Assembly: GCF_009728145.1 (NCBI RefSeq)
Contig: NZ_WOCA01000001.1
Coordinates: forward strand, 310,001 to 374,000
Length of the DNA: 64,000 nt
Reading direction: 5' to 3'
DNA from: Ornithinibacillus caprae
GTDB taxonomy: Bacteria; Bacillota; Bacilli; Bacillales; Amphibacillaceae
Positions 1 through 64,000 of the stretch are shown one piece after another. The stretch's first letter is position 1. Each line of letters starts with the position of its first letter. The position numbers and the translations under genes were made by a program. The notes beneath the pieces are model-generated. The model saw nothing but the letters and a program-made list of their open reading frames with translations. It was not told the origin of the DNA and made no database searches.

Positions 1-1
1 C

Positions 2-391
2 AAAGATACCCTTAGTGTTATTCGCATGGTGAAAGCTTCATTACAGAATGAATCGATTAAACTTGGTAAAAGTGATCTTTCTGAAGACGAAGAATTGACG
101 GTTTTATCAAGAGAATTAAAACAAAGAAAAGATTCCCTCCAAGAATTTAAATCAGCTGGACGCGATGATCTCGTTGAGAAACTTGAAACGGAAATCAATG
201 TTTTACAAGAATATATGCCTAAGCAACTTTCTGATGAAAAGTTGGAGGCAATTGTTCAGGAAACGATTCAGGAAATTGGTGCATCTTCAAAATCAGATAT
301 GGGTAAAGTGATGAGCGCAATTATGCCAAAAGTAAAAGGTAAAGCTGAAGGCGCTACAGTGAACAAACTAGTTTTAAAGCATCTGAACTAA
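2..391 (+). CDS. yqeY: GatB/YqeY domain protein, 5' truncated
   Basis: The reading frame is open from the window edge ([17 protein letters not shown]...), so the true start lies upstream and about 129 residues are visible. The Asp/Glu/Lys-rich helical protein matches the YqeY family, which resembles the tail domain of the GatB amidotransferase subunit and may bind tRNA; its exact role is unknown. As in B. subtilis it precedes the nfeD-floA operon. A terminator follows directly, so yqeY is probably transcribed separately from yqeZ. Confidence 0.9.
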
Positions 392-410
392 TAATTACCC
401 AATAAAGGTC

Positions 411-442
411 TAAAAATCCTTGTCTAATTGACAAGGATTTTT
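411..442 (+). terminator. Intrinsic terminator after yqeY
   Basis: The stem AAATCCTTGTC / GACAAGGATTT is followed by a T-run just after the yqeY stop. Confidence 0.85.
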
Positions 443-461
443 TATATAGGTGAATTTTTCG

Positions 462-598
462 TTTATCCCGCATATAACGAGCAGTAAGACCCCCACTTCA
501 AACCTATGAGGAGAAACCAAGGAGATTAAGCGTGGATCAACTGCCCGTAGATGTCCGATTCGTTTATCTAACCCACTGATTGAAGATTTACTTTATTA
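462..598 (+). repeat. Dispersed intergenic repeat, copy A (full length, folded)
   Basis: This copy begins TTATCCCGCATATAACGAGC and ends TGATTGAAGATTTACTTTAT. Both edge motifs recur at 3715, 21039, 25283 and 37799. Inside, GCAGT at 481 can pair with ACTGC at 540, and the adjacent CCCCACTT with AAGCGTGG, giving a long imperfect hairpin. No gene lies between 392 and 730; that gap holds the yqeY terminator, this repeat and the yqeZ promoter. Confidence 0.6.
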
Positions 599-672
599 CT
601 AGTCCTAAGGAGTGGGACAAGTTTAAAATATCTTCCAATCAGCTGTTATGGTAAAATTTAATTGTAAAAAAA

Positions 673-699
673 TGAAACGTAAATAGTGCTAAGATCGTA
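673..699 (+). promoter_or_regulatory. SigW-type ECF promoter of yqeZ-floA-yqfB
   Basis: TGAAAC at 673-678 and CGTA at 696-699 are separated by 17 bases. This matches the SigW consensus known from B. subtilis, where the equivalent yqeZ-yqfAB operon belongs to the SigW regulon. The start codon lies about 30 bases downstream of the -10. Confidence 0.75.
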
Positions 700-730
700 T
701 ATACTATAGACAAAAGGGAGGTGACTTCAT

Positions 731-2056
731 TTGCAATGGAAAAGGGTGGTCACATACATAATCACAGCTATCATATTGGTTAGTTTTTTTATTAGTGAAG
801 AAACCATGTTAAAGGCAGAAGATGGGGCTGGTAAATTAGTTTATGTTATTCCGGTAGAGGATGATGTTGAACGTGGATTAGAGGCGTTTATGTCAAGGAT
901 GACTACTGAAGCTATAGAAGAAGGTGCAGATCATATTATCTTTGAAATAGATACACCAGGTGGTCGTGTAGATGCAGCTGAAAATATTGCTAAAATCCTA
1001 CAAGATTTAAATATAGAAACTACTTCATATATAACCTCAAGAGCACTATCTGCTGGTTCGTATATTGCTTTAAATACGGATAATATCTATATGAATCCAC
1101 AAGCAACAATGGGAGCAAGTGGAGTAATTACGCAAGATGGTAATGCTGCAGATAAAAAAGCTCAATCTGCATGGTTAAAAGCGATGACAAGTGCTGCAGA
1201 GTCAAAAGGTAGAGATCCGTTATATGCTGCTGCAATGGCCGATGAAACGATAGATCTACCGGAATACGATGCTCCTGAAGGATCATTCTTAACTCTAACT
1301 CCTCAAGAAGCAGTTGAAGTAGAATATGCACAGGGAATTGTTTCCCATCGAACGGAGTTGCTTTATGAATTAGGATTATCTAATGCAAACGTGGTGGAAT
1401 CTGAGCCAACTTTTGCCGAAGGTGTAGCGAGGTTCCTAACTAATCCTGTTGTTGTACCAATTCTCTTATCTTTGGCAAGTTTAGGATTAATTGTGGAATT
1501 ATACTCGCCTGGATTTGGTGTTCCTGGTACAATGGGTCTAGTTGCATTAGTCTTATTTTTCTACGGTCATTTTGTTGCAGGTTTAGCTGGAATGGAAGCA
1601 ATTATCCTGTTACTATTAGGTATTGGGTTAATTATTGCAGAATTTTTTGTTCCCGGTGGGATTTTAGGTTTGATTGGAATAGGTTCTATTATTGGATCCT
1701 TATTCATGGCAGGTGCAGATTTTGGACATATGTCGATGAGTATTGCCATCGCATTTTTAGTTGCAATTATTGCTTCTGTTATTTTATTTAGACGTATTGG
1801 ATTGGATAAAGGTGTGTTCCGACACGTCATTCTAAGAGATCGTACGACTACTGAACTTGGCTACGTATCCAAGGAGAATCGATTAGATTTAATTGGTCTA
1901 GAAGGAGTTACTGTTACCCCATTAAGACCATCTGGTACAGCAATATTAGATGATGAAAGACTAGACGTTGTCTCTGAGGGTAGTTTTATTGCAGCGAATA
2001 AACCGATAAAAGTAGTAAAAGTAGAAGGAGTTCGCGTTGTTGTTCGAGAATTATAA
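731..2056 (+). CDS. yqeZ: NfeD-family membrane serine protease
   Basis: 441 residues. An N-terminal signal or anchor helix (about residues 8-25) leads into a ClpP-like serine protease domain with the FEIDTPGG and SAGSYIA segments. Several membrane helices follow (about 235-360), then a soluble C-terminal OB-fold domain typical of NfeD. The start is TTG, placed 8 bases after GGAGG at 718-722; the nearby ATG at 736 is out of frame. NfeD proteins work with flotillins such as FloA, encoded next. A SigW-type promoter upstream suggests induction by envelope or antimicrobial-peptide stress. Confidence 0.93.
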   Translation: MQWKRVVTYIITAIILVSFFISEETMLKAEDGAGKLVYVIPVEDDVERGLEAFMSRMTTEAIEEGADHIIFEIDTPGGRVDAAENIAKILQDLNIETTSYITSRALSAGSYIALNTDNIYMNPQATMGASGVITQDGNAADKKAQSAWLKAMTSAAESKGRDPLYAAAMADETIDLPEYDAPEGSFLTLTPQEAVEVEYAQGIVSHRTELLYELGLSNANVVESEPTFAEGVARFLTNPVVVPILLSLASLGLIVELYSPGFGVPGTMGLVALVLFFYGHFVAGLAGMEAIILLLLGIGLIIAEFFVPGGILGLIGIGSIIGSLFMAGADFGHMSMSIAIAFLVAIIASVILFRRIGLDKGVFRHVILRDRTTTELGYVSKENRLDLIGLEGVTVTPLRPSGTAILDDERLDVVSEGSFIAANKPIKVVKVEGVRVVVREL

Positions 2057-2113
2057 TATACGGAGTTCTATTAGAACACCGATATATATAGAAAAAATTA
2101 GGAGGAATGTATG

Positions 2114-3106
2114 ATGGAATTTGGAGATTTAATGCCGTTAATTTTAATTGCGGTGATCTTAATTGCAGTTGCAATATTATTTACATTTATACCAGTTGCA
2201 CTATGGATTAGTGCTTTAGCTGCTGGTGTTCGAGTTGGTATTTTACAACTAATTGGTATGCGTTTAAGACGAGTTGTGCCTAACCGAGTGATTAATCCAC
2301 TTATTAAGGCACATAAAGCGGGATTAGATGTATCTACACCACAATTGGAAAGCCACTATTTAGCAGGTGGTAATGTAGACCGAGTTGTCAATGCATTAAT
2401 TGCAGCTCACCGAGCAAATATAGATTTAAGCTTCGAACGTGCTGCAGCGATTGATTTAGCTGGTCGTGACGTATTAGAAGCTGTGCAAATGAGTGTTAAT
2501 CCAAAGGTAATTGAAACACCATTTATTGCTGGTATTGCTATGGATGGTATTGAAGTAAAAGCGAAGGCGAGAATTACTGTGCGTGCCAACATTGATCGAC
2601 TCGTTGGGGGTGCAGGAGAAGATACGGTTATCGCACGTGTTGGTGAAGGTGTTGTAAGTACAATTGGTAGTTCAGAAACTCATGCTCAAGTACTAGAAAA
2701 TCCTGATTCTATTTCACATAATGTACTCAGCAAAGGGTTAGATGCAGGTACAGCTTTTGAAATCCTATCGATTGATATTGCTGACGTTGATATCGGCAAA
2801 AACATTGGAGCTATTCTACAAACCGACCAAGCTGAAGCAGATAAAAACATTGCTCAAGCGAAAGCAGAAGAACGTCGTGCAATGGCGGTTGCCCAAGAAC
2901 AAGAAATGGTTGCTCGTGTTCAAGAAATGCGTGCTAAAGTTGTGGAGGCAGAAGCAGAAGTACCACAGGCACTTGCTGAAGCATTACGTTCAGGTAAGAT
3001 GGGTGTTATGGATTATATGAATTACCAAAATATTGATGCTGACACAGATATGCGTGATTCAATTGGTAAGTTAACAAAAGATGATCATGATGAAAATGAT
3101 AAATAA
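2114..3106 (+). CDS. floA: Flotillin-like protein FloA
   Basis: 330 residues. A single N-terminal membrane segment (about 8-35) precedes a long conserved region near identical to Bacillus FloA ([40 protein letters not shown]) and a coiled-coil tail rich in Ala/Glu. Flotillins organise ordered membrane domains and here presumably partner with the NfeD protein upstream. ATG at 2114 has better spacing from GGAGG (2101-2105) than the in-frame ATG at 2111. It sits in the same operon, 57 bases after yqeZ. Confidence 0.95.
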
Positions 3107-3138
3107 TTATCAACTTATATTTGGAAGGAGGGGTTAGG

Positions 3139-3654
3139 TTGGGAGAGTTAATTGATTTTTTTCTTGGTAATATTTTTTTCTTAGTGATTGTTATTGGAGC
3201 TCTTTTGAGGCTATTTAGTGGAAATTCCAATCAAAATAAAGAAGAGCAAAGAAAAACACAACAAAACAGACCAAGACAACAAACGAATCCTAGACCATCC
3301 ACATCCCCTTCACGCGCGAATACGCAAAGGGACGTAAAAACGAATACAACGGCTAGTCAGTCTATCTCGGTAGAGGAGCAACAAAAGCAGCAACTCGAAA
3401 AGTTAGCAGGTAGAATGAATACGAAAATGGAGCAGTCTATAGAAGATCTTTCAACGAATACGACTGACCTAGGTGAGACCCTTAAGCGACCTAAAAAAGA
3501 AGCAACCTCACTTAAGGAAGAAGATTATCGAAAACGAATAAAAGGTAACTTATCTCGTGATGGGCTGGTAAACAGTGTGATTATGGCTGAAGTATTGGGA
3601 GCACCTCGTGCACGAAAGCCATATCGTAGTGTTATATCCGAACGTAATAAGTAA
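3139..3654 (+). CDS. YqfB-position membrane protein of the floA operon
   Basis: 171 residues from TTG at 3139, which follows the strong GGAAGGAGGGG site at 3123-3133; an upstream in-frame TTG at 3121 overlaps that site and is rejected. One N-terminal membrane helix (about 3-25) is followed by a Gln/Asn/Thr/Lys-rich, probably disordered stretch and a short conserved C-terminal helical region (LVNSVIMAEVLGAPRARKPY). It holds the place of B. subtilis yqfB, the third gene of the SigW-controlled floA operon, but is longer. No function is assigned. Confidence 0.7.
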   Translation: MGELIDFFLGNIFFLVIVIGALLRLFSGNSNQNKEEQRKTQQNRPRQQTNPRPSTSPSRANTQRDVKTNTTASQSISVEEQQKQQLEKLAGRMNTKMEQSIEDLSTNTTDLGETLKRPKKEATSLKEEDYRKRIKGNLSRDGLVNSVIMAEVLGAPRARKPYRSVISERNK

Positions 3655-3658
3655 AAGC

Positions 3659-3706
3659 AAAAGCTATATGAGAGTAGCATAAGTTACTCTCATATAGCTT
3701 TTTTAT
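3659..3706 (+). terminator. Terminator of the yqeZ-floA operon
   Basis: The long stem AAGCTATATGAGAGTA / TTACTCTCATATAGCTT is followed by a T-run, closing the SigW-type operon. Confidence 0.88.
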
Positions 3707-3714
3707 GTAGGTTC

Positions 3715-3862
3715 ACTTTATCCCTCCTATAGCTGGTTATAACAATGAAGAAAGGTAGAGAGCAACATTCAGTAAATGTCCAATTTGTTCCAGTCATTGT
3801 GATACGAATAATCAGCGCTGAAGGAAGAAAAATTCCCTCTGATTGAAGTTTCACTTTATAGT
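3715..3862 (+). repeat. Dispersed intergenic repeat, copy B (divergent)
   Basis: The left edge reads TTTATCCCTCCTATAGCTGG and the right edge CTGATTGAAGTTTCACTTTAT. Both resemble copies A, C and E; the middle part has diverged. Confidence 0.45.
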
Positions 3863-3914
3863 TCTGATCCTCTATATTTTTACATAAATATGTTTATGAG
3901 AGGAGGCTGCATTT

Positions 3915-4196
3915 GTGAAAAAAATGCATCAACGAATTCGACCTTGGTTAATAAAAAAATTTGCACTTCCTTCCGATGTAATTCTAGAACTACCTAGAAT
4001 TACCATTATTGGTCAACTACATGTATATATTGAAAATCATAAAGGTTTAGCAGTCTTTACTGATAATGAACTAAAATTAAAAACAACAAAAGGGTACATA
4101 CAAATAAAAGGCTCATCTTTTGTATTAAAGATGATGTTGCCAGAAGAAATATTATTAGAGGGGAAAATTTCAGATGTGAAGTTTATCTCTAATTAG
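3915..4196 (+). CDS. yqfC: Sporulation protein YqfC
   Basis: 93 residues, starting at GTG after the AGGAGG at 3901. The sequence has a basic N-terminus and the YqfC/YabP-type beta-rich core (IVIGQLHVYIENHKG-like, DNELKLKTTKGYIQIKG). In B. subtilis yqfC is transcribed in the mother cell with yqfD and is needed for spore formation; the molecular role is not known. It is followed 30 bases later by yqfD, and probably forms an operon with it. No confident SigE promoter was found by eye. Confidence 0.88.
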   Translation: MKKMHQRIRPWLIKKFALPSDVILELPRITIIGQLHVYIENHKGLAVFTDNELKLKTTKGYIQIKGSSFVLKMMLPEEILLEGKISDVKFISN

Positions 4197-4226
4197 AATA
4201 ATAAGTGATTTTTTTGGGGGGCAAAC

Positions 4227-5453
4227 ATGAAGCAAATACAAGGATCGTATATCACTGGATATGTAACTGTTTTGGTAGAAGGTAATATGCCCGAATTATT
4301 TTTTCAGGATTGTATAAATAACGGTATTACTGTATGGGAAATAAAAAGGGAGGCCCCAAACGCTTGTAGTGGGAATGTAAAATTAAAAGATATCGGAAAA
4401 ATAAAATCCTTGAGAAGAGGGAAAAATTATAAGGTATCTTTTACTCGCAAAAAAGGATACCCTTTTATACTTTCCCGGTTTTTTAGAAGAAAAGAAATTG
4501 TAATTGGAATGGCATTGAGTATTCTTCTCATTTTCTTCTTATCGAATATTATCTGGAAGGTCGAAATAACAGGTGTACCAAAAGATATTGAAGAAAAAAT
4601 AGATAAGCAACTAAGAGATTATGGTGTCCATCCGGGAGCTTGGTCTTTTACATTAGACAAGCCTGGGGAAATTCAGAGAAACTTAACCGAAGACGTACCA
4701 GAGCTTTTATGGGTTGGTGTGCATAAAAAGGGGACAACCTTTTTCTTAGAGGGTGTTGAAAAAACGATAGTGGAAGAGGGTGAAGTTGAAGGACCTCGGG
4801 ACTTAGTCGCATCGAAAAAAGGTGTCATTAAGAACATGTATGTTTCTAAAGGACTCCCTAAAGTAGAAATAAACGACTATGTTGAACCTGGAGATGTATT
4901 AGTATCTGGTACGTTAAATGAAGTGGAAGAGCAGGGAGAAGATGAGGAAGAGATTAACGAAAAAGAAAAAAGAATCTTGGTGGCTTCAGAAGGTGAAATC
5001 ATAGCTAATACTTGGTATGAAACCAATGTTACCATTCCACTTCAAGCAAATTATGAATTGCTTACCGGAAAACATGAAAAAAAATACTTTATTGGGTTTG
5101 GAGACTTTCATCTACCAATATGGGGATTTGGTTCTCCAGAATATGAGGATATACATCGCGAAGATACCAAGAATTCCTTATACTTCTTTAAGTGGAAATT
5201 ACCAATTAGTTTTATTGAAACTACATTGAGTGAAAAAACGTATAATAAGATTGAACGGACGAAGGAGCAAGCTATTCAAGCAGGTATCGAACAAGCTAAA
5301 CAAGAATTACAATTACAATTAGGACCAGACGCTGTTATAACATCAGAAAAAGTTTTGCATGAATCTGAAGAGAGTGGTAAAGTAAAATTAAGCTTATATC
5401 TCACAGTAGAAGAAGATATTGCAAAAGCACAACCAATAAATCAAGGAGATTGA
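4227..5453 (+). CDS. yqfD: Sporulation protein YqfD
   Basis: 408 residues. A soluble N-terminal part with basic stretches is followed by one strong membrane helix (about 88-108) and a large, presumably extracytoplasmic region with an acidic insert (EEQGEDEEEINEKEKR). This matches the YqfD family of stage IV-type sporulation proteins found beside phoH across Bacillaceae. The RBS is an unusual GGGGGG run at 4214-4220. The stop codon lies just ahead of phoH, so translation is probably coupled. Confidence 0.9.
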   Translation: MKQIQGSYITGYVTVLVEGNMPELFFQDCINNGITVWEIKREAPNACSGNVKLKDIGKIKSLRRGKNYKVSFTRKKGYPFILSRFFRRKEIVIGMALSILLIFFLSNIIWKVEITGVPKDIEEKIDKQLRDYGVHPGAWSFTLDKPGEIQRNLTEDVPELLWVGVHKKGTTFFLEGVEKTIVEEGEVEGPRDLVASKKGVIKNMYVSKGLPKVEINDYVEPGDVLVSGTLNEVEEQGEDEEEINEKEKRILVASEGEIIANTWYETNVTIPLQANYELLTGKHEKKYFIGFGDFHLPIWGFGSPEYEDIHREDTKNSLYFFKWKLPISFIETTLSEKTYNKIERTKEQAIQAGIEQAKQELQLQLGPDAVITSEKVLHESEESGKVKLSLYLTVEEDIAKAQPINQGD

Positions 5454-5455
5454 TT

Positions 5456-6415
5456 ATGTCTGAAAACCTAAATATGATTGATCTACATCTATCTAGTCCA
5501 AATGAGGCACTAGAGCTCTTTGGTACCAATGATAAATTTTTAAAACATATTGAAGAAAATTTAAATGTTTCCATCGTTTCTAGAGGCGAAAAAGTAGGCG
5601 TCTCTGGTAGTGATGAAGATATAAAAATGGTTCAAGATATACTATTAACATTACTAACTGTTGTACGTAAAGGATTAACGATTTCGGAACGGGATATTGT
5701 TTATGCTATTGATTTAGCAAAACAAGGTAAGATTGACCAATTTGAGACATTGTTTGAAGATGAAATTACTAAAAATGTAAAAGGTAAATCAATTCGAGTT
5801 AAAACACTCGGTCAAAAAAGTTATATTCAAGCTATCAAATCAAATGATCTTGTATTTGGAATTGGACCAGCTGGTACCGGTAAAACTTATTTGGCAGTTG
5901 TGATGGCTGTACATGCCTTGAAAAATGGAGCAGTGAAACGAATTATTTTAACCCGCCCAGCAGTTGAGGCTGGAGAAAGCCTAGGGTTTTTACCTGGTGA
6001 TTTAAAAGAAAAGGTAGATCCATATTTAAGACCATTATATGATGCACTTCATGATGTTCTTGGTGCTGAACATACATTACGATTGATTGAAAGAGAAACA
6101 ATTGAAGTTGCACCACTTGCATACATGAGAGGGAGAACTTTAGATGATGCGTTTGTCATTCTCGATGAGGCGCAAAATACGACTCCAGAACAAATGAAAA
6201 TGTTTTTAACACGTTTGGGCTTTGGTTCAAAAATGGTAATTACAGGAGATATTACGCAAGTTGACTTGCCAAAGGGAGTAAGCTCAGGATTACGTGCGGC
6301 GAGTGAATTGCTTTCTGATATAAAGGGAATTTCCTTTATCCACCTAACACAAACAGATGTGGTGAGGCACCCTTTAGTACAACGCATTATTAATGCATAT
6401 GAACAGAATAAGTAA
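5456..6415 (+). CDS. phoH: PhoH family P-loop ATPase
   Basis: 319 residues. It has an N-terminal KH-like part, Walker A GPAGTGKT (about 138-145) and Walker B VILDEAQN, then the conserved TGDITQVDLP. PhoH-like ATPases are linked to RNA metabolism; together with YbeY downstream this suggests a role in ribosome or rRNA quality control. ATG at 5456 is preferred to the in-frame ATG at 5450 because AAGGAG at 5443-5448 is only one base from the latter. It lies two bases after the yqfD stop. Confidence 0.93.
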   Translation: MSENLNMIDLHLSSPNEALELFGTNDKFLKHIEENLNVSIVSRGEKVGVSGSDEDIKMVQDILLTLLTVVRKGLTISERDIVYAIDLAKQGKIDQFETLFEDEITKNVKGKSIRVKTLGQKSYIQAIKSNDLVFGIGPAGTGKTYLAVVMAVHALKNGAVKRIILTRPAVEAGESLGFLPGDLKEKVDPYLRPLYDALHDVLGAEHTLRLIERETIEVAPLAYMRGRTLDDAFVILDEAQNTTPEQMKMFLTRLGFGSKMVITGDITQVDLPKGVSSGLRAASELLSDIKGISFIHLTQTDVVRHPLVQRIINAYEQNK

Positions 6416-6428
6416 GTTATAGATGAAT

Positions 6429-6459
6429 AGTAAGACCCCATAAAGAGGGTCTTATTTTC
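6429..6459 (+). terminator. Terminator after phoH
   Basis: The stem AAGACCCC / GGGTCTT with a following T-rich tract lies between phoH and pgpH; read-through may be partial. Confidence 0.7.
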
Positions 6460-6491
6460 TATATTTATGTTGAAAATTGGGGGGGATACAA

Positions 6492-8633
6492 GTGAAACTT
6501 AATTTCCAAAAATTATTAGATGCAATTTTCAAGATTAGAACAATATGGATTGCTATTTTTTTACCAGCACTTATTTTAGGCATATTCTTTTTTGGCATTA
6601 CCTTAAATAATGTATTTACTGAAACATATGATATAGAACGCTTTACTAATGCAAAACAAACGATTCGTTCACCGATTACGATTGAGAATGAACAAGAAAC
6701 AGAGCGTAAAACTAGAGAAACGGTTCAAGCTGTAGAGGACCGGTATCTCATTTCTGAAGAAGTGACACATGAACAAGTAGGGTACGTGGAAGAAATATTT
6801 GATGCAATAGAAAAATTAGAAAATGAATTAGTTGATCCGGATGAAACAAGTAATGATGGAGCTCCTGTTGCTTTAACTAATCAGGATAATTTAATTCGCT
6901 TAAAAGAGATATTATCACAAGAAATAGTAGAGAATGTTAATGATTCTTTATTTCTTAAACTGATGGAAATCCCTGTAGAAGAAAGAGAAGAAGGAAAAAA
7001 AGTCTTTTTGGCTTCCATGACTGATGTATTAGAAAACGGTGTTCGTACGGAAAATAAAAATAGCAGAATTAATGTGGTTAAAGAAAGTGTAAAGTATACG
7101 ACACTTGACCAGGAGCTAATTAATGCATTAGAAGAATTAAGTGAATTCGCTATCGTTGAAAATTCTTTTTATGACGCTGAAAAAACAATGGAGGCACGAA
7201 AAGAGGCTGGCAACAGTGTAGATCCAGTCTTGATAAATGCTGGGGAAATCATTGTACGTGAAGGACAGACTATTACGAATGAAGTATATGAAAAGCTCAA
7301 ATTAGTAGGCTTATTAAACAATGAGCGAAATATTTTTCCTGTAGTTGGTTTAGCCATATTAATATTTATGATTGTAAGTGTGATTACTTATGAAATGAAA
7401 ATACTACATAAAAAAAATAAATTAGATAAAGGTAAGGTATTATCTATTCTACTAGTTAGTATGATCGTTGTTTCCTTAATGAAAGTGGTTAGCTTATACA
7501 CAACACAGACAAATCAATTGTTCTTTATTGTTCCTGTAGCAACAGGAGTATTACTATTAAAACTGTTAATTAATGAACGTCTTGCCATTGTTATGGCTAC
7601 TTTATATGCTATCATAGGTAGTATAATCTTCAATAGTCAAATACCTGGTGCATTAAATGTAGAAGCGGGGATTTATTTCTTCTTTTCTCAAATAGCTGGT
7701 ATTATTTTTCTTCGAAATGTGAAGGATCGATTTGCTATTGTAAAATCTGGTTTAGGAATGTCTTTAGCTAATATATTAACCGTACTATTATTTGTATTTC
7801 TTTCATTTGAAAAATATTCATTACTTGATTTATTAATTTATTCTGGATATGGTGTAGCTTCTGCATTTCTTTCTGCAGTACTTACAATTGGATTATTATC
7901 TTATTTTGAATCCGGATTAGGAATATTATCGGATGTGAAGCTATTGCAATTGTCGAGTCCTAATCAACCATTGTTAAAAAAGATCTTAACAGAAGCGCCA
8001 GGAACATATCATCATTCAATAATGGTTGCAAACTTAAGTGAAACAGCTTGTGAAGCAATTGGTGCAAATGGTTTGTTAGCACGAGTAGGAGCATATTATC
8101 ATGATATTGGAAAGACGATTAGACCACACTACTTTATTGAGAACCAATTAGCTATTAAGAACCCTCATGATGTAATGTCTCCTAGACAAAGTGCAGAAAT
8201 TATAATAAATCATCCTTATGATGGGGCAGAATTATTAAAGAAGCATAAATTACCAAAGGAAATTATTGATATAGCAATGCAACATCATGGAACAACACTT
8301 TTAAAGTATTTTTATTATAAAGAAAAGGAAACAAATAAAAATGTAAAAGAAGAGGATTATCGTTATCCGGGTCCAAAACCGAAAACGAAAGAAGCGGCAA
8401 TTATCTGTATCTGTGATTCAGTTGAAGCAGCTGTACGGTCATTAAAAGAGCCTACCGAAGAAAAAATTGAAGAAATTGTATCCTCTATCGTTAATGATAG
8501 ACTTATGGATGGGCAATTGGATGAATGCCCACTAACATTGAAAGAAGTAAAAATCATTCATCAAATAATCTGTGAAACATTAAAAGGAATATTCCATTCA
8601 CGCATTCAATATCCAATAAAGGAGGCAAAATAA
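6492..8633 (+). CDS. pgpH: 7TM-HD c-di-AMP phosphodiesterase PgpH
   Basis: 713 residues. It has an N-terminal membrane helix, a large extracellular 7TMR-HDED-type domain (about 45-275), a block of seven membrane helices (about 285-480) and a cytoplasmic HD phosphohydrolase domain. Motifs include HHSIMVANLSE, YYHDIGKT, NPHD and HHG. PgpH hydrolyses c-di-AMP, a regulator of potassium, osmotic and wall homeostasis. GTG at 6492 follows a GGGGGGG run at 6479-6485; the upstream in-frame TTG at 6477 is too close to serve. Its TAA overlaps the ybeY ATG. Confidence 0.93.
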   Translation: MKLNFQKLLDAIFKIRTIWIAIFLPALILGIFFFGITLNNVFTETYDIERFTNAKQTIRSPITIENEQETERKTRETVQAVEDRYLISEEVTHEQVGYVEEIFDAIEKLENELVDPDETSNDGAPVALTNQDNLIRLKEILSQEIVENVNDSLFLKLMEIPVEEREEGKKVFLASMTDVLENGVRTENKNSRINVVKESVKYTTLDQELINALEELSEFAIVENSFYDAEKTMEARKEAGNSVDPVLINAGEIIVREGQTITNEVYEKLKLVGLLNNERNIFPVVGLAILIFMIVSVITYEMKILHKKNKLDKGKVLSILLVSMIVVSLMKVVSLYTTQTNQLFFIVPVATGVLLLKLLINERLAIVMATLYAIIGSIIFNSQIPGALNVEAGIYFFFSQIAGIIFLRNVKDRFAIVKSGLGMSLANILTVLLFVFLSFEKYSLLDLLIYSGYGVASAFLSAVLTIGLLSYFESGLGILSDVKLLQLSSPNQPLLKKILTEAPGTYHHSIMVANLSETACEAIGANGLLARVGAYYHDIGKTIRPHYFIENQLAIKNPHDVMSPRQSAEIIINHPYDGAELLKKHKLPKEIIDIAMQHHGTTLLKYFYYKEKETNKNVKEEDYRYPGPKPKTKEAAIICICDSVEAAVRSLKEPTEEKIEEIVSSIVNDRLMDGQLDECPLTLKEVKIIHQIICETLKGIFHSRIQYPIKEAK

Positions 8634-9097
8634 TGCATATCGATTTCCATGACAATACAAACTCGGTAAACTCTGATTATATCGATTTAATCCACCGGTT
8701 AGTGCGATTCACAGCTCAAAAAGAGGGGGTTTCAGATCAAGCAGAGGTATCTATAAGTTTTGTAAGTAATAGGGAGATCCAAGAGCTAAACCGTAACTAT
8801 AGACAGATTGATAAACCAACGGATGTCATTTCCTTTGCTTTACAAGAATCAGTAGAAGGTGAATTAGATGTGATAGATGAGGATCTGCCTTTAGTTCTTG
8901 GGGATATCGTTATCTCTGTTGACCGTGCGAAAGAACAAGCTGATGACTATGGCCATACATTGGAACGAGAATTAGGTTTTCTAGCAGTACATGGTTTTTT
9001 ACATCTATTAGGATATGATCATATGAACGAAGAAGATGAAAAAGAAATGTTTCAGAAACAGGATAATATTTTAGGGGAATTTAACCTTGAAAGGTAA
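8633..9097 (+). CDS. ybeY: Endoribonuclease YbeY (rRNA maturation)
   Basis: 154 residues, the usual family length. It has the zinc-binding signature HGFLHLLGYDH (H-x3-H-x5-H) and the upstream TDVISFAL motif. YbeY takes part in 16S rRNA 3' processing and ribosome quality control, and its gene commonly sits beside phoH, era or dgkA, as here. The ATG overlaps the pgpH stop (TAATG) and its 3' end overlaps dgkA, so the cluster is translationally coupled. Confidence 0.95.
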   Translation: MHIDFHDNTNSVNSDYIDLIHRLVRFTAQKEGVSDQAEVSISFVSNREIQELNRNYRQIDKPTDVISFALQESVEGELDVIDEDLPLVLGDIVISVDRAKEQADDYGHTLERELGFLAVHGFLHLLGYDHMNEEDEKEMFQKQDNILGEFNLER

Positions 9098-9446
9098 ACA
9101 TAGAATTGGCTTTTCTTATGCCTGTAACGGGATAAAAGAAGTGTTTAAATCAGAAATTAATTTCCGCTTACATATTATTTCAACGATCATTGTTATTAGT
9201 GCTGGGCTTTTATTTCAATTATCACCAATCGAGTGGGCATTCATATTCTTTTGTATTGGGATCGTTTTAGTGGCCGAATTATTAAATAGTGCGATTGAAA
9301 AAGCAATGGATTATATTAAACCCGAAATACATCCTACTGCAAAGGTAATAAAAGATATTTCTGCTGGTGCCGTGTTAATAGCGGCAATAACAGCAGCTAT
9401 AATAGGGACAATTATATTTTTACCTAAGATTTCAAATTATTTCTAA
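9087..9446 (+). CDS. dgkA: Diacylglycerol/undecaprenol kinase
   Basis: 119 residues with three membrane helices (about 30-50, 53-72, 95-115) and the family motif ELLNSAIEKAMDY around residues 66-78. In Gram-positives this enzyme phosphorylates undecaprenol, recycling the wall lipid carrier. The start is TTG, overlapping the end of ybeY, with GGGGA upstream at 9074. In B. subtilis cdd follows dgkA; here no cdd is present before era. Confidence 0.93.
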   Translation: MKGKHRIGFSYACNGIKEVFKSEINFRLHIISTIIVISAGLLFQLSPIEWAFIFFCIGIVLVAELLNSAIEKAMDYIKPEIHPTAKVIKDISAGAVLIAAITAAIIGTIIFLPKISNYF

Positions 9447-9474
9447 AGGGGCTCTAAAGTAGGGTCCTTTTTTG
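9445..9474 (+). terminator. Terminator after dgkA
   Basis: AAAGGGGCTC pairs imperfectly with GGGTCCTTTT, followed by TTTT. The rest of the 9447-9761 gap has no convincing gene; it shows only two small hairpins (GCGAA-GGAT-TTCGC near 9509 and TTCGTC/GACGAA at 9633-9651). Confidence 0.65.
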
Positions 9475-9761
9475 GCAGATAGGAAAGCTTTTTTCTGTAT
9501 CAGTGAAGCGAAGGATTTCGCCATATAGACTTGCACTCAAGAGTATCATATAAGGGCTTCTAAAACACGAAGAGCTCTTTTGAAGAATCCCATTCACAAA
9601 AGTAAAGTTTTCTAAGCAGACTAAAAGATCCTTTCGTCTAATTACGACGAAACTGATAAAGTTTTTAAAGGTTTTGTCGATTACATGAAACTAGATTTTA
9701 TTTGTAGTATTATATTAATTAACAAACAGTAGATAGTGAAAAAATTATCGGAGGAAACATC

Positions 9762-10664
9762 ATGGAAAATAACTTCAAATCAGGTTTTATTACGATTATT
9801 GGTAGACCGAATGTTGGGAAGTCAACATTTTTAAACCGAGTGATTGGGCAAAAGATTGCTATCATGAGTGATAAGCCACAAACAACTAGAAACAAGATTC
9901 AAGGAGTATTAACGCAAGATGATGCACAATATGTTTTTATTGATACACCCGGCATCCATAAACCAAAGCATCGTTTAGGAGATTTCATGGTAAAATTAGC
10001 CGAAAATACACTTAATGAAGTGGATGCTATTTTATTTATGATTAATGCAGAAGAAGGTTATGGAAAAGGGGATCAATATATTTTAGATCTTTTGCAAAAG
10101 GTAAAAAACCCCGTATTCCTGATCATTAATAAAATTGATTTAATTCATCCAGATGAATTATTTCCAATTATTGAATTATATAAGGATAAATGCGATTTTG
10201 AAGAGATTATTCCAATTTCTGCATTGCAAGGGAATAATGTCAATCATTTGTTGGATATATTAAAAAAACACTTACCAGAGGGACCACAATATTATCCAGC
10301 AGACCAAGTTACCGATCATCCAGAAAGATTTATCATGAGTGAATTAATTAGAGAAAAAGTATTGCAGTTAACAAGAGAAGAAATTCCTCACTCTATAGCA
10401 GTAGTGATTGAGAATATAGAGAAAAGAGATTCTGATGCCGTGTTTATTCAAGCAACAATTGTTACGGAAAGAAAAACACAAAAAGGAATTTTGATTGGCA
10501 AACAAGGTAGTATGTTGAAAAATATAGGTAAAGGTGCTCGGAAGGATATTGAAGCATTACTAGGAACAAAGGTTTTTCTTGAATTATGGGTAAAAGTCCA
10601 AAAAGATTGGCGTAATAAGCAAAGTCAGTTGCAAGAGTTTGGTTTCCGTAATGATGAATATTAG
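9762..10664 (+). CDS. era: GTPase Era
   Basis: 300 residues. The GTPase domain shows G1 GRPNVGKS, G3 DTPG, G4 NKID and G5 SAL; the C-terminal KH domain includes the [19 protein letters not shown] region. Era binds 16S rRNA near its 3' end and assists 30S maturation. The start ATG has a clear GGAGG seven bases upstream. yqzL and recO follow, as in other Bacillaceae. Confidence 0.97.
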
Positions 10665-10837
10665 ACATGGAAAATTTTAAAACTAATTGATTCTTTATCT
10701 GTGGTAATCCTATTAGTATAGGGTTCGAACGAGTCCTTAAGTTATAAAATTAGTCGTTGTTGTTTATTGGGCTACATTTGATGTTCTAACTTAAAACATA
10801 TACTTGAACAAGTATTTAAAGAAAGGTGTGGTTTCTT

Positions 10838-10984
10838 GTGATCGACTTTGCTTGGAAATTATTTAGTCAAACAGGAAATATTGAAACCTATTTATTATTG
10901 AAAGAGTTAGAAAATGATCCTAATCAACCAGAAAGTGATAATTCTATAGAACCAAGTGAGTTGCCAATAGATACAAAAATGTAG
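10838..10984 (+). CDS. yqzL: YqzL family small protein
   Basis: A 48-residue gene starting at GTG after AAAGGTG. The N-terminus DFAWKLFSQTGNIETYLLLK closely matches the tiny YqzL protein found between era and recO in Bacillus; the C-terminal half is acidic and variable. Function is unknown. It lies 32 bases before recO and probably shares its transcript. Confidence 0.8.
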   Translation: MIDFAWKLFSQTGNIETYLLLKELENDPNQPESDNSIEPSELPIDTKM

Positions 10985-11015
10985 CATACAGATATAGGAA
11001 AATAGGTGAAGGTGT

Positions 11016-11759
11016 GTGCTAGAAAAAATTGAAGGTATGGTAATTAAGACGATCGATTATGGTGAAACACATAAAATTATTACGATATTTAGTAAAAAAA
11101 TCGGCAAGTTCTCCGCTTTAGCAAAAGGGGCTAAAAAGCCAAAAAGTAGAATGGCTGCAGTGACGCAGCCATTCGTTTATGGAGAATTTTTAGTCTATGT
11201 AAATAAAGGACTAAGTACCATTCAGCAAGGTGAAATTATTCAGTCATATCGTGCAATTAGGGAAGATATTATTAAAACTGCATATACTGCATACATAACC
11301 GAATTAACAGAAAAACTAGTAGAAGACCATAGTCCAGATGGATATCTATACGATCAGCTTCATCAAACCGTAGAATGGATAGCAGAGCATGAAGATGTAG
11401 ATATCCCTATCATGATGTATGAATTAAAATTATATGCGAAAGGTGGATTCGCTCCGGTTGTCGATCGGTGCATCAATTGTAACAGGAGAGAATCTCTAGC
11501 AGCATTTTCTATTAACGAAGGTGGATTGCTTTGCAAAAGTTGTTTATATAAGGATACGGAAGCTATTCCTCTAAGTGAGTCACTTGTGAAATTAATGCAT
11601 ATATTTGCTAAAATTGGACTAGAACAAGTTGGGAAGATTTCTGTTAAACCAGAGAACAAACAATTGTTACGAAGACTATTGGACTCCTACTATGATCAAT
11701 ATGGTGGCTATTATTTAAAATCAAAGCGATTCTTAAACCAATTAGATCAACTAAAATAG
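11016..11759 (+). CDS. recO: DNA repair protein RecO
   Basis: 247 residues starting at GTG after AGGTGAAGG. An N-terminal OB-fold (about 1-80) is followed by a helical domain with the four-cysteine zinc site CINC...CKSC around 150-173. RecO loads RecA with RecF and RecR and anneals ssDNA coated by SSB. Position after era-yqzL and before the glycyl-tRNA synthetase genes is conserved in Bacillaceae. Confidence 0.95.
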   Translation: MLEKIEGMVIKTIDYGETHKIITIFSKKIGKFSALAKGAKKPKSRMAAVTQPFVYGEFLVYVNKGLSTIQQGEIIQSYRAIREDIIKTAYTAYITELTEKLVEDHSPDGYLYDQLHQTVEWIAEHEDVDIPIMMYELKLYAKGGFAPVVDRCINCNRRESLAAFSINEGGLLCKSCLYKDTEAIPLSESLVKLMHIFAKIGLEQVGKISVKPENKQLLRRLLDSYYDQYGGYYLKSKRFLNQLDQLK

Positions 11760-11775
11760 TATTTAAGTTGTTTAG

Positions 11776-11805
11776 TTGACAAGTTGATAAAAAATAAAGT
11801 ATGAT
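11776..11805 (+). promoter_or_regulatory. SigA promoter for glyQS
   Basis: TTGACA at 11776-11781 and TATGAT at 11800-11805 are separated by 18 bases, immediately ahead of the T-box leader. Confidence 0.75.
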
Positions 11806-11821
11806 TTTTACATATTTATAA

Positions 11822-12030
11822 CATGTGATTGCGCTGAAGGAGAATAGTACTTATGGATAGACTATTTTAAGCGAGTCCAGGTTGGTGGGAGCTGGATAAA
11901 TAGTTCATAAGGAATGGCACTCTTGAGCAAGTTAGATATAAAGTGGCTCTGTTACTGTAGAGCAAGTAGGGTGGAACCGCGGATTAAAACCGTCCCTATG
12001 TCCTTGAGACATAGAGGCGGTTTTTTTATA
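11822..12030 (+). ncRNA. T-box leader, glycine-specific
   Basis: The leader contains a Stem I with paired CTTATG/CATAAG. The AG-bulge/GGTGGGAGC region and a likely GGC (Gly) specifier in AATGGCACTC are also present, followed by the T-box core AGGGTGGAACCGCG at 11968-11981. Uncharged tRNA-Gly binding would favour the antiterminator and allow glyQ-glyS transcription. The specifier matches the downstream glycyl-tRNA synthetase genes. Confidence 0.92.
11987..12028 (+). terminator. T-box terminator
   Basis: The stem ACCGTCCCTATGTC / GACATAGAGGCGGT is followed by TTTTTTT. It is mutually exclusive with the T-box antiterminator. Confidence 0.9.
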
Positions 12031-12061
12031 TTTTAATAATTTAATTTACGGAGGATTGTTT

Positions 12062-12955
12062 ATGATGAATATCCAAGAAATGATATTAACACTTCAGAAA
12101 TATTGGTCAAACCAAAATTGCATATTGATGCAGGCTTACGATGTGGAAAAAGGAGCAGGTACAATGTCTCCTATGACCTTACTACGTAGTTTAGGTCCAG
12201 AGCCTTGGAATGTAGCTTATGTTGAGCCCTCAAGAAGACCAGCTGATGGACGTTATGGAAAGAATCCAAATCGTTTATATCAACATCATCAATTCCAGGT
12301 AATCATGAAACCTTCTCCTGAAAATGTTCAGGAGTTATACCTGGAATCATTAAAAGCATTAGGGATTGATCCACTAAAGCATGATATTCGATTTGTAGAA
12401 GATAACTGGGAAAATCCTACACTAGGTGCAGCTGGTTTAGGTTGGGAAGTATGGTTAGATGGAATGGAAATTACCCAATTCACTTATTTTCAACAGATTG
12501 GTGGATTAGAGGCTAACCCAGTGACCGTTGAGTTAACTTACGGAATTGAGCGGTTAGCATCTTATATTCAAGATAAGGAGAATGTATTTGATTTAGAATG
12601 GACAAATGGAGTAACAGTAAAGGACATTTTCTTACAACCTGAATTCGAGCATTCTAAATATACATTCGAAGAATCCAATACAGAGATGTTATTCCAACTG
12701 TTTACCATGTACGAAAAAGAAGCGAAAGTTACGATGGAAAAAGGTCTTGTATTTCCTGCATATGATTATGTTTTAAAATGCTCCCATACATTCAATTTAC
12801 TTGATGCACGGGGAGTGATATCTGTTACAGAAAGAACAGGGTATATATCTAGAATTAGAAATTTAGCAAGGAGTATTGCGAAGGCATATGTTGCAGAAAG
12901 AGAACGGTTAGGATTTCCAATGCTAGAAGAAGAGGAGGATGAAAAAAATGACTAA
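12062..12955 (+). CDS. glyQ: Glycyl-tRNA synthetase alpha subunit
   Basis: 297 residues with class II synthetase motifs characteristic of GlyQ ([41 protein letters not shown]). With GlyS it forms the alpha2beta2 enzyme that charges tRNA-Gly. ATG at 12062 lies seven bases after GGAGG (12050-12054); an upstream in-frame TTG at 12056 is too close. It overlaps glyS by eight bases and is controlled by the T-box. Confidence 0.96.
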
Positions 12956-15032
12956 ACATGTGCTATTTGAAATAGGGTTAGAAGAGCTTCCCGCACGATT
13001 TATTGATGATGCAGAAAAACAAGTAATTGCAAAAACAACAAAATGGTTACAGGATTTAAGAATTTCCTTCGATTCTGTTACAGGTTATTCAACACCAAGA
13101 AGATTGGCAGTATTAATCCAAAATATGGCCGAGGAACAAACAACAGTAGAAGAAGAAGCTAAAGGCCCATCTGTAAAAATTGCCAAAGACGAGGATGGTA
13201 ATTGGACGAAGGCTGCAATTGGCTTTACAAAAGGTCAAGGTAAAACTACTGATGATATTTATGAAAAAGAAATTAAAGGCACCTCTTATATATTTGTGAA
13301 AAAGCATATCGAAGGAAAGTCTAGTAAGGAATTATTACCTTCATTTAAAGAAATAATTGAGTCAATTCAGTTTGGTAAGAATATGCGCTGGGGTAAACAA
13401 ACTCTGCGATATGCAAGACCAATACGATGGTTAGTTGCACTTTATGGTGAAGAAGTGATTCCATTTGAAGTAGCAGGAGTAAAAACGAATAATATTACGT
13501 TTGGACATCGTTTTCTAGGGAAGGAAATTGTCTTAGAAAATCCAATGTCTTATAAAGATGAATTAACTAAAAACTTTGTAATGGTAGAAGCTTCAAAACG
13601 AGAAGAATTAATTAAACAAGGGATCCAAGAAATTGAGCGAAAAGAGGGCTTTGAGATTCCGGTTGATGAAGGATTATTAAATGAGGTACGAAATTTAGTG
13701 GAATTTCCAACTGTCTTTGTAGGATCCTATGAGAAGGAATTTTTAAATCTTCCTTCAGAAGTGTTAATTACCTCTATGAAAGAGCATCAACGATATTTTC
13801 CAGTAAAATCAGCTAATGGAGAATTATTGCCTTATTTTGTAGGAGTTCGAAACGGAAATTCAGAGGCAATTGATACGGTAACAAAAGGTAATGAAAAAGT
13901 TCTTCGGGCTAGATTATCGGATGCTCAGTTCTTTTATGAGGAAGATTTAAAGCAGCCAATTGAATATTACCAACGTAAATTAGAAAATGTAGTGTTCCAA
14001 GAAAAGCTAGGAACAATTAGTGAGAAGGTTGATCGTGTAGTACACATTACCAAAGCTATTGCAAATCTTATAAAAGTAGACCAAACTACAAAAGAACATT
14101 CGATTCGTGCTTCTGAAATAAGCAAGTTCGATTTAATGACGAATATGGTGAATGAATTTACAGAACTTCAAGGTGTTATTGGAGAAAAATATGCAATGAA
14201 ATTTGGTGAAGATAGTAGAGTTGCTCAAGCAGTTCGAGAACAATATTTACCAAATGCTGCGAATGGTAAACTACCTGAATCAGTTGAGGGGGCTATGGTT
14301 AGTATTGCTGATAAACTTGACACAATTGTTGGTAGTATCTACGTTGGATTAAAGCCTACTGGTTCACAAGATCCATATGGACTTCGTCGACAGGCAATTG
14401 GAATTTTACGAATTCTACAGAATGTGAAATGGAATATATCCGTAAAAAGTTTATTAGAAATACCTATTAATTTATACGAATCACTAGATATCGAACAAAT
14501 TGGTGAACAACAAATCGAGATAGAAGTTATGGATTTCATGAAACAACGTGCTGTATTCTTACTAAAAGAGTTAGATATAGAAACGGACGTAATTGAAGCA
14601 GTACTGCAACGTAATGTTGGTGTATTAACTTATTCTGTAGAGAAAGCTAAAATATTATCAGAAAAACGTAATGATCCAGCATTTAAAGTTGTACAGGAAG
14701 CCTTAGTACGTATACTAAACTTGTCAGATAAGGCAGAGGGAACAGAAATAAATAAAACTATTTTTGAGACACCTTCTGAAGCAAATTTATATGAGGCTTA
14801 TCATGAAGTAAAAGATAAGTTCTACGAAGAAGAGAGAAATGGTAATGCTGAGTCCGCTTTAAATATATTAAGTAAACTAGCACAACCTATACATGAATTC
14901 TTTGATAATAACATGGTTATGGCTAAGGACGATCAACTTCGATTAAATAGGCTTGCTTTAGTAAAGAGTATTGCAAATCTTATTAGTGAATATGCTAATT
15001 TAACCGCAATTGAATGGAAACAACAATTTTAA
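12948..15032 (+). CDS. glyS: Glycyl-tRNA synthetase beta subunit
   Basis: 694 residues. It has the typical GlyS N-terminus ([17 protein letters not shown]), a B3/4-like and HD-type central part ([24 protein letters not shown]) and a C-terminal helical anticodon-binding region. ATG at 12948 has GGAGG nine bases upstream; the in-frame ATG at 12939 abuts that site and is rejected. It overlaps the end of glyQ, which ensures stoichiometric expression. Confidence 0.96.
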
Positions 15033-15041
15033 TGGTAAGAA

Positions 15042-15079
15042 CAACATGCTTTGCTAGTTAGTATAGCAAAGCATGTTTG
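15042..15079 (+). terminator. Terminator of glyQS
   Basis: The near-perfect stem AACATGCTTTGCTA / TAGCAAAGCATGTT lacks a strong T-run, but lies right after glyS. Confidence 0.65.
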
Positions 15080-15168
15080 GAAGTTATGTTTTTCATAATT
15101 TCCTTTCCACTATATATAGGATATAATATTTTATTAGTAGTATGTCATATTGGCTAGGTGGTGAAATA

Positions 15169-15798
15169 GTGGAATTATCAAGCAGACAGGAAAAGATAAT
15201 TGAAATTGTAAAAGAGAACGGACCGATTACTGGAGAAAATATTGCAGAAAAATTAAATCTAACTAGAGCTACCCTCCGACCAGATTTAGCGATTCTGACC
15301 ATGGCTGGATTTTTAGATGCAAGACCAAGAGTTGGATATTTTTATACGGGTAAAACTGGCTCAGAGTTGTTAACGGAAAAGGTCAAAAATTTTAAAGTTC
15401 AGGATTATCAATCTATTCCAATTGTGGTTCATGAGAGTGTTTCCGTTTACGATGCAATATCAACGATGTTTTTAGAGGATGTTGGCACATTATTTGTAGT
15501 AGACGATAAATCATGTTTAACTGGAATACTATCACGTAAGGATTTATTACGAGCGAGTATTGGTAAACAGGATTTAAATGCGGTTCCTGTTCATATTATT
15601 ATGACTAGAATGCCGAATATAACTGTATGTAGAAAAGATGATTTGTTAATAGATATTGCTAATCAGCTCATAAGCAAACAAATAGATGGCATACCAGTTA
15701 TTAAAGATACAGAGAAAGGCTTGGAAGTTATTGGGAGAGTTACGAAAACTACCATTACCAAGGCATTTGTAGAGTTAATCACAGACGATCATGTGTAA
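15169..15798 (+). CDS. ccpN: Transcriptional repressor CcpN (HTH + CBS pair)
   Basis: 209 residues from GTG at 15169, preceded by AGGTGGTGA. The N-terminal winged HTH (GPITGENIAEKLNLTRATLR) is followed by two CBS domains that bind adenine nucleotides. In B. subtilis CcpN represses the gluconeogenic genes gapB and pckA under glycolytic conditions. A longer frame opens at 15142, but alignment with known CcpN and the RBS favour the shorter start. ppsR follows 38 bases later, the conserved pairing. Confidence 0.93.
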   Translation: MELSSRQEKIIEIVKENGPITGENIAEKLNLTRATLRPDLAILTMAGFLDARPRVGYFYTGKTGSELLTEKVKNFKVQDYQSIPIVVHESVSVYDAISTMFLEDVGTLFVVDDKSCLTGILSRKDLLRASIGKQDLNAVPVHIIMTRMPNITVCRKDDLLIDIANQLISKQIDGIPVIKDTEKGLEVIGRVTKTTITKAFVELITDDHV

Positions 15799-15836
15799 GA
15801 TCAAGGGAAAATACATAGTGAGAGGAGTTTGTAGTC

Positions 15837-16640
15837 ATGGGTAGAAAAACACTTGTTTACGTGTTATCTGATTCTGTTGGAGAAACCGCTGAGTTAGTAA
15901 TTAAAGCTGGGTTAAGCCAATTCAATAATGGAGAATATAAAATACATCGAATTCCTTATGTTGAAGATAAAAAAACAATAGATGAATCTTTATTATTAGC
16001 AAAAGAAGAAGAAGGTATTATTGGGTTTACTTTAGTTGATCCAGAATTAAGAAAATATTTAAATGCAGAAGCTACTAAGATGAATATTGAAGCAATCGAT
16101 ATTATGGGACCAATGTTATCTGCAATGGAGCGTGTTTTTCAAAAAACTCCAAGGCTTGAGCCAGGACTAGTTCATAAACTGGATGAAGATTATTTTAAAA
16201 AAGTTGAGGCAATAGAATTTGCTGTTAAATATGATGATGGACGCGATCCAAGAGGAATCTCACGTGCGGATATTGTACTAATTGGAGTCTCTCGAACTTC
16301 TAAGACACCTTTGTCACAATACCTAGCATTAAAAAGATTAAAGGTAGCAAATGTTCCGATTGTACCTGAGGTGGATCCACCGGAGGAATTATTTGAGGTC
16401 GATTCAGAAAAATGCATTGGATTAAGTATAAGTCCAGAAAAGCTAAATGATATTCGAAAAGAGAGACTAAAAGCTTTAGGCTTAGGTGATCAAGCGACAT
16501 ATGCTAATATAGAGCGAATTCACCAAGAGCTTGATTATTTTAAGAAAGTTGTTGACAGAATTGGATGTGCAGTTGTCGATGTGTCCAACAAAGCTGTAGA
16601 GGAAACAGCTAATAGCATTCTCCGTTTAGCACAGAAATGA
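15837..16640 (+). CDS. ppsR: PPDK/PEP synthase regulatory kinase-pyrophosphorylase
   Basis: 267 residues of the DUF299/PDRP family. It has the N-terminal [13 protein letters not shown] motif and the P-loop GVSRTSKT at about residues 149-156. These bifunctional enzymes phosphorylate and dephosphorylate pyruvate phosphate dikinase or PEP synthase; B. subtilis YqfL is the counterpart. Pairing with ccpN ties both to control of the PEP-pyruvate node. GAGAGGAG precedes the ATG. B. subtilis has yqxD between this gene and dnaG; it is absent here. Confidence 0.92.
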
Positions 16641-16688
16641 TTGAATCATATACAGATGTGAAGCTATGAACTAAATGATTCACTTAAG

Positions 16689-16750
16689 AAAAATTCGAAC
16701 AATGATCAAAATTCTTCCACAGAATTCCAATTAGTTCGGATTTTTCTTTT
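16689..16750 (+). terminator. Terminator after ppsR
   Basis: AAAAATTCGAAC at 16689-16700 pairs with GTTCGGATTTTT at 16734-16745, with a 33-base loop region between. Confidence 0.7.
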
Positions 16751-16980
16751 GGATTTTTTAATATCTTGTTACATATTTGATATAGAATTTCAAGTAGCTT
16801 GAAATGTTCCGATTGTTTCTAATTCATTATTCTTCCAGCTACTCAAATTTTTATAAAAAAATTCAAATTTAGTATAGTAATTTCGTTAAAAATGTATTAT
16901 AATTAATATTTGTGTAAAAATAGTATACATATACAATCAATTTGCTACGTATACTCACATTTTCTGAAAAATAAAACATT

Positions 16981-17137
16981 CGAAATTAAGAAGGATTCTT
17001 AAGTCCTTATGTAGAATTATAGTATTAGGATAAACCAAATGGTTGTTCTTTATGCAAAATGTGAAATGGTAACAGCAAGAATAAATTAATCAAGTCCTTC
17101 TAAGAGAAATTGCGAAAACTAGAAGGAACTTTTTTTC
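16981..17137 (+). promoter_or_regulatory. Candidate attenuated leader RNA upstream of dnaG-rpoD
   Basis: The 620-base gap between ppsR and dnaG has no gene. It holds a terminator-like hairpin in which TCCTTCT at 17095-17101 pairs with AGAAGGA at 17121-17127, followed by TTTTTT. An identical AGAAGGA at 16989-16995 could pair with the same TCCTTCT, which would be an antiterminator. A separate small stem, AACCA-AA-TGGTT, sits near 17034. The regulator is unknown; this is inferred from pairing alone. Confidence 0.45.
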
Positions 17138-17261
17138 GACATAATGAAAAAAATGTCGAAAAATGAAGGGTTTTATGAATCAGTATCGAATTTTATTATA
17201 CGAGGTGATTCAGAAGATAGTAAGATCTTTTTGAATAAGTAAGTAAAGCATGGTGGTATAA

Positions 17262-19073
17262 GTGTCTAATCAAATACCTGAAGAAGTCATTGAAGACATT
17301 CGTAAGTCCAATGATATTGTTGATGTTATTGGTGAATATGTACAACTAAAGAAACAGGGAAGAAATTATTTTGGCCTTTGTCCATTTCATGGTGAAAAGA
17401 CTCCTTCCTTTTCTGTTACACAGGAAAAACAAATTTTTCATTGCTTTGGCTGTGGAAAAGGCGGAAACGTAGTTACATTCATAATGGAAATAGAAAGTTA
17501 TTCTTTTTTTGAAGCAGTTAAACATTTGGCCAATAGAAGTGGCGTGAAATTACCTGAAACTGCTATTGATCGAGAAAACTCTCTTTCCGTAGAAAATCAA
17601 AATATTATTTCTGCGTATGAATGGTTAACAAAATTATATCACCACCTTTTAAGGTATACAAAAGATGGAAAAGATGGATATCGGTATTTCAGAGATAGAG
17701 GAATTAGCGATGAAACCATTGACGAATTCCAACTTGGTTTTGCACCGAACATTAAAGACTTTACAGCTACTTTTCTAGAGAAAAAAGGATTTCATAAGCA
17801 ACTTCTTGTAAAAGCGGGGATTCTAACTTTACAAAGTGATGATACAGTTACAGATCGCTTTAGAGGAAGAGTTATTTATCCAATCCGAAATCATCTGGGC
17901 AAAACGGTAGCATTTGGTGGGCGAACAATAACCGACCAAGGACCAAAGTATTTAAACAGTTCAGAGAGTGATCTTTTTCATAAAGGGAAAATTCTTTATA
18001 ATTTTGACCTAGCCAAAAAACATATTCGTAAGAAAAGTGAAGTAATATTATTTGAAGGGCAAATGGATGTTATTTCTGCATATCAAGCTGGAGTGAAAAA
18101 TGTTGTAGCTACGATGGGAACTGCGTTAACAGAAATGCAAGCAAAATTATTACGACGCTATGTGGATAATGTTATAATTTGCTACGATGCTGATAATGCT
18201 GGTATAGAAGCTAGCTATAAAGCAGCAACATTACTTCAAAGTGTTGGTTGTCAAGTTAAGATCGCTAAAATGAAGGATGGTATGGATCCTGATAATTTTA
18301 TTCAGGAGATTGGTGCTGAAGCGTTTAAGACAGAGGTAATTGAAGCAAGCGATACGTTCATGACTTTTTACATGAACTATCTGAAAAAAGATTATAACTT
18401 GAGTCTAGAAGGAGATCGACTTCAATATATAGAAAATGTATTGAAAGAACTTGCTAAAATTGATAGTCCGATTGAACGAGAATTTTATGTAAAAGAGCTA
18501 AGTAGTGAATATGATTTAATGATGGATACATTATTAGAAGAAATTCAAGTATATCGGCAAAAATCAGATACTCCTAAGGATAAGAGCGAAAAAGACAGAT
18601 ATACTAATAAGGTACAAAAACCGTATCAAAAAAGAAAGTTACTTCCTGCATTTCATAATGCAGAGCGAAAGTTAATCGCTTATATGCTGCAAGACAGAAC
18701 GATAACTGAAAAAGTACAGGAGGAAATTGGTGCTTCCTTTAATATAGATGAGCATAAAATTATAGCAACCCATTTATATGCCTACTATGAGGAAGACAAT
18801 CCAGTAGATGTCAGTTTGTTCGTTGAACGATTGCAAGAAGATCGATTGAAGCAACTAACAATTGAATTAGCAATGCTTCCATTATATGAAGAAATTAGTG
18901 AAGCTGAAATTAATGATTATATTAGGATCATTCGTACACAATCGAATGATATGGCTAATATAAAACAACTAAAGGATGAGCAACGCTTAGCTGAACAACA
19001 ACAAGATCCAGTTAAAGCAGCTCAGATCGCTATGCAAATCCTTAACATAAAGAAGCAAGTAAAGCATGAATAA
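17262..19073 (+). CDS. dnaG: DNA primase
   Basis: 603 residues. The N-terminal zinc finger is CPFH...CFGCG (about residues 41-64). The RNA polymerase/TOPRIM core includes FGGRTI, PKYLNSSES, FEGQMDV and YDADNAG. A C-terminal helicase-binding domain completes the protein. It makes primers for lagging-strand synthesis. The start is GTG after GGTGG. It is 35 bases upstream of rpoD, the classic macromolecular-synthesis arrangement. Confidence 0.97.
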   Translation: MSNQIPEEVIEDIRKSNDIVDVIGEYVQLKKQGRNYFGLCPFHGEKTPSFSVTQEKQIFHCFGCGKGGNVVTFIMEIESYSFFEAVKHLANRSGVKLPETAIDRENSLSVENQNIISAYEWLTKLYHHLLRYTKDGKDGYRYFRDRGISDETIDEFQLGFAPNIKDFTATFLEKKGFHKQLLVKAGILTLQSDDTVTDRFRGRVIYPIRNHLGKTVAFGGRTITDQGPKYLNSSESDLFHKGKILYNFDLAKKHIRKKSEVILFEGQMDVISAYQAGVKNVVATMGTALTEMQAKLLRRYVDNVIICYDADNAGIEASYKAATLLQSVGCQVKIAKMKDGMDPDNFIQEIGAEAFKTEVIEASDTFMTFYMNYLKKDYNLSLEGDRLQYIENVLKELAKIDSPIEREFYVKELSSEYDLMMDTLLEEIQVYRQKSDTPKDKSEKDRYTNKVQKPYQKRKLLPAFHNAERKLIAYMLQDRTITEKVQEEIGASFNIDEHKIIATHLYAYYEEDNPVDVSLFVERLQEDRLKQLTIELAMLPLYEEISEAEINDYIRIIRTQSNDMANIKQLKDEQRLAEQQQDPVKAAQIAMQILNIKKQVKHE

Positions 19074-19108
19074 AAAAGATTGAAGTAGTCTAAGAAGGAG
19101 GGGGACTC

Positions 19109-20230
19109 ATGGCCGACAATAAACCTTCACAAACAAAAGAAAACGAGCCAGAGTTAACACTTGAACAAGCCAAAGATCAGTTATTGGAAATTGGTAAGAA
19201 GCGAGGAGTACTTGCATATGAAGAAATAGCAGATCGCTTATCTAATTTCGTAATCGAACCTGATCAAATGGACGAATTTTATGAGTTCTTAGGAGAACAA
19301 GGTGTTGAGATTATAGGTGATTCTGAAGATGATCCTAATATGAAAGAAATTGAAAAGGAAGAAGAATTTGATTTAAACGATCTAAGCGTACCTCTTGGGA
19401 TTAAAATTAACGACCCAGTTAGGATGTACCTCAAAGAAATTGGCAGAGTTGATTTATTATCTGCTGAAGAAGAGATTGAACTTGCAACTCGAATTGAGCA
19501 AGGTGAAGAAGAGGCAAAAAGACGCTTAGCGGAAGCGAACCTGCGCTTGGTAGTAAGTATCGCAAAGCGTTATGTTGGGCGAGGAATGCTATTCTTAGAT
19601 TTGATCCAAGAAGGAAATATGGGGTTAATTAAAGCAGTTGAAAAGTTTGATTATCGAAAAGGATTTAAGTTTAGCACCTATGCCACTTGGTGGATTCGCC
19701 AGGCAATTACACGTGCAATTGCAGACCAAGCTCGTACTATCAGGATACCGGTTCATATGGTAGAAACAATAAATAAATTAATTCGTGTACAAAGACAATT
19801 GTTACAAGATCTTGGTCGTGAACCTACTCCAGAAGAAATTGGAGAAGAAATGGAACTTTCACCAGACAAAGTACGTGATATCTTAAAAATTGCCCAGGAG
19901 CCTGTATCTTTAGAGACACCAATAGGTGAGGAAGATGATTCTCACTTGGGAGATTTTATTGAAGACCACGAAGCTGTGTCACCGTCTGACCATGCTGCAT
20001 ACGAACTGTTAAAAGAGCAATTAGAAGATGTGTTGGATACGTTAACTGACCGAGAAGAAAATGTTCTTCGTTTACGCTTCGGACTGGATGATGGACGTAC
20101 TAGAACACTTGAAGAAGTAGGGAAGGTGTTCGGAGTAACACGTGAAAGAATTCGCCAAATAGAAGCAAAGGCTCTCCGTAAGTTAAGACATCCTAGTCGT
20201 AGTAAACGATTAAAAGATTTTATGGATTAA
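19109..20230 (+). CDS. rpoD: RNA polymerase primary sigma factor SigA
   Basis: 373 residues. It has region 1.1 at the N-terminus and regions 1.2-2 with [11 protein letters not shown] and the [16 protein letters not shown] stretch. Regions 3 and 4 end with the [21 protein letters not shown]. The length equals that of B. subtilis SigA (371), lacking the long spacer of proteobacterial sigma-70. The RBS is AAGGAGGGGG. It directs housekeeping transcription. Confidence 0.98.
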
Positions 20231-20288
20231 GTAGTTAGTCATTGGTCATGTGCATTTTACTTATGAACAATGACTACGCTATTTTTTA
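20231..20288 (+). terminator. Terminator after rpoD
   Basis: GTAGTTAGTCATTG pairs with CAATGACTAC, then TATTTTTT. The gap 20231-20611 also holds two tight hairpins (20311-20366) but no believable gene. Confidence 0.6.
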
Positions 20289-20310
20289 TTGTAATATTAC
20301 TCGAATTAAA

Positions 20311-20366
20311 AAGAAAGGTTTCCCTCTTTCTTAGTGTTGAAGAAATACTTGGACCAAGTATTTCTT
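20311..20366. repeat. Two adjacent inverted repeats
   Basis: AAGAAAG/CTTTCTT at 20311-20332 is followed by a perfect 13-base inverted repeat, AAGAAATACTTGG / CCAAGTATTTCTT, at 20340-20366 with a one-base centre. No T-run follows. It could be an operator, a cruciform or an RNA processing site. Confidence 0.5.
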
Positions 20367-20611
20367 CTTACAACATGATACCGTTTTCATTTCTTGTTAT
20401 TTATTTTACTCAATTTAAACTCTTTTTGCAACTAGGTATTTTTGATTCTTTTTTCATTAAAGTCCTTTGAGAAAACTTTGTTCAAGGTTAATTTTAAATT
20501 GTTCTTTAATTTTTCACATCTTTTTTCTTTAAACTATTCTAGTTTTCGAGTAAAATAAATATAGCTTTGTACAATAAAGTAGATAATGGGGATACATAAG
20601 GAGGAAATACA

Positions 20612-20983
20612 ATGAGAAAAAACCCAGTGATTCCATATGCAATGATAGCTGTAATCGGAATACTTACTGTAATTGTTTTATCATTTATTGGTGTAAATCA
20701 ACGTGATCAGTTAGCTGAAGGTGAACACGGAGAAGCTACTCAAAATGAAGAGGGCGAAACCACTACAGATCCAGAAGCAATATATGAAACAAATTGTGCG
20801 ATGTGTCACGGAGGAGATTTAACTGGAGGAATGGGTCCGGACTTAACTCAAGTTGGTGCGGAATTGTCTGCTGATGAAATCTCTAACATTATTGTAAATG
20901 GTCAAGGTGATATGCCTGCTCAGGGACATCTTTCAGAAGGTGAAGTATCATCTCTTGTTGAATGGTTAAGTGAAAAGCAATAG
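20612..20983 (+). CDS. cccA: Membrane-anchored cytochrome c-550
   Basis: 123 residues. One N-terminal membrane anchor (about 7-28), an acidic linker (Glu/Thr-rich, about 35-55) and a class I c-type domain with the haem site CAMCH and a probable axial Met in GDMPAQG. In B. subtilis cccA also lies just downstream of sigA. It carries electrons on the outer face of the membrane, probably towards a haem-copper oxidase. Confidence 0.93.
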   Translation: MRKNPVIPYAMIAVIGILTVIVLSFIGVNQRDQLAEGEHGEATQNEEGETTTDPEAIYETNCAMCHGGDLTGGMGPDLTQVGAELSADEISNIIVNGQGDMPAQGHLSEGEVSSLVEWLSEKQ

Positions 20984-21000
20984 CAAATTGAATCTTGACG

Positions 21001-21040
21001 AAAGAAGCTTTCTGCGAAAAAACAGAAAGCTTTTCTTTTA
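21001..21040 (+). terminator. Terminator after cccA
   Basis: The stem GAAGCTTTCTG / CAGAAAGCTTTTC is followed by TTTT. Confidence 0.88.
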
Positions 21041-21098
21041 TCCCCGATATAACAGGCGGTAAGATCCCTGTTGATTGAAGGATTCACATTATCCATTA
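21039..21098 (+). repeat. Dispersed intergenic repeat, copy C (short form)
   Basis: TTATCCCCGATATAACAGGC and GGTAAGATCCCTG are joined directly to TTGATTGAAGGATTCACATTATCC. It shares both edges with copies A and E but lacks the central hairpin arm. Confidence 0.6.
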
Positions 21099-21134
21099 CT
21101 AGAAGAAGATTTAATTTACATATTGGAGGTACTT

Positions 21135-21848
21135 ATGGAAGAATCAATCAAGCTTTCCAAGAGGTTATCCATTGTTGCATCTTATCTACCGTCAGGAGCA
21201 GTATTTGCTGATATAGGCTCAGATCACGCCTATCTCCCGTGCTTTGTATGTTCGAATGATAATGAAGCGCGTGCAATTGCTGGCGAAGTTAATGTAGGAC
21301 CATATGAGAGTGCAAAAGAAACAGTTAATTACTATCAATTAAATGATGTAGTAGATGTTCGCTTAGGTAATGGGTTAGAAGTTGTAACACCAGGAGAAGT
21401 AGAACAAGTGGTAATTGCTGGTATGGGAGGCGCATTAATAAAAAGTATTTTAGAGGAAGGTGTTGATAACTTAAAGAATGCCAAAAGAATCATTGCCCAA
21501 CCAAATGTAGACGAAAAAAATGTTCGTACATGGCTCACAACGAATGACTATGTTATTTCACATGAGGCAATAACAGAAGAAAATGGTCATATTTATGAGA
21601 TTATTGTTGCTGATCGTTACAAAAATGGGAAGCAATTAACGGAAATGGAAATTCTTTTTGGACCAGAACTATTAAAAAGTAAACCTAGTGAATTTTATCA
21701 GAAATGGAAGTTGGAGCGAGAGAAACGGTTACGGGTAATTGAGCAATTAAATCAGGCAAAAATTCCGCCAAAAGAGAAGATTTATCAATTTGAACATGAG
21801 TTAAAAATGATCGAGGAGGTTTTAATGGATGAAAAAACCATTGACTAA
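21135..21848 (+). CDS. trmK: tRNA (adenine22-N1)-methyltransferase TrmK
   Basis: 237 residues from ATG at 21135, five bases after GGAGGT; a longer frame from 21075 runs through repeat copy C and is rejected. It has a Rossmann SAM-binding fold (FADIGSDHAYLP) and the active-site NPPY-like region VVIAGMGG, plus a C-terminal coiled coil. It methylates A22 of tRNAs. Its 3' end overlaps yqfO by 20 bases, the usual Bacillus pair. Confidence 0.92.
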   Translation: MEESIKLSKRLSIVASYLPSGAVFADIGSDHAYLPCFVCSNDNEARAIAGEVNVGPYESAKETVNYYQLNDVVDVRLGNGLEVVTPGEVEQVVIAGMGGALIKSILEEGVDNLKNAKRIIAQPNVDEKNVRTWLTTNDYVISHEAITEENGHIYEIIVADRYKNGKQLTEMEILFGPELLKSKPSEFYQKWKLEREKRLRVIEQLNQAKIPPKEKIYQFEHELKMIEEVLMDEKTID

Positions 21849-22938
21849 TTCGGATGTCTTTAAGGTCATGGAAGAATGGGCACCAAAATCGTTAGCCTAT
21901 GATTGGGATAATGTTGGACTTCAAGTTGGTTCTCATAATAAAACCGTTAAAAAAATAATGATCACGCTTGATGTTATGGAAGAAGTAGTTGATGAGGCAA
22001 TCCAACAAAACGTAGATCTTATTATTGCTCATCACCCATTACTATTTAAACCGTTACATCAAGTTAATACGGATAGTCCGCATGGCAGGATCGTTAAAAA
22101 ATTAATTGAGAATGAAATTACCGTTTATGCTTCACATACTAACTTAGATGCTGCAGTTGGCGGTGTAAACGACATGTTAAGTGACCAATTGAATTTGACA
22201 CAAAGGGAAGTATTAGCTGATACGTATCACGAATCCCTTTATAAAATTGCGATTTATGTTCCTGTTTCCCATAAAGCTGATGTGCTTGAAGCACTAAGTA
22301 ATCAAGGGGCAGGACATATAGGTAATTATAGTCATTGTTCATTTCAAACAGAAGGCACTGGTACTTTTAAACCACTTGAAGGTTCTACCCCTTATATTGG
22401 TAGCGAAGATGAAATAGAAAATGTACATGAAGTTAAAATTGAGACGATAGTTGAAGAAAGTAAATTACATGATGTAGTCCGTGCAATGATTACTAGTCAC
22501 CCATACGAAGAACCTGCCTATGATATTTATCCATTACAAAACGAAGGCAAATCATTTGGTATAGGTCGTATTGGTGAGCTAAAAGAGCACATGAACCTAG
22601 AGGCTTTTTGTGGACGTCTTAAGAGATCTATGGGTGTTTCTCATGTAAGAGCGACTGGAGATCTATCTAAAAAGGTAAAAAAAGTTGCTGTTCTTGGTGG
22701 TAGTGGTGAAAAGTATATTCATATGGCTAAAAGAAAAGGTGCAGATGTTTATGTTACTGGAGATATGACCTTTCATATGGCTCAGGAAGCATGGCAAATG
22801 GGACTTGCTGTTGTTGATGCTGGTCACTATATTGAATCCATCATGAAAACTGGAACAAAAAAACATCTGGAAAACAAACTGAAGGAAATAGAGATTATTA
22901 CCTCTACAGTAGATACCGATCCTTTTAAATTTGTTTAA
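21829..22938 (+). CDS. yqfO: Nif3-like dinuclear metal center protein YqfO
   Basis: 369 residues. The Nif3/DUF34 fold carries metal-binding motifs IIAHHPLLF, SHTNLDA and, near the C-terminus, GHYIES. A PII/CutA-like insert occupies about residues 130-235 (YKIAIYVPV...HVVRAMITSHPYEEPAYDIY region), as in longer Firmicute members. It is proposed to act as a metal-dependent hydrolase or GTP cyclohydrolase-like protein, but the substrate is unsettled. ATG at 21829 follows GAGGAGG and overlaps trmK. Confidence 0.92.
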   Translation: MKKPLTNSDVFKVMEEWAPKSLAYDWDNVGLQVGSHNKTVKKIMITLDVMEEVVDEAIQQNVDLIIAHHPLLFKPLHQVNTDSPHGRIVKKLIENEITVYASHTNLDAAVGGVNDMLSDQLNLTQREVLADTYHESLYKIAIYVPVSHKADVLEALSNQGAGHIGNYSHCSFQTEGTGTFKPLEGSTPYIGSEDEIENVHEVKIETIVEESKLHDVVRAMITSHPYEEPAYDIYPLQNEGKSFGIGRIGELKEHMNLEAFCGRLKRSMGVSHVRATGDLSKKVKKVAVLGGSGEKYIHMAKRKGADVYVTGDMTFHMAQEAWQMGLAVVDAGHYIESIMKTGTKKHLENKLKEIEIITSTVDTDPFKFV

Positions 22939-23010
22939 TAGTGAAGAATATGTATACCATATTAATGATATGGTGTTAAGATGATAGTGATCATCAAAAG
23001 GAGTATTATT

Positions 23011-24321
23011 ATGGAAAAAAAATTTAATGATTTTTCATTACAACCAATTATGTTGGATGTAATAAACCAATTAGGCTTTAAGCAACCAACAGAGATTCAA
23101 GAAAAGGTGATACCGGCTATCCTTAATGGGAAAAGTGTGATAGGGCAATCCCACACTGGATCTGGTAAAACACATGCCTACCTCATCCCTTTGTTTAATC
23201 AAATGGATACAACCAAAAGAGAGATTCAGTTTGTAATTACAGCACCAACTAGAGAGTTAGCAATGCAAATATTTGATGAAGTTAAAAAAATGATTAAGTA
23301 TGCCGATAAAGAACAGAAATGGATTGCAAAATTACTGGTTGGTGGTACGGATAAACAGAAAATGGTTGAAAAACTAAAAGAACCCCCACATATTGTTGTA
23401 GGTACACCGGGTAGAATTTTAGACTTGGTTAAAGAAGAGGCAATCTCTCTTTATTCTGCAAAATCATTTGTTATTGATGAAGCAGATTTAATGTTGGATT
23501 TAGGCTTTATTAATGAAGTTGATCAATTACTCGTTCGGAGCAATCCAGATATTCAACTTCTAGTTTACTCTGCGACTATACCGCAACGTTTAGAGCACTT
23601 CTTAAAAAAATATTTGGAGAATCCATTACATGTTAAAATTGCTAACGAATTATCTCCTGAAACGATGGAGCATCGTTTAGTTGCTCTCAAGCATCGTAAG
23701 GAAGCAGATGTTATTTATGAGATATCTAAAGCTATTCACCCTTATTTAGCTATTATTTTTACCAATGGTAAGGATAAGGCTAATGAGTTGGCTGATGAAT
23801 TGTTAGACAGAGGATTAGATGTTGGGTTAATTCACGGTGGTTTAACACCACGTGAAAGAAAACGCGTACTAAAGGATATCCAAAACTTACGTTATCAATA
23901 TATCGTAGCGACAGACTTAGCAGCTAGGGGAATCGATATAAAGGGTGTCAGCCATGTGATCAATGCCCAAATACCAAAAGAAGAAGAATTTTATATTCAT
24001 CGAGTAGGACGTACAGCAAGAGCAGGGATGGAAGGAACTGCAATAAGTTTATACCATGAGGAAGATTTACAACTTATCCAGAAATTAGAACAAAAAGGAT
24101 TGGACTTTGTTTTTACTGATGTTAAAAATGGCCAGTGGATGGAAGCAAAGCCATGGAATGAGCGAAATCTTCGGACGAAAGTAACAACAAATGTAGAAAA
24201 AGAAGCTTGGAAAAAGGTACGTAAACCAAAGAAAGTTAAACCAGGCTATAAAAAGAAAATGAAAAAGCAACAAGAATCGATTAAAAAGCAGATAACCAAA
24301 AGAACAAAATATAAAAAGTAA
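23011..24321 (+). CDS. cshB: DEAD-box RNA helicase CshB
   Basis: 436 residues from ATG at 23011 after AAAAGGAG. Helicase motifs in order: Q motif PTEIQ, Walker A SHTGSGKT, PTRELA, GTPGR, DEAD, SAT, and HRVGRTARAG. The tail is strongly Lys-rich (KPKKVKPGYKKKMKKQQ). It is a cold-shock helicase that assists RNA unfolding and ribosome assembly. It sits 24 bases before nfo, as in B. subtilis yqfR-yqfS. Confidence 0.95.
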   Translation: MEKKFNDFSLQPIMLDVINQLGFKQPTEIQEKVIPAILNGKSVIGQSHTGSGKTHAYLIPLFNQMDTTKREIQFVITAPTRELAMQIFDEVKKMIKYADKEQKWIAKLLVGGTDKQKMVEKLKEPPHIVVGTPGRILDLVKEEAISLYSAKSFVIDEADLMLDLGFINEVDQLLVRSNPDIQLLVYSATIPQRLEHFLKKYLENPLHVKIANELSPETMEHRLVALKHRKEADVIYEISKAIHPYLAIIFTNGKDKANELADELLDRGLDVGLIHGGLTPRERKRVLKDIQNLRYQYIVATDLAARGIDIKGVSHVINAQIPKEEEFYIHRVGRTARAGMEGTAISLYHEEDLQLIQKLEQKGLDFVFTDVKNGQWMEAKPWNERNLRTKVTTNVEKEAWKKVRKPKKVKPGYKKKMKKQQESIKKQITKRTKYKK

Positions 24322-24345
24322 GTGTAATAGGGAGAGGTGTACACA

Positions 24346-25239
24346 TTGTTGAAAATAGGTTCACATGTATCAATGAGTGGTAAAAAAATGCTTCTAGCTT
24401 CGAGTGAAGAAGCAGTTTCTTATGGTGCAAATACATTTATGATTTATACAGGAGCACCACAAAATACGAGAAGAAAAGCAATTGAAGAATTAAATATTGA
24501 AAAAGGTCTAGAACATATGGAAGCAAATGGCATTTCAAATATTGTTGTTCATGCACCATATATTATTAATATTGGAAATACAACTAAACCAGAAACATTC
24601 GAATTAGGGGTAAATTTTTTACGAAGTGAAATCGAGAGAACTCAAGCGCTTGGTGCTAAACAAATTGTTTTACATCCTGGAGCGCATGTAGGTGCAGGTG
24701 CCGAAAAGGGTATAGAAAAAATTATAGAAGGTCTAAATGAAGTTTTAGAAAAGGAAAAGGATGTACAAATAGCACTTGAAACAATGGCTGGTAAGGGCTC
24801 AGAGGTAGGTCGAACGTTTGATGAAATAGCTAAAATTATTGATGGTGTAACACACAATGAGAAGCTATCTGTATGCTTAGATACCTGTCATATTCATGAT
24901 GCTGGTTATGATATTGTCAATGACTTTGATGGAGTACTAAATGACTTCGATAAGATTATCGGTATTGATCGTATAAAAGTAGTTCATGTCAACGATAGCA
25001 AAAATGAACGTGGTGCGCATAAGGATAGACATGAAAATATCGGTTTTGGTCATATTGGCTTTGAAGCATTAAACTATGTCATTCATCATCCTCAACTAGA
25101 GGATTTACCGAAAATCTTGGAAACACCATATGTTGGTGAAGATAAAAAGAATAAAAAACCTCCTTACAAATTTGAAATCAATATGATTAAGGACGGAAAT
25201 TTTGTACCTGATTTAAAAGAAATGATAATGAATCAGTAA
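24346..25239 (+). CDS. nfo: Endonuclease IV (AP endonuclease)
   Basis: 297 residues, the same length as B. subtilis YqfS. It is a TIM-barrel AP endonuclease with zinc-ligand motifs ([48 protein letters not shown]). It cleaves DNA 5' to abasic sites. TTG at 24346 (MLKIGSH) follows GGGAGAGG; the in-frame GTG at 24337 overlaps that site. Confidence 0.95.
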
Positions 25240-25244
25240 TGAGT

Positions 25245-25284
25245 AAAAAGGAATCTTGTTGTATGATCAAGATTCCTTTTTTAT
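25245..25284 (+). terminator. Terminator after nfo
   Basis: The stem AAAGGAATCTTG / CAAGATTCCTTT is followed by T-run. Confidence 0.9.
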
Positions 25285-25327
25285 TTCGCATATAATGGTC
25301 AGTAAAACCCCTAACTAATGGGAATTT
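25283..25327 (+). repeat. Dispersed intergenic repeat, copy D (partial)
   Basis: TTTCGCATATAATGGTCAGT and AAAACCCC match the left half of copy A. The right end is degenerate. Confidence 0.45.
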
Positions 25328-25345
25328 CTTTAGTCCAACCTTTAG

Positions 25346-25630
25346 TTATTTAAATAAAGATTCAAGACCATAAGCTTTAACCATCTCATTGAACAATTTA
25401 TTAGCTTTTTTAGCTGTTTCCGTATCTGTTATTCGTGCAAGCTCTTGAAGCATTTTTTTATGATCCTTTTTATTGAAAGGGTCTATTTTTTTCGTTTTGA
25501 TATATTTCGCTATTTCTTCTGCTTCATTTTTTGAAATATGAAAGCCGTATTCTTTTGCATAATTACGAATTTCATTAGGTGTAAGTTGTTTCATTTTATT
25601 AATGATTAGTTCTTTAATAAATGTGGACAT
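25346..25630 (-). CDS. yqfT: DUF2624 family protein (YqfT-like)
   Basis: 94 residues, all helical and Lys-rich, with the SPxE-like conserved segment TPNEIRNYAKEYGFHISKNEA. A clear AAAGGAG lies before the ATG on the minus strand. It keeps the place of B. subtilis yqfT after nfo. Function unknown. Confidence 0.8.
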   Translation of the reverse strand: MSTFIKELIINKMKQLTPNEIRNYAKEYGFHISKNEAEEIAKYIKTKKIDPFNKKDHKKMLQELARITDTETAKKANKLFNEMVKAYGLESLFK

Positions 25631-25816
25631 ACGTAATCTCCTTTAAAATTTAACTGTTATTTTACTATATGCACAAGAGCGAGTGAACTCAACTTGTCTC
25701 CGAGTATTTTGCTTTTTATAGAAGCAATTGTTTCTTTTCCCATAAAGTAACATTATATTATGACGAACAAATCATAAACTATAGATGCACCTCAACTTAA
25801 AAAGGAGGTCTAACTA

Positions 25817-26227
25817 ATGGATGAATTCAATCGTCGAGACAATGACAATATTGAAGATGCTCCAAATCACGGTGGCCCGACTAACGAAGGACCAATAGCT
25901 CCTGGGAATTTTGAAAAACCAGAAACAATCGCTACGTATAGTGATCGTGATGAAGAAACCGCTGCAGAGTTGACTGCAGATGATTATGAACGCCAACCTG
26001 TTAGAGTTGATGAAGAAGAAGGTGTAGAGGCTAACACTGCGATGGGGTGGATAGCTATCGCATTATCTATTGTATCCTTCTTCTGGTTACCAATTATCTT
26101 GGGTGCCGCTGGTGTAATTGTTGGTTTTATGGCAAGAGCTCGTAACGCTGATACGTTAGGTAATATTGCTATTGTTGCAGGGGCAATTTCCATTGTATTC
26201 GCGCTCTTTATAGGACCATTTCTTTAA
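25817..26227 (+). CDS. yqfX: DUF4190-like small membrane protein (YqfX-like)
   Basis: 136 residues. The acidic, probably disordered N-terminal half is rich in Asp/Glu/Asn; the C-terminal half has two membrane helices (about 77-104 and 110-134) with glycine-rich packing. This resembles YqfX-type proteins of Bacillus in the same location. AAAGGAGG precedes the ATG. Function is unknown; ispG, which follows yqfX in B. subtilis, is absent here. Confidence 0.75.
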   Translation: MDEFNRRDNDNIEDAPNHGGPTNEGPIAPGNFEKPETIATYSDRDEETAAELTADDYERQPVRVDEEEGVEANTAMGWIAIALSIVSFFWLPIILGAAGVIVGFMARARNADTLGNIAIVAGAISIVFALFIGPFL

Positions 26228-26229
26228 AT

Positions 26230-26260
26230 GAAGAGGCTGACTTTTGGTCAGCCTCTTTTC
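26230..26260. terminator. Bidirectional terminator between convergent genes
   Basis: The perfect stem AAGAGGCTGAC / GTCAGCCTCTT lies between the plus-strand YqfX-like gene and the minus-strand YqfZ-like gene. Confidence 0.85.
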
Positions 26261-26268
26261 GTATAGTC

Positions 26269-26592
26269 TCACTCGTTATACATCGGAAAGTAATAAAATG
26301 AATTTGATTTTATATTATATGGGTCGACGTGGGGGTTTAATTGTTTAAAATCACTTAAGATTCGATTAACATCTAATTGTGCTGATTCAAAATTGTTTAA
26401 CCTCTCAACCACTGATAAAACTGTCTCTCCGTGTGATACTTTTACTTTTACTGCTTGGTACATATTGTGTTCAGTATCAACCACTACCTTTTTTTCTTGC
26501 TCATTACTTTTTACCTCGGTACCGATGGTAATGTCTTTATAAACACTTATTAAAAATAGTATAATGAGTAAGTAGAGCAGAAATTTTTTCAT
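26269..26592 (-). CDS. yqfZ: LysM-domain membrane-anchored protein (YqfZ-like)
   Basis: 107 residues. One N-terminal membrane helix (about 4-20), then a LysM-like domain beginning VKVSHGETVLSVVERLN. LysM modules bind peptidoglycan, so this is probably an envelope or spore-coat-associated protein. AAAAGGAG precedes the ATG on the minus strand. The corresponding B. subtilis gene is yqfZ. Confidence 0.78.
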   Translation of the reverse strand: MKKFLLYLLIILFLISVYKDITIGTEVKSNEQEKKVVVDTEHNMYQAVKVKVSHGETVLSVVERLNNFESAQLDVNRILSDFKQLNPHVDPYNIKSNSFYYFPMYNE

Positions 26593-26662
26593 TTTCGAAT
26601 AGCTCCTTTTTTAGCAGGTAAGGGTTTTTGTATGAAAGTATGACTATAGCCAAACTTTCTAA

Positions 26663-26689
26663 TGAAACTTTCCACTACGTATATTCGTA
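26663..26689 (+). promoter_or_regulatory. SigW-type ECF promoter of the second NfeD gene
   Basis: TGAAAC at 26663-26668 and CGTA at 26686-26689 are separated by 17 bases, the same layout as ahead of yqeZ. It lies inside the longer open frame, which argues that translation begins downstream at 26721. Confidence 0.7.
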
Positions 26690-26720
26690 TAATGAATTAA
26701 AAGAAAAGGAGGGGGAAGTA

Positions 26721-27350
26721 TTGGAAATATTCACATATGATTGGATAGGTATGGTGATTACTGGGTTCGCTACTTTATTTTTAATTGGAGAAATTCTTGT
26801 TAATATGCGTGGTTTTTTTGCATTATTAGGAATTGGATTTATAACAGTATATTTTTCTGTTTACTTAGAAACAAGCTCCCTTATCATTATGCTTATTATT
26901 TATTTTGTTGGTTTATTACTAATCGTAATAGATGGAAAATTATTAAATGATGGCACATTAGCAACAATAGGTGTTGCAAGTATGTTAACGGCAGTTGCTT
27001 TACCTGCTCCCTCATTTGGTGCTGGATTGTATGCAGTTCTTGGAGTACTAATTGGTGTAGGGTCTTCATTTTTCTTCTTAAAGGTATTTAAACGTAGAGA
27101 AATGTGGACAAAAATTGCTCTAAAAGATCGGTTAACAAAAGAGGCTGGTTATAGTTCAATGAATAAAGACTATGAAGCACTAGTAAATCAAGAAGGAATT
27201 ACACTAAATGATCTTCGACCAGTAGGGACAATTCGAATTGATAATAAGGATTATAGTGCGGTTTCAAATGGTCAATGGATCCCAAAAAATAGTACTGTTT
27301 GTGTAGTAAATGTTGATGGTACGAAAATTCTAGTTGAAAAAACAAATTAA
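26721..27350 (+). CDS. NfeD-like membrane protein, short form
   Basis: 209 residues from TTG at 26721, which follows GGAGGGGG. The frame is open from 26628, but that part carries the SigW-type promoter and is unlikely to be translated. Four or five membrane helices (about 5-150) are followed by a C-terminal OB-fold NfeD domain (EGITLNDLRPVGTIRIDNKDYSAVS). It lacks the ClpP-like protease part of YqeZ, like the short NfeD proteins such as YuaF. No flotillin gene is adjacent, which is unusual. Confidence 0.85.
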   Translation: MEIFTYDWIGMVITGFATLFLIGEILVNMRGFFALLGIGFITVYFSVYLETSSLIIMLIIYFVGLLLIVIDGKLLNDGTLATIGVASMLTAVALPAPSFGAGLYAVLGVLIGVGSSFFFLKVFKRREMWTKIALKDRLTKEAGYSSMNKDYEALVNQEGITLNDLRPVGTIRIDNKDYSAVSNGQWIPKNSTVCVVNVDGTKILVEKTN

Positions 27351-27351
27351 T

Positions 27352-27402
27352 AAAAAGCTCTTATCGAATAATGTAGACGCATTTCGATGAGAGCTTTTTT
27401 AT
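27352..27402 (+). terminator. Terminator after the short NfeD gene
   Basis: The stem AAAAGCTCTTATCGAA / TTTCGATGAGAGCTTTT is followed by a T-run. Confidence 0.87.
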
Positions 27403-27488
27403 CTTTTGATAACTTAATTTTAGAACCGAATAATTAACCTTTATACGAAAATAATAGGGGTACAAGTAAAAGATTGAAATTAGTTTTG

Positions 27489-27527
27489 TAAATTTAATGT
27501 TAATTTTTACTTAACATACTTTACAAA
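27489..27527 (+). promoter_or_regulatory. Possible PhoP boxes upstream of Na/Pi cotransporter
   Basis: TTAATT at 27500 and TTAACA at 27511 are 11 bases apart. Weaker boxes TAAATT (27489) and TACAAA (27522) continue the period. PhoP sites in Bacillus are direct TT(A/T/C)ACA repeats at this spacing. Confidence 0.4.
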
Positions 27528-27599
27528 ACGCTTGTCATCTTCAATAATGATTAAGGCATGTCTACTAACAACAAGATTTTTTGAAGGGAAGGAATTTCA

Positions 27600-29228
27600 T
27601 TGGATATCGATATACAGACACTCCTGTTTGAATTTATAGGAGGATTAGGGATTTTCCTACTAGGTATTAAGTATATGGGGGAAGGGCTTCAAAAGTCCGC
27701 GGGTGACCGATTACGTGATATTTTGGATCGTTTTACAAGCAACCCATTACTAGGTGTTTTAGCCGGAATTATCGTTACTATTCTTATTCAAAGTAGTTCA
27801 GGAACAACCGTATTAACTATTGGTTTAGTAAATGCAGGATTCATGACTCTAAGACAAGCTATCGGTGTTATTATGGGTGCTAACATCGGTACTACAGTCA
27901 CAGCGTTTGTTATTGGACTAGATATTGGAGAATATGCACTTCCGATAATTGCAATTGGCTGTTTCCTACTATTTTTCTTTAAAAATACAAAAGTCAACAA
28001 TATTGGACAGACTATTTTCGGCTTTGGTGCACTGTTTTTTGGTCTAGAATTGATGAGTGGAGGTTTAAAACCCCTTCGTACATTAGATGTCTTCCAAGAA
28101 CTGACAGTAGAGATGAGTACACATCCAGTATTGGGTGTAGTAATTGGTACAGTGTTTACAGTAATTGTTCAAAGTTCCAGTGCAACAATTGGGATATTAC
28201 AATCATTATTTTCTGAAGGTGCGATACACTTACAGGCAGCACTTCCTGTATTATTTGGAGATAATATTGGAACAACAATTACTGCAATCTTAGCTTCTAT
28301 TGGAGCAAGTGTAGCAGCTAGAAGAGCGGCATTAACACATGTTATTTTTAACTTGATTGGTACTACTATTGTTCTTATATTATTAGTTCCGTTTACTAAT
28401 TATGTATTGTTATTACAGGAACAATTTAATTTAAATGAAGAAATGACAATTGCATTTGCACATGGTAGTTTTAACGTAGTTAACACACTCATTCAATTAC
28501 CATTTATCGGTGCACTTGCATGGATTGTAACAAGAATTGTCCCAGGTAAAGATGTTATCGTGGAATACAAACCACAGCATCTGGATCCTATATTCATCCA
28601 ACAGTCATCAACATTAGCATTAGATCAAGCAAAGGCCGAAGTTGTTCGCATGGGTGAGTATGCTTCTAAGGGATTAGAAGAGACAAACTTGTATTTAACA
28701 AACCACCATCAAAAGCACTCTGAAATGGCAATGCAGATTGAAGGTGCTTTAAATAATCTAGACAGGAAAATCACTGATTATCTAATAGAATTGTCTGGAG
28801 AATCGATGTCCGAATTAGAAAGTGCAAAACACACTGCATTAATGGATTCTGTACGTGATATTGAACGAATGGGAGACCATTTTGAAAATATTATCGAATT
28901 AATTGACTATAAAATATCAAATAAAGTTCAATTAACAGATCAAGCTATTGAAGATCTTAACAATATGTTTGATTTAACGATATTAACAGTAAAACAAGCT
29001 ATTAAATCTCTTGACGAATCGAATCGAGAGGAAGCTCTTGCAGTAGTACAGAAAGAAGATCAAATAGATAAGATGGAGCGTGCTTTCCGTAAAAAGCATA
29101 TCATTCGAATGAATGAAGGGCTATGTAGTGCATCTGCAGGAATTGTATTTGTTGATATCATCAGTAACCTAGAACGTATTGGAGATCACGCAGTAAATAT
29201 TGCTGAAGCTGTTTTAGGTGAAAAGTAG
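27600..29228 (+). CDS. Na/Pi cotransporter family protein with PhoU domain
   Basis: 542 residues. Two inverted membrane repeats contain the signature QSSSGTTVLTIGL and QSSSATIGIL motifs (about 62 and 198), giving 8-9 helices over residues 1-310. A cytoplasmic PhoU-like helical domain fills about 345-540 (RDIERMGDHFENI, ERIGDHAVNIAEA). It probably imports phosphate with sodium. The start is TTG after GGGAAGGAA. Possible PhoP boxes lie upstream. Confidence 0.92.
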   Translation: MDIDIQTLLFEFIGGLGIFLLGIKYMGEGLQKSAGDRLRDILDRFTSNPLLGVLAGIIVTILIQSSSGTTVLTIGLVNAGFMTLRQAIGVIMGANIGTTVTAFVIGLDIGEYALPIIAIGCFLLFFFKNTKVNNIGQTIFGFGALFFGLELMSGGLKPLRTLDVFQELTVEMSTHPVLGVVIGTVFTVIVQSSSATIGILQSLFSEGAIHLQAALPVLFGDNIGTTITAILASIGASVAARRAALTHVIFNLIGTTIVLILLVPFTNYVLLLQEQFNLNEEMTIAFAHGSFNVVNTLIQLPFIGALAWIVTRIVPGKDVIVEYKPQHLDPIFIQQSSTLALDQAKAEVVRMGEYASKGLEETNLYLTNHHQKHSEMAMQIEGALNNLDRKITDYLIELSGESMSELESAKHTALMDSVRDIERMGDHFENIIELIDYKISNKVQLTDQAIEDLNNMFDLTILTVKQAIKSLDESNREEALAVVQKEDQIDKMERAFRKKHIIRMNEGLCSASAGIVFVDIISNLERIGDHAVNIAEAVLGEK

Positions 29229-29244
29229 TTTTTATCACAGACTG

Positions 29245-29289
29245 AATCACACAGTAATTCGATTTATTGAATTTACTGTGTGATTTTTG
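29245..29289 (+). terminator. Terminator after the Na/Pi cotransporter
   Basis: The stem AATCACACAGTAA / TTACTGTGTGATT is followed by TTTT. The 29229-30030 gap otherwise holds a promoter and the tRNA-associated repeats; no coding gene is supported. Confidence 0.88.
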
Positions 29290-29541
29290 TTGTTGTAGGT
29301 TACATAAATTCAAGTTTTGGGAATAACGGAATGAGGATTCATTTTATTCGTATCGGATTTTCATTCCTTTAATGTATACGTTATTAAGGAATAGCTGGTT
29401 AACTAATAAGAACGACTAAATACTACATTTTTTTAAATATATGTATAACTTTTATTGAAATCTAACCAAGAAGATGGTATATTAATTCTTGTCGTCTCAA
29501 CCATACATATTAATCGACATTATAAGAATTAGAAATATATA

Positions 29542-29570
29542 TTGACATATTTGCATTATCATGATAAATT
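29542..29570 (+). promoter_or_regulatory. Promoter of the tRNA cluster
   Basis: TTGACA at 29542-29547 is followed after 17 bases by TAAATT at 29565, preceded by TGA (extended -10). A perfect palindrome TTATCATGATAA lies in the spacer and may be an operator. Confidence 0.55.
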
Positions 29571-29710
29571 ATATTTCGTTCCTTAAAAAAATTGAAACAA
29601 GCTGTTGTGCTGCAAGCACCATACATCGGTGAATAAACGAGAAGATGTAGGGGTCCAGCTTCATTGGTTATGCTAACAAAATTATAATGAAGACAACTTT
29701 TTAAAATTAT

Positions 29711-29733
29711 TCCACAGTAGCTCAGTGGTAGAG
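29711..29733 (+). pseudogene. Truncated tRNA-Asn 5' fragment 1
   Basis: The 23 bases match tRNA-Asn positions 1-23 exactly, through the D-arm, then diverge to GATGAGCAAAGCATC. No anticodon arm or 3' half is present. Confidence 0.88.
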
Positions 29734-29870
29734 ATGAGCAAAGCATCTACCGAAAAAGCTACGAATAACCCCGAAGCACCATACACCCGTGAATAAACGA
29801 GAAGATGTAGGGGTCCAGCTTCATTGGTTAAGCTAACAAAAATATAATGAAGGCAACTTTTTAAAATTAT

Positions 29871-29893
29871 TCCACAGTAGCTCAGTGGTAGAG
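29871..29893 (+). pseudogene. Truncated tRNA-Asn 5' fragment 2
   Basis: Same 23 bases as fragment 1 and as the intact tRNA-Asn at 30031, again followed by the repeat core rather than the rest of the tRNA. Confidence 0.88.
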
Positions 29894-30030
29894 ATGAGCA
29901 AAGCATCTACCGAAAAAGCTACGAATAACCCCGAAGCACCATACATCGGTGAATAAACGAGAAGATGTAGGGGTCCAGCTTCATTGGTTAAGCTAACAAA
30001 AACATAATGAAGGCAACTTTTTAAAATTAT

Positions 30031-30105
30031 TCCACAGTAGCTCAGTGGTAGAGCTATCGGCTGTTAACCGATCGGTCGTAGGTTCGAATCCTACCTGTGG
30101 AGCCA
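30031..30105 (+). tRNA. tRNA-Asn (GTT)
   Basis: 75 bases with a complete cloverleaf: acceptor TCCACAG/CTGTGGA, anticodon GTT at 30063-30065, T-loop GGTTCGAATC and an encoded CCA. Confidence 0.97.
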
Positions 30106-30108
30106 TTT

Positions 30109-30185
30109 GGCGGCGTAGCTCAGCTGGCGAGAGCGTACGGTTCATACCCGTGAGGTCGGGGGTTCGATCCCCTCCGCCGCCACCA
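30109..30185 (+). tRNA. tRNA-Met (CAT), elongator type
   Basis: 77 bases, acceptor GGCGGCG/CGCCGCC, anticodon CAT at 30143-30145, encoded CCA. A fully paired first acceptor base pair argues against initiator tRNA. It is close to the Bacillus elongator Met gene. Confidence 0.92.
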
Positions 30186-30204
30186 AATAAATATATTTAT
30201 CTAT

Positions 30205-30281
30205 GGCGGTCGTGGCGAAGTGGTTAACGCACCGGATTGTGGCTCCGGCATTCGTGGGTTCGATTCCCACCGGTCGCCCCA
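30205..30281 (+). tRNA. tRNA-His (GTG)
   Basis: 77 bases including the extra 5' G-1 opposite C73 that identifies tRNA-His. Anticodon GTG at 30239-30241, encoded CCA. Confidence 0.96.
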
Positions 30282-30295
30282 TATATTTTAATCAA

Positions 30296-30372
30296 GGACC
30301 CTTAGCTCAGTTGGTTAGAGCTATCGGCTCATAACCGATCGGTCGCAGGTTCGAGTCCTGCAGGGTCCACCA
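30296..30372 (+). tRNA. tRNA-Ile2 (CAT, lysidine type) probable
   Basis: 77 bases, acceptor GGACCCT/AGGGTCC, anticodon CAT at 30330-30332, encoded CCA. The GGACC...TTAGCTCAGTTGGTTAGAGC body resembles Bacillus tRNA-Ile2 (lysidine-modified CAT) more than either Met tRNA; the identity is inferred. Confidence 0.85.
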
Positions 30373-30382
30373 TTAATTATTC

Positions 30383-30475
30383 GGAGGTATACCCAAGTCT
30401 GGCTGAAGGGATCGGTCTTGAAAACCGACAGGCGGGTCAAACCGCGCGGGGGTTCGAATCCCTCTACCTCCTCCA
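30383..30475 (+). tRNA. tRNA-Ser (TGA)
   Basis: 93 bases with a long variable arm, acceptor GGAGGTA/TACCTCC and anticodon TGA at 30419-30421. The discriminator before CCA reads T instead of the G usual in tRNA-Ser. Confidence 0.93.
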
Positions 30476-30480
30476 TACAT

Positions 30481-30598
30481 ATTGTTAGCTCGGTAGCTGA
30501 CCGCACACATCTCGAATAATCAACTATATGCACTGTCCCGAAGCACAAAGCTTCTCTGAATATAGCTAGCAGATGCAGGGACACATTAGCCAAACAAT
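30481..30598 (+). ncRNA. Structured element before tRNA-Phe, related to the 160-bp repeat core
   Basis: It shares CCCGAAGCAC, GAATA and AGATGnAGGG with the tRNA-Asn repeats. TGTCCC (30534) pairs with GGGACA (30578), enclosing a GAAGC/GCTTC hairpin (30540-30554); ATTGTT (30481) pairs with AACAAT (30593). A tRNA-Phe-like start, AGCTCGGTAGCT, lies at its left end. Function unknown. Confidence 0.6.
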
Positions 30599-30635
30599 AA
30601 TTAGGGGCAATAGACTCAGTAAAAGTTCAATACAT

Positions 30636-30711
30636 GGCTCGGTAGCTCAGTCGGTAGAGCAAAGGACTGAAAATCCTTGTGTCGGCGGTTCGATTCCGTC
30701 CCGAGCCACCA
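30636..30711 (+). tRNA. tRNA-Phe (GAA)
   Basis: 76 bases, acceptor GGCTCGG/CCGAGCC, anticodon GAA at 30669-30671, encoded CCA. Last tRNA of the cluster. Confidence 0.97.
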
Positions 30712-30728
30712 TTTCATAAAACTACTCC

Positions 30729-30755
30729 AACAAGCTTTGATGCTTGTTTTTTTAT
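30729..30755 (+). terminator. Terminator of the tRNA cluster
   Basis: The stem AACAAGC / GCTTGTT is followed by TTTTT. Confidence 0.85.
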
Positions 30756-30891
30756 ATATTTGAAATATTTATACTATCTGTATAGTGTTAACTGTGCATA
30801 TAATTTGCAACAAATGGTTACCTCTGATAATCTTTCAAGTAAAGGATAATCATTCCTTTCATTTGATTAAATTAAAAGGAGGAGTTTTACA

Positions 30892-31503
30892 ATGGCAAAA
30901 TTCGAATTACCAGAATTGCCTTATGCATATGATGCATTAGAGCCAACAATTGACAAAGAAACAATGAACATCCATCATACAAAGCATCATAACACGTATG
31001 TTACTAAGTTAAATGGTGCACTTGAGGGACACGCTGAACTTCAAGAAAAATCTATTGAAGATCTTGTAAGTAACCTAGATGCAGTTCCTGAAAGTATTCG
31101 TACTGCAGTACGTAACAATGGTGGTGGACATGCAAACCATAGTCTTTTCTGGAAAGTTCTGTCACCAAACGGTGGAGGAGAGCCTACTGGAGAACTTGCT
31201 GAAAAAATCAATGCAAAATTTGGTAGCTTAGATAAATTTAAAGAGGAATTTGAAAATGCAGCTGCCACTCGCTTCGGTTCTGGTTGGGCTTGGTTAGTAC
31301 TTAATAATGGTGAACTTGAAGTAACAAGCACTCCTAACCAAGATTCTCCATTAATGGAGGGTAAAACTCCATTATTAGGACTTGATGTTTGGGAACATGC
31401 ATATTACTTAAAATATCAAAACAAACGTCCAGACTATGCTAAAGCATTCTGGAATGTAGTTAATTGGGACGAAGTTGCTAAAAACTATAACGAGGCAAAA
31501 TAA
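30892..31503 (+). CDS. sodA: Superoxide dismutase (Mn type)
   Basis: 203 residues. It has the metal ligands His in [11 protein letters not shown], His in NHSLFW, and Asp/His in [11 protein letters not shown]. The GGG residues and overall sequence are typical of Bacillus MnSOD. It dismutates superoxide in the cytoplasm. A strong AAAGGAGG precedes the ATG. The neighbours yqgE-type permease and pbpA keep the B. subtilis order. Confidence 0.97.
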
Positions 31504-31507
31504 TTTT

Positions 31508-31538
31508 AAAAAACACGAGGTAACCCTCGTGTTTTTTT
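31508..31538 (+). terminator. Terminator after sodA
   Basis: The stem AAAACACGAG / CTCGTGTTTT is followed by a T-run. Confidence 0.9.
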
Positions 31539-31613
31539 ATGCTTTTAAAAGCAAGTGAATATCCAATAATGAATTGCTCAAACTATAGATGAAAGGAAAA
31601 GGGGCAATTTATT

Positions 31614-32882
31614 ATGCATAGAACATACCAACATCTTATCGGAAAAACAGAAATTAATAGAGACTTAATTTTACTACTAGTAATAGGTGGACTATATTCT
31701 TTAGGTATTTACCTTTCGAATACATTTGTGAATATATACTTATGGAAACAGGCTGGAGACTATATTACGATTGCTGTCTATAATTTAGCTATCTTTATTT
31801 TTCAACCTGTAACATTTATAATTGCAGGTAAGATTGCAAAAAAAGTTGATCGAATTATTGTATTAAGATTAGGTGTAATATTTTTATCCCTATTTTTTTT
31901 ATGTGTTTTATTTATTGGTGAAAATGCTGCGACATTTAATTTCTTATTAGGGAGTCTATTAGGCGTCGGATATGGATTTTATTGGTTGGCATTTAATGTA
32001 TTAACATTTGAAATAACCGAACCAGAGACAAGAGATTTTTTCAATGGATTTTTAGGTGTTCTTCAGTCCTTTGGAGGAATGGTTGCGCCAATTTCTGCAG
32101 GTTTTATCATTTCTAGAATGACAGAGAATGTAGGATATACTGTAATTTTTACAATCTCATTCATATTATTTATTCTAGCGGTTGTAAGTAGTTTGTTTCT
32201 GAAGCGACGATCTGCTGAGGGGAATTTTTATTTTAGAAAGATTATCCAAGAACGGAAGCATAATAAGAATTGGAAACGTATCTTGAATGCACATGTATTT
32301 CAAGGCTTACGCGAAGGCATTTTCATGTTCGTAATTTCTATTTGGATTTATATTGTAACTGAAAGTGAATTGTCACTTGGAATGTTTAATTTATTTTTCT
32401 CGGGTTTTTCTTTTGTTTTTTACTTTTTAACAACTAAATTTATAAAGCAGTCAAAGCGAAAGCAAGCAATTCTTTTTGGTAGTTTGTTACTTTATTCCTC
32501 CTTATTTATAATTTTAATTCATGCTAGCTTTGTTACGCTTATTATTTATGGTATTTTGATTGGTATTGCATATCCGATTATAAATGTGCCATATGCATCA
32601 TTAACCTATGATGTAATTGGTAAAGCGAGGGAAGCTAAAGAATTAAGAATTGAATATATTGTTGTTCGTGAGTTCTTTTTAAATATTGGGCGGGTTGCAT
32701 CAATTATTACCTTTTTAATAGCAGTCTCACTTGTAGATCCTGAAACAGTTATTCCAATCCTGTTAGTTGTATTTGGTGCTCTACACTTGTTCATCTACAT
32801 TTCGCTTAGAAAAATTTATTTAACTAGTCCCCAAAAAGAGGTATTAATAAAGGATCAAATATCGGATGAAAAAAATCGTTAA
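31614..32882 (+). CDS. yqgE: MFS permease (YqgE-like)
   Basis: 422 residues with about 12 membrane helices and a central cytoplasmic loop (about 195-225) rich in Lys/Arg. The MFS-type loop IAKKVDRIIVLRLG follows the second helix. It occupies the yqgE position between sodA and pbpA. The transported substrate cannot be told from the sequence. Confidence 0.85.
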   Translation: MHRTYQHLIGKTEINRDLILLLVIGGLYSLGIYLSNTFVNIYLWKQAGDYITIAVYNLAIFIFQPVTFIIAGKIAKKVDRIIVLRLGVIFLSLFFLCVLFIGENAATFNFLLGSLLGVGYGFYWLAFNVLTFEITEPETRDFFNGFLGVLQSFGGMVAPISAGFIISRMTENVGYTVIFTISFILFILAVVSSLFLKRRSAEGNFYFRKIIQERKHNKNWKRILNAHVFQGLREGIFMFVISIWIYIVTESELSLGMFNLFFSGFSFVFYFLTTKFIKQSKRKQAILFGSLLLYSSLFIILIHASFVTLIIYGILIGIAYPIINVPYASLTYDVIGKAREAKELRIEYIVVREFFLNIGRVASIITFLIAVSLVDPETVIPILLVVFGALHLFIYISLRKIYLTSPQKEVLIKDQISDEKNR

Positions 32883-32955
32883 TTAGCTTAGAATATCATG
32901 GAAATGATGTTATAATAAAGGTTAGGTTTAGAATGGTTTTTAATGGGGGAGAAGG

Positions 32956-35121
32956 ATGAAGAAAACTAAAAAGAAGCGAGCGCAGTTACCTTTTCGTTTA
33001 AATATATTATTTTTTATTGTATTTTTATTGTTCTCCGTATTGATCCTTCAGCTAGGTGTTGTTCAAATTTTGAATGGGGAAAGCTTTCAAGAAGAGATCG
33101 ATCGCACGATACAGGATACAACAAAGATACCGGTTCCTCGCGGGAAAATGTATGATCGTTTTGGAAATGTTATCGTTGATAATAAACCGCTCTATGCAAT
33201 TACTTATACCCCTCCAAAGGGTGTTCAAGCAAAAGATAAGCTTGATGTTGCCGAAAAGTTATCTCAATATATTTCTATGTTAGATAATTGTGAAGGGATA
33301 GAGGATAGTTCTGAATTAGAGGCTTGTGAATATAACCGAGATAAACAACTAAAATCAATTACCGAGCGAAATAAAAAAGAGTATTGGTATTTGAAAAATC
33401 AGGAAGAAGCAGATAGTCGATTATCCCTGGAAGAAGCTGCAGAAATGAGTAATTCAGATGCGTATAATGAAACATTAAAACGTATTACAGAGGATGAAAT
33501 TAGTAATTTTACAGAAGAGGAACTAGAGGTAATTTTAATTAAAAAGGAATTAGATAAAGCTTATTCTCTAACACCTCAAATTGTAAAAAATGAAAATGTA
33601 ACACCTGAGGAATATGCTCAAGTAGCAGAACATCTAGATGAACTACCGGGAATCAATGCTTCAACAGATTGGAATAGAGAATATCCATATGATGTTACGT
33701 TTAAAAATATTCTCGGAAGTATCACAACACAAGACACAGGGATTCTAGCTGATAAAGAGCAATATTATCTAACTAGAGGATATAGCAGAAATGACCGTGT
33801 TGGTCAAAGTGGCCTAGAAGAACAATATGAAGAGGTCTTAAGAGGTAGAAAAGAACAAATTAAATATACCACTAGTAAAAATGGTAGTGTTTTAGGAGTT
33901 GAAACAGTTGTTCAAGGGGAGAGAGGGAAAGATCTGGTTCTAACCGTAGACATGGAATTTCAACAACGGGTTGATGATATTCTTCGAAAGGAATTGAATA
34001 CAGCAATCTCAGAGCAACCTTCACAAAATCAGCATTTAGAAGATGCTCTTGCGGTAGTGTTAGACCCACAAACAGGTGAAATACTAGCCATTTCTGGTCA
34101 ACGTTATGACCGCGATGAAAGAGAGTTTCAGGATGTTTCCTTTAGAACTTTATATGATGCTCATCGTCCAGGTTCTACCATAAAAGGAGCAACGATCTTA
34201 GCTGGTTTTGAATCTGGTGCAATCTCACCAGGGTACACGATTTATGATAGCCCTGTCGTTATTAAGGGAAGCTCACCTAAGTCATCTCTAAATAAAAATA
34301 TTGGTACAGTAGATGATAGAGGTGCTTTAAAATATTCATCAAACGTCTACATGTTCCATACCGCTATGCGAATTGGTGGACAATTTAATTTTAAGAATGG
34401 TGATCCTTTAGTGTTCCAAGGGGATTACTTCCAACGAATGAGAAATTATTTTTATCAACTCGGTCTTGGAGTAAAGACTGGTATTGATTTTCCATACGAA
34501 GCGACAGGTTATGTGGGTGAGTCAAGAGCTGGTCAATTACTTGACTATGCTATTGGTCAGTATGACACCTATACAACAATTCAATTAGCTCAATATGTAG
34601 CAACTATTGCTAATGACGGCTACCGTGTACGACCGCATTTCCTAAAAGAAATTCGTATGCCAGAAGCTTCTGATGAGCAATTAGGACCTGTATATCGCAG
34701 TGTTAATACGGAAGTTCTAAATCGAATTGATATGAGTGAAGCATATATCGACCGTGTTCAAGAAGGTTTCAGACAGGTATTTCAAGAACAGGGTGGAACA
34801 GCTTATTCAACATTTGGAAATAAAGATTATGACCCTGTTGGTAAAACAGGTACAGCAGAGAATGACCTGTATAAAGATGGAAAAAGATATGAAACAATTA
34901 ACCTTACAATGGTTGCCTATGCCCCTTCTGAGAATCCCGAAATAGCTGTTGCTGTAGTGGTTCCTAACCTTGGGTTGAATAATAACCATCCAATCAATAG
35001 ATTAATCACAGAAGGAATAATGGATTCCTATTTTGAACTACAGGAAGAGCGAGCAAACGGAGACACTTCTGCCAAGGATGTTGAAGAGGGTCAAGATAAA
35101 ACAGAAGAAGCGGATGAATAA
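32956..35121 (+). CDS. pbpA: Penicillin-binding protein 2A (class B)
   Basis: 721 residues. An N-terminal membrane anchor (about 15-38), a dimerisation domain and a transpeptidase domain with SxxK in PGSTIKG, SxN in YSSNVYM and KTG in VGKTGTAE. The tail is acidic. PbpA links peptidoglycan strands during spore outgrowth and rod elongation in B. subtilis. An RBS GGGGGAGAAGG precedes the ATG. Confidence 0.95.
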   Translation: MKKTKKKRAQLPFRLNILFFIVFLLFSVLILQLGVVQILNGESFQEEIDRTIQDTTKIPVPRGKMYDRFGNVIVDNKPLYAITYTPPKGVQAKDKLDVAEKLSQYISMLDNCEGIEDSSELEACEYNRDKQLKSITERNKKEYWYLKNQEEADSRLSLEEAAEMSNSDAYNETLKRITEDEISNFTEEELEVILIKKELDKAYSLTPQIVKNENVTPEEYAQVAEHLDELPGINASTDWNREYPYDVTFKNILGSITTQDTGILADKEQYYLTRGYSRNDRVGQSGLEEQYEEVLRGRKEQIKYTTSKNGSVLGVETVVQGERGKDLVLTVDMEFQQRVDDILRKELNTAISEQPSQNQHLEDALAVVLDPQTGEILAISGQRYDRDEREFQDVSFRTLYDAHRPGSTIKGATILAGFESGAISPGYTIYDSPVVIKGSSPKSSLNKNIGTVDDRGALKYSSNVYMFHTAMRIGGQFNFKNGDPLVFQGDYFQRMRNYFYQLGLGVKTGIDFPYEATGYVGESRAGQLLDYAIGQYDTYTTIQLAQYVATIANDGYRVRPHFLKEIRMPEASDEQLGPVYRSVNTEVLNRIDMSEAYIDRVQEGFRQVFQEQGGTAYSTFGNKDYDPVGKTGTAENDLYKDGKRYETINLTMVAYAPSENPEIAVAVVVPNLGLNNNHPINRLITEGIMDSYFELQEERANGDTSAKDVEEGQDKTEEADE

Positions 35122-35124
35122 ATA

Positions 35125-35162
35125 AGACCTAAGATTTCCTACAGGGAATCTTAGGCTTTTTA
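35125..35162 (+). terminator. Terminator after pbpA
   Basis: The stem CCTAAGATTTCC / GGAATCTTAGG is followed by TTTTT, which touches the first Pho box of phoU. Confidence 0.87.
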
Positions 35163-35197
35163 CATTAAATTTACATTGACTTTATACCTACTTTAAA
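35159..35197 (+). promoter_or_regulatory. PhoP-box array upstream of phoU
   Basis: TTTACA (35159), TTTACA (35170), TTTATA (35181) and TTTAAA (35192) recur at an exact 11-base period. A degenerate fifth box TTGTTA at 35203 and a -10-like CATAAT at 35218 follow. This is the arrangement bound by PhoP~P in Bacillus. Confidence 0.65.
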
Positions 35198-35242
35198 GTG
35201 CTTTGTTAAAGTTAGGGCATAATATGAAATGGGGGCATTATA

Positions 35243-35902
35243 ATGGTGGTTAGAGAGCAGTTTCAAAAGCAATTAGAAGATTTGAATAAAGCTATTATAA
35301 ATATGGCTAAGCTAACGGAAAATGCATTAAAGAGTTCGGTCGATGCGTTGTATAATCAGGATGTTGAATTGGCAGATCAGGTACTTGAAAATGATAAAAA
35401 AATAGACCGAGCAGAAATGGAAATTAATGATACAGCTATTATAATGATTGCGAAACAACAGCCTGTAGCTACCGATTTACGTAGATTAATTATCGCTTTA
35501 CGGGTTGTCACAGATATAGAAAGAATGGGAGATAATGCCAAAAATATTGCAAAGGCAACTATTCATTTAGGAAAAGATTATAAGGCTACGGTACCTAATG
35601 AAATAAAAGTAATGCGAGATATTACCTTGGATATGCTTCAAACGTCATTACGAGCATTCCAATATGATGATATTTCTGTAGCTCAAAAACTTTCTGACAT
35701 GGATGATAAAGTTGATAAAATATATAAAAAAGTAGTCACGGATTTACTAAATAATACGGCAACCAACCCAGATCAAATCCAATACATTATGCAAATTGCT
35801 TTTAGTGCAAGATATATCGAGAGATTTGCAGATCATATTACAAATATTGGTGAGAGCATCTTGTTTTTAGTGAAAGGTGAAAATTATAATTTAAATTATT
35901 AA
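35243..35902 (+). CDS. phoU: Phosphate regulator PhoU
   Basis: 219 residues made of two repeated three-helix bundles, each ending in the metal-site motif E/DxxxD (DIERMGDNAKNIAKA and YIERFADHITNIGES). PhoU links phosphate uptake by Pst to PhoR signalling. In B. subtilis the pst operon follows pbpA; here only phoU is present, with no pstSCAB alongside. The PhoP-box array just upstream suggests phosphate control. Confidence 0.93.
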   Translation: MVVREQFQKQLEDLNKAIINMAKLTENALKSSVDALYNQDVELADQVLENDKKIDRAEMEINDTAIIMIAKQQPVATDLRRLIIALRVVTDIERMGDNAKNIAKATIHLGKDYKATVPNEIKVMRDITLDMLQTSLRAFQYDDISVAQKLSDMDDKVDKIYKKVVTDLLNNTATNPDQIQYIMQIAFSARYIERFADHITNIGESILFLVKGENYNLNY

Positions 35903-35906
35903 AATG

Positions 35907-35953
35907 AAAAAGGAAGTAAAGTTAGTTTAATAACTAATTTTGCTTCCTTTTTG
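35907..35953. terminator. Bidirectional terminator between phoU and the next gene
   Basis: AAAAAGGAAG(T)AAAGTTAGT pairs with ACTAATTTTGCTTCCTTTTT. Confidence 0.85.
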
Positions 35954-35954
35954 G

Positions 35955-36524
35955 CTACCTTGTTAATTTTTCTGCAATTTCATAAAAACTCATATCACTA
36001 GTAAAGGTAAACTCACCTAATTGAACTCTAAGACTGTATCCTTCATCATCTAAATATTGATTTAATTCTCGACCATCATCGACAATTCCATTCTTCTCTA
36101 ACTCAGTTCCGATTACAGAAGAAGGCATTCCTGACTCTATTGTTAGAGTATAAGATTTTACGGATTCTTGCTCTTCCCTAGATTCATCATTCTTTTCTTC
36201 GTTTTCAGCTGAATCTTCGGTATCTTCTTTTGCTTCTTCTTCATTGTTATCGTCGTCAGCCTTGGCTACTTCCGTTTCGTTATTCTCTTCATCATTTTGT
36301 TCAGAAACTTCTTCGTCACTATCATTGTTTCCAACTGTCAACGTAATGAATTCCGATTCTGTTAATACTCGATAGCCGTCTTCTTTTAATTGATCAATAA
36401 TATCTTCTACTGGAATTTCTGAAAGGTCTTGTTTTGTACCTTCATCGAAGTAATGGACAATAAGCATACTTAATCCAGCGGAAAATAAACCTATCGCGAA
36501 TGCTCGAATGGTATGTTTCATCAT
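35955..36524 (-). CDS. MltG/YceG-like membrane-anchored protein (YqzC position)
   Basis: 189 residues. One N-terminal membrane helix (about 8-24), a first short LysM/MltG-like motif (EDIIDQLKEDGYRV), an extremely acidic Asp/Glu/Asn/Ser linker (about 68-120) and a C-terminal MltG-like motif (ESGMPSSVIGTELEKNGIV). No full lytic transglycosylase catalytic domain is present. It fills the place of B. subtilis yqzC. Start ATG at 36524 or 36521, with AGGGTG upstream. Function unknown. Confidence 0.72.
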   Translation of the reverse strand: MMKHTIRAFAIGLFSAGLSMLIVHYFDEGTKQDLSEIPVEDIIDQLKEDGYRVLTESEFITLTVGNNDSDEEVSEQNDEENNETEVAKADDDNNEEEAKEDTEDSAENEEKNDESREEQESVKSYTLTIESGMPSSVIGTELEKNGIVDDGRELNQYLDDEGYSLRVQLGEFTFTSDMSFYEIAEKLTR

Positions 36525-36552
36525 TTTTCACCCTACTTATACAAAAATATTT

Positions 36553-36783
36553 TTAGAAATCACGTGGTTCTTCTGTTGCTGCAATTTCAGCCGACATATC
36601 TTCTGCAAGTAATTCCTCTTCCAAGATTTTTACTTTTTTCTTAAGTTGATATGTTTCCTGCATAGTAGAGATTGATAGCTGTTCTACTTCATTTTCTAGT
36701 TTTTCAAACTTATCAGTTAGGAAGAACGATAGAATAAATAATGCAATCGCAACAATAATTATAGACATTCCTGCAAAAATCAT
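36553..36783 (-). CDS. Small membrane protein with coiled coil (YqzD position)
   Basis: 76 residues. A membrane helix (about 3-23), then a coiled coil (LENEVEQLSISTMQETYQL, KKKVKILEEELL) and an acidic tail. GGAGG lies before the ATG. It precedes the MltG-like gene by 28 bases on the same strand. It takes the yqzD position; function unknown. Confidence 0.7.
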   Translation of the reverse strand: MIFAGMSIIIVAIALFILSFFLTDKFEKLENEVEQLSISTMQETYQLKKKVKILEEELLAEDMSAEIAATEEPRDF

Positions 36784-36960
36784 TTGTTTACCTCCATTTC
36801 ATATACATTACTAGTTATACCATAGAAATTGGAAAGAGAAAACCATTAATTTTTTCCATTAGCGACTTGATTGATTAGTAAACTTCTGCTATTATAAATA
36901 AGTCTGAGATGAAACAAATGATGCCTATAAAGCAAGTTTTTATAGTTTGGAGGGAAAATC

Positions 36961-37110
36961 ATGAGAGTAAATATCACATTAGCTTGTACAGAAACAGGAG
37001 ATCGTAACTATATTACTACAAAAAACAAGCGTACAAATCCTGAGCGTATTGAGCTTAAAAAATATTGTCCGCGTCTTAAAAAGCACACGTTGCACCGTGA
37101 GACTAAATAA
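36961..37110 (+). CDS. rpmG: 50S ribosomal protein L33, likely zinc-free form
   Basis: 49 residues, [20 protein letters not shown] through to [10 protein letters not shown]. The zinc form has two CxxC pairs; here the pairs read CTET and CPRL, so only one cysteine of each remains. It is therefore the C-minus type, which does not need zinc. A GGAGGG site precedes the ATG. It lies before 5-formyl-THF ligase as in B. subtilis rpmGA-yqgN. Confidence 0.93.
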
Positions 37111-37122
37111 ATAATAGTTAAT

Positions 37123-37158
37123 AAAAATCCTTTAGGAATAGTTCCTAAAGGATTTTTT
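37123..37158 (+). terminator. Terminator after rpmG
   Basis: The stem AAATCCTTTAGGAA / TTCCTAAAGGATTT is followed by a T-run. Confidence 0.9.
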
Positions 37159-37215
37159 ATATACAAAAGGTATGGTAAAGTTACTTTATAATAAATAGAG
37201 CGAGGGGTGGAGCTT

Positions 37216-37794
37216 TTGGAGAAAAAAGAATTAAGAAAAGCTACGATTTCAAAATTAAAAAATCTATCAATAGCGGAAAGGCAAAAGATTGAAGAGCAGC
37301 TAATACATAATTTATTACATTCGGACCAATGGAATAAAGCTAATACAATTGGGATCACCGTATCGCAAGGATTTGAATGGAACACCAAAAAAATTATTGA
37401 AGCAGGATGGAAAGCAGATAAAATTATATCAGTACCAAAGTGTATCCCTTCTGATAAGAAATTGGACTTTTATCAGTTAGTAAATTTTAATCAATTAGAA
37501 GTTGTTTATTATAATTTATTGGAACCAGATCCCAAACAGACAAATAAAATTGAATTTGATCAAATTGATTTATTAATAGTACCTGGTTTATTATTCGATC
37601 GTTATGGTTTTCGGATTGGATTTGGTGGAGGATATTATGATCGATTATTAGCAAACTATACAGGAGAGACAGTGTCCTTAGTAAGTGAAGTACAACTCGT
37701 GCATGAAGTGCCAACAGAGACATTTGATTTACCGGTCAAGCATTTAGTTACAGAAACAGGTATACGTACTGCTAAGGTAAAAACAGTTAGTTGA
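37216..37794 (+). CDS. 5-formyltetrahydrofolate cyclo-ligase
   Basis: 192 residues from TTG at 37216 (MEKKELRKATISKL); the in-frame GTG at 37207 sits within the GAGGGGTGGAG site. It has the family signature LIVPGLLFDRYGFRIGFGGG followed by YYDRLL, which binds ATP. The enzyme turns 5-formyl-THF into 5,10-methenyl-THF. It is the YqgN counterpart between rpmG and yqgO-gluP. Confidence 0.93.
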   Translation: MEKKELRKATISKLKNLSIAERQKIEEQLIHNLLHSDQWNKANTIGITVSQGFEWNTKKIIEAGWKADKIISVPKCIPSDKKLDFYQLVNFNQLEVVYYNLLEPDPKQTNKIEFDQIDLLIVPGLLFDRYGFRIGFGGGYYDRLLANYTGETVSLVSEVQLVHEVPTETFDLPVKHLVTETGIRTAKVKTVS

Positions 37795-37798
37795 GTTT

Positions 37799-37855
37799 TG
37801 TTCCCCGTATAACTGGCTGTAATAGCCCCACTGATTGAAGAATCACTTATCAAAT
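37799..37855 (+). repeat. Dispersed intergenic repeat, copy E (short form)
   Basis: TTCCCCGTATAACTGGCTGT and AATAGCCCC are joined to ACTGATTGAAGAATCACTTATC. It is organised like copy C. Confidence 0.55.
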
Positions 37856-37915
37856 GAATAATTTTTGCAGAGAAGAAAATAACTAAGAACACTAACATAA
37901 AAAGAAGGTGTTTAG

Positions 37916-38113
37916 ATGCGAATAGTTGTTTTTCTAACTTGTGTTGTTACTGTTATTTCCATGCTTTATAGATGGCGATATCGTGTGATGAACACAATAC
38001 TTGCAGTTAGTTTTTTACGTAAACTAGTAGTTACCTTGTCCATGAACATGCCTAATATACGTAACAAAATATTACCTAATTTATTTAATCAATCAACAAA
38101 TACATCACAGTAA
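37916..38113 (+). CDS. yqgO: YqgO-like small membrane protein
   Basis: 65 residues. A hydrophobic helix (about 3-18) is followed by WRYRVMN and LRKLVVTLSMNMPNIRNKIL, a pattern conserved in small Bacillus proteins between the folate gene and the rhomboid gene. AAGAAGGTG precedes the ATG. Function unknown. Confidence 0.65.
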   Translation: MRIVVFLTCVVTVISMLYRWRYRVMNTILAVSFLRKLVVTLSMNMPNIRNKILPNLFNQSTNTSQ

Positions 38114-38145
38114 AAGAAGTTGTTCTTTAACAACTTCTTTCTTAT
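38113..38145 (+). terminator. Terminator after yqgO
   Basis: The stem AAAGAAGTTGTT / AACAACTTCTTT is followed by CTT. Confidence 0.8.
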
Positions 38146-38277
38146 GTTACATGAGTGCACTAAGGGTTTTGTTATAAAGGAATAGCAAAATCCTAGTTTG
38201 CTAATGGGTGCTAAAAAAAGATAAATATCAATTGTTTTGGTATGATGTATGTATGGTAGGAGGGGGGAGGTAGCTAC

Positions 38278-39837
38278 ATGTATGTTCATGAACGGTTTAT
38301 ATTACATAAGCTCGCCAATCAGTTGACTGAAAATGATCGATTTGAGGTATTACATATCGATACAAACTTGGAAGAAATTTGGTTGAGTAAATATGAAAAT
38401 AAGACTTCAACAGTTGTTCGCATTATACATAAAGAGTTTGACTGGAAAAACCACTTAAAAACAGACATTGCAACAGTTTTTCAAAAGGCTAAGGCAATGA
38501 AACGATTACTCCGTGGCAATATTGAGATTCATAATCTATACATTGCCACACATTCTCCTGTTGATGATTGGGAAATGTTAAAAAAACCAATGCAATTAAA
38601 AGATAGAAAAAAAATTAAAATGAACGTTTATTATGTAACGGAAAACAATACAACTGATGAACTAAAGAGGTTACACTCATCTCTAAATAATACGTTTAGT
38701 CTTAATCCACAGGAGTTTCCTTCTGATATAGAAATGGAACAATATATAGACTATTATAAAGTACAATTAAAGCAAGCATTGCAAAAGAGAAGGAATGAAG
38801 TTACTGACGTTTATTCCTATGGAAAGCCATTTTTTGCTTATGTATTATTAGCTATAAACATTATTATGTTTTTATTCCTTGAAATTAATGGTGAAAGTAC
38901 ATCAACTGACACGTTAATAAAATATGGTGCGAAGTTCAATCCAGCTATTATTGATGGTGAGTGGTGGCGGATTGTTAGCTCGATGTTTTTACATATTGGG
39001 TTCCTACATTTGTTTATGAATATGTTAGCAGTTTATTATTTAGGTACATTAGTAGAAAAGATCTATGGATCTTGGCGCTTTTTAGTGATCTACTTTCTAG
39101 CTGGCGTTGGTGGAGGAATTACTAGTTTTGCCTTCACCGTTAATGTCTCTGCAGGAGCTTCAGGAGCACTTTTTGGGTTGTTTGGTGCATTACTATATTT
39201 TGGTTTGATGTATAAGCGTATTTTCTTCCAAACGATAGGAACTGGGTTGTTGGTAATCATAGCTATCAATCTAGTGTTTGGTTTTGTTGTACCTCAGGTG
39301 GATGCAGGGGCCCATATAGGTGGCCTAATTGCAGGGTTTATTGGAGCAGCAATTGTACAGTTACCGAAACAAAGAAAGACAATGAAATCATTCGCTTTCA
39401 TAATCATATTTATTGTGTTATTAGTTGGATTGATCTTATTTGGTATTCAACATAATAAAAATAGCTCCGAGTTTCAGTTAGCATATATTGAAAAACTGAT
39501 AAAGGAAAAAGAATATGAATCAGTTATAGATAATGCTACGTTAGGACTAAACAATAAAGATGAGTTTGAACCGCTACTATTATTCCAACGTTCTTATGCC
39601 TATATAGGATTAAATAAAATCGACTTGGCGATTGAGGATCTAGAACGAAGTATAAGCCTCCAACAGCGTGCATCGGAGGAAATACCTGAAGCTTATTATA
39701 ACCTCGCCTTACTGTATTTTAATAACGGTGATGAACGGGCTGGAGATATCATTAGAAAAGCATACGAACTTAGACCGAATGATGAAGCATATCAAGAATT
39801 GTACAGGGAAATTATAGAGAGGAACTGGACTAACTAA
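38278..39837 (+). CDS. gluP: Rhomboid intramembrane protease GluP
   Basis: 519 residues. A soluble N-terminal domain (about 1-175), a rhomboid core of six or seven helices (about 180-400) and C-terminal TPR-like repeats (about 425-515). The core has HIGFLHLFMNM, the catalytic serine in GASGALFGLFG and the catalytic histidine in AGAHIGGLIAG. B. subtilis YqgP cleaves the magnesium transporter MgtE. The RBS is GGAGGGGGGAGG. Confidence 0.94.
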   Translation: MYVHERFILHKLANQLTENDRFEVLHIDTNLEEIWLSKYENKTSTVVRIIHKEFDWKNHLKTDIATVFQKAKAMKRLLRGNIEIHNLYIATHSPVDDWEMLKKPMQLKDRKKIKMNVYYVTENNTTDELKRLHSSLNNTFSLNPQEFPSDIEMEQYIDYYKVQLKQALQKRRNEVTDVYSYGKPFFAYVLLAINIIMFLFLEINGESTSTDTLIKYGAKFNPAIIDGEWWRIVSSMFLHIGFLHLFMNMLAVYYLGTLVEKIYGSWRFLVIYFLAGVGGGITSFAFTVNVSAGASGALFGLFGALLYFGLMYKRIFFQTIGTGLLVIIAINLVFGFVVPQVDAGAHIGGLIAGFIGAAIVQLPKQRKTMKSFAFIIIFIVLLVGLILFGIQHNKNSSEFQLAYIEKLIKEKEYESVIDNATLGLNNKDEFEPLLLFQRSYAYIGLNKIDLAIEDLERSISLQQRASEEIPEAYYNLALLYFNNGDERAGDIIRKAYELRPNDEAYQELYREIIERNWTN

Positions 39838-39874
39838 AGTGTTCCTCGCACACTTTAGTTAGTCGATATTTTTT
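39829..39874. terminator. Bidirectional terminator after gluP
   Basis: ACTAACTAAAGTG pairs with CACTTTAGTTAGT, between convergent genes; the stem includes the end of gluP. Confidence 0.85.
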
Positions 39875-40703
39875 GGATCAATTGTTCTTTTTCTCCATTT
39901 AATTCAAAAAGTACATATAGATGTGTCTTTTCCTTATCCATTAATAGTAATGGTATATAACTAGTTACATTCTCTGAGTCAGTGATGGGAATAATGTAAT
40001 TTTTATATAATCCTTCCCATAATTGGCCAATAACTTTGGCGGAAGCTTCTTTAGATAACCCAGGTAAACTTTCTTCGTATTTATATAATTCGGTTAATGG
40101 AATCATATCATATTGTGTTGTATCAATGGAAAAATGTGAAGTTAATCCTTGCCAATGTTTCAGTAGTTGTTGTTTCCTTTCTTTATCAAGTTTCTCTTTT
40201 TTAAACTCCTCTTGTTTTGTTTTTGGAATTCTAAAGGATTGAACCCCATTATCACCTCTTTTATAAACATATAATTGATCAGAGGTCATTTGTTGTATAC
40301 TTCTAATGGAATCTTCTGGATGGTGAATTTCTCCGTGGTGATACGAAATAGCTTCCCAATATGCATCCACATTATACTGTAATTGCTGATTCAATCGTAT
40401 TGTGTCCGTATTTTGCTCCCACTTACTACGAATACCTATTAATTTACCATTTACATATAAGACAGAAACATCTTGTCGTAAATAGATTTCTTGCTCACTT
40501 TTGGATTGGCTTGTCCAATCAATCGCATAGGTACTCTTGTTTTCTGAATTAATATCCAAAGAAGTAGCTGCATTTTCATATGAAGTTAATTCATCAAGTG
40601 GAAAATAGGTGATTACTTGAACAGAGTTATTAGATAATATATATAAAATACCTAATGCTGTAATCATGGAAAAAATGATGGTCGGAACTAATTTTTTACG
40701 CAT
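39855..40703 (-). CDS. Membrane-anchored extracytoplasmic protein, unrecognised
   Basis: 282 residues. One N-terminal membrane helix (about 7-25), then a soluble, presumably outer-face region with mixed beta/alpha character and a Lys-rich stretch (about 165-185). No cysteine for lipidation follows the helix. AGAGGGTG precedes the ATG on the minus strand. I do not recognise the family with certainty. It faces gluP and is divergent from the GerA-family gene. Confidence 0.7.
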   Translation of the reverse strand: MRKKLVPTIIFSMITALGILYILSNNSVQVITYFPLDELTSYENAATSLDINSENKSTYAIDWTSQSKSEQEIYLRQDVSVLYVNGKLIGIRSKWEQNTDTIRLNQQLQYNVDAYWEAISYHHGEIHHPEDSIRSIQQMTSDQLYVYKRGDNGVQSFRIPKTKQEEFKKEKLDKERKQQLLKHWQGLTSHFSIDTTQYDMIPLTELYKYEESLPGLSKEASAKVIGQLWEGLYKNYIIPITDSENVTSYIPLLLMDKEKTHLYVLFELNGEKEQLIQKISTN

Positions 40704-40842
40704 ACTTTTTCACCCTCTAGGATCTTTTATAGTCAATATATGAGGGAAGACAAGCTTATATGATTCCATATAAAGCGCTGAATAGAATACGGGGATAAGA
40801 CCAAACTAAAGATATAAATTTATTGAAATGTTTGGTGATGAT

Positions 40843-42300
40843 ATGGAAAAAGATAAACAGGAACTATTTTCCTCATATACAGAAAACGTTACATATATTC
40901 ATGATAGGCTAGGCATTGATGAAAGTTTTGACATTGTCCATTTAGATGTGGAGTATGCGGGAAGAAATATGGCAATGTTTTTTATAGATGGATTTGTTAA
41001 AGATGATATCATGCATTTACTTATGAAATTACTTGCAAAAATAGAGCCTAAAGATTTAGAACCAGATCCACTTACCAAACTTATTAAGACATATCTTCCA
41101 TATGTAGAATTGGAAATGGTGGATGACTTGAATCAAGCTGCAGATCTAGTTTTAGGAGGACCGACAGCATTATTAGTTGAAGGCATTGATAAAGTTATCA
41201 TTATCGATGCTAGAACATATCCAGTTCGATCTCCTGGGGAACCGGATTTAGAAAGAGTGGTAAGAGGTTCACGTGATGGTTATGTAGAGACGATTGTTTT
41301 TAATACGGCATTAACAAGAAGAAGAGTAAGAGATCGGTCATTACGTATGGAATATTTACAGGTCGGTAGGCGCTCACAAACGGACCTTTGTCTATGTTAT
41401 ATAAAAGATATTGCTGATCAAGATCGAGTGGATGAATTGAAAGAGAGTTTAAAGATGATCGATACAGATGGACTTCCGATGGCTGAGAAAACGGTAGAAG
41501 AATTTATAAGTGGTCGCCATTGGAATCCATTTCCAACGGTTCGTTACACAGAAAGGCCAGATACGGCGGCTACCCATTTATATGAAGGCCATGTATTGAT
41601 TATTATTGATGGTTCACCTAGTGTTATGATCACTCCATCGACTTATTGGCATCATTTACAGCATGCAGAAGAATACCGTCAAAAACCGTTGGTAGGTGCC
41701 TATTTACGCATGGTACGTTTTATTGCAGTTATTGCGTCAATATTTATTTTACCGTTATATTATTTACTATCCATCAATCCTGATTTATTACCTAGAGGAC
41801 TTGAGTATATTGGACCTAATGATTATGGTGCCGTTCCACTATTAGCTCAATTTTTACTTGCAGAAATAGGAATTGATATGCTGCGAATGGCTGCGATTCA
41901 TACACCCACTTCTCTAGCAACAGCAATTGGATTGGTTGCTGCAATACTTATTGGACAGGTTGCCATTGAGGTTGGGCTATTTTCATACGAGGTTATTTTA
42001 TACTTAGCGATAGCTGGAATTGGGACATACGCAACCCCCAGTTATGAATTGAGTCTTGCGAATAGATTGGTGAGGATATTTTTATTACTTACCACTGCGA
42101 TGTTTGGTGTACCAGGCTATATAGCAGGAATAACTATATGGATTATTTACTTAACTCGCATGAAATCTTTCCATTCACCATATCTATGGCCATTTTTGCC
42201 TTTCTCATTCCATGCATTTCGTGATGTATTAGTTCGATCTCCTATTCCACTAAAAAGTAAGCGACCAACATTATTAGACCCACAAGATCCAGATCGATAA
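40843..42300 (+). CDS. GerA-family spore germination protein, SpoVAF-like
   Basis: 485 residues from ATG at 40843. A large N-terminal cytoplasmic domain (about 1-285) carries TYPVRSPGEPDLERVVRGSRDG and FNTALTRRRVRDRSL. The C-terminal half has five or so membrane helices and the PSYELSLANRLVRIFLL and PYLWPF segments. These features are closest to SpoVAF among GerA A-subunit proteins, which act in the spore inner membrane. No spoVA or gerAB/gerAC neighbours are present. The CDS end overlaps a hairpin (GATCCAGATC/GATCTGGAT) that may terminate transcription. Confidence 0.88.
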   Translation: MEKDKQELFSSYTENVTYIHDRLGIDESFDIVHLDVEYAGRNMAMFFIDGFVKDDIMHLLMKLLAKIEPKDLEPDPLTKLIKTYLPYVELEMVDDLNQAADLVLGGPTALLVEGIDKVIIIDARTYPVRSPGEPDLERVVRGSRDGYVETIVFNTALTRRRVRDRSLRMEYLQVGRRSQTDLCLCYIKDIADQDRVDELKESLKMIDTDGLPMAEKTVEEFISGRHWNPFPTVRYTERPDTAATHLYEGHVLIIIDGSPSVMITPSTYWHHLQHAEEYRQKPLVGAYLRMVRFIAVIASIFILPLYYLLSINPDLLPRGLEYIGPNDYGAVPLLAQFLLAEIGIDMLRMAAIHTPTSLATAIGLVAAILIGQVAIEVGLFSYEVILYLAIAGIGTYATPSYELSLANRLVRIFLLLTTAMFGVPGYIAGITIWIIYLTRMKSFHSPYLWPFLPFSFHAFRDVLVRSPIPLKSKRPTLLDPQDPDR

Positions 42301-42357
42301 GAAGATCTGGATTGTTGTTTTGTGGAGAACTTGCTATAATTACTTTGGTGAAAAAAT

Positions 42358-42549
42358 ATGAAAAATTTTTATGACGTACAACAATTATTAAAGCGATTTG
42401 GAATTATTATTTATGTTGGAGAACGATTAGCTGACCTTGAGTTGATGGAGATGGAGATACAAGAGCTATACAACTCTAAATTAATTCAAGTAGAGGAATA
42501 TACTACTGCAATGATGATTATAAGACGAGAAAAATCACAACTTAAATGA
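42358..42549 (+). CDS. yqgQ: YqgQ family protein (DUF910)
   Basis: 63 residues starting MKNFYDVQQLLKRFG, the typical YqgQ start. It is a three-helix protein (IYVGERLADLELMEMEIQEL) proposed to bind nucleic acid. It precedes glcK by 16 bases, as in B. subtilis, so the two are probably co-transcribed. Function is not established. Confidence 0.88.
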   Translation: MKNFYDVQQLLKRFGIIIYVGERLADLELMEMEIQELYNSKLIQVEEYTTAMMIIRREKSQLK

Positions 42550-42565
42550 AAGTAGGGCGATCTTC

Positions 42566-43537
42566 ATGAAAGAGTTAATGATTGGCGTAGATATTGGTGG
42601 CACGACCATAAAATTAGGTTTTATCGACTTGGATGGAAAAATTATTGATAAATGGGAAATTCCAACAAACACATCGAGTCAAGGTGCGACAATTGTTCAA
42701 GATCTATGGGATTCCATTCAAGACCAATTATCCAAATCCAACATTACTAAAGCTAATATTAAAGGAATTGGTGTAGGGGCTCCTGGTTTTATTGATGGAA
42801 AAAATGGTATAGTTCATGAAGCGGTTAATATAGGGTGGAAAGATTTTAATCTTGCAAGCGACTTAACGGCTTTGTCTGACCTACCTGTATTTGTTGAGAA
42901 TGATGCAAACATTGCAGTCCTAGGAGAGAACTGGAAAGGTGCTGGAAACCAGGCTAAAAACGTTATTGCCATTACACTTGGTACTGGTGTTGGTGGGGGC
43001 ATTATTGCTAACGGAATGATCTTAAATGGGGAAAATGGAACAGCAGGTGAAATTGGTCATATTACAGTAGAGCGTGATGGTTATACATGTAATTGTGGGC
43101 GAAAAGGTTGCCTTGAAACAGTTACTTCTGCCACAGGGATTGTTCGCCAAGGAATGAAAGCAATAGAAAAAGAACCTACCAGTCTATTAAATAAAACATA
43201 TCAAGAAAAGGGAGCTATCACATCAAAGGATATATTTGACCTTGCTAATCAAGGAGATCAAGTTTGTATTAATATTGTCGAACGAACAACAGATATTTTA
43301 GGATTTGCTATTGCAAACATGGCGACTATTATTAACCCATCTAAAGTATTAGTAGGTGGTGGTGTTTCCAAAGCTGGTAATCAATTAATAGCAGGAATAA
43401 ATGATGCATTTGTAAAATATGCTTTACCTAGAATAAGTGAAGCATGTGAAATAAAAATTGCACAATTAGGTAACGATGCGGGGATTATTGGAGCGGCTTA
43501 TTTGGTGAAACAAAAATTAAATAATATTACATTTTAG
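42566..43537 (+). CDS. glcK: Glucokinase, ROK family
   Basis: 323 residues. The N-terminal phosphate motif is IGVDIGGTTIKLG and the ROK zinc-binding signature GYTCNCGRKGCLE lies at about residues 173-185, with GEIGHIT upstream. Catalytic Asp lies in ENDANIA. It phosphorylates cytosolic glucose to glucose-6-phosphate. Operon with yqgQ. Confidence 0.95.
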   Translation: MKELMIGVDIGGTTIKLGFIDLDGKIIDKWEIPTNTSSQGATIVQDLWDSIQDQLSKSNITKANIKGIGVGAPGFIDGKNGIVHEAVNIGWKDFNLASDLTALSDLPVFVENDANIAVLGENWKGAGNQAKNVIAITLGTGVGGGIIANGMILNGENGTAGEIGHITVERDGYTCNCGRKGCLETVTSATGIVRQGMKAIEKEPTSLLNKTYQEKGAITSKDIFDLANQGDQVCINIVERTTDILGFAIANMATIINPSKVLVGGGVSKAGNQLIAGINDAFVKYALPRISEACEIKIAQLGNDAGIIGAAYLVKQKLNNITF

Positions 43538-43579
43538 TTTGCACTTTTTCACCAAAATGTCATTTTTTATTAAGGAAAT

Positions 43580-43606
43580 TGAAACTTTTATGGGAAAATA
43601 CACGTC
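43580..43606 (+). promoter_or_regulatory. ECF-sigma promoter of the LTA synthase gene
   Basis: TGAAAC at 43580-43585 and CGTC at 43603-43606 are separated by 17 bases. This matches SigM/SigX-type promoters, which in B. subtilis control envelope genes including an LTA synthase paralogue. Confidence 0.6.
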
Positions 43607-43711
43607 ATATATATTATACGCGCGTTAGACGCTTGTACACTGCCGTAACGATTTATAAAAACAAGCATAGATATGATTACGTGATGGGGAGAATTTGTAG
43701 GAGGATCTGAA

Positions 43712-45613
43712 ATGAAAATTAACTGGGGAAGAATTCCAATGTATGTCATTGCAGCATTGTTATTCGGTTTGAAGACGTATATCGTCTATCGTTTTATGTT
43801 TTCAATCGAATTAGAGAATGTTATGCAGGAGTTCATCTTGCTCATTAATCCATTTGTTTCTGCTTTTATTTTATTTGCTATAAGTGTTTGGTTTAAAAAA
43901 CAATCACGACAAATGAAATATATAAGATATGCAGCACTATTTGGTACGTTTATTATTTTTGCGAATCTAGTATTCTATCGTTCCTATACAGACTTCATTA
44001 CATTACCACAGTTATTCCAAGGTAGTAATGCAGCCGATTTAGGTTCTAGTATTTTAACATTAATAAAAGCCTATGATGTGTTATGGTTCTTAGATGTTAT
44101 AATCATTTGGTATTTCACTCGTAAAAAACAAACTAGTGAGCAAATAATTTTTAACAAGAGAGGAAAAGTATTTGCGGTGACCATGTCATTTGCATTACTT
44201 GCAGGTAACTTCTTTCTCGCTGAGCTAGAAAGACCACAATTATTTACGAGAGCATTTGACCGAGAATATTTAGTAAAAAACATTGGACTATTTAATTATC
44301 ATATTTACGATATTGTTCTTCAATCGAAAGTTAAGTCACAGCGTGTTTTAGCTGATGGAAATGAACTTCCAGAAATTAAGGGCTATATTGAGGATCATGT
44401 TAGAAGTAATGAACAATCAGAACTGTTTGGTGTTGCTGAAGGAAAGAATGTAATTACCATATGGGCTGAGTCACTCCAAAGCTTTGTTATCAATAATGAA
44501 GTGAATGGACAGGAAATTACTCCTTTTATGAACAGATTAGTTAATGATGAAGATACCTATTATTTTGAGAACTTCTATCATCAGACCGAACAAGGGAAAA
44601 CCTCAGACTCGGAGTTTTTAGTAGATAATTCCTTATATCCATTATCAAGGGGTGCTGTTTTCTTTACACATGGTCAAAATGAATATCATGCAATCCCTGA
44701 GATAGCAAAAGAGAATGACTATTATTCCGCTGTTTTTCATGCCAATAATAAAAGCTTTTGGAATCGTGATCAAATGTATGAAAGTTTAAATTATGACTAT
44801 TTTTACGATCAAGAATCCTATGAAGTTTCGGATGAAAATTCAGTCGGCTGGGGATTAAAAGATAAAGCTTATTTTGAGCAATCGATAAAGTATTTACAAA
44901 CTCTAGAGCAACCTTTTTATACTAGATTTATTACATTAACCAATCATTTTCCATTTGAACTTGATCAAGAAGATAAATCAATTGAACCATATGATTCTAA
45001 TTCCAATACACTTAATAATTATTTTCCAACAGTAAGATATATGGATGAAGCGATTGAGCAATTCTTTGATCAATTGAAAGAAGCGGGTTTATATGAAGAT
45101 ACCATTATTATTATAATGGGTGATCATAATGGAATTAGTGCTAATCACAACAAGGCAATGAGTCAGTATTTAGAAATGGATGAAATTACCCCATATGACT
45201 ATGTACAATTACAAAGAGTGCCGTTATTTATACACATTCCTGGACATGGTAATGGCGAAATTAAATCAGAAATTGCAGGTCAAATAGACATTAAACCAAC
45301 GTTATTACACATGTTAGGTATTGATACTGATCAAGATATATATTTTGGAAATGATCTATTCCATAATGATCGAAAAGGATTTATAGCAATGAGAAATGGT
45401 GACTTTGTAAGTGATGATTATATCTATACGAGTGGAGTTTGTTATGATCGTCAAACAGGGGAGCCAATTGCTAGTGAAAGTAATAGTTTAAATAATGATG
45501 GTGAAGAAAATGCATGTTCACCAGTAAAGCAAAAAGTAGAAAACGAATTAAAGTTATCGGATAATATAATTTACGGCGATTTATTTCGCTTTGTTGATTT
45601 TGACGAACAATAA
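43712..45613 (+). CDS. ltaS: Lipoteichoic acid synthase family protein
   Basis: 633 residues. Five membrane helices (about 7-175) are followed by an extracellular sulfatase-type domain. The catalytic Thr lies in TEQGKTSDSEF. Metal-ligand motifs include IWAESLQSF and IIMGDHNG. These enzymes polymerise glycerolphosphate from phosphatidylglycerol onto a glycolipid anchor. In this position B. subtilis has yqgS. AGGAGG precedes the ATG; an ECF-type promoter lies upstream. Confidence 0.93.
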   Translation: MKINWGRIPMYVIAALLFGLKTYIVYRFMFSIELENVMQEFILLINPFVSAFILFAISVWFKKQSRQMKYIRYAALFGTFIIFANLVFYRSYTDFITLPQLFQGSNAADLGSSILTLIKAYDVLWFLDVIIIWYFTRKKQTSEQIIFNKRGKVFAVTMSFALLAGNFFLAELERPQLFTRAFDREYLVKNIGLFNYHIYDIVLQSKVKSQRVLADGNELPEIKGYIEDHVRSNEQSELFGVAEGKNVITIWAESLQSFVINNEVNGQEITPFMNRLVNDEDTYYFENFYHQTEQGKTSDSEFLVDNSLYPLSRGAVFFTHGQNEYHAIPEIAKENDYYSAVFHANNKSFWNRDQMYESLNYDYFYDQESYEVSDENSVGWGLKDKAYFEQSIKYLQTLEQPFYTRFITLTNHFPFELDQEDKSIEPYDSNSNTLNNYFPTVRYMDEAIEQFFDQLKEAGLYEDTIIIIMGDHNGISANHNKAMSQYLEMDEITPYDYVQLQRVPLFIHIPGHGNGEIKSEIAGQIDIKPTLLHMLGIDTDQDIYFGNDLFHNDRKGFIAMRNGDFVSDDYIYTSGVCYDRQTGEPIASESNSLNNDGEENACSPVKQKVENELKLSDNIIYGDLFRFVDFDEQ

Positions 45614-45640
45614 AAAAGCTGCTTTCGAGCAGTTTTTTTA
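45613..45640 (+). terminator. Terminator after ltaS
   Basis: GCTGCTTTCGAGCAG hairpin (CTGCT/AGCAG) followed by TTTTTTT. Confidence 0.85.
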
Positions 45641-45690
45641 TTGTTAGCTCTGTTCGCATAGTTTATCGCTATTGAAATCTAGGTAGGGTC

Positions 45691-45733
45691 TCACCGATTC
45701 CTTTGCTCCAGCAGGACAAAGATTTTCGGTGGG
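45691..45733. repeat. Intergenic palindromic element
   Basis: CACCGA and CTTTG pair with CAAAG and TCGGTG to make a two-segment hairpin, GC-richer than its surroundings. No gene or T-run is associated. It resembles a dispersed palindromic repeat, though no second copy lies in this window. Confidence 0.4.
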
Positions 45734-45782
45734 CCGAGTAATCGCAGGTCCAAGGAAAGCTACGTCAGTATTATTAGAAAAT

Positions 45783-45815
45783 AAAAGCGAACTGCCAAAA
45801 AGGCAGTTCACTTTT
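45783..45815. terminator. Terminator facing the DUF2759 gene
   Basis: AAAAGCGAACTGCC pairs with GGCAGTTCACTTTT; on the minus strand it closes the small gene that follows. Confidence 0.82.
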
Positions 45816-45819
45816 AAAA

Positions 45820-46002
45820 TTACATTGCATCTTTAACTACTTGAATAATCGTTGCTATCGAAAAGAATCCAAAGGACAAAGCAGAAATAGCTGAAAATCC
45901 TAAAGCAAAAAAGTTTTTAAATTTTAGTTGACGAACAACTGAAACTACAGAAACTAGTGCCACAATTAATAACATAATTGCTAAAACGATATGTTGTGAC
46001 AT
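45820..46002 (-). CDS. DUF2759 small membrane protein
   Basis: 60 residues with two membrane helices (about 4-23 and 31-55) and a short basic loop LKFKN between them. AAGGAGG lies before the ATG on the minus strand. Matches the DUF2759 family, present beside yqgX in Bacillaceae. Function unknown. Confidence 0.8.
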   Translation of the reverse strand: MSQHIVLAIMLLIVALVSVVSVVRQLKFKNFFALGFSAISALSFGFFSIATIIQVVKDAM

Positions 46003-46172
46003 GATAACATCCTCCTTATGTACTTCCTAGAAATGATTGAAATCGGAATTGTATTTGTATTATTATGTATTTAACCAACACTTATACTTTATTTTAGTAT
46101 AATTTGTTTATTTTGTCGAGTTATTATAAGTCAAATTTGTGAACATTTCATTGCAAAGACGGAGGAGAAAAT

Positions 46173-46796
46173 ATGAAAATCAAAAGTATGCCCTTAGGAC
46201 CATTAGGAACAAATTGTTTTATTTTATACAAAGAACAAGAAGCCTTGATAGTTGATCCAGGTGGTGATGCTAGTCAAGTCGTTTCATTTTTGAATCGTGA
46301 ACAACTAAGACCAAAAGCAATCCTCTTAACTCATGCTCATTTTGATCATATAGGTGCAGTTGAGGAGTTACGGAATTATTACCAACTAGACGTTTATTTA
46401 CATGAATTAGAGAAGGAATGGTTAACAGACCCCACATTAAATGGTTCAAGGAGTTTTATTGGTGAAGAAATATCGACAAATGGTCCAGATAAATTCTTTG
46501 AGCCTGGTACATTAAGTATAGCTAAATTTTCATGTGAAATATTACATACACCAGGACACTCTCCAGGTAGTGTTAGCATTGTGTTCGAGGAGGATTCCTT
46601 GGTAGTTAGCGGTGATGCATTGTTTCATAGTGGCATTGGAAGAACAGATTTACCAGGCGGAGATTTCAAACAACTAGAGGACAGTATAAAGCAACAGCTG
46701 TATTCGTTACCAGACCATTTTGAGGTATACCCAGGACATGGTCCACAAACAAGCATAGGAGCAGAAAAACGACATAATCCATTTATTAAGGCATAA
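46173..46796 (+). CDS. yqgX: MBL-fold hydrolase (glyoxalase II-like, YqgX)
   Basis: 207 residues. It has the metallo-beta-lactamase motif THAHFDHIG (HxHxDH), further metal ligands in HTPGHSPG and SGDALF, and HG near the C-terminus in YPGHGPQT. Such enzymes act as glyoxalase II-type thioesterases; B. subtilis YqgX is linked to the bacillithiol/methylglyoxal route. GGAGG lies before the ATG. Confidence 0.9.
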   Translation: MKIKSMPLGPLGTNCFILYKEQEALIVDPGGDASQVVSFLNREQLRPKAILLTHAHFDHIGAVEELRNYYQLDVYLHELEKEWLTDPTLNGSRSFIGEEISTNGPDKFFEPGTLSIAKFSCEILHTPGHSPGSVSIVFEEDSLVVSGDALFHSGIGRTDLPGGDFKQLEDSIKQQLYSLPDHFEVYPGHGPQTSIGAEKRHNPFIKA

Positions 46797-46798
46797 TT

Positions 46799-46825
46799 AA
46801 ACCCCTTCTTAAAAGAAGGGGTTTA
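46799..46825 (+). terminator. Terminator after yqgX
   Basis: The stem AAACCCCTTCT / AGAAGGGGTTT. Confidence 0.85.
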
Positions 46826-46928
46826 GGGGGGATGTGCTCTGCTCTTTGTTGGTTAGGGATAAAAGTTAAGCTACAATTATAACTATAAATGTAATTTAAC
46901 ATCATGTCAACAGGGATAACTTAAAAAA

Positions 46929-46975
46929 CAAAAACCCTGCGATTAAGTTATGTAAGCAGGGTTTTTGTTTTGCTT
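46929..46975 (-). terminator. Terminator after the DUF2626 gene
   Basis: CAAAAACCCTGC pairs with GCAGGGTTTTTG; on the minus strand it follows the DUF2626 stop. Confidence 0.85.
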
Positions 46976-46976
46976 T

Positions 46977-47216
46977 TTAGTGGAAGCCAGGTATTAAAAT
47001 AAACTCTGAATACCAAGTAAATCCAATCATAAATACAGTACAATAAGCTCCAAACAAGTACATATACATACGTTCAGATAGTTTTAAGTAACTTACTGTT
47101 AGGAAAAAAGCCGTTTGAACTAGGAAGAGTAGTGCTGTTTTCTGCATATCTCCTACATAAAACATAACTGTAAATATACCCGTCCAAAAGGCAAGCACTC
47201 GAAACATTCGATCCAT
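46977..47216 (-). CDS. yqgY: DUF2626 small membrane protein (YqgY)
   Basis: 79 residues with three or so membrane helices and the conserved MDRMFRVLAFWTGIF and GDMQKTALLFL segments. AAAGGAGGGG lies before the ATG on the minus strand. Function unknown; position next to yqgX matches B. subtilis. Confidence 0.87.
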   Translation of the reverse strand: MDRMFRVLAFWTGIFTVMFYVGDMQKTALLFLVQTAFFLTVSYLKLSERMYMYLFGAYCTVFMIGFTWYSEFILIPGFH

Positions 47217-47292
47217 GCTTTCCCCTCCTTTATGGTGTCTTCATCATCATTGTTATTATAAACGAGGATTCAAATAATGTAAATGAATCACA

Positions 47293-47988
47293 TTAAAGAT
47301 TTGCAAGTTTTGCATGATAGCTGCAATGGTCACAACCTGAAAATATATTTTCAGTTTCAACAAGTTCTACATTTGTAAATAATGCTTCAAACATTCCTTT
47401 TAGAAATGCTTGATGCATATGGCACACAACTGATTGATCCTTGGAGGCTACTTCTTTGAAAGGACAATTATTTACTTGAAAAGTAATCGTATTATTACCT
47501 GGTTGATACGTAAAATTAGGATACATGCCTAAGATGATCCCAGCATCCTCTAGAATTTGAATTTTTTGTTCAGTTGATAGTGGTATAGTCGAGCTAGTTT
47601 GATATCGCTCCATAACTTGGGAACCATATTTTTTCCCTGTCTTAAAGAGAGCTTTTTTACCAGGCTCTCCTAACTCGATAAAAGCTTCTAAAGCTATAGA
47701 AGAAAGCATTTTGTAATCGCGATGTGGAAAATTTAATTCCACAACTTCATCCGAGAGACGATATAGCCTACTTGGTCTTCCACCTTTCCCAGTCTTCTGT
47801 GAAAAAGAAACAAGCAAATTAATATCTTCAAGCTTTGTTAAATGCAATCTTGCTACATTTGGGTGGATATCAAATTCATCAGCGATTTCAATAACAGTAA
47901 CATCTTTTCGGTGTTTAATAATATACTCATAAATATTAAACCTTGTTGGATCACTTAAGACGTTTGTAACCTTTAATGTGTTCTCCAT
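47293..47988 (-). CDS. Winged-helix regulator with four C-terminal cysteines
   Basis: 231 residues from ATG at 47988 after GAGGTGG. The N-terminal ArsR/DeoR-like winged helix (VLSDPTRFNIYEYI, DIHPNVARLHLTKLED) is followed by a wing (GGRPSRLYRL). The C-terminal sensor domain ends with cysteines in the order C-x13-C-x29-C-x2-C (NNCPF, VVCHMH, GCDHC). This layout recalls SufR-like Fe-S regulators. The target genes are unknown; it stands alone between yqgY and comG. Confidence 0.8.
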   Translation of the reverse strand: MENTLKVTNVLSDPTRFNIYEYIIKHRKDVTVIEIADEFDIHPNVARLHLTKLEDINLLVSFSQKTGKGGRPSRLYRLSDEVVELNFPHRDYKMLSSIALEAFIELGEPGKKALFKTGKKYGSQVMERYQTSSTIPLSTEQKIQILEDAGIILGMYPNFTYQPGNNTITFQVNNCPFKEVASKDQSVVCHMHQAFLKGMFEALFTNVELVETENIFSGCDHCSYHAKLANL

Positions 47989-48116
47989 TATGACCACCTC
48001 ACTATAATTATTACTTTAATTATAGTAAATATCTGTTATAAAGTGATCATTTAAGAGAATTTGTTGAAAAATGTACACAACTGAATTTGGTATTATTATT
48101 TGAAAGAAGATGGTAT

Positions 48117-48479
48117 TTATTCAGTTGAATTGAGATGTAATTGTTTTGTGAGTGTATATTTAGATTGATTCTCTGTTGTTATGTTGAGGTTAAGGAGGAT
48201 TTGATTTTCGTTCATATATAAATATGTTATTTGGGTATTTCCATTTGGAAATTCATATTCAATCGTTTGTTCTTCTGTAGTATAACCTAAATTTGCATAA
48301 TCGTTTTTAAACCTCGCTAACCCCATCTGAAATAGGGTCTCAATTTTAATATTCTCGATCACTTTGTCAGTTATCTGTACACTACTTTGAAACGTGTACG
48401 TATTTGCTAATACGATAATAAATACAAAAACAGAAATAAACATAACCGATGGTAAGATGAAACCTCTTTGACTATTCAT
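48117..48479 (-). CDS. comGG: Competence pseudopilin ComGG
   Basis: 120 residues from ATG at 48479, after AAAAAGGAG. A short basic leader (MNSQRGF) is followed by a hydrophobic helix (about 8-30) and a small soluble domain. It lacks the strict prepilin peptidase motif, as known for ComGG. It is the last gene of the comG operon, which builds the transformation pilus. Confidence 0.85.
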   Translation of the reverse strand: MNSQRGFILPSVMFISVFVFIIVLANTYTFQSSVQITDKVIENIKIETLFQMGLARFKNDYANLGYTTEEQTIEYEFPNGNTQITYLYMNENQILLNLNITTENQSKYTLTKQLHLNSTE

Positions 48480-48891
48480 AAATAATAAGCTCCTTTTTAT
48501 ATTGATCACCATGCATAGTAGTTAGTTTTATTTCTATTCCATAATGAAGCTGTTTAAAGTTTATTTGTTTTATATTTCTCACATATACTTCATGCCCTTG
48601 ATTGTTAACCTGTCTCCGTATAAGATCGTTATATTTTTTTATTGATGCAATTTCGCCAGTAGGCATTAATAGAGTGATCGATTCTGTAGTCACTTCCTCG
48701 ACATTTACAGCCTTGATCATCTCGTTTTGTATAATGTGAAAAAATTGTTGTATGGAAACTTCTTCGTAGTCAGATTCGTAATCAATGGTCTTAACTAGAT
48801 AGGCTAATAATGGGGTGATTATGGAAATTAATAAAAGTATAAACAGCATAGAATACATCGTAAACCCTTTTTCATTGTTCCTGATAACCAT
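48472..48891 (-). CDS. comGF: Competence protein ComGF
   Basis: 139 residues. The start at 48891 (MVIRNNEKGFT) overlaps comGE by 20 bases; a longer in-frame start at 48939 (GTG) or 48936 (TTG) cannot be excluded because the RBS is weak. GFTMYSMLFILLLISIITPLL is a pilin-like leader and helix. The remaining region matches ComGF-type minor pseudopilins. Confidence 0.8.
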   Translation of the reverse strand: MVIRNNEKGFTMYSMLFILLLISIITPLLAYLVKTIDYESDYEEVSIQQFFHIIQNEMIKAVNVEEVTTESITLLMPTGEIASIKKYNDLIRRQVNNQGHEVYVRNIKQINFKQLHYGIEIKLTTMHGDQYKKELIIYE

Positions 48892-49213
48892 ATAAACAAA
48901 TGGTTTCTTGTTTATTTTTGGCATTTTTCCAGTCAACACATCCTTTAATGAGATCTTCCTCTAATGAAAAATGAAATAGTAGTTGCTTGTTACCTAATAC
49001 CTCTTCTTTTGTATAAGGAAGTTCATAATCATCACTCCACAAATGAGGCTGCATTTCATCATGTAAAGTTAAGGTAATCATTCGGCGTTCTCGGATCGTT
49101 AATCGCTCTTTATCTAATAAGGAATTAATGGGAACAACTGTACCAACAATCAAAAGGACAATAGCTGTTGCTACAAGCACCTCTGTAACACTAAATCCAT
49201 CATTCTTTCTCAA
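48872..49213 (-). CDS. comGE: Competence pseudopilin ComGE
   Basis: 113 residues from TTG at 49213, which follows GGACGAGG; the frame opens earlier at 49234 within comGD. The leader GFSVTEVLVATAIVLLIVG holds the prepilin cleavage site and Glu5-like residue. The soluble part is small. It overlaps both comGD and comGF, showing tight coupling. Confidence 0.82.
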   Translation of the reverse strand: MRKNDGFSVTEVLVATAIVLLIVGTVVPINSLLDKERLTIRERRMITLTLHDEMQPHLWSDDYELPYTKEEVLGNKQLLFHFSLEEDLIKGCVDWKNAKNKQETICLYGYQEQ

Positions 49214-49667
49214 TATAACCTCGTCCTTTTCCAATTGGGAAAATTATTTTATATGTGTCAGTCTTTGTATGGATTGCTATCGTTCCAGCTTTTCGAATAG
49301 AACCATTAGCATTAAATGAAATAAAATCTAAAGTGCGTTTTTCAAGCGACCAGCCTGGAGGGAGTTTCCGAGTTGTACGGACTTCTTGTGTATTTCCAAG
49401 TATTATAGAATAGTATTCAGTATCTAATACCATACGATTGTAGTCATCGGAACCAATAGACATATTTTGTAAATATAATACATCGAATTGAAGGGTTTCA
49501 AAAAATTGTTTTTCTTGTTGATTGGAAATAACAGAAAGTACTATGGGTGTACATAGTAATAGCAGTATAGAATAGATAGAAAGCACCATCAATACTTCTA
49601 TTAGGGTAAATCCAAAGGGGGTGCCTTTAATACCATTAATTTGGGACAGATGCTTTACCGTTTTCAT
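49200..49667 (-). CDS. comGD: Competence pseudopilin ComGD
   Basis: 155 residues from ATG at 49667 after GAGGAT; further in-frame ATGs lie upstream at 49685 and 49682. The leader GFTLIEVLMVLSIYSILLLL contains the classic type IV pilin cleavage site. A longer soluble domain follows. It overlaps comGC. Confidence 0.87.
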   Translation of the reverse strand: MKTVKHLSQINGIKGTPFGFTLIEVLMVLSIYSILLLLCTPIVLSVISNQQEKQFFETLQFDVLYLQNMSIGSDDYNRMVLDTEYYSIILGNTQEVRTTRKLPPGWSLEKRTLDFISFNANGSIRKAGTIAIHTKTDTYKIIFPIGKGRGYIEKE

Positions 49668-49941
49668 AAATGATATCCTCATCATTTGGGCAAGTAGTTT
49701 GATCGGCTAGAAGATATCCTTCATCTATTAATTCATCTAAATTCACCGGAGTATGTCCATTATCGAGAAGGTAGGTATCAACCTGTGCTTGTACAACAGT
49801 AACTAAAGCGTCACATCCTTTATCAGATACTGACTTTGATTTATCGCCTAAGTTTGGGATAAACAGGATGATTAATACGGAAATAATCATTAATACAATT
49901 AGCATTTCTATTAAAGTAAAACCTTTATTATTTTTTAACAT
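49636..49941 (-). CDS. comGC: Major competence pseudopilin ComGC
   Basis: 101 residues from ATG at 49941, preceded by AAAGGAG. The leader KGFTLIEMLIVLMIISVLIIL matches the pilin processing site exactly. Two cysteines (GCDAL, TTCPN) can form the disulfide typical of ComGC. It is the main subunit of the transformation pilus. Confidence 0.93.
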   Translation of the reverse strand: MLKNNKGFTLIEMLIVLMIISVLIILFIPNLGDKSKSVSDKGCDALVTVVQAQVDTYLLDNGHTPVNLDELIDEGYLLADQTTCPNDEDIIYENGKASVPN

Positions 49942-49958
49942 AATGTAATCGTCTCCTT

Positions 49959-51014
49959 TTATATGGTATTCATTAATTGAAACATTGGCCACATTAATGA
50001 TAGATAGATAAAAATAATAAACGTGGCTAATATGATAAAAAATATAGGCTGAATATAAGTAAATATTTTAAGTATCTTTTGGTGAATTTCTTCCAGTAAT
50101 AATTCAGCATAAATGCTAAGATCCTTCTCTAAATTAAACGTATTGGTGTTTTTTTGAAAAATGATTGTTAGTTGTTTATCTAATAGTGGAATTTGTTTTA
50201 TTACATTTGTTAAATGAACTCCTGTACCTAAGTTTTTGTTCACATGTTTAGCGTAATGGGAGATAATAGGTAAGTTTTCCTGATTTTCTAAAGCATTAAA
50301 AATATCTTTTAAAGACATTCCAGTTTTTAATAGAGAGCTTAAATGAGTTGCGAATAAAAAAGAGGTTTGCATCCTTAAATAGCTTTTATATATAGGGATG
50401 GATTGATAAATGATAATGCGTTTTTCTATAGGAATACTTTTCTTTTTGTGAAGCCAAAAGATAACAGTTCCAACTACTAGTGCAAAAATAACTAAGGTGA
50501 AGTGATTCATAAAAGCAATAATCTCCATGGATAAATGGATACTTGTATTTGTCTCTGGATTGGTGTGGAACATATTTTCAAATGAAGGTAGAATAGTACG
50601 ATTTAAGAAGAATAATAAGAGGGAAAAGATAATAAGTAGGATGATGGGATAGCGAATTATTTGTTCAAATTTTTTGGTATAAGTGATGCGTTTTTGGTAC
50701 ATATCTTTGCACTTTACTAAGCTTTCTGATAAGTTTCCGCTTGATCTAGTAAATAATAAAAAAGAGGTGATGGAATGATGAAATCCTAAGCGGCTAAAAG
50801 CTTTGTCTATAGATTCTCCATTTTTTAGCATAAGGATCATTTGTTCTGCTTCTTTTACAAGTGATTGATCCCATTTAATGGTTTCCAATGCATCTAGTAG
50901 TGGATAACCACTTGATAATGATCGTTCAAGTCTGTGTAAAAATCGGAGTTGAAGGTCACTTTTTAGCGTTTTTTTCTTAAAAGGAGTAATACGTATCTTC
51001 TGAGATAAACCCAT
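49959..51014 (-). CDS. comGB: Competence pilus membrane platform ComGB
   Basis: 351 residues from ATG at 51014, eight bases after AGAAGG. It is a type II secretion F-family protein with helices near 125, 170 and 330 and LERSLSSGYPLLDAL and LKTGMSLKDIF repeats. It is the inner-membrane platform of the pilus. It overlaps comGA by 38 bases. Confidence 0.92.
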   Translation of the reverse strand: MGLSQKIRITPFKKKTLKSDLQLRFLHRLERSLSSGYPLLDALETIKWDQSLVKEAEQMILMLKNGESIDKAFSRLGFHHSITSFLLFTRSSGNLSESLVKCKDMYQKRITYTKKFEQIIRYPIILLIIFSLLLFFLNRTILPSFENMFHTNPETNTSIHLSMEIIAFMNHFTLVIFALVVGTVIFWLHKKKSIPIEKRIIIYQSIPIYKSYLRMQTSFLFATHLSSLLKTGMSLKDIFNALENQENLPIISHYAKHVNKNLGTGVHLTNVIKQIPLLDKQLTIIFQKNTNTFNLEKDLSIYAELLLEEIHQKILKIFTYIQPIFFIILATFIIFIYLSLMWPMFQLMNTI

Positions 51015-51987
51015 AAGCATAAGCCTTCTTTCGTAAATAATTAAACGAGTGTCGATGATCTTCTAGACTGGTACGTAATCCTTTTAATGTATTTTCTAAC
51101 AACGGACCGTCTAATAGTTCTAAAATGGCTGCACGTCTTTGTACCGACTGATTGATATTTATAGGTAGCAGCTGTATGGATGCTATTCCAATTAATGATT
51201 GTGCTAAATCTGAATTGCTTAGTCCCAATTCAAACAGGCGATGAATAGTACCAATCGTATTCTTAGCATGCAATGTACTTAGTACAAGGTGACCGGTTAG
51301 TGAGGCATCAAATGCAAATTTTGCTGTATGCTGATCACGTATCTCTCCGACCATGATAATATCTGGATCGTGTCTTAATGCTGCTTTTAAACCTGATTGA
51401 TACGTAATTCCTGCCTTTTCATTTATTTGCACCTGTAAAATATCATTCAGCTTCTTTTCAATAGGATCCTCGAGTGTTATGGTCTGGTAGGAGCTTTCTT
51501 CTAAAAGCGATTGTAGTAGAGCGTATAACGTAGTAGTCTTTCCACTCCCGGTTGGTCCAGTGAGCAAAATGAGACCTGAGGGGTTAGTTATCCATTTTTT
51601 TAATATAGATAGTTGATTTGGGAATAGAAAAAGTTGGTTTATTGGAATAGTTTCTTCTTGGGGTAAGATTCGTATTGCTAAGCTTTCCAATTGGTTGACG
51701 GGGAGGGTTGATAGGCGAAGAGCGAATTTTTCGGTGTCAACCTGATGCGAAATAGCACCATCCTGAGGTTTTCTAACTTCACCTATATCCATTCCTGCTG
51801 TAAACTTATAGTAGGTAAGCAGTAGTTCATATTGTGATGTTAGCATCGTTTTGTAAATTGTTCGTTTACCATGAATACGGAAATAGATATTTGTTTTGTT
51901 AGGGAATGGATAGAAATGAATGTCTGATGCTTGATGGGAGATTGCGGATAATAGAAGCTTTTCTGCAAATACTGCAGTGGGGTTCAA
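50977..51987 (-). CDS. comGA: Competence ATPase ComGA
   Basis: 336 residues, starting at TTG eight bases after AAGGAGGTG. It is a type II/IV secretion ATPase with Walker A GPTGSGKT (about 144-151), the Asp box, Walker B IIMVGEIRD and the His box HLVLSTLHA. It powers pilus assembly. All seven comG genes are present and intact on the minus strand; aroK is divergent. Confidence 0.94.
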   Translation of the reverse strand: MNPTAVFAEKLLLSAISHQASDIHFYPFPNKTNIYFRIHGKRTIYKTMLTSQYELLLTYYKFTAGMDIGEVRKPQDGAISHQVDTEKFALRLSTLPVNQLESLAIRILPQEETIPINQLFLFPNQLSILKKWITNPSGLILLTGPTGSGKTTTLYALLQSLLEESSYQTITLEDPIEKKLNDILQVQINEKAGITYQSGLKAALRHDPDIIMVGEIRDQHTAKFAFDASLTGHLVLSTLHAKNTIGTIHRLFELGLSNSDLAQSLIGIASIQLLPININQSVQRRAAILELLDGPLLENTLKGLRTSLEDHRHSFNYLRKKAYAYGFISEDTYYSF

Positions 51988-52091
51988 TGGAAGTGCACCT
52001 CCTTATTGAATTTTACTTACTTAAAAAACCATTCGACATAAATTGGCAAATTCCTTCTTTTTTAATTAATTTTTTTAAAAGGTGTGAAATT

Positions 52092-52631
52092 ATGGATAAA
52101 CTTTTTTTGATCGGCTTTATGGGAAGCGGTAAATCAACGGTAGGAAAGAAGCTTAGTCTAATTTTAAATACTTCGTACATAGATACGGATTCATTAATAG
52201 AGGAAACGTATCAAAAAAAAATACCAGCGATTTTTAAAGAGGAAGGAGAAAATGCTTTTCGCAAATATGAGACCGATATTTTACATACAGTGACAGCCGA
52301 GATCGTATCGACTGGAGGAGGCATTGTAGAGAAGGATGAAAATGTAAAATGGATGCAAAAAAATGGGGTAATCATTTATTTACAATCGAATTTTGATGAA
52401 ATCACTACTCGATTGGAGAAAGACTCCTTTAGACCATTATGGGATAAGAGTTTAGCCGATCGAAGAAAGTTATATATTAAACGAGTTATTATGTATGAAC
52501 AATACGCAGATCTTGTAATAGATACTACCCAAAAAGACATCGAAGCAATTGCACATGAAATCATTCATGAATATACGTATAACTACAAACCAAATCGTGA
52601 AAAATATAGGAAAGAAATTCTAAAAGGATGA
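52092..52631 (+). CDS. aroK: Shikimate kinase
   Basis: 179 residues from ATG at 52092, following AAAAGGTG; a long upstream extension runs antisense into comGA and is rejected. Walker A GFMGSGKST (about 8-16), shikimate-binding DTD and the STGGGI motif are all present, as is the lid SFRPLWDK. It performs the fifth step of the chorismate pathway. Confidence 0.92.
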   Translation: MDKLFLIGFMGSGKSTVGKKLSLILNTSYIDTDSLIEETYQKKIPAIFKEEGENAFRKYETDILHTVTAEIVSTGGGIVEKDENVKWMQKNGVIIYLQSNFDEITTRLEKDSFRPLWDKSLADRRKLYIKRVIMYEQYADLVIDTTQKDIEAIAHEIIHEYTYNYKPNREKYRKEILKG

Positions 52632-52636
52632 TTACT

Positions 52637-52816
52637 ATGTCAAATGATTATATTAGAACAATGACGGAAAAATTCGTTTCCTATATTGATTTACCTTTAG
52701 AGGAAAAAAGAAAAAGAAGAGAAACGTATAAAGCTAAAAAGCAGCAAAATAAACCAGTGAATCGATGGTTTGGTGCTATACCTTTAGCGATTAGAATTTC
52801 TTTTAAGAAAGAGTGA
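52637..52816 (+). CDS. yqzE: YqzE family protein
   Basis: 59 residues from ATG at 52637, seven bases after AAAAGGATG. It has the YqzE pattern MSNDYIRTMTEKFVSYID, then a Lys/Arg-rich helix and a short C-terminal hydrophobic stretch. It normally follows the comG operon in Bacillus; here it follows aroK. Function unknown. Confidence 0.85.
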   Translation: MSNDYIRTMTEKFVSYIDLPLEEKRKRRETYKAKKQQNKPVNRWFGAIPLAIRISFKKE

Positions 52817-52850
52817 TAGCAGGCCCAAATATGGACCTGCTATTTTTTTT
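52815..52850. terminator. Bidirectional terminator after yqzE
   Basis: ATAGCAGG pairs with CCTGCTAT, then T8; it also lies at the end of yqhG on the minus strand. Confidence 0.85.
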
Positions 52851-53640
52851 CTATATGATGGAATTCAGGTTTCAAGTAAAAAATTCCACCATTAATGACA
52901 GAGACTTCAATTTTGGGATGGTATCTGTCGGTGATTTCTTCAATTTCCTTTTGAATTCTTACTTCTTCTTGTTCGGTCTGGTCATGATAAAAATGCTTTA
53001 GTAATTCGATTTCTTTTTTTAGTTCCTTTAATGATTCTGTTGCCCAATGGTGTTCTTGGTTTTGAAGATAGTCATCTAAAACAGTTTTAATACGGTTGAA
53101 TCCACTCTCTACTTTAATTAATGGTGAGATGGTATAGCAATAATCAGATATTGCTGCTTGCAAATCGATTTGGTTTAATTGCTCCATCATCTCTGATTTC
53201 ATTACCCCGTTTACTAAGTTTAATCCAAGGGAGAATAGTTCATCCTTTTTCTGCTTCCCGATATAACTTATTTTTATATTTGTAACCAGCCATGGATGTA
53301 AGGCAGTATTTGTAGTCGCTTGAACACGTTGAAAAAGTTTGGTAAAACGTTCATTATTTTTTAAATGGTTTAATATTTGCTGTAGACGAGGGCTGCCAAA
53401 GTGAATTTTTTCCCCTTTTGGATCAGGGTGAGTTGGATTCGTACGTAATGTTAGTTGCATGGGATCACCTGGATGCCCCATTTTTTTAATGTAATGCCAA
53501 TAAAATGGACGATTCATTAAAGCTTTGTCCATTTCTTCTGTTAATTGTATTTGTAACAATCCATTCTCGTTGTTTAGGATTTTACAATGATGTGCAGTAA
53601 AATAATCTTCTAAAAATGAATTTAAGTTAGATATTGCCAT
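52840..53640 (-). CDS. yqhG: YqhG family protein
   Basis: 266 residues from ATG at 53640, with GAGGAG upstream. The alpha/beta protein has a coiled-coil C-terminal part (ELKKEIELLKHFYHDQTEQ). It matches B. subtilis YqhG, which is paired with the helicase YqhH. Overlap of 14 bases with yqhH suggests they act together. Function unknown. Confidence 0.85.
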   Translation of the reverse strand: MAISNLNSFLEDYFTAHHCKILNNENGLLQIQLTEEMDKALMNRPFYWHYIKKMGHPGDPMQLTLRTNPTHPDPKGEKIHFGSPRLQQILNHLKNNERFTKLFQRVQATTNTALHPWLVTNIKISYIGKQKKDELFSLGLNLVNGVMKSEMMEQLNQIDLQAAISDYCYTISPLIKVESGFNRIKTVLDDYLQNQEHHWATESLKELKKEIELLKHFYHDQTEQEEVRIQKEIEEITDRYHPKIEVSVINGGIFYLKPEFHHIEKK

Positions 53641-55285
53641 ATTGTTGTTGCTCCTCATGCTCAGTATTGTGAGTGTTACTAATAATGGAAGTTAAGTTAT
53701 CTAGTTTTATTTTAGCTTCACCAGTGGAAGATGAGTCATTAAAAATAGATTGAATCTCTGTCTCAAGGTCTTTAATTTCTAGTTCTGCAAGAATATCATC
53801 CAAATGACCAATTACTTGCTCAAATAAATTTATTTTTTCATAAAGAAGTTTCATAATATGCTCTTCAACCGTACCCTTTATGGCAAAATTATAAATATGA
53901 ACATCTTTTTCCTGTCCATAGCGATGAATTCGGCCAATACGTTGTTCTAACCTCATTGGGTTCCAAGGTAGATCATAATTAATCATATAGTTACAAAATT
54001 GTAGATTAATACCTTCGCCACCAGCCTCTGTAGCTATTAAGACTTGAGCGCGATCTTTAAACAGTTGTCTCATCCAATCCTTTTTCCTACGTTTAAATCC
54101 ACCTCTAAATGGAACTGAAGTAATGCCATGTTGTTGCAAATACCATTGTAAATAAAGCTGCGATGCACGGTACTCCGTAAATATTATTACCTTTTCATCT
54201 CCAATCTGTTTAATCAATTCTACTACTTTTTCCGCTTTTGCATGGTGTGGTAGCTGTTCAATCTTTTCTATAATTGGTTTCAAATAGTCTTGGTTATCAT
54301 TGTTTGCTAGTTTTTGTAAAGACAGATAACACGCTTCCCTTGAAGAACAAATCTCTCGAAGAAACGTTATTTTTGAAAAGGTTGAAAAAGGTTGAACGGT
54401 CGTATCTAATTGTCGGTATACTTCTTGCTCTTCTTCAGAAAAATCAACCCATACGGTTTCAATATGTCTTTTAGCATTATTTAACGAAGTCCCGTGTCTT
54501 GTATTACGAACCATTACTTTTTGTATGAGTTGCTTTAAGTAAATATCCTGATTTATTTTCTTACGATCCTTTCCATATTGTTGAACGAATGAATCATAGT
54601 TTCCTAAATGCCCAGGCTTTAGAATAGATACTAAGTTAAAGATTTCAATAAGTTTATTTTGAACTGGAGTAGCTGTTAATAGTAGGCAGTATTTTTTCTT
54701 TAAAGAACGAACGAATTCATAGTTTTTTGTTTTATGGTTTTTTAGTTTATGTGCTTCATCGATTAACAGAAAATCATAGTCAATATCCAATATAGCTTCA
54801 CGATGTGGATCTCGCTTTGCCGTATCAATTGATGAAACAACAATTTCATATTGATCCCAATTGTAGTTCTTTCGATGTGCAACAGCTGGAATATAAAATT
54901 TTTCATTCAATTCCTTTACCCATTGATTAACTAATGAAGCCGGTACGAGAATTAATGCTTTCTTGACTAACCCACGGATCATATATTCTTTTAAAATTAA
55001 TCCAGCTTCAATTGTTTTACCAAGACCAACTTCGTCAGCTAAAATCGCTCTACCATTCATTAGCTCAATAGCCTGCTTTGCCGTGTCAATTTGGTGAGGT
55101 AAAAACTCAATATTTGGAAGAAATTCTAATGCTCGTAAGCCATAGAATTCTTTTGTCATAGTTGTTTGTTCTGCTTGATAAGCCATATTAAAAAGTTCCC
55201 AAGATGAAAATGGTCCATCTTTTTCAAGGGAATTTTGTAGGTTTGAAATAAATGTTGAGTCGTAATTGATCGTTATGTTGTTCAT
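53627..55285 (-). CDS. yqhH: SNF2-type helicase YqhH
   Basis: 552 residues. SNF2/RapA-like motifs: I in LADEVGLGKTIEAGL, II in LIDEAHKLKN, III in LLTATPVQN, and the C-terminal motifs VIIFTEYRA, LIATEAGGEGINLQ and RIGRIHRYGQ. It is an ATP-dependent DNA or RNA translocase of unknown target. It is divergent from the gcv operon. Confidence 0.92.
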   Translation of the reverse strand: MNNITINYDSTFISNLQNSLEKDGPFSSWELFNMAYQAEQTTMTKEFYGLRALEFLPNIEFLPHQIDTAKQAIELMNGRAILADEVGLGKTIEAGLILKEYMIRGLVKKALILVPASLVNQWVKELNEKFYIPAVAHRKNYNWDQYEIVVSSIDTAKRDPHREAILDIDYDFLLIDEAHKLKNHKTKNYEFVRSLKKKYCLLLTATPVQNKLIEIFNLVSILKPGHLGNYDSFVQQYGKDRKKINQDIYLKQLIQKVMVRNTRHGTSLNNAKRHIETVWVDFSEEEQEVYRQLDTTVQPFSTFSKITFLREICSSREACYLSLQKLANNDNQDYLKPIIEKIEQLPHHAKAEKVVELIKQIGDEKVIIFTEYRASQLYLQWYLQQHGITSVPFRGGFKRRKKDWMRQLFKDRAQVLIATEAGGEGINLQFCNYMINYDLPWNPMRLEQRIGRIHRYGQEKDVHIYNFAIKGTVEEHIMKLLYEKINLFEQVIGHLDDILAELEIKDLETEIQSIFNDSSSTGEAKIKLDNLTSIISNTHNTEHEEQQQYGNI

Positions 55286-55427
55286 CCTACACTTCCTTTA
55301 TAATAAAATTAATAAGGTGTAATGGTAACAGTAGAAATATTTCATTCCCACTAGTTGTTTTGTTCACTTATGCAAGTAAAAAGATAGAAAATAATGTTCA
55401 GAAAAAAGACACAGGTAAGCGTTTATA

Positions 55428-55436
55428 TGGTATAAT
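55428..55436 (+). promoter_or_regulatory. Extended -10 promoter for the gcv operon
   Basis: TGGTATAAT gives an extended -10 element; no strong -35 is visible. Transcription would begin near 55443, ahead of the glycine riboswitch. Confidence 0.55.
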
Positions 55437-55519
55437 GAACGCGATTAAAAAATAGAGTTTTACATTCAATACATAGGTTAGTATAACCAAAATAATCATT
55501 TTTCATAAAAGGCGAATGA

Positions 55520-55733
55520 ATACAAGGGGAGAGATTATTTATAGCTACGTATTAAAAGCTATAAATAACGCCGAAGGAGCAAGCGTTAACACGTGAATCT
55601 CTCAGGCAAAAAGACTCTTGTAGGACGCAACTCTGGAGAGTGTTTACATCTTCATGTAAACCACCCACGAAGCAAGTATCTATCCCTCTATAGTGATGGT
55701 ATTCGGTAGATACGCAACTTTCTGGTTTAAGGA
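55520..55733 (+). ncRNA. Tandem glycine riboswitch
   Basis: The first aptamer has GCCGAAGGAGCAAGC, CTCTCAGGCAAAAAGAC and ACTCTGGAGAG; the second follows from about 55650 with CACGAAGCAAGTATC and TTTCTGGTTTAAGGACAGAG. Glycine binding by the pair normally turns on the cleavage system genes. The 55286-55861 gap holds this RNA, its promoter and a terminator. Confidence 0.92.
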
Positions 55734-55734
55734 C

Positions 55735-55773
55735 AGAGATTTTTCTGATTACAGTAAAATCTCTATTTTTTTA
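55735..55773 (+). terminator. Expression-platform terminator of the glycine riboswitch
   Basis: AGAGATTTT pairs with AAAATCTCT, followed by TTTTTTT. It competes with the aptamer 2 P1 region. Confidence 0.82.
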
Positions 55774-55861
55774 TGCTTAAAAATGGTGTTGTAAAGCAAC
55801 CACTATTGTTGAAAGGCTTTGCAAAACCATGTTTGCTAATCTTCAAAAAAGGAGTGGTGAT

Positions 55862-56974
55862 ATGAGTGAATTGAAGAGAACCCCTTTGTATCCTGTTTAT
55901 GAGAAATATGGTGCAAAGACAATTGATTTCGGTGGATGGGATTTGCCAGTTCAGTTTTCAAGTATTAAACATGAACACGAGGTAACAAGAACAAAAGCAG
56001 GTCTCTTTGACGTATCCCATATGGGAGAAATAGTCGTAAAAGGACCTGAAAGTCTAGCATTCTTACAGAAAGTTGTTACAAATGATGTATCAAAATTAAC
56101 ACCGAAGAAAGCACAGTATTCACTTATGTGTTACGAAAATGGTGGAACGGTTGATGACTTTTTGATTTACATGTTAGAAGAAGACCACTATTTATTAGTT
56201 GTTAATGCTGCGAATACAGACAAGGATTACGAGTGGTTAGTCGAACAAAACACGTATAGTGAACAAGAACTTACAATTATAAATGTTTCATCAGACTATG
56301 TTCAACTAGCTCTTCAAGGCCCACTAGCAGAAGAAATTTTACAAACAATTACAGAAACTGATTTAAGTCAGATTAAGTTTTTCCGTTTTGAAGAGAATGT
56401 GCATTTTACAAATATTCCATCCGGTGCATTGGTATCTCGCACGGGTTATACAGGTGAAGATGGATTTGAAATATATATAGATCCAGCTAGTGGGTGTGAT
56501 TTATGGGATCTATTATTGGAAGTTGGAAAAGATAAAGGACTTGAACCGATTGGGCTAGGTGCTAGAGACACATTACGTTTTGAGGCTAGTCTGCCATTAT
56601 ATGGACAGGAGCTATCAAAGGATATAACACCTATTGAAGCGGGTCTGAAATTTGCCGTAAAAATGGATAAGGCAGTAGATTTTATAGGTAAAGAAAGATT
56701 GAAGGAACAACTTGAAAATGGACCAGCAAGAAAAATTGTTGGAATTGAAATGATTGATAAAGGTATACCGCGTCACGGTTATGAAGTAACCCATGACGGT
56801 CAAGTGGTTGGATTTGTTACTTCTGGAACACAATCTCCAACTTTAAATAAAAACATCGGACTTGTATTAGTAAATGCAAATGTTACAGAAATAGGTACAG
56901 AACTTTCTGTACAAGTTCGTAAACGTACATTAAGAGCAAAAGTGATTCCTAAATCATTTTTAAAACACAACTAA
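55862..56974 (+). CDS. gcvT: Aminomethyltransferase (glycine cleavage T protein)
   Basis: 370 residues from ATG at 55862, after AAAGGAGTGG. It has the GcvT folate-binding fold with [21 protein letters not shown] and [12 protein letters not shown]. It transfers the methylene group to THF and releases ammonia. The first gene of a three-gene operon under the glycine riboswitch. Confidence 0.96.
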
Positions 56975-56990
56975 AAGGGAGGGTATACAC

Positions 56991-58340
56991 ATGGAATTTC
57001 GTTATTTACCAATGACAAATGAAGATAAAAATGACATGTTACAGTCAATAGGTGTCCAAACTACGGATGAGCTTTTTTCGGATATCCCAAAGAAAGTTCG
57101 TTTTAATGGAGAATTAAACCTGAAAAAGCCTGCGAATGAATATCAGCTTAAGAAAGAGCTAACAGAGATGGCAAATAGAAATGCTAACCTAAAACAAAAT
57201 AGTTCATTTCTTGGTGCTGGAGTATATGATCATTTTATACCGTCTGTAGTTGATCATGTCATCTCAAGATCTGAATTCTATACCGCTTATACTCCATATC
57301 AACCGGAAATTTCACAGGGGGAGCTCCAAGCTATCTTTGAATTCCAAACGATGATATCAGAATTAACCGGAATGCCTGTAGCTAACTCTTCTATGTATGA
57401 TGGTGGGACAGCTCTGGCAGAAGCAGTAAATTTAAGTGCTGCTCAAACAAAAAGGAAGAAAATCTTAGTTTCTAAGACAGTACATCCTGAGTCTAGAGCA
57501 GTAATCGAATCTTATGGTAAAGGTCCGAACTTGGAGATTGTTGAAATCGATCATAAAAATGGGGTTACAGATCTAGAACAGTTAGCCAATGAGATGGATG
57601 AAAATACTGCGAGTGTTGTTATCCAATATCCAAATTTCTTTGGACAAATCGAGTCATTAGAAAAGGTTAAAGAAATAATTGATACACAGAAGAAAACGAT
57701 GTTAATCGTATCTAGTAATCCCCTGGCTTTAGGTTATTTAACTCCTCCAGGAGAGTTTGGTGCAGATATCGTTGTTGGTGACACACAAGTCTTTGGAATC
57801 CCTGCACAGTTTGGAGGGCCGCACTGTGGGTATTTTGCAACGACTACTAAATTGATGCGTAAAGTACCTGGTAGGTTAGTTGGACAAACTACGGATGAAA
57901 ATGGAGTAAGAGGGTTTGTGCTCACATTACAAGCTAGAGAACAGCATATTCGCAGAGATAAAGCAACTTCAAATATCTGTTCAAATCAAGCTTTAAATGC
58001 ACTTGCTAGCTCGGTAGCGATGAGTTCCATTGGAAAGCATGGCTTGAAGAAAATGGCGGAATTAAATATGCAAAAAGCACGTTATGCCAAAAGGAAATTT
58101 GAAGAAGCTGGTTTCACAGTATTATCAGAGGGACCGATCTTTAATGAGTTTATTGTAAAACTATCAATGCCTGTGAAGGAAGTAAATGATAGTTTATTAG
58201 ATAAAGGAATTATTGGAGGATATGATTTAGGGCTTGTTTATCCAGAATTAGAAAATCATATGCTGGTCGCTGTAACGGAAATTCGTACAAAAGAAGAAAT
58301 CGATACTTTTGTAAAAGAATTGGGGGATATCCATGGCTAA
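56991..58340 (+). CDS. gcvPA: Glycine dehydrogenase (P protein) subunit 1
   Basis: 449 residues: [29 protein letters not shown] and [11 protein letters not shown] motifs of GcvPA. It is half of the split PLP-dependent glycine decarboxylase, typical of Firmicutes. It overlaps gcvPB by eight bases. GGGAGG precedes the ATG. Confidence 0.96.
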
Positions 58341-59790
58341 TAAAGACTTTCCTTTAATATTTGAACGTAGTAAAGAAGGTAGAACAAGTTATAGCTTACC
58401 AGAACTAGATGTACCCGAAGTAAATCTGGATGAAGAGTTTGAGGATTCGTACATTCGAAAGACTGCTCCAGACCTACCAGAGGTAAGTGAATTAGAGGTT
58501 ATGCGACATTATACTGGTTTATCCAACAGAAACTTTGGTGTGGATTCTGGTTTTTATCCTTTAGGTTCTTGCACGATGAAATATAATCCAAAGATTAATG
58601 AAGATGTAGCTCGTTTAGATGGATTTAGTCATATACATCCATACCAGGATCCGAGTACAGTCCAAGGTGCATTGGAAATGATGTATGATTTACAAACTTC
58701 ATTGAGTGAGATAACGGGTATGCATCAAGTTTCCCTTCAGCCAGCAGCAGGTGCGCATGGTGAGTGGACAGGACTTATGATGATCCGTGCTTTTCATGAG
58801 GCAAATGGTGATCTTAACCGAACAAAAGTAATTGTGCCAGATTCTGCACATGGAACAAATCCTGCTTCAGCTACGGTAGCTGGATTCGAAGCAGTTACGG
58901 TGAAATCAAATGAAAAAGGCTTAGTTGATTTGGATGATTTAAAACAAGTTGTAGGCGATGACACAGCTGCGTTAATGTTAACGAATCCTAATACGTTAGG
59001 ACTCTTTGAAACAGAAATTTTGGAAATGGCAGAGATCGTACATCAAGCTGGTGGAAAGCTATACTATGATGGTGCAAATTTAAACGCTATTATGGGGTAT
59101 GCACGTCCAGGTGATATGGGATTTGATGTTGTTCACTTGAATCTTCATAAAACATTCACTGGCCCACATGGTGGTGGTGGACCTGGTTCTGGTCCTGTTG
59201 GGGTTTCGAAGGAGTTAGAGCCATTTTTACCAAAACCAATTTTAGCGAAAAAAGAGGATCAATATGTATTTGAGTATGACCGTCCACAATCGATTGGTAG
59301 AGTAAAACCTTATTATGGTAACTTTGGAATTAACCTTCGAGCATATACCTATATCCGTACAATGGGTGCTGAAGGTTTGAAGAGAGTTAGTGAGTATGCT
59401 GTGTTAAATGCGAATTATATGATGCGTAAATTAGAACAAGAATTTGATTTGCCATATCCGCAACATTGTAAGCATGAATTTGTGTTATCAGGTAGAAGAC
59501 AGAAAAAGTTAGGGGTTCGTACGCTAGATATCGCAAAACGACTGTTAGATTATGGCTATCATCCACCAACTATTTATTTCCCACTGAATGTCGAAGAGGC
59601 GTTAATGGTTGAACCAACTGAAACAGAGTCAAAAGAAACATTAGATGGTTTTATCGATACAATGTTATCTATTTCTGAGGAAGCAAAATCGGAACCAGAA
59701 TTAGTTCAAGAGGCTCCTCATAATACGATAGTTAAACGTATGGATGAAACAACTGCAGCGAGAAAACCTGTTTTAAGATATTATAAATAG
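58333..59790 (+). CDS. gcvPB: Glycine dehydrogenase (P protein) subunit 2
   Basis: 485 residues. It carries the PLP lysine in [16 protein letters not shown] and the [10 protein letters not shown] motif. It forms the active P protein with GcvPA. Translation is coupled through the ATG overlap. The third operon gene; gcvH is not in this window. Confidence 0.96.
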
Positions 59791-59842
59791 GTGGAACGTG
59801 ATAATCCAGTACGATATTACGTGAATTGTAGAATATAAAATA

Positions 59843-59888
59843 AAAAAACAACCTAAGGTGAATTTTATTTCTCCTTAGGTTGTTTTTA
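59843..59888. terminator. Bidirectional terminator after the gcv operon
   Basis: AAACAACCTAAGG pairs with CCTTAGGTTGTTT, then TTT; it lies between convergent genes. Confidence 0.87.
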
Positions 59889-59905
59889 TAGATAAGTTAG
59901 ATTGA

Positions 59906-60277
59906 TTATTTAGTCTTAATTTTTCCAGTCCATTTTTTGAATCCGCCTTTTAGTTGACTAATATCTTCATAACCTTTTTTATGAAGTAACTGTGCAGCTC
60001 GTGCGGAACGGGACCCACTTTGACAGTATAGGTAAACTGGCTTATCTTTTCGTAATTCTACTAAACGCTGGCGTAATTGGGTTACAGGAATATTTCTTGC
60101 ACCCAAGATATGGCCTCTTTCAAATTCTTGTGGTTCTCTAACATCAATTAATTGTGCTTTTCGATATCCTTCACGAAATTGTTCTTCCGTTAATGTTTTT
60201 AAATACATACGCTGCCTGAAAAAGCGAAATATGCCGACACCTAAAAGGATTACGAGTGCAATAATTAAAAATTCCAT
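59906..60277 (-). CDS. yqhL: Membrane-anchored rhodanese-like protein (YqhL)
   Basis: 123 residues. An N-terminal membrane helix (about 2-20) and a single rhodanese domain with the active-site Cys in YCQSGSRS and the IDVREPQEF start motif. It probably carries or transfers sulfane sulfur. GGGGGAT precedes the ATG on the minus strand. As in B. subtilis it follows gcvPB. Confidence 0.92.
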   Translation of the reverse strand: MEFLIIALVILLGVGIFRFFRQRMYLKTLTEEQFREGYRKAQLIDVREPQEFERGHILGARNIPVTQLRQRLVELRKDKPVYLYCQSGSRSARAAQLLHKKGYEDISQLKGGFKKWTGKIKTK

Positions 60278-60602
60278 GATTTTTATCCCCCGTCTTTCAC
60301 ATTAGTACATGTTCTATTATATGGTGATTCTCTTATTTTTTCAAAGTTTTTTTAGTTAGACTTTATTATCTCATTATGAGAAAAATAATTTTTGCTCTAT
60401 TTAAGAAAGATGGTCTATGAAAAATCCCCTAAATAGAAGTGTTTGTCGAATACACTCAGATAATGTCTAAGATTTAATAAAAATCAACTAGCAAAACTCT
60501 CTTTTTTATAGTAATTATTCACTTCTTACTCTATTTCTCTTTGATTATCTTCTAATTTTATATATTTTCTATCGTTGACAAAATTGAATCATTTCGTTCC
60601 GC

Positions 60603-60649
60603 ACACAATATATAGTGTTTTTTAAAATTTACGATACAATATATTGTGT
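60603..60649 (+). promoter_or_regulatory. Two NrdR boxes upstream of nrdJ
   Basis: ACACAATATATAGTGT at 60603-60618 and ATACAATATATTGTGT at 60634-60649 match the 16-base NrdR consensus. Start-to-start spacing is 31 bases, about three helical turns. NrdR represses ribonucleotide reductase genes when dATP is high. The 60278-60728 gap otherwise has no gene. Confidence 0.88.
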
Positions 60650-60672
60650 AATTTGGTTTGAGATGATATGGT
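60644..60672 (+). promoter_or_regulatory. Likely nrdJ promoter
   Basis: TTGTGT at 60644 and TATGGT at 60667 are 17 bases apart. The -35 overlaps the second NrdR box, which fits repression by occlusion. Confidence 0.45.
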
Positions 60673-60728
60673 ATATTTAGATGATAATTTAAAAACAATT
60701 GTTAGTAGATTTAGTAAGGAGTGAGGTA

Positions 60729-61520
60729 ATGTCGGCGGTTGTTGAAAAAATGAATAGTATTAATGTGGAAATGTTAAATGAGGATATCAAGCTTTTTCCA
60801 CAAGTACATCCAATTACTGGTGATATGAAATTAACACATAAAGGTGTATCGAGATTAGTAATGTTGGATCGTTATGCTTTTAAAGACACAGAGAAAAAGA
60901 CGTTAAAAGAAGGTGACTTCGTCGTTTTAACTGTAAAAGCAGATCCGAAATTTCCAGCACGTGGGTATGGATTTGTAAAATCTATTGATTGGATTAACAA
61001 AGAAGCAATCATTAAGGTTGACCCAGAATTTCTAACTGTTTTGGATGGTGAAGAGGCAACTACTGGTGAGGTGAAACGAGGATTAGATGTCATTGATAAG
61101 CCTTTAGAAGTGTTCTATGAGCAAATTGCTAAACGTAATGCAACAGGGCTAGCAAGTGTTGAAACAACCGAAGAAAAGAAACAAGAATGGGTTGAAAAAT
61201 TTAACAAAGAATTAGCAAGCTTAAATTTCATTCCTGCTGGTAGGGTGTTATACGGTGCAGGGGCTGAAACAGATGTTACATACTTCAATTGTTATGTAAT
61301 GCCTTATATTAAGGATTCTCGTGAAGGAATTTCCGACCATCGTAAACAGGTCATGGAAATTATGAGTAGAGGTGGCGGTGTTGGTACGAATGGATCAACG
61401 TTACGTCCTCGAAATACGTTAGCAAAAGGTGTTAATGGAAAGTCTTCTGGATCTGTATCATGGTTAGATGACATTGCAAAGCTAACGCATTTAGTGGAAC
61501 AGGGTGGGTCAAGACGTGGT
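60729..61520 (+). CDS. nrdJ: B12-dependent ribonucleotide reductase, exon 1
   Basis: 264 residues from ATG at 60729 after AAGGAGTGAGG; the open frame from 60699 is a longer non-coding extension. It holds the N-terminal part of adenosylcobalamin-dependent class II reductase (GRVLYGAGAE, MSRGGGVGTNGSTLRP) up to LVEQGGSRRG. The intact family motif GGSRRGAQM is cut after the last Gly. The frame then reads K-E-A and stops inside the intron, so splicing is needed for function. The 3' exon begins at 62273. Confidence 0.93.
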
Positions 61521-62272
61521 AAAGAAGCATAGTGTGCCTCGTCTATAAAAAAACCTCGTGAACTGCTGGAAAATCTTTTTTAGTTTTACACATGTTATAT
61601 ACATCTAGATTGTGCACGCTATTAAATAATTTCTAGGATGATTAACATATGAAACTATAGGATGCTAAAGAAAGTCAAAGTTGTAGAATTTGTGATTTTA
61701 ATATATCTCTTAATAAACAAGGTCGTTTTACATCACATTTATTAAAGGAACATGACATATCACTTGATAGATACTTAAAAAAATATTTTTCACCGTCTAG
61801 AAGATTTAAAATGCTCTTACGAATTATAGAGTGTGATGGTGATTATTGGCATGCTAATCCTAAATTTTATAAAGAACTAGCAGATTGGCAAGTCAAACGA
61901 AAACAAACTGACTTTGAAAAAAATGTGATTGCTCTAAGGAATGGATTTCGAATCGTCCGATTTTGGGAAGATAATATCATAAATAACTTTGATTTTATAA
62001 AAGGCATCATACATGACTTGCTGGCTACAACGTAACTGGAAACGGTAGGCGTGAATGCTTAAAAACAGCAAGTGGATAAAGACGATCAGCAGCCAAGCTC
62101 CTTTCAAATGGAGAAGGTTCAACGACCATCGAAAGCACGCTAATGAAGCGGAAGTGAGTAGAGTAGGAATCAAGTGATTCCGAAGCGCGAGGACATCCAA
62201 ACAGGATGTAAGATATGGTCTGAACTCTAAGGTGACTTAGAGAGCTGAATTAACGATTCAGCGAAACATTTG
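61521..62272 (+). mobile_element. Group I intron in nrdJ
   Basis: 752 bases. The upstream exon ends in U; the intron ends in G. P1: GACGTGGU of the exon pairs with the guide GCCUCGUC at 61536-61543, with U.G at the splice site. P6 CTCC/GGAG near 62098-62114. P7 GACCAT (62124-62129)/ATGGTC (62215-62220). P8-like ACATCC/GGATGT, then stems CTCTAAG/CTTAGAG and GCTGAAT/ATTCAGC. Q-like GATCAGCAGCCAAGC, R GTTCAACGACCATC and S AAGATATGGTCTGA fit a group I core, probably subgroup IA. Confidence 0.92.
61649..62035 (+). pseudogene. Decayed Vsr-like homing endonuclease in the intron
   Basis: The frame starts ATG AAA CTA TAG, with a stop at codon 4, then is open for 125 codons. An N-terminal zinc-knuckle-like CRIC...HLLKEH region resembles ROS/MucR-type DNA-binding domains of intron endonucleases. 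The C-terminal part has the Vsr/EDxHD-type core IECDGDYWHANP and GFRIVRFWEDNI. The usual middle region is missing. It is probably non-functional, although an internal ATG at 61811 leaves a 74-residue frame. Confidence 0.75.
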
Positions 62273-64000
62273 GCACAAATGATAATGTTAGTGGACTCTC
62301 ATCCTGATATTATAGAATTCATTATTTCTAAAATGCAAAATCCTAGAATATTACGTTATCTAATTGAAAACACAGAGGATGAGCAAATTAAGCGTTTAGC
62401 TCAAGAAAAACTAAAATTCACACCCCTTACAGAAACTGAGACAGACCTTTACCAAGGAATTCTTAACTACAAAAATATTCCTGGTCAAGGTGGTTTTACA
62501 AGTGCTGCAATTCGAGAAGCAGAGGAAAAATTAAGAACAGGCGGAACGTACTCTGTTCAAAATTCTGAATTCTTAACAGGTGCAAATATTTCTGTTTGTA
62601 TCACAAAAGAATTTATGGATGCTGTTGAAAACGATGGGATGTATGAACTACGTTTTCCTGATGTAGAAAATTATACAACGGAAGAGATGAAGGCATATAA
62701 CGAAGAATGGCACAATGTTGGTGATGTTCGTAAGTGGGAAGAAATGGGCTATGGTGTACGTGTACATCGGAAAATAAAAGCAAAAGAGCTTTGGAATTTA
62801 ATTAATGTTTGTGCAACGTATTCTGCAGAACCAGGAATCTTTTTCATTGATAATGCAAATGACATGACGAATGCAAAAGCATATGGTGATCAAGTTGTTG
62901 CTACGAATCCGTGTGGCGAGCAACCTCTCGCACCATACAGTGTCTGCAACTTAGCCGCTGTTAACTTAGCAGAAATGGCTGATAAAGAGTCAAAAACCGT
63001 TAACTATGAAAAATTAAAAGAAACTGTACGAATCGGTGTTAGAATGCAGGACAATGTTATTGATGCTACACCATACTTCTTAGAAGAAAATAAAAAACAA
63101 GCACTAGGTGAAAGAAGAATTGGACTAGGTGTTATGGGTCTTCACGATTTATTGATTTATTGTGAAACAGAATATGGATCTGAAGAAGGTAATCAGTTAG
63201 TTGATAAAATATTTGAGATGATTGCTACAACAGCATATCGTGAATCTATTGAACTAGCGAAAGAAAAAGGAAGCTTTCCATTTTTAGTTGGGGATTCAGA
63301 TGAAGAAACAAACAGCTTGCGTGAAGCATTTATTAATACTGGCTATATGAAGAAAATGCCAGAAGATATTCGAGATGATATTTTAAAATATGGTATCCGT
63401 AATTCCCATTTACTAACTGTTGCACCTACTGGAAGCACTGGTACAATGGTTGGCGTATCCACAGGATTAGAACCATACTTCTCTTTCTCCTATTTCAGAA
63501 GTGGAAGACTAGGTAAATTTATTGAAGTAAAAGCGGATATTGTTCAAGAATATCTCGATAGAAATCCAAATGCTGATCCAGAGAATCTTCCAAATTGGTT
63601 CGTGACTGCGATGGAGCTAGATCCAGAAGCACATGCTGATACACAATGTGTTATCCAACGCTGGGTAGATAGCTCTATATCCAAAACAGTTAACGCACCA
63701 AAAGGTTATACCGTAAATCAAGTTGAGCAAGTATACCAAAGGCTATATAACGGTGGAGCAAAAGGCGGTACGGTTTACGTCGATGGAAGCCGTGACTCTC
63801 AAGTATTAACTCTAAAGGCAGAGGAAAATACATTTGGAGAACAAACAGAATTATTTGATGAAGAAACCGAGAAACCAAAAGTAGTATTAATGGATACAAT
63901 TCAGGAACTAGACAAAACAAACGTTACGATCGGCTCAGAAGTCGGAGATACATGTCCAGTTTGTAGAGAAGGTAGCGTTGAAGATATTGGTGGATGTAAT
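62273..64000 (+). CDS. nrdJ: B12-dependent ribonucleotide reductase, exon 2 (3' truncated)
   Basis: 576 codons open to the window edge, beginning AQMIMLVDSHPDIIEF and in phase with exon 1. It holds the catalytic barrel with NPCGEQPLAPYSVCNLA, ATYSAEPGIFFIDNAND and APTGSTGTM, and near the end a CPVCREGSVEDIGGC redox or zinc-type tail. About 840 residues are visible in total, so only a short piece is missing. The enzyme reduces ribonucleotides using adenosylcobalamin without a separate small subunit. Confidence 0.95.

Follow-up and report, generated by a model that had tools for sequence, protein, structure and literature searches.

The stretch of DNA analysed here, i.e., the window, comprises 64,000 nt of contig NZ_WOCA01000001.1 of Ornithinibacillus caprae, and all coordinates below are positions in it on the + strand. 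Near its end lies nrdJ, which is divided into two exons (Table 1), both matched by NF005991, the model for vitamin B12-dependent ribonucleotide reductase. Exon 2 by itself scores 1139 bits against this model (cut-off 854), which identifies the gene as class II (NrdJ), and it ends 42 bases past the window edge, at contig position 374042. The exons are separated by a 752-bp insert between codons 264 and 265, and the original prediction that GGSRRG|AQM is split exactly between codons agrees with the exon ORFs, which end at 61520 and resume at 62273. Both exons are open to their ends in O. caprae, with 91% identity to the intronless nrdJ of genome G101. The genome also contains an uninterrupted nrdE/nrdF pair (PF02867, 547 bits; PF00268, 259.5 bits), so that survival of the host is no proof of nrdJ splicing. 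Elsewhere in the window, a T-box leader lies at 11825-12000, a cluster of six tRNA genes at 30031-30708, and a tandem glycine riboswitch at 55516-55738, upstream of glycine-cleavage-like genes (by eye).

Table 1. Features of the interrupted nrdJ gene in the window, and of two viral contigs that carry related elements
Feature	Position	Strand	Basis or remark
nrdJ exon 1, codons 1-264, C-terminal GGSRRG	60729-61520	+	ORF from ATG 60729; NF005991 E 1.4e-143
P1, 5′ exon strand GACGUGGU, U.G at splice site	61513-61520	+	7/8 paired with 61536-61543
Group I intron, probably subgroup IA-like, first base A, last base G	61521-62272	+	RF00028 E 4.5e-9; same site in relatives; structure
Possible P10, 5′ strand GUGU	61532-61535	+	pairs with 3′ exon GCAC 62273-62276, by eye
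Internal guide GCCUCGUC (P1 3′ strand)	61536-61543	+	pairing in window
P3, 5′ strand CCUCGU	61554-61559	+	with GCGAGG 62187-62192
P4, 5′ strand CUGCUG	61563-61568	+	with CAGCAG 62087-62092
P5, 5′ strand UCUUU	61574-61578	+	with AAAGA 62078-62082
Broken homing endonuclease gene, ATG then TAG at codon 4	61649-62035	+	frame change, large deletion
P5a (62016-62023/62066-62073) and GAAA-capped P5b (62035-62046)	62016-62073	+	relatives' structure, window pairing
P6a, CUCC/GGAG	62098-62113	+	relatives' structure, window pairing
P7, 5′ strand GACCA	62124-62128	+	with UGGUC 62216-62220
P7.1, 62136-62141 with 62147-62149 and 62154-62156, bulge between	62136-62156	+	bulged form by eye
P7.2, GGAAUC/GAUUCC	62166-62181	+	relatives' structure, window pairing
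P8, ACAUCC/GGAUGU	62193-62209	+	relatives' structure, window pairing
P9, CUCUAA/UUAGAG	62225-62242	+	relatives' structure, window pairing
P9.1, GCUGAA/UUCAGC	62244-62262	+	relatives' structure, window pairing
nrdJ exon 2, codons 265 onward, begins AQM	62273-64000	+	ORF; NF005991
Group I introns in class II-like reductase gene, with endonuclease	4250-6250 of viral contig L178		
Intein region in class II-like reductase gene, with endonuclease	3932-7226 of viral contig L179		

A search with Rfam model RF00028 gave a group I match at 61971-62242 (41.8 bits, E 4.5e-9), though this score lies below the curated gathering score of 50, and the intron is therefore missing from the output of a default Rfam scan. 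Six shorter introns at the same site in relatives (309-452 nt; L010, L012, L016, L017, L019 and L023) score 59.5-78.1 bits, whereas three with long endonuclease stretches (L003, L005 and L007) received no RF00028 listing in the same search. Thus, the shortfall tracks the insertion by which the core is divided. In the Rfam alignment, the 5′ core segment begins at 61971 and falls within the endonuclease remnant, whereas comparison with the short relatives locates the 5′ strands of P3, P4 and P5 at 61554-61578. The fold of 61500-62290 has a z-score of −3.5 (20 shuffles).

A common structure was derived from an alignment of 30 same-site introns shorter than 345 nt with their exon flanks, the window intron being left out. 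On these 30 relatives, 97.8% of 2308 cells are paired, 36 of 78 pairs show changes in both partners (vs. 21.3 in shuffles and 7-15 in slid versions of the structure), and 189 cells show such changes (vs. 45.8 in shuffles); on each of five measures the structure scores above every one of the 500 shuffles and six slid versions. P4 is invariant, no pair in P1 or P7 and one pair in P3 is changed on both sides, and the support for these four helices therefore comes mainly from conservation. When transferred to the window, P3, P4, P5, P5a, P5b, P6a, P7, P7.2, P8, P9 and P9.1 all pair, as do seven of the eight positions of P1, the exception being a U-U mismatch common to most relatives. The window intron has the P3-P9 core, including P7, the guanosine-binding helix of group I introns, as well as a U.G at the 5′ splice site (U61520.G61536) and a terminal G (G62272). 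The exon-guide pairing of P1 with its U.G (61513-61520 with 61536-61543) and the pairing of GACCAT with ATGGTC in P7 had both been proposed in the original prediction and are recovered here; likewise, the group I core motifs that it named correspond to core helices that pair in the window and are supported by the comparison.

Subgroup IA is distinguished by two helices, P7.1 and P7.2, that follow the P7 5′ strand and precede the 3′ strand of P3; both are found at this position in the window, suggesting that the intron belongs to this subgroup. P7.1 is the least regular helix in the relatives (78.9 and 90.9% paired), and in the window it forms four of six pairs unbulged and is complete with a bulge (by eye). 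As to the possible P10, its positions 1, 2, 3 and 4 pair in 52, 50, 36 and 16 of 52 distinct introns, respectively; the third exceeds the shuffled mean of 25.7 and maximum of 34 (2000 shuffles, kinship ignored), and the fourth is no better than shuffled. The last intron base is G in 49 of 52 distinct in-register introns, the window intron included. The other three (L029, L030 and L069) end in A with the P7 3′ strand unchanged, and no in-frame alternative was found that accounts for the terminal A in all three.

The RF00028 match, the same-site relatives and the covarying structure together uphold the earlier claim of a group I intron splitting the class II reductase gene. Judged from sequence comparison, the insert is very probably an IA-like, self-splicing group I intron in a chromosomal nrdJ, formerly homing and with its endonuclease now dead. 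That it is instead another element, i.e., an intein, a group II intron, an IStron or an insertion sequence, seems scarcely credible: nrdJ does host different inserts, such as the group II intron around codons 182-188 described below, but the core at 264|265 is group I, an intein at this position is rejected by a length that is no multiple of 3 and by a stop in the exon 1 frame at 61530, and a group II intron is rejected since no group II model matches in the window.

About half of the intron, between P5 and P5a, is occupied by the remnant of a homing endonuclease gene, a component that the original prediction omitted. An early stop, a frame change and a deletion that removes the equivalent of roughly residues 59-224 in the open protein of locus L004 leave no intact ORF; the 124-codon open stretch that remains is an accident of the frame change and the deletion. 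DUF559 matches 61661-62032 with an E of 0.0009, below the cut-off. Among 52 distinct in-register introns, lengths range from 308 to 1258 nt (30 below 345, 11 above 1100 and 11 between), because the P5 extension holds an open endonuclease gene in some, a broken one in others and none in the rest. A frame of about 294-305 aa is open in 4 of the 11 distinct introns above 1100 nt (L004, L086, L090 and L091). In a sample of the order, 6 of 249 genomes encode a relative of the endonuclease at E ≤ 1e-15, the window fragment included, and all six lie in nrdJ at 264; those of G258 and G221 also look open.

The family of the enzyme was approached through the open relative L004, whose predicted structure (pLDDT 78.8, pTM 0.38) is meaningful for the nuclease domain alone. 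A Foldseek search with this model retrieved I-Bth0305I (3r3p, E 7.9e-5), an enzyme from a phage recA intron, and Vsr (1cw0, E 2.7e-4), so that a Vsr/I-Bth0305I-like catalytic fold is predicted for this open relative. A profile search of solved structures returned the unrelated 5xox first (E 0.0016), followed by 3r3p (0.0021), 3hrl and 1cw0, and Pfam Vsr and DUF559 matches to the endonuclease stay below cut-off. The endonuclease alignment contains an invariant ECDGDYWH and other invariant columns. On the predicted model, the open copies resemble I-Bth0305I, of the EDxHD family, in the catalytic-domain fold and, as far as the parts of PMC3943268 consulted describe it, in an elongated multi-domain layout; zinc-finger-like parts of the nrdJ enzyme (by eye) are a further likeness. 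However, identity over the nuclease domain is 21%, the host gene is nrdJ, and the window copy is broken. The consulted parts of PMC8772380 describe the group I introns of R2 genes as carrying mainly HNH and GIY-YIG types.

The junction GACGTGGT is present in 49 of 52 distinct intron-bearing junctions vs. 2 of 73 intronless ones, and the exon base next to the splice site is U in all 52 of the former vs. 20 of 73 of the latter, identical introns or junctions being counted once since the locus collections overlap. The difference falls largely on third codon positions, and some intronless junctions have other arginine codons. Three intron-bearing junctions depart from the octamer: by eye, the usual P1 mismatch becomes G-C in L029, the usual mismatch position pairs and a neighbouring one is unpaired in L071, and the usual position is still mismatched in L030. 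Two introns sit in another register, that of L031 6 bases and that of L126 3 bases upstream, each with a guide that fits its own exon (by eye); both were excluded from the P10 and junction counts. A working P1 would be expected to produce this junction bias, as would an element that enters matching alleles only.

The insertion place is not unique to O. caprae and is a recurrent site in the host order. A DNA search with the complete intron gave matches in 67 of 159 family genomes, and all 30 strong ones (the window's and L003-L031) lie in nrdJ at this place, 29 of them precisely at 264|265 and that of L031 displaced upstream by six bases. The NrdJ query matched 145 of 156 family genomes, and the 103 with a best E below 1e-140 were taken as true NrdJ, the remaining 42 being at 1e-71 or weaker. 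Among the matches listed for these 103, 56 genes have no interruption, whereas a split falls at codons 262-264 in 32, at 480 only in 10 and at 652 only in 3; at least 12 of the 32 are also split at 480. Two other cases are G137 and G154, and the break near codon 216 in G154, considered as an insert, was rejected as a frame change. The comparison with intronless relatives proposed at the outset thus finds the site empty at 262-264 in 71 of the 103 genes, among the matches listed. Across the order, 127 of the 397 genomes sampled match the intron at E ≤ 1e-10, a mixture with other group I cores. The best 30 of these 127 were the loci examined, with five more matches below 1e-30 outside that set, and in all 30 the intron lies in nrdJ at 264, a placement given by both exons in 29 and by exon 1 alone in L088. 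Together with L289-L291, the intron occupies the nrdJ 264 site in 15 families of the order. In the phylum sample, 4 of 398 genomes match at E ≤ 1e-12, and below 1e-30 solely the window's own. O. caprae is represented by a draft genome of 40 contigs, which leaves room in principle for an assembly or contamination artefact; such an origin is next to inconceivable, as the locus is internal to a contig of 534 kb, its exons are colinear, and homologous introns occupy the same site in dozens of other assemblies.

The history at this site was examined on a tree built from a 600-base stretch of exon 2. Of 169 loci, 128 and then 127 were retained (53 with intron), leaving out L027 (stop in exon), loci with less than 560 bases of exon 2 and duplicates; L126, which has no anchor, was left out of the intron tree. 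The presence of the intron needs at least 27 changes on this tree, compared with a mean of 40.3 and a minimum of 30 in 200 shuffles, so presence is patchy, with some inheritance as far as the tree tells. Intron and exon distances are weakly correlated (rho 0.35 over 52 rows, with 999 permutations reaching 0.29 at most), and for 18 of 52 the locus closest by intron is also the closest by exon. This mismatch hints at exchange; since exon 2 adjoins the site and may have been co-converted, exchange is hinted at and unproven.

Further inserts were observed in nrdJ. A second recurrent site is NPCGE|QPL (480|481), where L023 has an RF00028 match at 2314-2624 (81.3 bits); L285 and L287, searched with RF00028 at gathering, gave no match. 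The nrdJ of L287 (G153) is interrupted three times, at 264, 480 and about 652. At 652|653 (APTGS|T), the inserts in L099, L105 and L286 measure 738 and 1149 bases; stops that they contain in the frame of the exon reject the intein that ORF length had suggested for this site, and L099 and L105 gave no RF00028 match at gathering. In L031 (G013), group I matches occur at two places some 10 codons from each other, 262|263 and ~272|273 (77.7 and 86.8 bits), and L130/L283 have, at about codons 182-188, a ~2.9 kb group II intron (RF00029, 55.3 bits; RF02004, 42.3 bits). Outside nrdJ, the O. caprae genome has a second group I intron (L032, 1928-2289, RF00028 72.3 bits), after a flagellin-like ORF (by eye), with a LAGLIDADG_2 endonuclease ORF on the opposite strand at 2460-3488 (E 2.2e-33).

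Links to phages were sought with intron, endonuclease and exon. A close phage source of the intron was rejected on the searches that follow. An exact pattern for the intron 5′ core found 0 matches among viral contigs. The short intron as DNA query matches 364 phage records, none of which covers 80% of the query, and the 30 of 364 listed are in other or unannotated genes. The endonuclease query matches 4 phage records over 21-44% of its length at less than 60% identity; in record H32, the nine annotated features in the matching stretch are all hypothetical proteins. Among viral contigs, 22 encode the exon 1 stretch, and in 22 of 22 the alignment is unbroken over codon 264, none having the intron. 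Viral nrdJ genes are interrupted elsewhere in L261 (near 188, ~0.9 kb) and L273 (at 479|480, ~0.2 kb).

Two viral contigs carry related endonucleases in reductase genes. In L178, two RF00028 matches, both under the gathering score, lie in the reductase gene (46.2 bits, E 4.5e-10; 23 bits, E 0.004), whose 3′ exon is class II (TIGR02504, 438.7 bits, cut-off 399.95). The better-scoring intron comes after ...ARKG, an equivalent site by eye; the 3′ exon joins TIGR02504 at 163, with 16 exon residues preceding the match, and the window exons meet at 157|158. This L178 intron holds an endonuclease that is 42% identical to that of L004. In L179, a related ORF (38% to L004; 41% in the endonuclease alignment) lies between two class II-like reductase parts, the first of which has at its end a match to an intein N-terminal region (TIGR01445, E 1.8e-12, over cut-off). 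This region follows position 165 of TIGR02504, eight positions past that of the intron, and the C-terminal half of the intein was recognised by eye. Dassa et al. reportedly described in 2009 'fractured genes' in which split inteins occur with Vsr-like endonucleases, and L179 likewise pairs an endonuclease ORF, related to the nrdJ one, with an intein region in a reductase; splicing in that system is as protein, whereas in the nrdJ intron it would be as RNA. The sequences of the two contigs suggest that one endonuclease lineage follows the nrdJ site in two vehicles. In the fuller form of this reading, an EDxHD lineage specialised on the conserved class II GGxRRGA stretch is carried by two vehicles that differ in their splicing chemistry, group I introns (in chromosomal nrdJ of the order and in the phage reductase of L178) and a split intein (L179), phages are the likely bridge, bacterial copies decay in place, and a full series of homing stages is found at one site; we hold this tentatively, at slightly less than an even chance, with a little added weight from the confirmed intein region of L179 and the confirmed class II type of the L178 reductase.

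The proposed mechanism is as follows. In the transcript, the 5′ exon end GACGUGGU would pair with the guide GCCUCGUC, a guanosine bound at P7 would attack after U61520, and the freed exon would attack after G62272, joining the nrdJ exons in frame; two-step, guanosine-initiated splicing is the established group I mechanism. The element would formerly have spread by homing through the EDxHD-type endonuclease gene in its P5 extension, with the nrdJ sequence around GGSRRGA, which is conserved, as its presumable target. With this gene dead in O. caprae, the intron would now be an immobile passenger, retained because its ribozyme core, judging from conservation, still works. We therein infer active splicing of the window intron. 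The locus could otherwise be a dead relic, in which the structure is recognisable, splicing is lost, nrdJ is interrupted and the cell relies on nrdEF. The broken endonuclease gene and the presence of nrdE and nrdF elsewhere in the genome fit such a relic; however, the ribozyme helices pair in the window despite sequence divergence from the relatives, and neither nrdJ exon is disrupted or far in sequence from its intronless homologue, so that we consider a relic improbable and favour the splicing intron.

Group I introns are known in phage and bacterial nrdE, nrdF, nrdB, nrdD, nrdA and recA, according to the parts of PMC3984707, PMC3653736 and PMC3019208 consulted, and the literature searched, as far as it was available, also names them in flagellin and dsrA genes. 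From these excerpts, the nrd and recA introns are similar in being group I introns in DNA-metabolism genes, some with homing endonucleases, whereas the host gene in O. caprae is a chromosomal class II nrdJ. For nrdJ, the consulted portion of PMC3653736 mentions inteins from metagenomes and, in a phage, a gene divided over two frames, and names no group I intron, and no report of a group I intron in a chromosomal nrdJ was found in the parts of the literature searched. The RNRdb paper, in the part consulted, counts more than 100 curated group I introns in reductase genes, among which the window intron or its relatives may figure. Thus, the kind of element and the endonuclease family are known, and the nrdJ host site seems unreported in the literature searched.

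On the comparative sequence evidence, the locus appears to be a well-supported example of a chromosomal gene for class II ribonucleotide reductase that is interrupted by a group I intron, and an intron-split nrdJ explains how such genes can end up annotated as two fragments. The homing cycle of gain, decay and loss is best known from yeast mitochondria, and the set of empty and filled alleles with open and broken endonucleases at the nrdJ site provides a bacterial test bed for the same three stages.
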